From positions 1 through 30,389 of the IMG/VR virus record IMGVR_UViG_3300008050_000190: 30,389 bases of DNA, one strand, 5' to 3'. Shown piece by piece: positions 1-30,389 of this stretch; the first letter of the stretch is position 1; every line of letters begins with the position of its first letter. Origin of the DNA: a virus. The notes below the pieces were generated by a model that saw only the letters and a program-made list of their open reading frames with translations, searched no databases and was not told where the DNA came from. The position numbers and the translations under genes were made by a program.

Positions 1-26
1 CGTCGAGGCACCTAATTGATAATGTA

Positions 27-34
27 TATAAATA
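27..34 (+). promoter_or_regulatory. T4-type late promoter motif
   Basis: Exact TATAAATA, the consensus recognised in T4 by the gp55 late sigma factor. It sits 28 bases before the ATG of the collagen-like fibre gene at 63, a normal leader length. A gp55 gene is present in the same window (23830), so the cognate factor exists. The motif is short and the genome AT-rich, but only three exact copies were noticed and all lie in intergenic positions before virion genes. Confidence 0.7.
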
Positions 35-62
35 CAATAGGGATAGATTATAGGGATTCCGA

Positions 63-2558
63 ATGCCATATTATTCAACAATAACAGGAACGACAGGACC
101 AACTGGTCCCACTGGACCACAAGGTTCACAGGGCCCGTCTGGTGGCGCAACAGGCGCAACAGGCACAACGGGTGCAACAGGACCGCAAGGATCTGCTGCT
201 GGTTATGTTATAAGTTTCTGGGATGACGGCGACCAAAAATATAAATTGAAAGATTCTCTTACCGGAACCATCTACAATTTAGACAATTTATATGGGAATA
301 ATGTGATTGGTCTTGGTTCAATAACCGCAGACAATGTTGGTACTGGATACACACTCTTTGCAGGTCTTTCTGGTGCAGGCTATCCGGGAACAGGGAAGAG
401 TTTTGAGTTTAGGGGCTTCACGGGAGGCGGGGATCTTCATGTATTTGTCACTGGTGATATGATAGGCGTTTCTGGTAGCATAACAGAAAAATATGGCGTT
501 ATAGATCTTGCTCAAACAGGACAATTTACTTATCTCAAAACCCCCTATCAAGTAGATGGCGCAACCGGAAATACTTATGACTTTACTCTAGGCAATACCG
601 GCCAGTCTATTAGAATGAAACTGAAGAATCATCAAGAGTATAATAAAAAATACTATAGTACAATTCAATCAGATCTATCAACGGGCTTGCACCGACATTG
701 GAATTTAAGCGAACGAGCATATAATCGGGTAGACAGTATTTCTGGTGGAATAACATTTACAGGTGCAACATTAGCACATGCTCTGATGGGAACAATTGCA
801 TATCCTATTGAATCAGATCCTGGTCATATTAACAAGTATTGTTCGGCATTTAATGCAGATTCTAGAGTCTTAGCAGCAGGTGCAGCAGGTGCGAATTTAT
901 TATTAGAAGGATTAACAGGAGCGGGTGCAACGGGCAATTCCTTCTCTATGTCTTTGTGGTATTTCGATAAGCAAACGGATGTACAAACTTCGACTTTATC
1001 GGAAGAGGCGAGGGGCATATTCTCTATCGGCCTTACTGGAGGAACTACTGTACCAGACATAAATGCTACAGATCATACGATACGAATTTCTACTTCGCCA
1101 TACTTTATTAATGCAAACGATAAAGGAACACAAATACAAGCAGAACTTTCTTTCAAGGATAGCGCGGGGTCTGTTCACGCCAGAAGCATAACAGCAATTG
1201 ATAATGACACCACTTATGGGAACTGGAATAACGTAGTTATTACATATGAAGGTGGAGAAGGCGGCGCAGAAATAGAGGGTGGTAAATTCATTCTTTATCA
1301 CAACGGTTCGGTGTTAGGTAGCACCGAAAATGCTGCTGATTATGGATTTAATTACGGCAGCACGTTTGATATGTTTGTTGGTTATGCTACCGGTTATCCA
1401 ATCTTCGATGAAGATAGAAGCGATAACCCAGAATATCAAAAACATTTCCCATTTTATGGAAGAACGGAATCTCTAACATTTTGGAATACGGTATTAGGTT
1501 CGAGTGATGTTACGAAATTGTGGGCAGGTGGAGATGGTCTTCATTTTGATGAACCCCACAGCATATCACACACAAATGTAAACATTCACCTGCACGATGG
1601 TAATGTTCATACTTTGGTTGCACCATTTTCTTTAAATTCGATTAATGTTGGTACAGGAGTTACAGGGCTAAACACCGACTACGGCGATGCTGTTTCGATG
1701 ACTTTGTTTATTGAGGACGGTCCAGAAGGAATAACATTCCCGAGCAATGTTAAATTTAACGAGCCGCCATCATTTACAGACGGGACAGATATTGTAAATA
1801 TTCTTTCAATAGATGCCGGTGAAAGTTGGTTAGCGACTATGGCTGGCTCTGGTTTTGGAGTAAGTGGTGAGAGTAGAACTTCTTTGGGTTCTTGTTGTTA
1901 TTTGGATGGTAATTGTGTAGAATTCAAATCAGAAGAGTATTGTGAAAGAACTGGTGGTGTGTTTAATTTAGCACAGAGTTGTTTCAGTGCTGATTGTGGA
2001 ATATACAGTAGAGGAGCCTGCTGTACAAATTATGATTACTTCACGGGTGAGCCAGGATGTGTGTCAAATATAACTCGTTATGAATGCGAAAGATTTGGCG
2101 GCATTTTCTGGCTAGGAAAGTCTTGTGGCTTAGGTGGATTTCACTGCCCGAACCCATGCACATCAGAAGAAGCATCCGTAGGCGCATGTTGTCGTGGTCC
2201 TGCTTCGTGTGAAGAAACTACACTAACAATGTGTGACGAATTAGATGGTGTCTTCCAAGGAGTTGGTACTGTTTGCGAAGAAATAGATTGTTGCTTTGCG
2301 TTCGGCGGTCAAGGTGGCACCGAGCAAATTCCAGGTGCTTGGTGTTATTTAACTTCCGAGAATATTGTTAGTTGTGTGGAAAGTTTCTACGGAGATCCCC
2401 CAGAGGATGTTGACGGTAATATTATGGCACAGGCAGTATTCATGGGCGTAGGAACAAATTGCAATCAACCAGAAGTAGATTGTACATGTATTGTGGTCCC
2501 AGATGAAGACGGTCATCCGATGGGACGAAACATGCCAGTCGGTGGACCGAGGGGATAA
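63..2558 (+). CDS. Tail-fibre/adhesin-like protein: collagen-like repeat, LamG-like domain, Cys-rich modules
   Basis: A probable virion surface or receptor-binding protein of 831 residues. Residues about 9-43 are Gly-X-Y collagen-like triplets rich in GPT, GAT and GPQ, which usually trimerise fibres. Residues about 290-490 look like a concanavalin/LamG-type beta-sandwich (NSFSMSLWYF at about 292, and a closing TESLTFWNTVLGSSDVTKLW). From residue 609 to about 808 come three clear Cys-rich modules beginning G(S/A)CC and ending C-x(3-5)-C with an inner GGxF, plus a fourth divergent one. The same module recurs in the next two genes. The position upstream of gene 13 matches the T4 short-fibre/whisker region. 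No enzyme motif was seen. A late promoter precedes it, with a weak AGGGA ribosome site. The fibre role is inference; the domains are read directly. Confidence 0.75.
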   Translation: MPYYSTITGTTGPTGPTGPQGSQGPSGGATGATGTTGATGPQGSAAGYVISFWDDGDQKYKLKDSLTGTIYNLDNLYGNNVIGLGSITADNVGTGYTLFAGLSGAGYPGTGKSFEFRGFTGGGDLHVFVTGDMIGVSGSITEKYGVIDLAQTGQFTYLKTPYQVDGATGNTYDFTLGNTGQSIRMKLKNHQEYNKKYYSTIQSDLSTGLHRHWNLSERAYNRVDSISGGITFTGATLAHALMGTIAYPIESDPGHINKYCSAFNADSRVLAAGAAGANLLLEGLTGAGATGNSFSMSLWYFDKQTDVQTSTLSEEARGIFSIGLTGGTTVPDINATDHTIRISTSPYFINANDKGTQIQAELSFKDSAGSVHARSITAIDNDTTYGNWNNVVITYEGGEGGAEIEGGKFILYHNGSVLGSTENAADYGFNYGSTFDMFVGYATGYPIFDEDRSDNPEYQKHFPFYGRTESLTFWNTVLGSSDVTKLWAGGDGLHFDEPHSISHTNVNIHLHDGNVHTLVAPFSLNSINVGTGVTGLNTDYGDAVSMTLFIEDGPEGITFPSNVKFNEPPSFTDGTDIVNILSIDAGESWLATMAGSGFGVSGESRTSLGSCCYLDGNCVEFKSEEYCERTGGVFNLAQSCFSADCGIYSRGACCTNYDYFTGEPGCVSNITRYECERFGGIFWLGKSCGLGGFHCPNPCTSEEASVGACCRGPASCEETTLTMCDELDGVFQGVGTVCEEIDCCFAFGGQGGTEQIPGAWCYLTSENIVSCVESFYGDPPEDVDGNIMAQAVFMGVGTNCNQPEVDCTCIVVPDEDGHPMGRNMPVGGPRG

Positions 2559-2561
2559 AAG

Positions 2562-3245
2562 ATGTCAAGATCGAATCGATATACTAACTTAAAACCTTAT
2601 AGATATGTTTTAAATTCTAACGACCCACAAGGCACATGTTGTGTTTGTGACGGCAGAAAAATATACACAAGAAAATCAGTCTGTGATGGAATGGTGGATT
2701 CATATTTTGCAGAAGGTCAACGTCCAAGTTGGGGAATACACCCGTGCTATGGATACAGCACGAACCCAGAAGAGACAGGTCTTTGCCTTTATTCGAACAA
2801 GCAGAATTTACGATCCGATTTGGATGCATCGTACACATGCTTACCCATAACTGTGGGTAATTTAAATAGTCGTGGGGGTATGAATTTCTGCGATTATGAA
2901 ACTGTTTTTGGTGGAACTAGGATTGAACAAAAGAAAGATTATGAGTTTAGATTTATTGCCCTTCCCTCATGGTCTAAATGCGGCAGTCAAAGCGGTAACG
3001 CAGTTCCAGTGGAATTTCTGAGTGATAATTATTCTAGAGATTCTATATCACTAAGAAGAATACTTCCGTTTGATACTGCTGAATCACAGGGACCAATAAA
3101 AAAACCCGTGCATAGAAATGCAGGAAAGATACTAAATATCATTAAGAACAATACAGATAACTCTAAAGTTTTACAGATCACGGAAAGTAAAGATGTTAAC
3201 GACAGAAAAAAAGTTTTAATAAAAACTAGGTTAGATAATCCATGA
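2562..3245 (+). CDS. Cys-rich putative structural protein
   Basis: Starts three bases after the preceding stop and overlaps the next ATG by four bases, so it is translated as a unit with its neighbours. The 227-residue product contains one module like those of the flanking proteins (GTCCVCDG near residue 24, then C-x(n)-C ending at GIHPC) and further scattered Cys residues (GLCLYS, NFCDYE, WSKCGS). The C-terminal third is Lys/Asn-rich and Cys-free (NIIKNNTDNSKVLQI). There is no signal peptide, membrane segment or enzymatic motif. It is probably a small virion component working with the two large Cys-rich neighbours, perhaps a connector or chaperone; function is not recognised. Confidence 0.6.
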   Translation: MSRSNRYTNLKPYRYVLNSNDPQGTCCVCDGRKIYTRKSVCDGMVDSYFAEGQRPSWGIHPCYGYSTNPEETGLCLYSNKQNLRSDLDASYTCLPITVGNLNSRGGMNFCDYETVFGGTRIEQKKDYEFRFIALPSWSKCGSQSGNAVPVEFLSDNYSRDSISLRRILPFDTAESQGPIKKPVHRNAGKILNIIKNNTDNSKVLQITESKDVNDRKKVLIKTRLDNP

Positions 3246-6200
3246 GCATTCAATTTCGTACAAGAAACAACAATATACAACCAGCCGGATTGACAGGTGC
3301 TTGTTGCGTATCCATTGGAACTCCTGGTTGTGAGATTGTTACGTTCAATGAATGCAGCGATATGGGAGGATTTTTTCAGGGAGCGGGTTCTTCGTGTCTT
3401 GATTGTACAGAAGAAATGTTTGCCAGAAATTTAACTGGTGTTTGCTGCGCGTGTGATGGCTCTTGTACAGATCAGGTCACCGAGGAATGGTGCAGAAGTA
3501 GATATTTGGATCCATCAACCCCAAGAGCATCCTTTCATAGTGGTAAAACTTGTAATGAAGTAGAGTGTGTTTCTTTATCAACTTTCGACTGTTGTTCCAA
3601 TGGTGTTGTGTTTGGTGGTATATGCAATGAAGAATTATGTAGAGAACTTGGAGGAAGAACTGCCGATTTTGGACAGGGTTGTGATAACAGCAATTTAGTT
3701 GCCTATTCTGGTGCATGTTGTAATATATCTGTCGTTGGTTATGAGCGTCCATGTCAATATATGGATGTACAAGATCCAAGATGGAATGGAAGTCCCGAAG
3801 CAATGTGTGCTTCTCTTGGAGGGTTATTTTTTCAAGACGAAGTTTGTAGTGAGGGCTTTTGTGTAGATAACAGAAGATCATTGCACGCATGTTGCAGGGG
3901 CGATGGTTGTGTGAGTTTGCCCCCCGAAATGTGCAATGACTCTAATGGTATATACATGGGGGAGATTGGGTGTAATGGCGATCCGTGTGGTAACATAGAG
4001 TGGGGAGCATGTGTAACAGATACCATGTGTCTGCGATCAGATAGAAACACATGCCATGAATATTCTGGTGAGTGGTTCCCGGGCTATTCTTGTGCGGATA
4101 ATTTTTTACAGGGAGACTGGAAAAATAATAAAACGGGAAAGGTTTGTAGAGTGTTTGGTGAACCCCAATGCATCGATAGTATAACCGAACAAGATGCAAT
4201 AGAAATCGCAACACAAGATCATAATGATACTGAGTGGGTGTTCATAGAGGGTGCAATATGCGATGAGTGTCAAGAAAATTATCATTGCTACGATCCAGAA
4301 GATGAAGTTGGAATGTGTGTCTATAGCCATGTTCCTGAATCCTTAAACACAAACCCCAGAAGCAGATCTGCTTTCTCCACAAGTAGGGGGTGGTGTAGGC
4401 GTTTAGGAAATAAATGGGCACCCATTTCGGGTTATCCAATTTCAAACATATTCAAAGGCTGCGGCTCAGATATATCTCAATTAAGACAACTGGATAGTTT
4501 ACCAATCAATAATCCTGATGGACTTCTAGACGGATATCCATTCGATTACTATGGTTCGCCACAAGATGGTTTTGCTTTGGGGGCATGTTCTGTTAATGGA
4601 ATTTGTAATAGTAATGTTTCGCAGTCCAATTGCCAAGCACAGGGTGGATCGTACATGGGTAATGGAACACATTGTAGCAGTCCCCTAATAGCAATTAACG
4701 GACAAACCATTGATCCAAACTATTCAAATTATACTAGACTATTAACAAGAAGTACAGAAGGCAGGTTCATAGAATTCATATCTGCATCATATAATGATAC
4801 TGTAAAGGCATTGCCAGAATTTTACTACAGAACCGATGCAGGAATACATCCGCCAATGGCATTCCCGAACGACAATCTAGAATTACGAAGTCCAACATAT
4901 AATGCGGCAGCAAGATCGATCAGGGGTAAAAAACTGATCGTAAGCGGAAAAGACGCACCACTAAATAGTCTTAGTAGTATAAAAACCCTTTCGTTTATCG
5001 AAAGCGACAGAAATGGTATATATTCATCACTAGACATACACGGAATCAATTTCAATCTATTAAGTGGATTGAAAAAATTGGAAATGATGCCGGATGAAAA
5101 TATTTCTCTAGAGTCTCTTCCGGCAACCATCGAAGAACTTAATTTACAGGGGTCTAGCAGAAAGACAATAAATGTCACAGTAACACCAAAACCGATACAG
5201 GGAAATCAGTATGTCATTGATGGTGTTGAAAGAGATATATTATTCCTTTACCGAGGACACACGTATAGATTCGATCTCTCACACGAAACATTGATCCCTG
5301 ATACCAATCCTACAACCCACCACCCTCTAAGATTCTCTGAAGTAGTAGACGGTGAGCATGGTGGAGGAATACCGTTTTCACAGGGAGTCGTTGTTAAAAA
5401 TGCTGTCGGCACTCATGGCGCATATATTGATATAACAATAGATGAAAACACACCAGATGTACTTTATTATTGGTGCTATAATCATAGCAGAATGGGCGGC
5501 GAAATACAGGTAAGGAATAACTTTAATAATAAACAATTAAACCTTACGTCTAAACAACTACTAAAGAAGTTATTTGTGAATGATGTTGACTTAGACACAT
5601 TAATCCTTCCTGGATATTCAGGAGGTTTAAACATATTAGACTGTTCTGGAAACAATATCAACAATATTAATATAACAAACCACCCATATATTTACTCTTT
5701 GAATGTTTCGGATAATAATATATCGTCATTAAATCTAAACAACTTTGGGTCGTTTGATGGCGATGGGTCAATTGACATTTCCCGAAATAATATTACTAAT
5801 CTAACATTACCAATGTTCTACGGAGAAACAAAGTTAAGACATCTTTCGGCGCATGACAACCCACTAGTACTGGTTTCTATACAGGATAATAGTAAAATAG
5901 ATGTCATAGATATATCATATACAAATCTTGCTTTCTTTGAACTACCATCAGGGACAGGGGTAAAGGAATTGTATATGCATAATTGTAGGTTGGGTGAAAT
6001 ATTAATGACAGGAACTATTGACAATAGCCTGGAACAATGTACAATAATAGATGTTTCTACTAACAACTTATCACAAGTTCCCTTTATAAGTTCAGAAAAT
6101 CAGACCATACCTCGAAATATTGATTATATGAATTTGGCAAACAACAATCTTTCAACAAGAGCAATAAGTGAATTAATGCGTGCGTTAGTAAATTCCTATT

Positions 6201-6325
6201 CTGGTCACTTAACACCAAACTTGGTAGTAAATATAAAGAATAATGTAGGAACAGTTTCTAATACGGACATAAATACTTTAAGAGAAATATGGGGTAGTCG
6301 TTTAACTATTATTTATGATGTGTGA
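3242..6325 (+). CDS. Large adhesin-like protein: Cys-rich modules, leucine-rich repeats, cupredoxin-like domain
   Basis: A 1027-residue modular protein, probably displayed on the virion. Residues 19 to about 480 hold seven or so Cys-rich modules (GACC, GVCCACDG, HACCRGDG and similar), the same family as in the two upstream genes. Residues about 560-640 and 770-1020 are leucine-rich-repeat-like, with recurrent N-N-I/L-(S/T)-x-L-x-L patterns such as SGNNINNINI and SRNNITNLTL. Between them, residues about 644-758 form a cupredoxin-like domain: IDG-x-ERDILFLYRGHTYRF, then HH693-694 in THHPLRFS, then YYWCYNHSRMGG with C745, H748 and M751, a plausible type-1 copper ligand set. The start overlaps the preceding stop (ATGA). 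Attachment to host surfaces is inferred from architecture and position; copper binding is untested. Confidence 0.7.
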   Translation: MSIQFRTRNNNIQPAGLTGACCVSIGTPGCEIVTFNECSDMGGFFQGAGSSCLDCTEEMFARNLTGVCCACDGSCTDQVTEEWCRSRYLDPSTPRASFHSGKTCNEVECVSLSTFDCCSNGVVFGGICNEELCRELGGRTADFGQGCDNSNLVAYSGACCNISVVGYERPCQYMDVQDPRWNGSPEAMCASLGGLFFQDEVCSEGFCVDNRRSLHACCRGDGCVSLPPEMCNDSNGIYMGEIGCNGDPCGNIEWGACVTDTMCLRSDRNTCHEYSGEWFPGYSCADNFLQGDWKNNKTGKVCRVFGEPQCIDSITEQDAIEIATQDHNDTEWVFIEGAICDECQENYHCYDPEDEVGMCVYSHVPESLNTNPRSRSAFSTSRGWCRRLGNKWAPISGYPISNIFKGCGSDISQLRQLDSLPINNPDGLLDGYPFDYYGSPQDGFALGACSVNGICNSNVSQSNCQAQGGSYMGNGTHCSSPLIAINGQTIDPNYSNYTRLLTRSTEGRFIEFISASYNDTVKALPEFYYRTDAGIHPPMAFPNDNLELRSPTYNAAARSIRGKKLIVSGKDAPLNSLSSIKTLSFIESDRNGIYSSLDIHGINFNLLSGLKKLEMMPDENISLESLPATIEELNLQGSSRKTINVTVTPKPIQGNQYVIDGVERDILFLYRGHTYRFDLSHETLIPDTNPTTHHPLRFSEVVDGEHGGGIPFSQGVVVKNAVGTHGAYIDITIDENTPDVLYYWCYNHSRMGGEIQVRNNFNNKQLNLTSKQLLKKLFVNDVDLDTLILPGYSGGLNILDCSGNNINNINITNHPYIYSLNVSDNNISSLNLNNFGSFDGDGSIDISRNNITNLTLPMFYGETKLRHLSAHDNPLVLVSIQDNSKIDVIDISYTNLAFFELPSGTGVKELYMHNCRLGEILMTGTIDNSLEQCTIIDVSTNNLSQVPFISSENQTIPRNIDYMNLANNNLSTRAISELMRALVNSYSGHLTPNLVVNIKNNVGTVSNTDINTLREIWGSRLTIIYDV

Positions 6326-6339
6326 TTTAAGGAGATGTG

Positions 6340-6822
6340 ATGAAAGATAAAGATTTTGGTAGTTCTTCTTTTAAAGAAAAACTTGGTATGATGAAAAATT
6401 TTGCGTCCGCTGTTGTTTCTAGAGGACTTAACAACAAAAAAATAGACGAAGCAACTAAACAACTTAGGGTGTTGAGTTGTTTTGGTAACAATAATGAATT
6501 ACCACCATGCGAATATCTTAAAAATAGTAAAACTGGAGAGGGTAAGCATTACTGCGGTGGTTGTGGATGCGGGGATAAAAAGGGAACGTGGTTAATGTCA
6601 GACGGGGAAAGTTATAGCAAATTAGATTATCCTAAGTTACACTGCCCTTTAGACATGCCTGGATTTGCAAATTATAAAGAGTCTGAATCTGATGAGTCGG
6701 TTGAACCAATAACAAGACGGTACTATATTGAAAATATGTCCCCCGAAGATATGAAAGATATATCGGTTTCACTTCCAGAACCACCGGAGCCGCCAGAAGA
6801 AAAGCCGCCAGAAGAAAAATAA
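6340..6822 (+). CDS. Small Cys-rich (zinc-ribbon-like) phage protein
   Basis: I chose the ATG at 6340, six bases after an AAGGAGA ribosome site; an in-frame GTG lies directly before it. The product is 160 residues. Cysteines at about 47, 57, 72, 75, 77 and 102 form a pattern of two early Cys, then YCGGCGC, then HCPLD. This resembles the C..C-x(n)-C-x2-C-x-C-x(n)-CP arrangement in many small phage proteins and suggests a metal-bound ribbon. The C-terminus is acidic and proline-rich (EPPEPPEEKPPEEK). It sits between the adhesin-like genes and the gene 13 promoter, so it may belong to the fibre transcription unit. Function is unknown. Confidence 0.6.
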   Translation: MKDKDFGSSSFKEKLGMMKNFASAVVSRGLNNKKIDEATKQLRVLSCFGNNNELPPCEYLKNSKTGEGKHYCGGCGCGDKKGTWLMSDGESYSKLDYPKLHCPLDMPGFANYKESESDESVEPITRRYYIENMSPEDMKDISVSLPEPPEPPEEKPPEEK

Positions 6823-6840
6823 TCAGCAGACTACCATCTT

Positions 6841-6848
6841 TATAAATA
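6841..6848 (+). promoter_or_regulatory. T4-type late promoter motif upstream of gene 13
   Basis: Exact TATAAATA, followed by AATAGGAATAGGAG (ribosome site) and the gene 13 ATG at 6870. It lies in the 47-base gap between two genes. It would drive the neck and packaging genes 13-17 with gp55 RNA polymerase. Confidence 0.75.
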
Positions 6849-6869
6849 AATAGGAATAGGAGTATAAAG

Positions 6870-7685
6870 ATGGCATCATTATCTTCAAGAGATCAATTAA
6901 TCGACTACGCTTTTAGGCGGCTGGGTGATCCGGTTATAGAAATAAACGTAGATCGCCAACAAGCAGAAGAGAGATTGGACGACGCGCTTCAATTATTCAC
7001 CGAAAGACATTTTGACGGTGTTGAGAGGGCTCTGTTCACATATCAAGTAACTCAGTCTGACATAGACAACGGTTTTGTTAATATGGAAGATTTGGGTGCT
7101 GTTAATGGCGCAAGCGGCGCAACAGCAAGCACCGCTCCAACAGGTAAAGATGTTGTTAGTGTAATCAAGGTCCATAGATTTGGTGATGGAACAACTAACA
7201 TGTTCGACGTTCGATATCAAATGGCTCTTAATGATTACTTTGGCATCAATAGAAATCTCTTCATGGGAACGGGTCAGGGTCTTGCAAGTTATGATAGTAC
7301 TAAAAGATACATCAGTATGATTGAGCAGTTGTTTGAACCAGAGAAAATGATAAGGTTTAATAAGGTAACAAACAGGCTTCATATAGACATGGCCTGGTCA
7401 GAAGATGTTACAGTAGGTAAATATCTTGTAATAGAAGCATATGTGGCTTTAAGTCCTACTATATTTACAGAAATATTCAATGACATTTTATTAAAGAAAT
7501 ATGTTACCGCTCTCATTAAAAGGCAGTGGGGAGCAAATCTATCTAAATTTGATAACGTGGCTCTTCCTGGTGGAGCGACTATGCGGGGAGGAGAAATATT
7601 TAGAGAGGCACAAGAAGAACTTGATAAGTTAGAGGAAGAAGTAAGATTAACTTACGAGTTACCCATTGATTTTGGAATTGGTTGA
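6870..7685 (+). CDS. gp13: Neck protein gp13
   Basis: Head-completion/neck protein that, with gp14, seals the filled T4 head at the portal and accepts the tail. The 271-residue product (T4: 309) begins SSRDQLIDYAFRRLGDPVIE followed by a stretch containing the conserved NVDRQQAEERLDDALQLF, the N-terminal signature of gp13 in T4-like phages. A short Gly/Ala/Thr-rich loop (NGASGATASTAPTG) lies near residue 80. The C-terminus has a long acidic helix (REAQEELDKLEEEVRL). The start has a good AGGAG ribosome site and a late promoter just upstream. Gene 14 follows at once, as in T4. Confidence 0.9.
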   Translation: MASLSSRDQLIDYAFRRLGDPVIEINVDRQQAEERLDDALQLFTERHFDGVERALFTYQVTQSDIDNGFVNMEDLGAVNGASGATASTAPTGKDVVSVIKVHRFGDGTTNMFDVRYQMALNDYFGINRNLFMGTGQGLASYDSTKRYISMIEQLFEPEKMIRFNKVTNRLHIDMAWSEDVTVGKYLVIEAYVALSPTIFTEIFNDILLKKYVTALIKRQWGANLSKFDNVALPGGATMRGGEIFREAQEELDKLEEEVRLTYELPIDFGIG

Positions 7686-7687
7686 AC

Positions 7688-8611
7688 ATGACTATTAACC
7701 CATACTTTAAAAAATACTCTGGCGATGCCAATGTTGTAGAAGATTTAACTATCGAAACCATAAAGGCGATGGGACACGATTTTGTGTATATACCGAGAAC
7801 CTTGGTCGATGTTGATGATTTGTTTGGTGAAGATTTAATCTCCAAATTTGATGATGGTTATGAACTGGAAATGTATATTCAGAATGTTGATGGTTTTGAG
7901 GGTGAGGGTGACATACTAACAAAGTTCGGTTTGGAAATAAGAGATAGAATGACTCTTGTGGTTTCTAAAAGACGATTTGAAAAAGCAGTAGCAACATACG
8001 AGAGTAAGATAAAACGACCAAGAGAAGGTGACTTAATTTACTTTCCCTTCAGTAAAACTCTATTTGAAATTAATTTTGTCGAACACGAAAACCCATTCTA
8101 TCAGTTGGGAAAACTCTACACATACGTTCTGAATTGTGAAGTCTTCACCTATAGTCAGGAAGATATTGATACGGGTATTTCCGATATTGATAAGGTTGAA
8201 TCAGATCGACAAGACTTTATGATTAATCTACAATTAGGAAATCTGATAAGTGGTGCAACGGGTTACTATCAGGGAGAAACAGTATTCCAGATTAGTGGAT
8301 CTACTGGTGGAGCATATTCATCGGCAACATCAACTGCAAATGTTGTAAACTGGAATGCAACAGGAAAGACACTTGGGATATCGAATCTTTCTGGAACACT
8401 CAGTACAGGCGCAACCGAGAGTATCAAGGGGGCAAGTTCTGGTGTCGAGTACTACATCTCATCCACAGAAACAACGACAGTTATTATCCCACAAGAACCG
8501 GCAAGTACCGATGAAGACAGCGGTGAAAATGACGAGTTTGGATTTGAAGCAGATAAAGGAAATATATTTGACTTCACTGATATAGATCCTTTTAGTGAGG
8601 GCAATTACTGA
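7688..8611 (+). CDS. gp14: Neck protein gp14
   Basis: Second neck/head-completion protein, partner of gp13. The N-terminal half contains the gp14 signature (KAMGHDFVYIPRTLVDVDDL, then FGEDLISKF) and EIRDRMTLVVSKRRFE, with the T4-like order preserved. The product is 307 residues from the ATG at 7688 (T4: 256). An in-frame TTG at 7682 overlapping the gene 13 stop is an alternative start with a closer GGAA. The extra length is a Gly/Ser/Thr-rich beta-type segment (about residues 190-260; YYQGETVFQ, WNATGKTLGISNLSGTLS) followed by an acidic tail. That segment resembles small repeat domains found in many marine phage virion proteins. It ends TGATG into gene 15. Confidence 0.88.
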   Translation: MTINPYFKKYSGDANVVEDLTIETIKAMGHDFVYIPRTLVDVDDLFGEDLISKFDDGYELEMYIQNVDGFEGEGDILTKFGLEIRDRMTLVVSKRRFEKAVATYESKIKRPREGDLIYFPFSKTLFEINFVEHENPFYQLGKLYTYVLNCEVFTYSQEDIDTGISDIDKVESDRQDFMINLQLGNLISGATGYYQGETVFQISGSTGGAYSSATSTANVVNWNATGKTLGISNLSGTLSTGATESIKGASSGVEYYISSTETTTVIIPQEPASTDEDSGENDEFGFEADKGNIFDFTDIDPFSEGNY

Positions 8612-9474
8612 TGTTTACTCATTTTTATAAAGAATCTATAAGAAAGATGGTTATAGCCTTCGGTTCGCTTTTTAATGACGTTCGCGTTGTTAGGAAGAAT
8701 GCTGACGGCTCTGAGAAGGAACAAATTCGTTTACCGCTGGCGTACGGGCCCAAAGAAAAGTTCCTTAGAAGAATACGAGAAACAAGTAGTATATCAGATG
8801 ATAACAAAGTTATAGAAGTGCCTAGACTATCGTTTGAAATAACAAACTATATTTATGACCCCAATAGAAAAAGAAACTCACTAACAAAGAGAAAAGCACA
8901 ACAACTAGCAGGGCAAGGGGGCAGATACTCATATACCTATGCCGAAGTGCCTTATGATATATCGTTTACACTACAATCGTATGTTCGGCATATGGATGAT
9001 GCACTTCAAATAACAGAACAAATATTGCCGTACTTTGCACCAGATTTTACGGTTACGATAAACTTTAACGATATTAATAAAAAAGTAGATGTCCCCATAA
9101 CATTAAATGATGTTGCATTAATAGAGGAGTTCGAGGGAGCGTTCGATAGCAGAAGATTAATTACCACTCAATACACATTTACAGCAAAAACATATGTGTT
9201 TGGTCCAACAAAACAGACATCCTCCGAAGTTATTCAGAGCGCAGATATTACATACTTTGATCTTGAAGGATCTAATTTCAAAACTACAAGAGGTGTGGGT
9301 GGAACTGGTCCAACCGGTGCTGTGTTTAGAAGTATATACGGCGTAAGTGGTGGCGACGACACACTACTACATACATTCGGTTACACTGGTGATATTAAGA
9401 CCGAAAAGTTTGTTGGTGGGGCCACCGGTTCTGATGGTATTGGACTTGATTACCTTGGAAATACATATGCGTGA
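8611..9474 (+). CDS. gp15: Tail sheath stabiliser and completion protein gp15
   Basis: Caps the head-proximal end of the contractile tail and joins it to the neck. The 287-residue product (T4: 272) starts MFTHFYKESIRKMVIAFGSL followed by FNDV, the characteristic gp15 N-terminus. It also carries PYDISFTLQSYVRHMDDALQ and the DFTVTINFND strand, both conserved in the family. The C-terminal 60 residues are a Gly/Thr-rich extension (GVGGTGPTGAVF and after). The start codon overlaps the gene 14 stop by one base (TGATG), and the 3' end overlaps gene 16 by eight bases, indicating translational coupling. Confidence 0.9.
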   Translation: MFTHFYKESIRKMVIAFGSLFNDVRVVRKNADGSEKEQIRLPLAYGPKEKFLRRIRETSSISDDNKVIEVPRLSFEITNYIYDPNRKRNSLTKRKAQQLAGQGGRYSYTYAEVPYDISFTLQSYVRHMDDALQITEQILPYFAPDFTVTINFNDINKKVDVPITLNDVALIEEFEGAFDSRRLITTQYTFTAKTYVFGPTKQTSSEVIQSADITYFDLEGSNFKTTRGVGGTGPTGAVFRSIYGVSGGDDTLLHTFGYTGDIKTEKFVGGATGSDGIGLDYLGNTYA

Positions 9475-9946
9475 TGTGAAAAAAGAAACGGATGATATAA
9501 TTTCAGATTCATTAGGTATATCTTTCGATGCTGAACCCGTGGAGAAGGCTCCATTGGCTAGGGTCATAGATGTTCCAAAGGAATTGATGACTATTGATAC
9601 TAAATCTGACAAAGACTTCAGTGATGTAAGAAATAATCTTATAGAATTAATAGACACAGGAAAGATTGCTATAGAAGGCATTCTTAATGTTGCAGAAAAT
9701 GGCGACCAACCCAGGGCATATGAAGTTGTATCTCAGATGCTGAAGACTGTTTCCGAACTAAATAATGATTTATTGGGCATACACCAAAAAGCAAGAGATG
9801 TGCAAAAGATTGATAATAAGTATACCCAAAACACTACTAATAACTCTATCTTTGTTGGCTCTTCCAGTGAACTTTTGGATATGTTAAACGAAGGTAGAAG
9901 TAGGACCAAACCTTTACAGAATGATACAGAGGATATAAATGAGTAG
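9467..9946 (+). CDS. gp16: Terminase small subunit gp16
   Basis: DNA-packaging regulator that partners with the gp17 motor. The ATG at 9467 (MRDVKKETDD) gives 159 residues, close to T4 gp16 (164), and has GGAA about six bases upstream. The longer in-frame reading from 9347 lies wholly inside gene 15 and is rejected. The central part is a predicted helical pair (DVRNNLIELIDTGKIAIEGI; YEVVSQMLKTVSELNNDLLG) typical of the coiled-coil oligomerisation core of small terminases. The C-terminus contains SSSELLDMLNEGR. Assignment rests on these features plus the position directly before gene 17. Confidence 0.85.
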   Translation: MRDVKKETDDIISDSLGISFDAEPVEKAPLARVIDVPKELMTIDTKSDKDFSDVRNNLIELIDTGKIAIEGILNVAENGDQPRAYEVVSQMLKTVSELNNDLLGIHQKARDVQKIDNKYTQNTTNNSIFVGSSSELLDMLNEGRSRTKPLQNDTEDINE

Positions 9947-11612
9947 CAGAAAAGGCGGATACCTTGGAAACCCAAATTTAAAAGAGGGGGGAAAATCAAT
10001 TGAGTTTTCCAAGGAAGAATTAAAAGAATTTATAAAGTGTTCCAAAGATCCTGAATATTTTATTAAGAAATATATCAAGATAGTTAGTCTTGATGAAGGA
10101 CTTGTTCCATTTAACCTGTATGATTATCAGGAAAAAATGGTTGACACCATCCATAATAACCGTTTTGTTATAGCGAAATTGCCTCGTCAATCCGGCAAGT
10201 CTACAACAATCGTTTCTTATATTCTTCATTATGTCTTATTCAATCAGAGTATGTCAGTAGCAATTTTAGCGAATAAGCAAGCGACAGCGAGAGAAATTTT
10301 ACACAGACTCAAACTTGCGTATGAGTATTTGCCCCTATGGTTGCAGCAGGGAATTATTGAATGGAATAAAGGTTCTATTGAATTGGAAAATGGTTCTAAG
10401 ATTTTGGCATCATCCACTTCAGCGTCTGCCATTCGTGGTGGTTCATTTAACCTTATCTTCTTGGATGAATTTGCTCACGTTCCAAATAACATTGCAGAGG
10501 AATTCTTTAGTTCTGTATATCCAACGGTCACATCCGGTCAAACCACAAAGGTATTGATGGTGTCAACACCAAATGGATTGAATCTGTTCTATCATTATTG
10601 GATAGGTGCAAACAGAAAAAAAACGGACAAAGGTAAGAATGACTATATCCCCTTTGAGGTTCATTGGAGTCAGGTTCCCAAATATCCCGGTGGACCCCTG
10701 AGAGATGAAGCATGGAAACAGGAAACTATAGCAAATACAAGTGAAGAACAATTTGAATCAGAATTCGAATGTGACTTTCTTGGTAGCAGCAACACACTTA
10801 TATCGTCTAAGAAATTGCATGAACTAGCATATAAAGATCCAATGATATCAACTCAAGAGGGAGTCGATATATATGAGAAGCCCAAAGAAGGTCATCAGTA
10901 TGTTATATGTGTAGACCCCGCAAGAGGTGTGGGCAAGGATTATAGCACATTCACCGTGATTGATATATCAGACCCACCATATAAAATAGTTGCTAAATAT
11001 AGAAACAATCTTATATCACCAATGCTTTTCCCAACTATTATTCGTTCTTTAGCAAAGCAATATAATAGATCATACACTCTAATAGAAATTAATGATATTG
11101 GTGCGCAGGTAGCAGATGTTCTTCATGATGATTTAGAATATGAAAATGTTCTTATGTGCGCATATATGGGGAGAAGGGGACAGACCATTACTGGTGGTTT
11201 CGGCGGTAGTGGACAATCACATTTTGGAGTAAGGACAACTATACCGGTAAAGAAGTTGGGCTGTTCTGTTCTAAAAAGTTTGATAGAAGAAAATAAACTT
11301 ATCGTAGAAGATAGAGATACCATTCATGAACTTTCTACATTTGTAGGAAAACGTCAATCATACGAAGCAGATGATGGGCATACGGATGACTTGGTGATGA
11401 CTTTGGTGTTGTTTAGTTGGTTAACTCGTCAAGATTATTTTAAACAATTAACAGACGTAGATGTTCGCACAGAATTATACGAAGAAAAAATTGAGACATT
11501 AGAAGAGGACGTATCCTTTTTTGGTTTTATATCTGATGGATCAGAAGAAGAAAGCACTTGGGACGGAAATGACAGATGGTACGATGAAAATAACAATTCT
11601 TATACATATTGA
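9939..11612 (+). CDS. gp17: Terminase large subunit gp17 (packaging ATPase/nuclease)
   Basis: Motor that pumps DNA into the prohead and cuts the concatemer. The 557-residue product (T4: 610) has an N-terminal ATPase with Walker A LPRQSGKST (K87), Walker B LIFLDE (D176, E177) and a following STPNG motif. It has a C-terminal RNase-H-like nuclease with D326 in VDPARG, acidic residues in LIEINDIG (E383, D386), and D483/D484 in DDGHTDD. All key catalytic residues are present. The ATG overlaps gene 16 by eight bases and has GAGG about seven bases upstream. No intein or intron interrupts the gene. The final 60 residues are acidic and variable. Confidence 0.96.
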   Translation: MSSRKGGYLGNPNLKEGGKSIEFSKEELKEFIKCSKDPEYFIKKYIKIVSLDEGLVPFNLYDYQEKMVDTIHNNRFVIAKLPRQSGKSTTIVSYILHYVLFNQSMSVAILANKQATAREILHRLKLAYEYLPLWLQQGIIEWNKGSIELENGSKILASSTSASAIRGGSFNLIFLDEFAHVPNNIAEEFFSSVYPTVTSGQTTKVLMVSTPNGLNLFYHYWIGANRKKTDKGKNDYIPFEVHWSQVPKYPGGPLRDEAWKQETIANTSEEQFESEFECDFLGSSNTLISSKKLHELAYKDPMISTQEGVDIYEKPKEGHQYVICVDPARGVGKDYSTFTVIDISDPPYKIVAKYRNNLISPMLFPTIIRSLAKQYNRSYTLIEINDIGAQVADVLHDDLEYENVLMCAYMGRRGQTITGGFGGSGQSHFGVRTTIPVKKLGCSVLKSLIEENKLIVEDRDTIHELSTFVGKRQSYEADDGHTDDLVMTLVLFSWLTRQDYFKQLTDVDVRTELYEEKIETLEEDVSFFGFISDGSEEESTWDGNDRWYDENNNSYTY

Positions 11613-11668
11613 TGACATATTCTTAAGAAAATAGCCATTCGAATCGAAGGTCTTAAAGGAGTTTTAAT

Positions 11669-13513
11669 ATGCCTTTCTCAGTAAGCCCAAATGTTAACGT
11701 AACCAAAAGAAATTTGTCCAACCTAAGCACCAACGTCTCTGACGTAATTGTGGGCTTTGTTGGTCGTTTTGACTGGGGACCGACCGGTGAAAATAAAGTT
11801 ATAAGCAGCGAAGCAGAATTATACTCCATGTATGGCGCACCGGCGGCAAGTGCTACTGGTGGAATGGATTGGTGGATTGCTGCAAATGCTTTAAGTTATG
11901 GTAATGCTCTTACTGTTAGAAGATCGATTAGTTACGCAAATACTGCTACTAAAGCCACTGCTGCTGGTATGACAGCAGGGAACGCCGCAGGTTTCGGTGG
12001 CACAACAAATTCGCTACAGGCTCTTTACGCTGGCAAACTAGGAAACAGTTTACGAGTGGCTATAGTTGGATCCAAGGCGGGCCACGCTAACTGGAATTCG
12101 GGTCCAAGTGCTTCTGCATTGGGAACAACTCTTGGTGTTTGGAATTCCAATAATTATGGTTATGCTCCAACGACGACCGTTTTTGCTTCTGATAGAGGCG
12201 TGACCGGCGACGAACTACATATAGCAATTCTTAATGGCAGAACAGAAACAGCACTTGGTGTTGAGGATAGTATCTTAGAAGTATACACAGGTCTTTCAAG
12301 ATGCACAAATGCGAAGGCTATTGACGGAAGCAATATCTATTATAAAGACTATGTTAACAACAACTCAAACTATATCAGAATACAAGACACTGGCCTTTTT
12401 GTAGGTGCCGACCCAACAATTTCCGATAATTCGGAGGATAATGCTTCGGTTACATTCTCGAACAACTGGGCATCGAGTATTGGATTAAATGGTATGACAG
12501 GCACATACAGTGGTGGAACTGGTGGTGTAACAGGAAATGTTGCGGTGACCTTCCTCACAGGTGCGGTAAACTCAACCAACTGGTATACTGCTGGTCGAAG
12601 TGCTGATTGGAGTACCGCGTTTGGCGATCCAGAGCAAAGTGATGTTGACATTCTGTTGGTTGGTGATCCCGCCGGAGGTATGAATAAGAAAGTCTCTAGT
12701 ATCGCTCTAGACAGAAAAGATTGCGTAGCAATCTGTTCGCCCAATGGTGCGACTACCGCAACCTTCCATGTCACCAATGATTCAACACCAACCATAACTG
12801 TTGGTCAAGCAAAAACAGGACGCGATTTAGTGGGTGATAACTCATACGCAGTCATGGATAGCGGTTGGAAGTACATATACGACAACAGAAACGATGTCGG
12901 AAGATGGATTCCAATGTGTTCTGACAGCGCAGGTATCGTTGCAAGAACAACCAACAACAAAGATCCTTGGTTCTCTCCAGCAGGATTGAACAGAGGCGTT
13001 CTAAACAGCGTAATAAAACTCTCACTGAACCCAACAAGAATTCAAAGAGATGATCTTTACGCAAGTCAAATTAACCCCGTGACTACCTTCCCGGGTGAGG
13101 GCGCAGTATTGTTCGGTGATAGAACTCTACAAACAAGACCAAGCCCCTTTGATAGAATTCATGTTAGAAGATTGATGAATGTGTTAGAGAAGCAAATTGC
13201 TACAGCAGCAAAACTGCAACTCTTCGAGTTTAACGACAACTTCACACAAAGATCTTTTGTGAGTCTAGTAGAACCATTCCTGAGAAGTGTACAGGCAAGA
13301 AGGGGTATAGATTCCTTCTCAATCGTCTGTGACGATACCAACAACACTCAGGGGGTCATTGATGACGGTAGATTCGTAGCAGATATATTCATCAAGCCAC
13401 TCAATGCGATTAATATTGTTCAACTTAACTTCACTGCTCAAAGTAATAGTGCAGCCTTTACTGAGAATATTGCATCAAATAGGGTTTCTTCTAACGAACT
13501 TTCTGGTTATTGA
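11669..13513 (+). CDS. gp18: Tail sheath protein gp18
   Basis: Contractile sheath subunit, 614 residues (T4: 659). The N-terminus (PNVNVTKRNLSNLSTNVSDV, then IVGFVGRFDWGPTGE) and the C-terminal domain (DLYASQINPVTTFPGEGAVL, FGDRTLQTRPSPFDRIHVRR) are the conserved sheath cores. A Gly/Ala/Thr-rich segment between about residues 90 and 330 would be the surface-exposed variable domain. The start has a strong AAAGGAG site. The 56-base gap after gene 17 holds no obvious TATAAATA, so expression may come by read-through from gene 13. It is followed by a late promoter and the tube gene, the usual order. Confidence 0.95.
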   Translation: MPFSVSPNVNVTKRNLSNLSTNVSDVIVGFVGRFDWGPTGENKVISSEAELYSMYGAPAASATGGMDWWIAANALSYGNALTVRRSISYANTATKATAAGMTAGNAAGFGGTTNSLQALYAGKLGNSLRVAIVGSKAGHANWNSGPSASALGTTLGVWNSNNYGYAPTTTVFASDRGVTGDELHIAILNGRTETALGVEDSILEVYTGLSRCTNAKAIDGSNIYYKDYVNNNSNYIRIQDTGLFVGADPTISDNSEDNASVTFSNNWASSIGLNGMTGTYSGGTGGVTGNVAVTFLTGAVNSTNWYTAGRSADWSTAFGDPEQSDVDILLVGDPAGGMNKKVSSIALDRKDCVAICSPNGATTATFHVTNDSTPTITVGQAKTGRDLVGDNSYAVMDSGWKYIYDNRNDVGRWIPMCSDSAGIVARTTNNKDPWFSPAGLNRGVLNSVIKLSLNPTRIQRDDLYASQINPVTTFPGEGAVLFGDRTLQTRPSPFDRIHVRRLMNVLEKQIATAAKLQLFEFNDNFTQRSFVSLVEPFLRSVQARRGIDSFSIVCDDTNNTQGVIDDGRFVADIFIKPLNAINIVQLNFTAQSNSAAFTENIASNRVSSNELSGY

Positions 13514-13514
13514 G

Positions 13515-13522
13515 TATAAATA
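13515..13522 (+). promoter_or_regulatory. T4-type late promoter motif upstream of gene 19
   Basis: Exact TATAAATA beginning two bases after the sheath stop codon, 23 bases before the tube gene ATG, with an AAGGAAAGG ribosome site between. It would give the abundant tube protein its own late transcript. Confidence 0.7.
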
Positions 13523-13545
13523 ATTAAGAAAGGAAAGGGAAAACG

Positions 13546-14049
13546 ATGACAGTAAACGATATCACAACAATGTTGACTGAGGGGGGCAATTTAGCACGCC
13601 CATCTCACTTTAGGGTAACCTCTTCAAGATACCCCATGAGCGTGAATAGTTTCTTGGTTAAAGCGGCATCTTTGCCAGCAGCAACATTGAATACTATTGA
13701 AGTACCTTACTACGGAAGAAAAGTAAGAATTCCATCAACAAGAGTCTTTGACACTTGGAACATAACCGTGATATATGGTAAGGATAGCACAGGCAACATT
13801 AGAAGCGACTTCGAGACATGGATGAAAGAAGTTCAAGCACCCGTTTCAAACCTTATTGCAGGCACCGATGTACTGGAAGATTGGTACGTATCATTATTAG
13901 ATCCAGCGGATTATACAACCATCAGAACCATACAAATGGTGGGTTGTTATCCGACAGAGTTGGGTAGTGTAGAGTTAAACCAAGAATCTGGCGAAGCATT
14001 ATCAGAATTTACTGCAACCATACGGTACACTTACCACAAGAACGCATAA
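13546..14049 (+). CDS. gp19: Tail tube protein gp19
   Basis: Subunit of the inner tail tube; 167 residues (T4: 163). The recognisable pattern is a conserved LPAATLNTIEVPYYGRKVRI strand pair, then WNITVIYGKD, then FETWMKEVQ, ending in EFTATIRYTYHKNA. It lies directly after the sheath gene and has its own late promoter and a good ribosome site. The next gene is a diverged copy sharing the same framework, so this one, closest in size to T4 gp19, is taken as the principal tube protein. Confidence 0.93.
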   Translation: MTVNDITTMLTEGGNLARPSHFRVTSSRYPMSVNSFLVKAASLPAATLNTIEVPYYGRKVRIPSTRVFDTWNITVIYGKDSTGNIRSDFETWMKEVQAPVSNLIAGTDVLEDWYVSLLDPADYTTIRTIQMVGCYPTELGSVELNQESGEALSEFTATIRYTYHKNA

Positions 14050-14062
14050 GGATAAATAAACA

Positions 14063-14674
14063 ATGGCACTAGATAGTATAATCAACTCTTCGAATAACAA
14101 TGTTTTTGTTCGTCCTTCCCTGTTCTTGGTATCTACGTCCTTCACAAACATGGACATTAATGTTGCGGCTAGTCAAGAACTGGGCGGTGGTTTACTTATA
14201 AAATCCACTACCTTACCAGGCACATCAATCGGCACAGTCGAAATTCCATACAGAGGAAGAAAGGCATATCTTCCAACCCACAGGCAATTGCCTGGTGATA
14301 TATCAATGTCTATTATATACCACAAGACCAAAGATGGTTCTGATTGGCATAGCCAATTTACTTCTTGGATGGATTCATTTCAATCAGCAGCAGGGACAGA
14401 AATAGCAGGCTTGCCGAATCCGGTTAACGACTCGATGACAATCGAATCGAGAAATCCCGCAAATGCAGGCATCACCGAAGGCGACTACTTCCACAAATAC
14501 ACACTTTATGGTTGTATTCCAACATCAATCGGTGCTGCTGAGTTGAGTGCAGAAAGTGCTGATTCGTTACTTGAATTTACTATTAATATACAGTATACTT
14601 ATCATAAGGTCGAAGTCGGTACTGGTGCTGATGCTGGTGCTGGTGGCGATGGTGCTGGCAGTAGTAATACATGA
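14063..14674 (+). CDS. Second tail tube-like protein (gp19 paralogue)
   Basis: A 203-residue homologue of the adjacent tube protein: LPGTSIGTVEIPYRGRKAYL, ISMSIIYHKTKDG, FTSWMDSFQ and EFTINIQYTYHK align in order with the previous gene. It differs by an insertion after about residue 130 (NPANAGITEGDYFHKYTLYG) and a low-complexity Gly/Ala/Asp tail of some 20 residues after YHKVEVG. It starts 13 bases after the first copy; AAGGA ten bases before the ATG is the probable ribosome site. It could be a minor tube subunit, a decorated tube subunit or a tube-end adaptor. The fold is clear, the specific role is not. Confidence 0.85.
   Translation: MALDSIINSSNNNVFVRPSLFLVSTSFTNMDINVAASQELGGGLLIKSTTLPGTSIGTVEIPYRGRKAYLPTHRQLPGDISMSIIYHKTKDGSDWHSQFTSWMDSFQSAAGTEIAGLPNPVNDSMTIESRNPANAGITEGDYFHKYTLYGCIPTSIGAAELSAESADSLLEFTINIQYTYHKVEVGTGADAGAGGDGAGSSNT
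14623..14659 (+). repeat. GGTGCT-rich low-complexity tract
   Basis: Imperfect repeats of GGTGCT/GATGCT/GGTGGC in the 3' end of the second tube-like gene, encoding a Gly-Ala-Asp tail. Such tracts can change length by replication slippage. The reading frame stays open to the stop at 14672. Confidence 0.6.
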
Positions 14675-14705
14675 ATTTTTTAATATGAGATGAACGGAGT
14701 GAAAC

Positions 14706-16250
14706 ATGCCACTAGATATATTCGGATTCAGTATAGGTAGAAAGACTGACAAGAAAATAGAAAATGCAGGTAAGTCCTTTGTAGAGCCAGACATTTATGA
14801 TGGCGCACACACACTAGAAGACACTTCAGCAGGGGGTTTTTTCGGCTCCTATGTTGATTTTCTAGGTACAGCAAAAACAGAAAATGATTTGGTTGGGAAG
14901 TATAGGGCAATGTCTCTTTTCCCAGAAGTAGACCAAGCAATTGAAGATATTGTAAATGATGCAATAGTGGTTGGACCGCAGAATAAAATTGTGGACATTA
15001 ATCTAGACCACACAAAATTATCCGATACCATAAAACAAAAAGTATCTAAGGAGTTTGAGCATATCATTTCCTTGTTGGATTTTAATAATAGGGGTTATGA
15101 AGTATTCAAGCGTTGGTATATCGACAGTAAACTATATTATCATATAATATTTTCTGGTGAAGATGAAGAAAGCATCAAGAAGGGGATATCTGAAATTAGG
15201 GCGGTTGACCCGATAAAGATTCGAAAGATAAGAAAGGTCACAAAAGAAAAGGTTGGAACTCATGGAACTAACGACCCAACTTCCATGCCTCTTGTTAAAA
15301 GCGTTGAAGAGTTTTTTCTGTTCACTGATACCACGCCCAACACATTAACACCAACAAATTCTTCTGGTATAAAGATCAATAAGGATGCTATTTGTTATAT
15401 CAATTCTGGTGTTATAGATTCAAACACAAAGAGGGTTATGGGTTATTTACATAAAGCAATTCGCCCATTAAACATGCTTCGTCAAATAGAAGACGCTGTA
15501 GTAATTTATCGTATATCGCGTGCCCCGGAAAGAAGAATATTCTATATTGATGTTGGTAACCTACCAAAGCAAAAAGCAGAACAGTATTTACGAGACATAA
15601 TGAATCGCTATAGAAATAAGTTAATGTATAATGCATCAACTGGTGAAATTCGTGATGATAGAAAACACATGTCTATGCTAGAAGATTACTGGATTCCTAG
15701 AAAAGAAGGCGGAAAAAGCACCGAAATAACTACCCTAGATGGTGGTCAAAATTTGGGCGAGATGGAAGACGTTTTATATCTTCAGCGTAAATTATTCCGT
15801 GCATTGAATGTCCCCCTATCAAGACTTGAAACCGAAGCGGGGTTTAATCTTGGTAGATCTACTGAAATAACAAGAGACGAAATTAAGTTTGGCAAGTTTA
15901 TCAGTAGACTTAGATCTAAGTTTGCGAGTGTCTTTACGAATTTATTAAAAATTCAACTCATAAGCAAAGGTATTGTGAGTACTAATGATTGGAAATTACT
16001 AGAGCAGCAAATTAAATATAAGTTCCAGACAGATTCTTACTTCCAAGACCTGAAGGAAATGGAAATAATGAAAGAAAAAATGGATGTAATGCGTGAACTA
16101 CAAGAATATGTCGGCACCTATTTTTCAAAAGAATATATAAAAAAGAAGGTATTGAATTTTACCGACGAAGAACTATTAGAAATAGACGGTCAAATACAAA
16201 AAGAAGCCCAAAAGGAACCCGAGGAAGAAGGTTCTGAAGAGGATTTATAA
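14706..16250 (+). CDS. gp20: Portal vertex protein gp20
   Basis: Dodecameric portal at the unique head vertex, where the prohead initiates and DNA enters. The product is 514 residues (T4: 524). Diagnostic stretches are YLHKAIRPLNMLRQIEDAVV, YRISRAPERRIFYIDVGNLP, YRNKLMYNASTGEIRDDR, MLEDYWIPRKEGG and FRALNVPLSRLETE; these are the segments commonly used to recognise T4-like portal genes. The C-terminus is an acidic Glu-rich tail. The start has CGGAG about eight bases upstream. It is followed by prohead core, protease and capsid genes in T4 order. Confidence 0.96.
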   Translation: MPLDIFGFSIGRKTDKKIENAGKSFVEPDIYDGAHTLEDTSAGGFFGSYVDFLGTAKTENDLVGKYRAMSLFPEVDQAIEDIVNDAIVVGPQNKIVDINLDHTKLSDTIKQKVSKEFEHIISLLDFNNRGYEVFKRWYIDSKLYYHIIFSGEDEESIKKGISEIRAVDPIKIRKIRKVTKEKVGTHGTNDPTSMPLVKSVEEFFLFTDTTPNTLTPTNSSGIKINKDAICYINSGVIDSNTKRVMGYLHKAIRPLNMLRQIEDAVVIYRISRAPERRIFYIDVGNLPKQKAEQYLRDIMNRYRNKLMYNASTGEIRDDRKHMSMLEDYWIPRKEGGKSTEITTLDGGQNLGEMEDVLYLQRKLFRALNVPLSRLETEAGFNLGRSTEITRDEIKFGKFISRLRSKFASVFTNLLKIQLISKGIVSTNDWKLLEQQIKYKFQTDSYFQDLKEMEIMKEKMDVMRELQEYVGTYFSKEYIKKKVLNFTDEELLEIDGQIQKEAQKEPEEEGSEEDL

Positions 16251-16253
16251 ATT
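16246..16253 (+). promoter_or_regulatory. Possible late promoter variant (TATAAATT)
   Basis: One mismatch from TATAAATA, overlapping the portal stop codon and 14 bases before the next ATG at 16268. That spacing would leave a very short leader, and AT-rich sequence can produce this by chance. Confidence 0.25.
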
Positions 16254-16267
16254 TAGGAGAAACTTAA

Positions 16268-16891
16268 ATGGATTCATTACAGCCCACATATAAAGAAATG
16301 GTAAACGACGCAATACTTGAAAATGCTGCCGCATTTACCGAAAAGTTCATGGGCGTTATGTCTTACAAGTTGGCAACCACTGTATGTGATATGCGCAAAG
16401 ATGTTGCTTCATCTTTACTTGACGAGACATACAAACTGGATGAAGCCATCGGAAGTGGCTCCAAATCATTCATTTTTAGATCACCCAAAGATGCGAAAGA
16501 ATTCTCAAAGGGTCTTACAGAAGCCGGTATCAATAAGAGAAGTTTTCTAACTAGAGGAAACACCGTAATCATAAAGAATATTCCAGACAGAGATATGGAA
16601 GAGATGGTTATGAGTATGGCGAAAGATATGAAGGCAAGAATATCGGAAGAGTTAAACATTCTTTTACTTATGAAAGAGAACTTATCCGATAATTTAAAAT
16701 TACCTGTAGTCCTCGATGATGAAACTTTTATGATTTTAGAGAGTGCAGATTGTGAAGCAATTATAAATCTGCACGATTCGTTGAATGCAGACAATCAAGA
16801 AAAACTAAGAAGAAATTTAATGGAAGGTAATGATAGTTTTACCAGAATTTTAAAGTTTGCCCATGAAAATTCAGCAAAAGAGGAAGGTTGA
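16268..16891 (+). CDS. Putative prohead core protein (gp67/gp68 position)
   Basis: A 207-residue protein between portal and protease, the interval where T4 carries core genes 67 and 68. The N-terminus is helical and of the core type (VNDAILENAAAFTEKFMGVM, MRKDVASSLLDE). The middle has a small KSFIFRSPKDAKEFSKGL/TRGNTVIIKNI unit, and the rest is helical and charged. It is probably an internal scaffold component removed by the gp21 protease, but sequence similarity to T4 67/68 is not obvious by eye. The ribosome site is TTAGGAG. The next gene starts one base after its stop. Confidence 0.6.
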   Translation: MDSLQPTYKEMVNDAILENAAAFTEKFMGVMSYKLATTVCDMRKDVASSLLDETYKLDEAIGSGSKSFIFRSPKDAKEFSKGLTEAGINKRSFLTRGNTVIIKNIPDRDMEEMVMSMAKDMKARISEELNILLLMKENLSDNLKLPVVLDDETFMILESADCEAIINLHDSLNADNQEKLRRNLMEGNDSFTRILKFAHENSAKEEG

Positions 16892-16892
16892 T

Positions 16893-17294
16893 ATGAACCG
16901 ATCAGAAGAACTAATAGCAGCACTAGTTGACGAGAACTATCTTAAAACCAAAGAGATAGTACACGATGAACTTTATAATAAGGTTGGCTCTGCTATCGAC
17001 GAAATCCGTGAGGATGCTTATGTTGCTGTTTTTGATGAAGCCAAGAAGGCAAAGAAAACAGATAAGGAAGATGATGGTGAAGGTATGGATCCTGTTGGAG
17101 CAGGAGACAGTGATGTTGATAACGATGGCGACAGCGATGAATCAGATGACTACCTAAACAATCGCCGCAAGACTGTCGGTAAAGCCATTAAGAAGAAAAA
17201 GAATGGCGATGACGAAGACGAAGAATTGGATGAAGCGCAATATAAGTCAAGAGCCGCGAGTCGTGGTCTGCGTGGGAGGGGTGCTGGCACATGA
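16893..17294 (+). CDS. Putative small prohead core protein with EF-hand-like Asp loop
   Basis: The ATG at 16893 is chosen because AGGAAGG lies five bases upstream and the longer in-frame start is inside the previous gene. The 133-residue product has an amphipathic helical N-terminus (SEELIAALVDENYLKTKEIV; AIDEIREDAYVAVFDEAKK), then a very acidic stretch with DVDNDGDSDESD at residues 74-85, then a basic segment (RRKTVGKAIKKKK), and a Gly/Arg C-terminus. The Asp loop has Asp at all six EF-hand ligand positions (1,3,5,7,9,12). It overlaps gene 21 by four bases. Position and composition suggest a head-assembly core protein; calcium binding is inference. Confidence 0.65.
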   Translation: MNRSEELIAALVDENYLKTKEIVHDELYNKVGSAIDEIREDAYVAVFDEAKKAKKTDKEDDGEGMDPVGAGDSDVDNDGDSDESDDYLNNRRKTVGKAIKKKKNGDDEDEELDEAQYKSRAASRGLRGRGAGT

Positions 17295-17935
17295 AACTAA
17301 TAACAGAAATGACCGAATCGGTACAATTCATTACCGAAGATAAAGAAGGAAAGAAGAACTACCACATTGAGGGTGTGTTCATGCAATCCGGTGTAAAGAA
17401 TCGTAATGGTCGCATCTACCCCAGTAATACTTTAGCAAAAGAAGTAGATCGTTATTCAGATGTCTATGTTAAGAATCAACGAGCAATGGGCGAATTAGGA
17501 CATCCTGATGGACCAACGGTAAACCTTGAAAGAGTATCTCACATCATCACAGGTCTAGATCAGGATGGCGATAACATCAATGGTAAAGCAAAGATTTTAG
17601 ATACACCATACGGCAAAATCGTCAAGAACTTAATGGACGAGGGTGCAAAACTTGGGGTATCCTCCAGAGGAATGGGATCAATCAAACAACTAGACAACGG
17701 CATCAATGAAGTACAAGAAGACTTTATGCTAGCCGCAGTAGATATTGTCGCAGATCCATCTGCTCCAAATGCATTTGTTAATGGTATTATGGAAGGCAAA
17801 GAATGGGTTTGGGATAACGGCATTGTAAAGGAAGTTCATATTTCTGAATATCAAAAAGAAATTGAACGAACATCTCGTAGAAATTTAGAAAAAAAAACAA
17901 TATCATTGTTCAGTGATTTTATCTCAAAATTATAG
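17291..17935 (+). CDS. gp21: Prohead core protease gp21
   Basis: Serine-type maturation protease that cleaves scaffold and capsid proteins in the T4 prohead. The product is 214 residues (T4: 212). The conserved core is GELGHPDGP with H71, GVSSRGMGS with S124/S125, and DIVADPSAP with D151/D155, the last being the usual tail of the family motif; the His and Ser are the expected catalytic pair. The N-terminus (YHIEGVFMQSGVKNRNGRIY) is also typical. It overlaps the preceding gene (ATGA), and a GGAGGGG stretch lies about 11 bases upstream. Confidence 0.95.
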   Translation: MKLITEMTESVQFITEDKEGKKNYHIEGVFMQSGVKNRNGRIYPSNTLAKEVDRYSDVYVKNQRAMGELGHPDGPTVNLERVSHIITGLDQDGDNINGKAKILDTPYGKIVKNLMDEGAKLGVSSRGMGSIKQLDNGINEVQEDFMLAAVDIVADPSAPNAFVNGIMEGKEWVWDNGIVKEVHISEYQKEIERTSRRNLEKKTISLFSDFISKL

Positions 17936-17977
17936 ATTTTATATATATTAGCGTAGAACTAACAAGGAGTTATACCA

Positions 17978-19036
17978 ATGGCTAAGCCAGACCCAATTGA
18001 AACCGTTCGAAAAATCATTGCAGGGAAAGATACTAATATCGATCCTAATGATTATGGTCTTAAGACCTTCGCAGACGAAGACCCTATTGAAGAAGCCGAT
18101 AAGAAGATGGGCGTTGTTGACGCTAAAAGCGAAGAAGACCCCGATCTTTACCAAGACGCAGAAGGCGGCCATGCTAAGATTGATACCGATGAATTAGAAG
18201 GCGGTAAAGAAGCAAAGGTTCCAGCAAATGGTGCCAAGAAGAAGAAGAAGAGTTCTGCGGCGAATACCGCATCAATTGCCGGTAAGGCAAGGGGTGAGAT
18301 GGGCGATGCAACTGTCCCCGCTACTGAGCATCTTGAAGCCATCTTTGATGGCGAAGATCTCACGGAAGACTTCATGACTAAAGTTTCTACAATCTTTGAA
18401 GCAGCAATCAACGAACGAGTTTCGGCTAGAGAAGCAGAACTCCAAGAAGAGTATGAGTCAACATTAGCAGAACACCTTGAATCTGTTACTGTTCAATTGA
18501 CTGAGAAGATTGATGATTACCTTGGCTATGTTGTTGAAGAGTGGGTCACTGATAATAAACTAGCACTTGAAAATGGTTTACGTGCAGAGATTGCTGAGAA
18601 CTTTATCCAGGGTCTTAAGGGTCTATTCCAAGACAATTATGTTGATCTTCCAGAAGAAAAGGTTGACCTTTTCACAGAGGTCAATGAGAAGAACGAGCAA
18701 GTTGAGACTGCTCTTAATGAGCAAATCAACAACAATATTGAACTAAAGAAATCTATCCTTGAGTATCGCTGTAACGAGATTCTTGAGAACTCTTGCCGCG
18801 ATCTGGTTGATACCGACGCAGAAAAACTTCGAACACTAGCAGAAGGTATTGAATTCGAAACTGAAGATCAGTATCAAGATAAGGTTTCAGTCCTTAAGGA
18901 AAGTTATTTCACCGGTGAAGTCACTGAATCATTAGAGTTTGATGACACCGAAGAGGATCTTTCAGAAATTAAACAAGAACTTACAGAAGGTCGTATGGGC
19001 AATTATGTTGATGCACTTTCTCGTACATTAAAGTAG
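17978..19036 (+). CDS. gp22: Prohead scaffold protein gp22
   Basis: Major internal scaffold, assembled under the capsid shell and degraded by gp21 before packaging. The 352-residue product (T4: 269) is highly charged and predominantly helical. The family-like core runs from about residue 115 on (HLEAIFDGEDLTEDFMTKVS, INERVSAREAELQEEYE, YLGYVVEEWVTDNKLALENG). The extra N-terminal 110 residues are acidic with a lysine cluster (GAKKKKKSS), likely disordered. Codon use shifts toward C-ending codons here and more strongly in gene 23. AAGGAG precedes the ATG. Confidence 0.92.
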   Translation: MAKPDPIETVRKIIAGKDTNIDPNDYGLKTFADEDPIEEADKKMGVVDAKSEEDPDLYQDAEGGHAKIDTDELEGGKEAKVPANGAKKKKKSSAANTASIAGKARGEMGDATVPATEHLEAIFDGEDLTEDFMTKVSTIFEAAINERVSAREAELQEEYESTLAEHLESVTVQLTEKIDDYLGYVVEEWVTDNKLALENGLRAEIAENFIQGLKGLFQDNYVDLPEEKVDLFTEVNEKNEQVETALNEQINNNIELKKSILEYRCNEILENSCRDLVDTDAEKLRTLAEGIEFETEDQYQDKVSVLKESYFTGEVTESLEFDDTEEDLSEIKQELTEGRMGNYVDALSRTLK

Positions 19037-19066
19037 TAAAATCTAACAGTCATTAGGAGACACAAA

Positions 19067-20461
19067 ATGGATTTCGATAACGCCCCAAGATACGATCTTC
19101 TGGAGGAGAAGTGGGCACCCGTGCTTGAACACGATTCACTTCCCAGCATTGAAGACGATTATAAAAAGAAAGTAACTGCTGTTCTTCTTGAGAACCAAGA
19201 GAACGCAATGCAGTTGAACGAAGTACACAATAACGCTGCTGGTGCTTCAGGTCTGTCCGCATCAGATACAACCACAATGGCTGGTTATGATCCAGTGCTT
19301 ATGAGCCTGGTTCGTCGTGCTATGCCAAACTTAATTGCATATGACATTGCTGGTGTGCAGCCAATGAGCGCACCCACCGGTCTTATCTTTGCAATGCGTG
19401 CCAAGTACACCACTCAGAGTGGTACAGAAGCACTGTTCAATGAAGCCGATCCACGCTTCTCCGCTACTGGTGGTTCATTCAGTGCAGATGCCGGTCTTTC
19501 ATCTGACCCATTCCCAGGCACAACCAAAGATACCGACCAGACCGGGGCTGGTGGTGATGTGGCCACGACGCTAACCTCATTATACGGCGCAAACTTCGAC
19601 GGTATGGATAGAAATACCGCTGAAGACCTTGGTGCCAGTGGTCGCGCTTTCCGTGAGATGGCATTCAGCATCGAGCGAACGTCTGTAACTGCTAAGACTC
19701 GCGCCCTCAAGGCAGAGTACACAACCGAACTCGCTCAAGATCTCCGTGCTATCCACGGTCTTGATGCCGAGACTGAACTCGCTAACATCCTCACTGCTGA
19801 GATTCTTACTGAAATCAACCGTGACGTTATGCGTGCAATCTACTTCGGTGCTAAACTTGGTTGTCAGCAAACCGACCTCATGAATGATGGTCGTTATAAC
19901 CTGGCAGGCGACTCAGATGGTCGTTGGTCAGCAGAACGCTTCCGTGGTTTGATGTATCAAATCGAACGCGAAGCAAACGTCATTGCAAAGCAGACTCGTA
20001 GAGGCAAGGGTAACTTCCTCGTCTGCTCCTCAGACGTTGCATCAGCACTCGCAATGGGTGGATTCCTGAACATCTCACCTGCTCTTAATCAGAGTCTTAA
20101 CGTAGATGACACTGGCAGCACTTACGCTGGTCTTCTAAACGGTAAGATGAAAGTTTACATTGATCCTTATTCACAAGAAAATGTAAACTTCGCATGTGTT
20201 GGCTACAGAGGTAGCAACCCATACGATGCTGGTATGTTCTACTGCCCATACGTTCCACTCCAGATGGTGCGTGCAGTTGGTGAGAATACCTTCCAGCCCA
20301 AGATTGGTTTCAAGACTCGTTACGGTATGGTCAACAACCCATTCGTTTCAGCCGCCAATGTTGGTACGGATCGCTCTAATCCATCCAGTAGTGATGCTAA
20401 GAGAGCCAACCAATATTATCGCATCTTCTTGGTCGATAATATCCACGGTAACGGTTCCTGA
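19067..20461 (+). CDS. gp23: Major capsid protein gp23
   Basis: Shell protein of the head, 464 residues (T4: 521). Diagnostic stretches are PVLMSLVRRAMPNLIAYDIA, GVQPMSAPTGLIFAMRAKY, the TAKTRALKAEYTTELAQDLR helix, EILTEINRDVMRAI and the C-terminal VPLQMVRAVGENTFQPKIGF. The N-terminal region of roughly 60 residues should be removed by gp21; the exact site is not determined here. Its codon use is visibly richer in G/C and C-ending codons than the flanking genes, as expected for the most abundant phage protein. TAGGAG precedes the ATG, and a strong terminator follows. Confidence 0.97.
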   Translation: MDFDNAPRYDLLEEKWAPVLEHDSLPSIEDDYKKKVTAVLLENQENAMQLNEVHNNAAGASGLSASDTTTMAGYDPVLMSLVRRAMPNLIAYDIAGVQPMSAPTGLIFAMRAKYTTQSGTEALFNEADPRFSATGGSFSADAGLSSDPFPGTTKDTDQTGAGGDVATTLTSLYGANFDGMDRNTAEDLGASGRAFREMAFSIERTSVTAKTRALKAEYTTELAQDLRAIHGLDAETELANILTAEILTEINRDVMRAIYFGAKLGCQQTDLMNDGRYNLAGDSDGRWSAERFRGLMYQIEREANVIAKQTRRGKGNFLVCSSDVASALAMGGFLNISPALNQSLNVDDTGSTYAGLLNGKMKVYIDPYSQENVNFACVGYRGSNPYDAGMFYCPYVPLQMVRAVGENTFQPKIGFKTRYGMVNNPFVSAANVGTDRSNPSSSDAKRANQYYRIFLVDNIHGNGS

Positions 20462-20478
20462 TCTTAATCCTTGATCCT

Positions 20479-20516
20479 AAAAGGCACGGGAGTATAAAAC
20501 CTCCCGTGCCTTTTTT
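20479..20516 (+). terminator. Strong intrinsic terminator after gene 23
   Basis: Perfect 12-bp stem AAGGCACGGGAG (20481-20492) and CTCCCGTGCCTT (20501-20512), loop TATAAAAC, with flanking A and T runs that extend the stem and a T tract through 20516. It lies 17 bases after the capsid stop and ends the structural transcription unit. Confidence 0.93.
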
Positions 20517-20545
20517 GTGCCTACATATAATTAGAGGAGTACTGT

Positions 20546-21088
20546 ATGTCTGTAGAATTTCCTATAATTGGTGGAGGAACATCAGGTCAATTAGACCCGT
20601 CAACAAGACAACCTGATACTGATAATTATTTAAAAACTAATAATTATAAGTTTACAATTACCCGATGTCCCCTCATAGAATACTTCATACAAAGTATAAA
20701 TCTTCCTGGTATAAGTGTGGGAATGACAGAATTTCCTACAAGATATGCAACTCAGGTGAAACTCCCAAACAATTTAGCAGATCACGGCGAATTAAGTATC
20801 AGGATGATTGTGGACGAAAAGTTAAAAAACTTTATCGAGATGTATGAATGGATAAAGGAAACTGTACCGCTAAGAGAAATTGGAAACGATCCAAGTACAT
20901 ATTTCAGTACTGCAAATTTATTAGTATTAAATAGTGGATTTACACCTGTTGTTGATGTAGAATTCGTTAATGTGTATCCAACAAGATTGGGAGATATACC
21001 GTTCACATCAGCACAAACAATGACTGAACCTGCGGTGATAGATCTTAGTCTTTCTTATAGTGGTTATATAGTAAAGGATCTTACATGA
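20546..21088 (+). CDS. Third tail tube-fold (gp19-like) protein
   Basis: A 180-residue protein with the same framework as the two tube proteins upstream: YKFTITRCPLIEYFIQSINL, PGISVGMTEFPTRYATQVKL, LSIRMIVDEKLKNFIEMYEW, a TPVVDVEFVNVYPTRLGDIP strand region, and a final DLSLSYSGYIV. T4 tail tube, tube initiator and related tail proteins share this fold, so it may be a tube-end or baseplate-side minor tube protein. Some environmental T4-like phages place a tail completion gene between 23 and uvsY, and this may be its counterpart. It is separated from gene 23 by a terminator and overlaps uvsY by four bases. The ribosome site is AGAGGAG. Confidence 0.75.
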   Translation: MSVEFPIIGGGTSGQLDPSTRQPDTDNYLKTNNYKFTITRCPLIEYFIQSINLPGISVGMTEFPTRYATQVKLPNNLADHGELSIRMIVDEKLKNFIEMYEWIKETVPLREIGNDPSTYFSTANLLVLNSGFTPVVDVEFVNVYPTRLGDIPFTSAQTMTEPAVIDLSLSYSGYIVKDLT

Positions 21089-21522
21089 ATCTGAGTGAAA
21101 TTAAGATTATGGTTGTAAAAGATATTGAGTTTGATGAAACAGAATTAGATAAAGAATCCCTTAGAATACCCCAGTTACATAACAAATACCTAGTCTTTCT
21201 TACCGACGAAAAGATTATGTTGGAGAAGTACCAACAGGAATTGAGAGTATTGGTCAGGAAGAAATGGTTATATTACACCGGTAAGATGTCCGAAGAGGAA
21301 CTAATAGAAAACAATTGGGAACCGTTTAATTTAAATATACTCAAATCCGATGTCGATAAGTTTATAGAATCTGATACTGAAATACTTCGTTCGCGCGCCA
21401 TTGTTCGTATGCAAGAAGAAAAGATTAATTACCTAGACTCTGTGGTAAAGGCAATTAATGGTAGACAATGGAATATTCGAGCCGCGATAGATTGGATGAA
21501 GTTCACACATGGAATTCAATGA
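21085..21522 (+). CDS. uvsY: Recombination mediator UvsY
   Basis: Loads the UvsX recombinase onto gp32-coated single-stranded DNA in T4. The product is 145 residues (T4: 137). The central charged helices (LHNKYLVFLTDEKIMLEKYQ; VRKKWLYYTGKMSEEEL) and the C-terminal INGRQWNIRAAIDWMKFTHG are the recognisable UvsY pattern. It starts within the stop of the tube-like gene and its own stop overlaps the uvsW start, so the three are coupled. Finding uvsY and uvsW side by side matches T4-like gene order. Confidence 0.88.
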   Translation: MNLSEIKIMVVKDIEFDETELDKESLRIPQLHNKYLVFLTDEKIMLEKYQQELRVLVRKKWLYYTGKMSEEELIENNWEPFNLNILKSDVDKFIESDTEILRSRAIVRMQEEKINYLDSVVKAINGRQWNIRAAIDWMKFTHGIQ

Positions 21523-23012
21523 TGGATGTAGATATATCTGATCTAAATGATGTTTATATTAAAGTGGATTGTGAAAGATCTATAGCGAAAGAGATATCAG
21601 ATTTCTTTACTTTTACAGTCCCCAATTATCAGTTCACCCCAGCATATAAGAAAAGAAAATGGGATGGAAAGATAAGGTTATATAATATTCATACTCGGGT
21701 GATCTACAAGGGTTTATTGGATTATGTAATATCGTTCTGTAAAGACAGAAATTATACATTTAATATATCAGAAGTAACATCTCCCGGCTCACCACCCGGG
21801 CCCCCGGGTGGCATCGAAGAGTTTATAGATTCTTTAAATCTTTCTGTAAATAATAAGAAAATAGAACCCTATTCCCATCAAAAAGATGCAGTTTTACATT
21901 CAATAAAAAACGGCAGGGCACTTCTTCTCAGCCCGACCGGGTCGGGCAAGTCATTGATAATTTATATTTTATTAAGATACTATCTTTCTATTATTCCAAA
22001 AGATAAGAAACTACTTATTGTGGTTCCAACTACGAGTCTTGTGTCCCAACTCTTCAGTGATTTCAAAGATTACTCTTCCCTGAATGGGTGGGATGTAGAA
22101 GAAAACGTACACAAGATATTCTCAGGTCAAAGCAAAGAAACAAAAAAGCAAGTGGTCATTAGTACTTGGCAAAGTCTTTATAAAATAGACCCCAGATATT
22201 TCTGGGACTTTGAGGTTGCTTTTGGAGATGAGTGTCACCTGTTCAAAGCAAAATCCCTCACCGGCTTGATGGAAAAACTAACCAATGCAAAATATCGTTT
22301 CGGTACTACAGGTACTCTCGATGGTTCTAAGACACATAAACTAGTGGTTGAAGGTCTGTTTGGTAGGGTGTTTAAAACCACAACCACAAAGGAACTCATA
22401 GAGAAAGATTTACTCTCTCAACTCGAAATAGAATGTCTTGTAATGGGTTATAACCAGCAGGAAATAGAGACTATAAAGAGAGCCTCATATCAGGATGAGA
22501 TAGCATGGATAATTAAAAATACGAAGAGAAACGCTTTCATATGCGACCTGGGTGCGTCTCTGAAGGGAAATACTCTTCTCCTATTCAACTTCGTAGAGAA
22601 ACATGGTATACCATTATATGAGAGATTAAAGAGTAAAAAGGATGATGTGTATCTCATTCATGGTGGAACTGATATAGATCAGAGAGAAGAAATAAGACAC
22701 ATCGTAGACAATAATACAAACTCCATACTCGTTGCATCCTATGGAACATGTTCGACGGGAATCAACATAAAAAATATACACAACATCATTTTCACATCCC
22801 CCTCCAAGTCAGTAATACGGGTTCTTCAATCTATAGGAAGGGGACTAAGAAAATCGAACCAAAAGGACAAGGTGAGGGTATATGATATAGCAGATAATCT
22901 TTGCTATAAAAAATGGCGTAACCATACTATGAGACATTTGGACGAACGGGTTAAGATATATAATAATGAGAAGTTTCGATATAACGTAATATCAATTGGG
23001 GAAAAGCAATGA
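21519..23012 (+). CDS. uvsW: UvsW-like DNA/RNA helicase
   Basis: SF2 helicase that in T4 unwinds R-loops and branched DNA and helps switch origin-dependent to recombination-dependent replication. Start taken at ATG 21519, overlapping the uvsY stop (a second ATG follows at 21522); a longer in-frame start lies inside uvsY. The product is 497 residues. An N-terminal substrate domain (PAYKKRKWDGKIRLYN) is joined by a SPPGPPGG linker to the helicase core: Walker A SPTGSGKS (K144), DECH (D237-H240), motif III GTTGTLDG, and motif VI QSIGRGLRKS. All core motifs are intact. Two unusually GC-rich inverted repeats lie in the linker and Walker A codons. Confidence 0.93.
   Translation: MMDVDISDLNDVYIKVDCERSIAKEISDFFTFTVPNYQFTPAYKKRKWDGKIRLYNIHTRVIYKGLLDYVISFCKDRNYTFNISEVTSPGSPPGPPGGIEEFIDSLNLSVNNKKIEPYSHQKDAVLHSIKNGRALLLSPTGSGKSLIIYILLRYYLSIIPKDKKLLIVVPTTSLVSQLFSDFKDYSSLNGWDVEENVHKIFSGQSKETKKQVVISTWQSLYKIDPRYFWDFEVAFGDECHLFKAKSLTGLMEKLTNAKYRFGTTGTLDGSKTHKLVVEGLFGRVFKTTTTKELIEKDLLSQLEIECLVMGYNQQEIETIKRASYQDEIAWIIKNTKRNAFICDLGASLKGNTLLLFNFVEKHGIPLYERLKSKKDDVYLIHGGTDIDQREEIRHIVDNNTNSILVASYGTCSTGINIKNIHNIIFTSPSKSVIRVLQSIGRGLRKSNQKDKVRVYDIADNLCYKKWRNHTMRHLDERVKIYNNEKFRYNVISIGEKQ
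21792..21811 (+). repeat. GC-rich inverted repeat in the uvsW linker codons
   Basis: Nine-base arms CCACCCGGG and CCCGGGTGG separated by CC. It encodes the Pro/Gly linker between the N-terminal and helicase domains. The 20 bases are almost wholly G/C in an AT-rich gene. Confidence 0.8.
21931..21947 (+). repeat. GC-rich inverted repeat over uvsW Walker A codons
   Basis: Seven-base arms GCCCGAC and GTCGGGC around CGG, lying exactly on the PTGSG codons of the Walker A motif and about 120 bases after the other GC-rich inverted repeat. The codons (ccg acc ggg tcg ggc) contrast with the A/T-ending codons around them. Confidence 0.75.
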
Positions 23013-23695
23013 AGAAGAAAATTACTAGTAAGAACACAACAGTTTACAGATTGCTAAAGTTAACGACTGGTGAGGAAATAATAACAAGGATTGTTGGTCA
23101 ATCAAAGGACAAATATATCATTACAGATCCTATGGCATTTTATATTCAACCTATCTTTAACGGGATGAATGTGAATCAAATGACCGTACTTAAGAAGTGG
23201 TCAGAGCATTCAGCAGATAGGAAGATAAAAATACCGAAGAGTATGGTTCTGCTTATCACTAAGCCAACAAAGTCAGCGGTCGAATTATATGAATTAGAAA
23301 TTGATAGAGTATATAATAACCCAGTAGAGAAAAAGATAACCAATTTAAATGATCTATTGAACACGAATAAAACACCATTCGATTTTCCTAATAAGGAACA
23401 ATTTGATATGGATTCTACACCTCAAAGTATTTTTGAAGATGTAAAAAATATAGACAAAGATAAAGAGGATATAGATTTTATTATGATGTCGCTGGTGTTA
23501 CCACCATCGATCATAAAAGATCTTCTTGATGGTGGTTATTTGGATGACGAAGATCTTACAGACATGTTAGAGGAATATGAAAAGGAAATGAAAAAAGAAT
23601 TACCAGATTATACTGGCGAAGACAAAGATCATCCTGATTTCGGAAATAGGTTTACCGACTGGGATTTTAATACAGATGGCGAAGATTATAAGTAG
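23009..23695 (+). CDS. Sm-like (LSm) domain protein of unknown role
   Basis: 228 residues. The N-terminal 70 residues match the Sm-fold pattern: a first strand VYRLLKLTTGEEIITRIVGQ followed by KYIITDPMAFYIQP, with the LxTGEEI segment typical of Sm1 loops, and an ending ILxMxKW-like strand region (MVLLITKP). The remaining 130 residues are acidic and helical (DDLLDGGYLDDEDLTDMLEE at about 170) and probably disordered in part. Similar proteins occur near uvsW/gene 55 in environmental T4-like phages, to my recollection. RNA binding is possible but not shown. It overlaps the uvsW stop (ATGA) and is followed by a terminator. Confidence 0.6.
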   Translation: MKKKITSKNTTVYRLLKLTTGEEIITRIVGQSKDKYIITDPMAFYIQPIFNGMNVNQMTVLKKWSEHSADRKIKIPKSMVLLITKPTKSAVELYELEIDRVYNNPVEKKITNLNDLLNTNKTPFDFPNKEQFDMDSTPQSIFEDVKNIDKDKEDIDFIMMSLVLPPSIIKDLLDGGYLDDEDLTDMLEEYEKEMKKELPDYTGEDKDHPDFGNRFTDWDFNTDGEDYK

Positions 23696-23726
23696 TACTA
23701 ATAGTGTACTATGTGGCTTATATGAT

Positions 23727-23758
23727 CGTTGACACTCCCGAGTGTAACGGGGTTTTTT
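23727..23758 (+). terminator. Probable intrinsic terminator after the Sm-like gene
   Basis: Hairpin CGTT-(G bulge)-ACACT, tetraloop CCCG, AGTGT-AACG (23727-23749), followed by GGG and six T residues (23753-23758). The loop CCCG can also pair with the CGGG just downstream (23748-23751), so two folds compete. It separates uvsY-uvsW from the gene 55 unit. Confidence 0.7.
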
Positions 23759-23795
23759 GAGTTGTCAAGTTAAAAATATTAATTTTATTTAGGGC

Positions 23796-23823
23796 TTGCA
23801 TGTGAGAGGGTAAGGTATATAAT
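23796..23823 (+). promoter_or_regulatory. Sigma70-like promoter for gene 55
   Basis: Perfect -10 TATAAT (23818-23823), a poor -35 TTGCAT (23796-23801), 16-base spacer. The predicted transcription start, six or seven bases after the -10, coincides with the gene 55 ATG at 23830. It follows a terminator and lies in the largest gene-free gap of the window. Early or middle expression by host polymerase fits a sigma factor gene that must precede late transcription. Confidence 0.55.
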
Positions 23824-23829
23824 ATATTC

Positions 23830-24435
23830 ATGAACGAAAAGGACAAAAAAAAGAAAGAGTCCAAGCCTCATTACATTGACAACAAACAATTCTTTGCTGC
23901 AATGTGTGAATGGAAGGTTCTTGTTGTCGAGGCCGATGACTTGGGCGAGCCAAGACCACCGATAACTACTTATATTGGTGAGTGTTTTATGAAAATAGCA
24001 GAACACCTTTCTTTTAAAGCAAACTTTGCAAACTATCCTTACAAGGAAGAAATGATAGGCGATGCAATTGAGAATTGCATTATGTACGCGCATAATTTTG
24101 ACGCATCAAAATCTAAGAATCCCTTTTCCTATTTTACTCAAATAACTTATTACGCTTTCCTTCGACGAATAGAGAAAGAAAAAAAACAATCCTATATAAA
24201 ATTTAAGTTGCTTGAGAGTCAAGATGATGTCATAATACAGAAGTGGTATAGAGAAAACTATTTCGAGAAGAAAGACGATATGAATGTTAAAGATGCTATG
24301 CAAGATGCTTTTCAGGTAAACGATACAGACATTAAAAAATTCACGCCCAAAAATAAAAAGAAGACCAAGAAGAAATCTGGTAAACTAGATCAGTTCATGG
24401 ACAAGAAAGACACGGATGAAAATAGCACTGATTAA
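23830..24435 (+). CDS. gp55: Late-transcription sigma factor gp55
   Basis: Redirects host RNA polymerase to TATAAATA late promoters, three exact copies of which are in this window. The product is 201 residues (T4: 185). A sigma region 2-like stretch runs from residues 70 to about 118 (YKEEMIGDAIENCIMYAHNF; FSYFTQITYYAFLRRIEKEK). The N-terminus (KPHYIDNKQFFAAM) is also family-like, supporting the ATG at 23830 although no ribosome site precedes it. The C-terminus is Lys-rich with KLDQFM at 185-190, a candidate sliding-clamp contact. The last 20 bases overlap gene 47. It stands apart from its upstream neighbours by a terminator and its own promoter. Confidence 0.9.
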   Translation: MNEKDKKKKESKPHYIDNKQFFAAMCEWKVLVVEADDLGEPRPPITTYIGECFMKIAEHLSFKANFANYPYKEEMIGDAIENCIMYAHNFDASKSKNPFSYFTQITYYAFLRRIEKEKKQSYIKFKLLESQDDVIIQKWYRENYFEKKDDMNVKDAMQDAFQVNDTDIKKFTPKNKKKTKKKSGKLDQFMDKKDTDENSTD

Positions 24436-25462
24436 CGATTTGCATTTCGGAGCGAGATCAGACTCTCAACTATTTTTTGATTATTTTATGAAGTTCTTTG
24501 ACGAGGTATTTTTTCCATACCTCTTAGAGAATAACATAAAAACTGTTATACATGCGGGCGATCTAATGGATCGCCGCAAGTTTGTCAACTTCAACATATT
24601 AAATCAAGTTAGAGAGAGGTTCATAAGTAAACTTCATGAATATGATATCGAATTCCATTGTATACTTGGTAACCATGATGTGTATTATAGGAACACAAAT
24701 AAAGTAAATTCTCTCAGAGAACTTTTTAGTGATGACATTAGTGTTTATGAAACCCCCGTTATCAAGAACTTTGACGGCTTGGATATAGCACTTGTTCCTT
24801 GGATTAATAAAGAGAATTATAATGAGTCTGTTGACTTCATTAAAAACGCAGCAGCCCCTATACTGATAGGACATCTTGAGTTAGATGGTTATCAAGTTAT
24901 GCGCGGAATAAAGCATGTGGGTGGAATGCGTTCTGATATTTTTGATCGGTATGAGAAAATATTCTCAGGGCATTTTCATTGTAGACAGGATAGTGGAAAC
25001 ATATATTATCTTGGAACTCAGTACCAGATAACATTTTCTGATCTAGAAGAGAAGAAGGGTTTTCACATTCTGGATACGGATACTAGAGACATCGAGTTTA
25101 TCGAGAATCCAAATAGAATGTTTCATAGGTTATTATATAATGATGAAAATGGACCAATCGATATTGATTCTTTAGATTTCTCCAATCTAAATCAGTGTTA
25201 TGTTAGAGTGGATGTGGTTAATAAAAATCACCCATATAGTTTTGACAGATATATGGATAAGTTGTATGAGTGTGGAGCAGCAAAGGTAACCACGATAGAA
25301 GATTATGATTGTTCTGATGAGAATGAAGATGAGATGGTTGACTTAGCACAAGATACTGTTACAATAATCAATAATGAAATTGATACGCTAGAAGAAATAC
25401 AAGACAAAGATAGAATGAAACGTCTTATTAAAGATCTGTATATGGAGAGTTTATCTTTATGA
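24416..25462 (+). CDS. gp47: Recombination nuclease subunit gp47 (Mre11/SbcD-like)
   Basis: Metallophosphoesterase nuclease that with gp46 resects DNA ends for recombination-dependent replication and host DNA breakdown in T4. The product is 348 residues (T4: 339). The full set of metal-binding motifs is visible: D8-x-H10 in NDLHFG, GD49 in HAGDLMDRR, GNHD at 85-88, H153 in LIGHLE, and GHFH at 185-188. The ATG lies 20 bases inside the end of gene 55, an unusually long overlap for this genome. A small membrane gene and a metallopeptidase-like gene separate it from gene 46. Confidence 0.95.
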   Translation: MKIALINDLHFGARSDSQLFFDYFMKFFDEVFFPYLLENNIKTVIHAGDLMDRRKFVNFNILNQVRERFISKLHEYDIEFHCILGNHDVYYRNTNKVNSLRELFSDDISVYETPVIKNFDGLDIALVPWINKENYNESVDFIKNAAAPILIGHLELDGYQVMRGIKHVGGMRSDIFDRYEKIFSGHFHCRQDSGNIYYLGTQYQITFSDLEEKKGFHILDTDTRDIEFIENPNRMFHRLLYNDENGPIDIDSLDFSNLNQCYVRVDVVNKNHPYSFDRYMDKLYECGAAKVTTIEDYDCSDENEDEMVDLAQDTVTIINNEIDTLEEIQDKDRMKRLIKDLYMESLSL

Positions 25463-25503
25463 ATATTTTTGTTTTGGATGAAAGACCAGTGTGGTATGAT
25501 TGA
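25459..25503 (+). CDS. Possible 14-codon mini-ORF between gene 47 and the membrane gene
   Basis: ATG overlaps the gene 47 stop (ATGA) and encodes MNIFVLDERPVWYD before a TGA at 25501-25503. A GGAG lies about 11 bases upstream. It spans the weak starts of the following membrane gene, so it may couple translation. The first residues resemble the start of a family of small phage proteins beginning MNIFVLD, so it could instead be a truncated remnant. Nothing confirms it is made. Confidence 0.25.
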   Translation: MNIFVLDERPVWYD

Positions 25504-25666
25504 CGCATTGACAAAAGCACTGCCCCTAATTGCTGCAATTCTTTATAGTATTGTGGCAGTTGGATATGGGTTGAAGAAGGAATGGGCATGGTGTCTTGTT
25601 TGGGCTTCTTATGCGCTTGCTAATGTGGGACTTGTTGTGGTATCTATGACTGGAGAAGTTGAATGA
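25478..25666 (+). CDS. Small membrane protein
   Basis: About 62 residues. Two hydrophobic segments, ALPLIAAILYSIVAVGYGL and WCLVWASYALANVGLVVV, are joined by KKEWA, so it is probably a two-pass inner-membrane hairpin. The start is uncertain: ATG 25478 is used here, while an in-frame ATG at 25496 and a TTG at 25469 are alternatives, none with a good ribosome site. Its stop overlaps the next ATG (ATGA). Lying between genes 47 and 46, it may be a superinfection-exclusion or lysis-timing accessory, but no specific family was recognised. Confidence 0.6.
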   Translation: MKDQCGMIDALTKALPLIAAILYSIVAVGYGLKKEWAWCLVWASYALANVGLVVVSMTGEVE

Positions 25667-25986
25667 ACACGGTTAAACTGGCGCGCACAGTCATTAATTG
25701 GTGCAGGAACTTCTTTTATATTTCTGAGGATGTAACTATAAATTTTAAAATTGATATTTATGAAGACCTTGACTGCTGGGGGGACTGTGAGCAAACAGAT
25801 GATAAAACGTACATGATACGGGTTTCCGACAAGCAGGGGCTGAGAGATTTTGTTGCCACTATCGTCCATGAGTTTGTCCATATAAAACAATGGGAAACTG
25901 ACAAATGGGACGGGGACGGAGAAGCAGAGGCAAATCAGTTGCAGTATGCTGTTACAGATAGGATGTGGTCAGAGGGTGTTTTATGA
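25663..25986 (+). CDS. Small HExxH metallopeptidase-like protein
   Basis: 107 residues. The central IVHEFVHIKQWETD carries the zinc metallopeptidase motif H69-E70-x-x-H73, followed about 14 residues later by GEAEANQLQYA, where E87 or E89 could be the third ligand. It resembles small phage or SprT/gluzincin-like domains and is shorter than typical proteases, so it may be a minimal domain. Acidic residues dominate the N-terminal half (DIYEDLDCWGDCEQTDD). It overlaps the membrane gene and gene 46 by four bases each. The substrate is unknown. Confidence 0.6.
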   Translation: MNTVKLARTVINWCRNFFYISEDVTINFKIDIYEDLDCWGDCEQTDDKTYMIRVSDKQGLRDFVATIVHEFVHIKQWETDKWDGDGEAEANQLQYAVTDRMWSEGVL

Positions 25987-27695
25987 TATTATTCAAAACA
26001 CTTTCTTGGCGAAATTTCCTATCAACGGGAAACTATAAAACGACATTAGATTTAACTAGACATGAGAACACTTTAGTCTCGGGTGATAATGGTGCTGGTA
26101 AATCAACGATGCTTGATGCATTAACCTTTTCCCTTTTTGGAAAATCGTTTCGTGGAATTAATATTCCACAACTGCCCAACTCTATTAACGAAAAGAATTG
26201 CGAAGTAGAAATTGAATTTGTAATAGGGAAAGATGAGTATCGTGTTTTAAGATGTCTTAAACCAAAAAGGTTTGAGATATACAAGAACGGTGATTTGTTA
26301 CCACAGGATTCCAAGTCAAAAGACTATCAGAAAATTCTCGAAGAACAAATTCTTAAGATGACATATAAGTCATTCTGTCAGGTGGTTATTCTGGGGTCTT
26401 CAAATTATATTCCGTTTATGCAACTTACCGCAGCAGATCGCCGTTCGGTTGTTGAGAACTTGCTAGACATTGATGTGTTTTCTGTGATGAACGCATTGGT
26501 AAAAACTAGAATCAATCTTGTTCGGGAATATATCAAGGATATAGATCATAAAATAGAACTCACCCGAAGCAAAACAGAAGAGAAGAAAAAACTAATAGAC
26601 ACGCTAGAGAAGAAATCTACTGACTCGGTGGAGAAGCACAATAAGGAAATAGAAACTTCTTTGTCTCAGATAGAAGAATTGACTAGAGAACGGGACGAGT
26701 TGCAGAAACTAATAACGGAAAACTTGGATAGTATAGAAGACAGAGAATCAACCCCTAAAGATTTATTGAAAATGGAATCTGAACAAGAACAATTAAAGTC
26801 TAAGATAAAGATGATAGATTCTGGTCTTAAGTTTTATGATGAAAACGATACCTGCCCATCATGCAAGCAAAATATTGAGGTGCATCATAAGAACTGCATA
26901 CTGAAGGAGAAGGGAGAAGAAAAACAGAAACATGTCTCGCAGATGAATGAATTATTGACGGACATTGAACAGATGGAAGAGCGGTTAAGTAAAATTAATT
27001 ATGTTTTGGGGGATGTTAGACTTCTTGAGAAAAATGTTTCCGAGAAGCAAAGTAGAATTGGCGGCTTAAACCAATACATTAATAAAATGAAATGTGAACG
27101 AGATTCATTGCTTACAGAGGGAACAGAAGTTTCGGTTGCAAAAGAGGAATTTAACACTCTTATAAATGAGGGAAATGGTTATGTCGAGAACAGAAAAAAT
27201 TTAATAGAAGATCAACATTATTATAAGATAGCAACTGGTATTTTAAAGGATAGTGGAATCAAGGCAAAGATAATAAAACACTATCTTCCAGTTATGAATA
27301 AGTTGATTAATAGATATCTAGTAGAAATGGATTTCTTCTGTCAGTTTAATCTGGATGAAAATTTTAACGAGACAATCAAGAGTCGTCACCGCGATGAGTT
27401 TACATATCATAGTTTCAGTGAGGGTGAACGGTTGCGTATTGACCTATCCCTACTTCTTTCTTGGAGAGAAATTGCACGGCTGAAGAATAGTGTTAGTTGT
27501 AATCTGTTGATTCTGGATGAGGTGTTTGATTCTAGTTTGGATTCTGTTGGTACAGAAGAATTTTTGAAATTGTTGGTGACATTTGGAACCCGTGCGAATA
27601 TATTTGTCATCAGTCACAAGTCTGATTCAATGACGGACAAGTTCCAGAATCATATTGTGTTTGAGAAGAAGAACAACTTCAGTAGGATAAAATGA
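25983..27695 (+). CDS. gp46: Recombination nuclease subunit gp46 (Rad50/SbcC-like)
   Basis: SMC-like ATPase partner of gp47. The ATG at 25983 overlaps the preceding stop and gives 570 residues (T4: 560); the upstream in-frame start is inside the neighbour. Walker A GDNGAGKST (K40), long coiled coils on either side of a zinc-hook CPSC (C291, C294), ABC signature FSEGERLR (S479), Walker B LLILDEVFDSS (D512, E513) and the following SHK switch are all present. The last 24 bases, including the stop, form one copy of a 28-bp direct repeat that reappears after the next gene. Confidence 0.95.
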   Translation: MILFKTLSWRNFLSTGNYKTTLDLTRHENTLVSGDNGAGKSTMLDALTFSLFGKSFRGINIPQLPNSINEKNCEVEIEFVIGKDEYRVLRCLKPKRFEIYKNGDLLPQDSKSKDYQKILEEQILKMTYKSFCQVVILGSSNYIPFMQLTAADRRSVVENLLDIDVFSVMNALVKTRINLVREYIKDIDHKIELTRSKTEEKKKLIDTLEKKSTDSVEKHNKEIETSLSQIEELTRERDELQKLITENLDSIEDRESTPKDLLKMESEQEQLKSKIKMIDSGLKFYDENDTCPSCKQNIEVHHKNCILKEKGEEKQKHVSQMNELLTDIEQMEERLSKINYVLGDVRLLEKNVSEKQSRIGGLNQYINKMKCERDSLLTEGTEVSVAKEEFNTLINEGNGYVENRKNLIEDQHYYKIATGILKDSGIKAKIIKHYLPVMNKLINRYLVEMDFFCQFNLDENFNETIKSRHRDEFTYHSFSEGERLRIDLSLLLSWREIARLKNSVSCNLLILDEVFDSSLDSVGTEEFLKLLVTFGTRANIFVISHKSDSMTDKFQNHIVFEKKNNFSRIK

Positions 27696-27696
27696 T
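27669..27696 (+). repeat. 28-bp direct repeat, upstream copy (3' end of gene 46)
   Basis: Begins AAGAACAACTTCAGTAGGAT and is identical over 28 bases to 28165-28192. In this copy it encodes the last seven residues and stop of gp46 (NNFSRIK) and supplies the AGGA ribosome site and ATG of the methyltransferase gene. Confidence 0.97.
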
Positions 27697-28186
27697 GGGA
27701 ACAGAACAAATAGGAATGGGTGTTGTTGGTGCAAGTAGATCTATAGAATACAGCACACCATTAGAAATAGTAAATCCTCTCATAGAAGAATTTTCTTTAA
27801 CGAGAGATGTTTGTGCAAGTAAAGAAAATTACAAATTAGATAATTACTGGACTATTGATGATGACGCATTATCAAAAACTTGGGATGGTAACTGTTGGAT
27901 GAATCCTCCATTCGACAGAAAATTGGGAACATGGGTTAGAAAAGCACATTCAGAGAGATATAGTGGAACAAAGGTATGTTTGTTTCCTGTTAGAGCAAAT
28001 ACTAAATGGTGGGCAGAGGTTTGTGTCGATAGTGAAATTAGATTTATAAACGGCGAAGTAAATTTTAATAATGAACATAGAGGATTGTGGGCAGCGATGT
28101 GTATTATGATTTTTGGTGAACAAGCAAAGGTAGGCACATTTTCTGTGATTGATTATCGTAAAAAAAGAACAACTTCAGTAGGATAA
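27692..28186 (+). CDS. dam: Phage DNA N6-adenine methyltransferase (Dam-like)
   Basis: Transfers a methyl group to adenine N6 in DNA, commonly used by phages to resist restriction. The 164 residues include the phage Dam-family pattern: SIEYSTPLEIVNPLIEEF, DVCASKENYKLDNYWT, CWMNPPFDRKLGTWVRKA (NPPF catalytic motif at 71-74), LFPVRANTKWW and HRGLWAAMCIMIF. The family is a small single-domain enzyme, so the length is complete. The ATG overlaps the gene 46 stop. The gene is flanked by 28-bp perfect direct repeats, and its last seven residues (RTTSVG preceded by K) are the gene 46 tail read in another frame. This suggests it was inserted as a cassette. Confidence 0.88.
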   Translation: MMGTEQIGMGVVGASRSIEYSTPLEIVNPLIEEFSLTRDVCASKENYKLDNYWTIDDDALSKTWDGNCWMNPPFDRKLGTWVRKAHSERYSGTKVCLFPVRANTKWWAEVCVDSEIRFINGEVNFNNEHRGLWAAMCIMIFGEQAKVGTFSVIDYRKKRTTSVG

Positions 28187-28192
28187 AATGAT
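28165..28192 (+). repeat. 28-bp direct repeat, downstream copy
   Basis: Identical to 27669-27696, offset by exactly 496 bases. In this copy the sequence ends the methyltransferase gene in a different reading frame. It also recreates an AGGA-ATG start opening a nine-codon frame (MIPFFGDI, stop at 28213-28215). Confidence 0.97.
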
Positions 28193-28217
28193 ACCATTTT
28201 TTGGAGATATATAAGAT

Positions 28218-28544
28218 ATGGCAAAGTACAAAAACAATCTATCATATGCGCAGTATATAAAGGAGGGGCTTCTATTGTTAAGTTCTAACTTGGGTGTGAA
28301 GGTATATAAACGAGCGGGTGGTGATCCTCAATTAAAAATGACTTTTGATAAGGATTTGGATTATAGGGTTCTGTTTACTTGGAGGGGTGAAGCAATACAA
28401 AATAGTCAATTTGTAGTTGATAGGCAATTTTGGAATATGTTAAATACTAATGATGGCAATAGAGATCATATGAGAAGGTGGGCAGATCCAAAACTAGAGG
28501 CGGTAAAGGACGCTATAGAAAGAGGAAAGAAAAAGAAGACTTAG
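28218..28544 (+). CDS. Hypothetical protein
   Basis: 108 residues, not recognised. Basic overall (ends ERGKKKKT), with mixed alpha/beta appearance: an N-terminal helix (SYAQYIKEGLLLLSSNLG), a strand-rich middle (LKMTFDKDLDYRVLFTWRGE) and a C-terminal helix (DPKLEAVKDAIERGK). There are no cysteine clusters or membrane segments. TTTGGAG lies about 12 bases before the ATG. In the absence of the dam cassette it would directly follow gene 46, so it is probably part of the 55-47-46 unit. It ends one base before the next ATG. Confidence 0.6.
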   Translation: MAKYKNNLSYAQYIKEGLLLLSSNLGVKVYKRAGGDPQLKMTFDKDLDYRVLFTWRGEAIQNSQFVVDRQFWNMLNTNDGNRDHMRRWADPKLEAVKDAIERGKKKKT

Positions 28545-28545
28545 A

Positions 28546-29523
28546 ATGGCCGAACCAAGAGATCTATATAAAAAATATTTGGCAGAGACTCTATCCGATC
28601 TTGTGGATGGAACTACTCCTGTTTCTGGGGGAACGCCCCATATGAGGGGAAATTTTAAAATAACCCCGAGGATTGGCCCAATACCCACAGAGACACAAGA
28701 GACAAACGTGCAATATATGCAGGACTTGGCAAAGCGTTCTAATTATGAAAACAGAAGAAAAGAAGGCTTGTCGGATTATAATTATGATGCTGTTCCCAAA
28801 ATTAAAGATACTGCGTATGGACATGCGTTGGGTCTTAAAAGTACAATTCGTAATGATATTTCGGCTGGTCCATTTAGGTCTGATATGCTTGCGGGTTCTT
28901 TTTCTATTGGCGGAGTTGAATTTGATGTTAGGAATCTACAGACCAATGATAAGACTGTTAACGAAGCGTTACTCACTTTAATAACAGAACTTTTATTATT
29001 CATTAATGGTATCAAAGGAAGTGAAAAATATAAGGGGGTATTGAATAGTTACGTTTCTGATATAGATACTTTACCACAATCCATAGTAAAGGAAAATATA
29101 TCACTACCTGTCATAGATTCTAATTGGGCATATCCGGGTCCGGTTTACCGAGATATAAACCTCCCTCATACTTACAGAGTTAAAGAAAGCGATCAGAGTT
29201 ATTGTGGTAAGTGTTTTAATTATGTGGGCAGTGGTTCGGTAGGGAAATGCCATAGATATAATAACGCAGTTAGTCCATATTATGTTTGTAATGCATACGA
29301 CGAAAGAAATACGAGTTTTTATGCCGGGGATTATAAGGGCCGATTTAAGGCGACTGACGAGCAAGGAAGAAATGTTTTTTATTATAAAGGCGATGTTGTG
29401 AAATTTAAAAGCAAGACTTATATAGCAATTAGGAACACATCTGCTACAGTAGGATCTCCTATACATAGTAATAGCGGATGGAGATTGATCGACGAGGAAA
29501 TTCTTGACGGAGGCGAATTTTAA
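28546..29523 (+). CDS. Virion-like protein with HiPIP-like Cys motif and carbohydrate-binding-like C-terminus
   Basis: 325 residues. The N-terminal 200 residues are unrecognised, hydrophilic, with one helical stretch (LLTLITELLLFINGIKG). Cysteines 220, 223, 235 and 248 (YCGKCFNYV, GKCHRY, YVCNAY) give C-x2-C-x11-C-x12-C, like the cluster site of high-potential iron-sulfur proteins and of HiPIP-like segments in phage proteins. The last 50 residues (YYKGDVVKFKSKTYIAIRNT, W312) resemble CBM5/12-type chitin-binding modules, a common fibre or baseplate decoration. It probably sits on the virion. Its stop codon lies inside a 16-base palindrome. Confidence 0.55.
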   Translation: MAEPRDLYKKYLAETLSDLVDGTTPVSGGTPHMRGNFKITPRIGPIPTETQETNVQYMQDLAKRSNYENRRKEGLSDYNYDAVPKIKDTAYGHALGLKSTIRNDISAGPFRSDMLAGSFSIGGVEFDVRNLQTNDKTVNEALLTLITELLLFINGIKGSEKYKGVLNSYVSDIDTLPQSIVKENISLPVIDSNWAYPGPVYRDINLPHTYRVKESDQSYCGKCFNYVGSGSVGKCHRYNNAVSPYYVCNAYDERNTSFYAGDYKGRFKATDEQGRNVFYYKGDVVKFKSKTYIAIRNTSATVGSPIHSNSGWRLIDEEILDGGEF

Positions 29524-29535
29524 AATTCGTATTAT
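29509..29535 (+). promoter_or_regulatory. Hairpin-bridged Shine-Dalgarno site (putative)
   Basis: GGAGG at 29509-29513 lies 22 bases from the ATG at 29536, too far for normal initiation. The intervening CGAATTTTAAAATTCG (29514-29529) is a perfect palindrome able to fold as six pairs around TTAA, leaving six bases to the ATG. This is the geometry known for T4 gene 38. Folding at growth temperature is not established, since the stem is AT-rich. Confidence 0.4.
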
Positions 29536-30389
29536 ATGATGAGTAGTTTAGTTTATAGAGATGTAATACCTTCTGTTGGCGGAAATCAATTCTTCTATGC
29601 AAGAATATTGGGATGTAGTCATGTGGGTGGTGTTTGGGGTGGTCTTAACGGTGATGTTGTAATAGATGTGATGACTTCCGATAGACAGAAGTATAGTACT
29701 TATGCTTGGGAAGAAGTCACACCCCAACAAACTGGGGGTAAAATTATATGGGCCCGTGGCAACAGGAGTTCGTATTCATTTTACGATCCTTCGTATGATC
29801 CGATTGAACCCGGTGAAACTGAAGATTGGACTAATCCAGAAACAGGGGAAGTAGAACAGGCATGGGTTCCGGGTACAACACCCGATGGTCCACAGTCAGG
29901 ACTTTACTCTGATATTAATACTCTTGATGAATATTTTGAAGACCAATCAATAGAAAATGAAGATGGCAAAAAACCTGATTCGAAGTTTAGAGATAGATCT
30001 CTCTATAGGGAATATGTTGATGAGAAGGTAGATAGAATAAATGATTTGAATGTTGATTATGATCCATTCGCTGGCGAAGACAACCAACAAGATTCCTGGC
30101 CTTCCGATGACCCCGATAATGATTGGTGGGAAGATGCCTTTCCCCCCGGTGACCCCGGTAATGATTGGTGGGAAGATAATATGGATCCGAATAATCCAGA
30201 AACACTGCCGGGGAATACTGGCGATTCGCAAAAAATATTATTCGGCGGCGTTCATGCGTTGAACATATCAGAATATAATAGGTATCATAATCCTGCTTCT
30301 TCTGTGGGTAGTATTGTTTTGATGCAAGAACTTATGGGTGATGGTGGAAGCCCAAAATATTATTTTGATGCCCCGGAAACAAGGACTGC
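29536..30389 (+). CDS. Unknown acidic protein, 3' end outside the window
   Basis: An open frame of at least 284 codons beginning ATGATG (29536 or 29539) and running off the edge, so it is partial. It starts MSSLVYRDVIPSVGGNQFFY and is rich in Asp, Gly, Trp and Pro. A duplicated unit (DNDWWED then GNDWWED) lies around residues 190-214, within an acidic Pro/Asp-rich linker. A second ordered-looking segment (KILFGGVHALNISEYNRYHN) begins near 231. There is no membrane segment or recognised domain. It may be a virion accessory protein like its neighbour. Initiation may use a distant GGAGG bridged by a hairpin. Confidence 0.6.
   Translation, partial: MMSSLVYRDVIPSVGGNQFFYARILGCSHVGGVWGGLNGDVVIDVMTSDRQKYSTYAWEEVTPQQTGGKIIWARGNRSSYSFYDPSYDPIEPGETEDWTNPETGEVEQAWVPGTTPDGPQSGLYSDINTLDEYFEDQSIENEDGKKPDSKFRDRSLYREYVDEKVDRINDLNVDYDPFAGEDNQQDSWPSDDPDNDWWEDAFPPGDPGNDWWEDNMDPNNPETLPGNTGDSQKILFGGVHALNISEYNRYHNPASSVGSIVLMQELMGDGGSPKYYFDAPETRT
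30106..30177 (+). repeat. Two-copy in-frame repeat (30-base unit, 42-base period)
   Basis: Copies at 30106-30135 and 30148-30177 share GACCCC, then AATGATTGGTGGGAAGAT, encoding DPDNDWWED and DPGNDWWED. The period is a multiple of three, so the frame is kept. Confidence 0.85.

Follow-up and report, generated by a model that had tools for sequence, protein, structure and literature searches.

How did a DNA adenine methyltransferase gene come to be enclosed by two exact copies of the end of another gene? In the marine T4-like phage analyzed here, a virus record of 30,389 bp that we refer to as the window, gene 46 (25965..27695, + strand; an open reading frame matching phrog_77 at E 1.5e-163) encodes an SbcC-like recombination nuclease subunit. 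It is followed by dam, an adenine DNA methyltransferase gene (27692..28186, + strand), and then by a gene of family F1 (28218..28544, + strand). The tail of gene 46 is duplicated, with one copy on either side of dam. A sequence-only reading of this locus had taken dam for a recent or selectable gain through a repeat-flanked cassette mechanism, one that could be lost again by recombination between the copies.

The duplicated gene 46 tail

Both copies of the repeat, at 27669..27696 and 28165..28192 on the + strand, read AAGAACAACTTCAGTAGGATAAAATGAT. They are identical at 28/28 positions and lie 496 bases apart from start to start, in exact agreement with the perfect 28-bp repeats and the spacing given in the sequence-only reading. 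Leftward, the match can be extended to 31 nt with one mismatch. No other exact direct repeat in the window reaches 28 nt, the maximum across 100 first-order Markov simulations was 18 nt, and a search of this 30-kb genome fragment found two copies, both at gp46. A separate 42-bp tandem repeat, 83% identical, occurs at 30089-30172 within an open reading frame near the contig end.

The two copies are tied closely to the translation of the genes around them. Copy 1 consists of the final 24 coding bases of gene 46 followed by TGA and T, and its translation gives the C-terminal codons of gp46, K-N-N-F-S-R-I-K, before the TGA stop. The dam ATG at 27692 overlaps this TGA, and an AGGA ribosome site lies just upstream, inside copy 1 and thus within gp46 codons. 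Copy 2 is read by dam in another frame, supplying the end of the protein (..RTTSVG) and the stop at 28184-28186, and keeps the gp46 stop/ATG context. The sequence-only reading had described copy 1 as the last 24 bases of gene 46 plus four more, with the dam ribosome site and ATG taken from copy 1 and the dam end and stop from copy 2, and all of this was borne out. The ATG of copy 2 opens an 8-codon open reading frame, MIPFFGDI (28188..28214, + strand), that was probably left over from the stop/start overlap. Directly 3′ of copy 2, from 28193 on, the sequence is ACCATTTTTTGG.

The dam product

The 164-aa dam product matches PF05869 with an E-value of 1.4e-18 and 67.6 bits, above the gathering cut-off of 28.1, and also matches phrog_111. 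It contains an NPPF motif at residues 71-74, of which N71, P72, and P73 were invariant across 15 aligned sequences. Its AlphaFold2 model (pLDDT 80) was most similar in Foldseek to cap-specific (PCIF1-type) adenosine N6-methyltransferases, with a weaker match to M.TaqI. The protein thus carries the NPPF/Y catalytic motif and, according to the model, a predicted methyltransferase fold. The conserved core reaches ..DYR, and because natural relatives end variously after this point, the tail-derived end of Dam lies outside the conserved core. A Ka/Ks of about 0.1 indicates purifying selection on dam, and PADLOC labels the Dam proteins as orphan methyltransferases. GATC occurs 110 times in the window vs. 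125 expected, which is not a clear depletion and says little about the methylated site. Judging from its methylase family, Dam may protect phage DNA from host restriction, and other uses of the methylase are also possible.

Relatives and the slot behind gp46

To place the locus among its relatives, we compared gp46 loci from viral contigs. The census of tail copies comprised 59 distinct loci, including the window, and gp46 loci fetched later, outside the census, had one tail copy each. Cultured phages yielded no close record: the best gp46 matches came from Synechococcus phages at 46% identity, and Dam was <60% identical in every cultured record. The most informative relatives were two dam-less loci, L001 and L002, with gp46 proteins at 83-84% identity to that of the window. 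Both have gp46, a single tail, and, directly after it, a homologue of the gene at 28218 with a nearly equal spacer. These are the single-copy relatives that the sequence-only reading had suggested looking for, and they speak against its stated counter-case, in which every relative would carry dam between diverged flanks. L023 is also without dam. Moreover, joining the window flanks across the repeat gives the gp46/28218 layout of L001 and L002, in line with the earlier suggestion that recombination between the copies would restore an intact downstream context.

Other relatives carry different genes at this position. F0, a 530-aa PF01555-type methylase, lies directly behind gene 46 in 13 loci and in most cases has its start within the gp46 stop (AAAATGATG). 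At other loci, HNH-like, sugar-nucleotide, nuclease, and unknown genes (names read from the sequences) lie between gp46 and the downstream genes. This variety identifies the gp46 3′ end as a hypervariable slot among these marine T4-like phages. Its usual occupant is the methylase-like F0, which is absent from the slot in the Dam-bearing window and L009, although these numbers are small.

Extra tail copies at other loci

When we searched the loci with a profile of the gp46 tail, extra copies scored 22-59 bits vs. a background maximum of 2.5 bits on 512 kb of reverse strand. Extra copies occurred in 3/59 distinct loci (the window, L007, and L009), all of which had PF05869 genes, and two of these three instances share one dam gene. 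At L007, which belongs to a diverged phage, dam occupies the same site and is 95% nucleotide-identical to that of the window (Ks 0.21, Ka 0.021), whereas the two gp46 genes are 70% identical with a Ks of about 2, which is near saturation. The divergence between the two loci drops at the gp46 stop, from 35/60 identical codons before it to 51/60 after it (p=0.002). This drop counts against a long stretch of gp46 having been transferred together with dam, which we also rejected by sliding identity, as window gp46 near dam was no more similar to L007 than it was to L001.

In L007, a second tail lies between dam and F0, which takes the place of F1, the downstream gene of the window. This second tail matches the native gp46-F0 junction of L016 at all 28 nt, as do 23/24 of the next bases, indicating that the downstream tail carries the start of its neighbor. 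The two L007 tail copies are not identical to each other. L007 Dam ends in ..RKRKNNFSRIK, which is the gp46 C-terminus in frame; window dam differs by one base in an A-rich run and reads the tail out of frame.

The Dam that L009 carries at the same site is a distant one (28% identical in alignment; 56.5 bits against PF05869), and the locus has three tail copies. This Dam also ends in the gp46 C-terminus in frame (..EKKNNFSRIK) and is followed by the second tail, a 51-aa open reading frame, and finally a tail that has diverged. The first two copies match at all 28 nt, and the third departs from copy 2 at three positions. From these sequences, it appears as if the outermost tail were the oldest and the newest insertion the one nearest gp46. 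The third tail opens a 12-codon open reading frame, and a sigma-70-like promoter (TTGACA..TATCAT) and then the next gene follow (L009:4978-5080). At another locus, a 15-bp stretch of the gp46 tail, GAAGAATAACTTCAG, is found where two genes inserted behind gp46 meet (L010:5175-5210). It is possibly an eroded tail copy, with a profile score that was not significant. Among all copies, the right edge is fixed at the gp46 stop/start overlap, and the left edge varies, with a length of 28 nt in the window, about 26 nt in L007, and 40 and about 28 nt in L009.

This anatomy could also reflect a recombinase-free cassette array, in which units of one gene plus a gp46 tail enter again and again at the first tail, stack with the newest nearest gp46, and move from phage to phage as circles or linear pieces by recombination within the tail. 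The two stacked units of L009 follow the order expected from such an array, with copies 1 and 2 identical and copy 3 diverged. One dam unit is found before different downstream genes in the window and L007, and the tails appear to bound the transferred block. However, the differing left edges argue that the units were made separately, only one stacked case was present among the 59 loci, and a free unit was not observed. We therefore consider an array of this kind possible but doubtful.

A second alternative is that a transposon, an integron-like integrase, or a homing endonuclease inserted the gene, either site-specifically or with duplication of the target site. Direct repeats around an insertion would be expected from such an event, free-standing homing nucleases are recognized as agents in T4-like phages (PMC2993671), and some relatives have an HNH-like gene in the slot behind gp46. 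Still, the unit codes for a methylase alone, terminal inverted repeats and a significant hairpin are absent, and the length of the repeat is not constant. Each specific candidate is disfavored: a transposon or target-site duplication (lengths of about 26-40 nt, no terminal inverted repeats, only dam encoded), an integron cassette (weak folding, z −1.2 to −1.5, and integrase absent from the unit), and an intronless homing endonuclease locus (no endonuclease in the unit, methylase only). Insertion by a dedicated enzyme is thus improbable. An assembly artefact or chance repeat, conceivable for a metagenomic contig with a 28-bp repeat close to some assemblers' word length, is the least credible alternative, given that the same anatomy with different sequences occurs at two loci from other metagenomes (L007 and L009), that the L007 copies differ from each other, and that simulated repeats stayed at ≤18 nt.

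Possible source of dam

A possible donor type, with no donor certain, is a 58%-GC phage represented by a contig with a terminase gene (L076/L206). The end of its dam gene (L076:1-160) is 97.7% identical to window positions 28047-28174 over 128 bp, with only the first 10 nt of copy 2 included in the match. Because this contig ends inside dam, it is weak evidence on the donor. The likeness between the sequences suggests transfer between unrelated phages. The 10-bp stretch AAGAACAACT may have been the microhomology used in the join, in which case an L076-type dam would naturally end in ..RKKRTTTLFDENKKA. Alternatively, the L076 phage could have received dam from a T4-like phage along with a piece of the tail. 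Metagenome 3300002518 contained 100% matches both for window gp47/gp46 (L061) and for the L076-type phage (L201).

Further searches for sources and relatives added little. Among relatives of the L076 phage, a search for a fuller dam returned only a single identical partial contig and a single distant relative, and one search of cellular genome contigs found no relative of dam. The search for relatives of L009 Dam returned only L009 Dam itself, and a pattern search for other dam 3′ ends gave unrelated matches apart from L007 and L076.

How dam may have been gained

Overall, we consider it likely, at a probability of roughly 70%, that dam was gained laterally at the hypervariable 3′ end of gene 46, where it recombined into the gp46 tail and the tail was kept. 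The observations behind this explanation are the repeat itself, the empty sites, the presence of the same dam before a different gene, and a second Dam arranged likewise. The empty L001 and L002 sites and the low Ks of dam in L007 relative to gp46 also support a recent gain, as the sequence-only reading had proposed. Its cassette mechanism fared less well: a laterally gained, repeat-bounded gene is what we found, but the variable repeat lengths do not fit a defined mechanism. Together with the lack of a hairpin and of an encoded recombinase, the variable left edge is better explained by ectopic or short-homology recombination than by a dedicated cassette enzyme.

For the recombination pathway and the direction of its steps, we infer the following. 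The start codon of the incoming gene would have been joined to the gp46 stop/start overlap, and recombination at short similarity would have linked its 3′ end with the tail of the resident gp46, leaving one gp46 tail on either side of dam. The second tail would then be retained because it bears the ribosome site and ATG of whichever gene comes after gp46. The neighbor's start is clear in the second tail of L007; the downstream gene of the window has its own GGAG ribosome site and so can start without the second copy. Tail duplication is also not required for insertion at gp46, as a second tail is lacking from most of the other insertions in this slot (F9, F12, F19, F26, and others). Matching tails would permit dam to be lost through deletion between the repeats, a predicted event that makes the gain plausibly reversible. 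A dam-plus-tail unit could likewise enter any relative at the gp46 tail, regardless of the downstream gene. From known T4 biology, a role for UvsX/46/47 in the exchange is plausible.

Comparison with known systems

Short repeats that shuffle accessory genes of T4-like phages are already a known idea, both from PeSL and from T-even loci. PeSL are mobile regulatory cassettes of T4-type phages, reportedly described by Arbiol et al. in 2010 and Comeau et al. in 2014 (both cited in PMC4503421), in which short repeats around accessory genes are thought to promote shuffling by homologous recombination. Short repeated sequences also flank an accessory gene here. However, PeSL units are said to be intergenic, consisting of an early promoter and stem-loop, whereas our repeat comes from the coding sequence at the 3′ end of a recombination gene and includes a stop, a ribosome site, and an ATG. 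We found no terminator or significant stem-loop in the window repeat, which therefore does not have the promoter and stem-loop of PeSL; a weak 9/12 sigma-70-like match reaches into copy 1, from a scan that did not cover the phage early promoter type. For the internal-protein loci of T-even phages, Repoila et al. reportedly described in 1994 repeats of ~70 bp that flank the exchanged open reading frames 5′ and 3′. These loci resemble ours as a polymorphic gene slot with repeats on both sides, but they involve other genes, and the repeat there is a promoter plus inverted repeat rather than a gene tail. In integrons, single-gene cassettes line up behind a fixed site, and every cassette has its own copy of a recombination sequence. 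The stacked single genes here are similar in each having a sequence copy, but the unit lacks an integrase and a foldable site, and its repeat varies in length.

A literature search for direct-repeat-flanked methylase cassettes found nothing. T4-family phages are documented to lose accessory segments by deletion between direct repeats; the cases observed involved unrelated, variable repeats and extended over 6.5-10 kb (PMC5449768). The loss of an accessory segment between direct repeats is the shared feature, although the deletion is only predicted here. Beyond the coding nature of the repeat, our locus differs from known systems in the apparent stacking and in a Dam-only association within this sample.

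A 2010 review of T4-like genomes noted that the junctions of laterally acquired DNA typically do not resemble the signatures of known mobile elements and that clues to the agents are few (PMC2993671). At gp46, by contrast, a junction signature is visible, it accompanies two very different Dam genes, and it can be tested by deletion assays. Because the gene tail bears the translation start of the next gene, the locus also suggests a reason for keeping the duplication. More tentatively, and with less confidence than in the lateral gain itself, the gp46 tail might act as an attachment-like sequence for single-gene units that carry their own tail with the ribosome site and start for the gene that follows, that stack with the newest nearest gp46, and that pass between diverged phages through short homology without a dedicated recombinase. 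In the lateral gain of Dam genes at gp46, the duplicated gene tail is a mark of the exchange and possibly a help to it.
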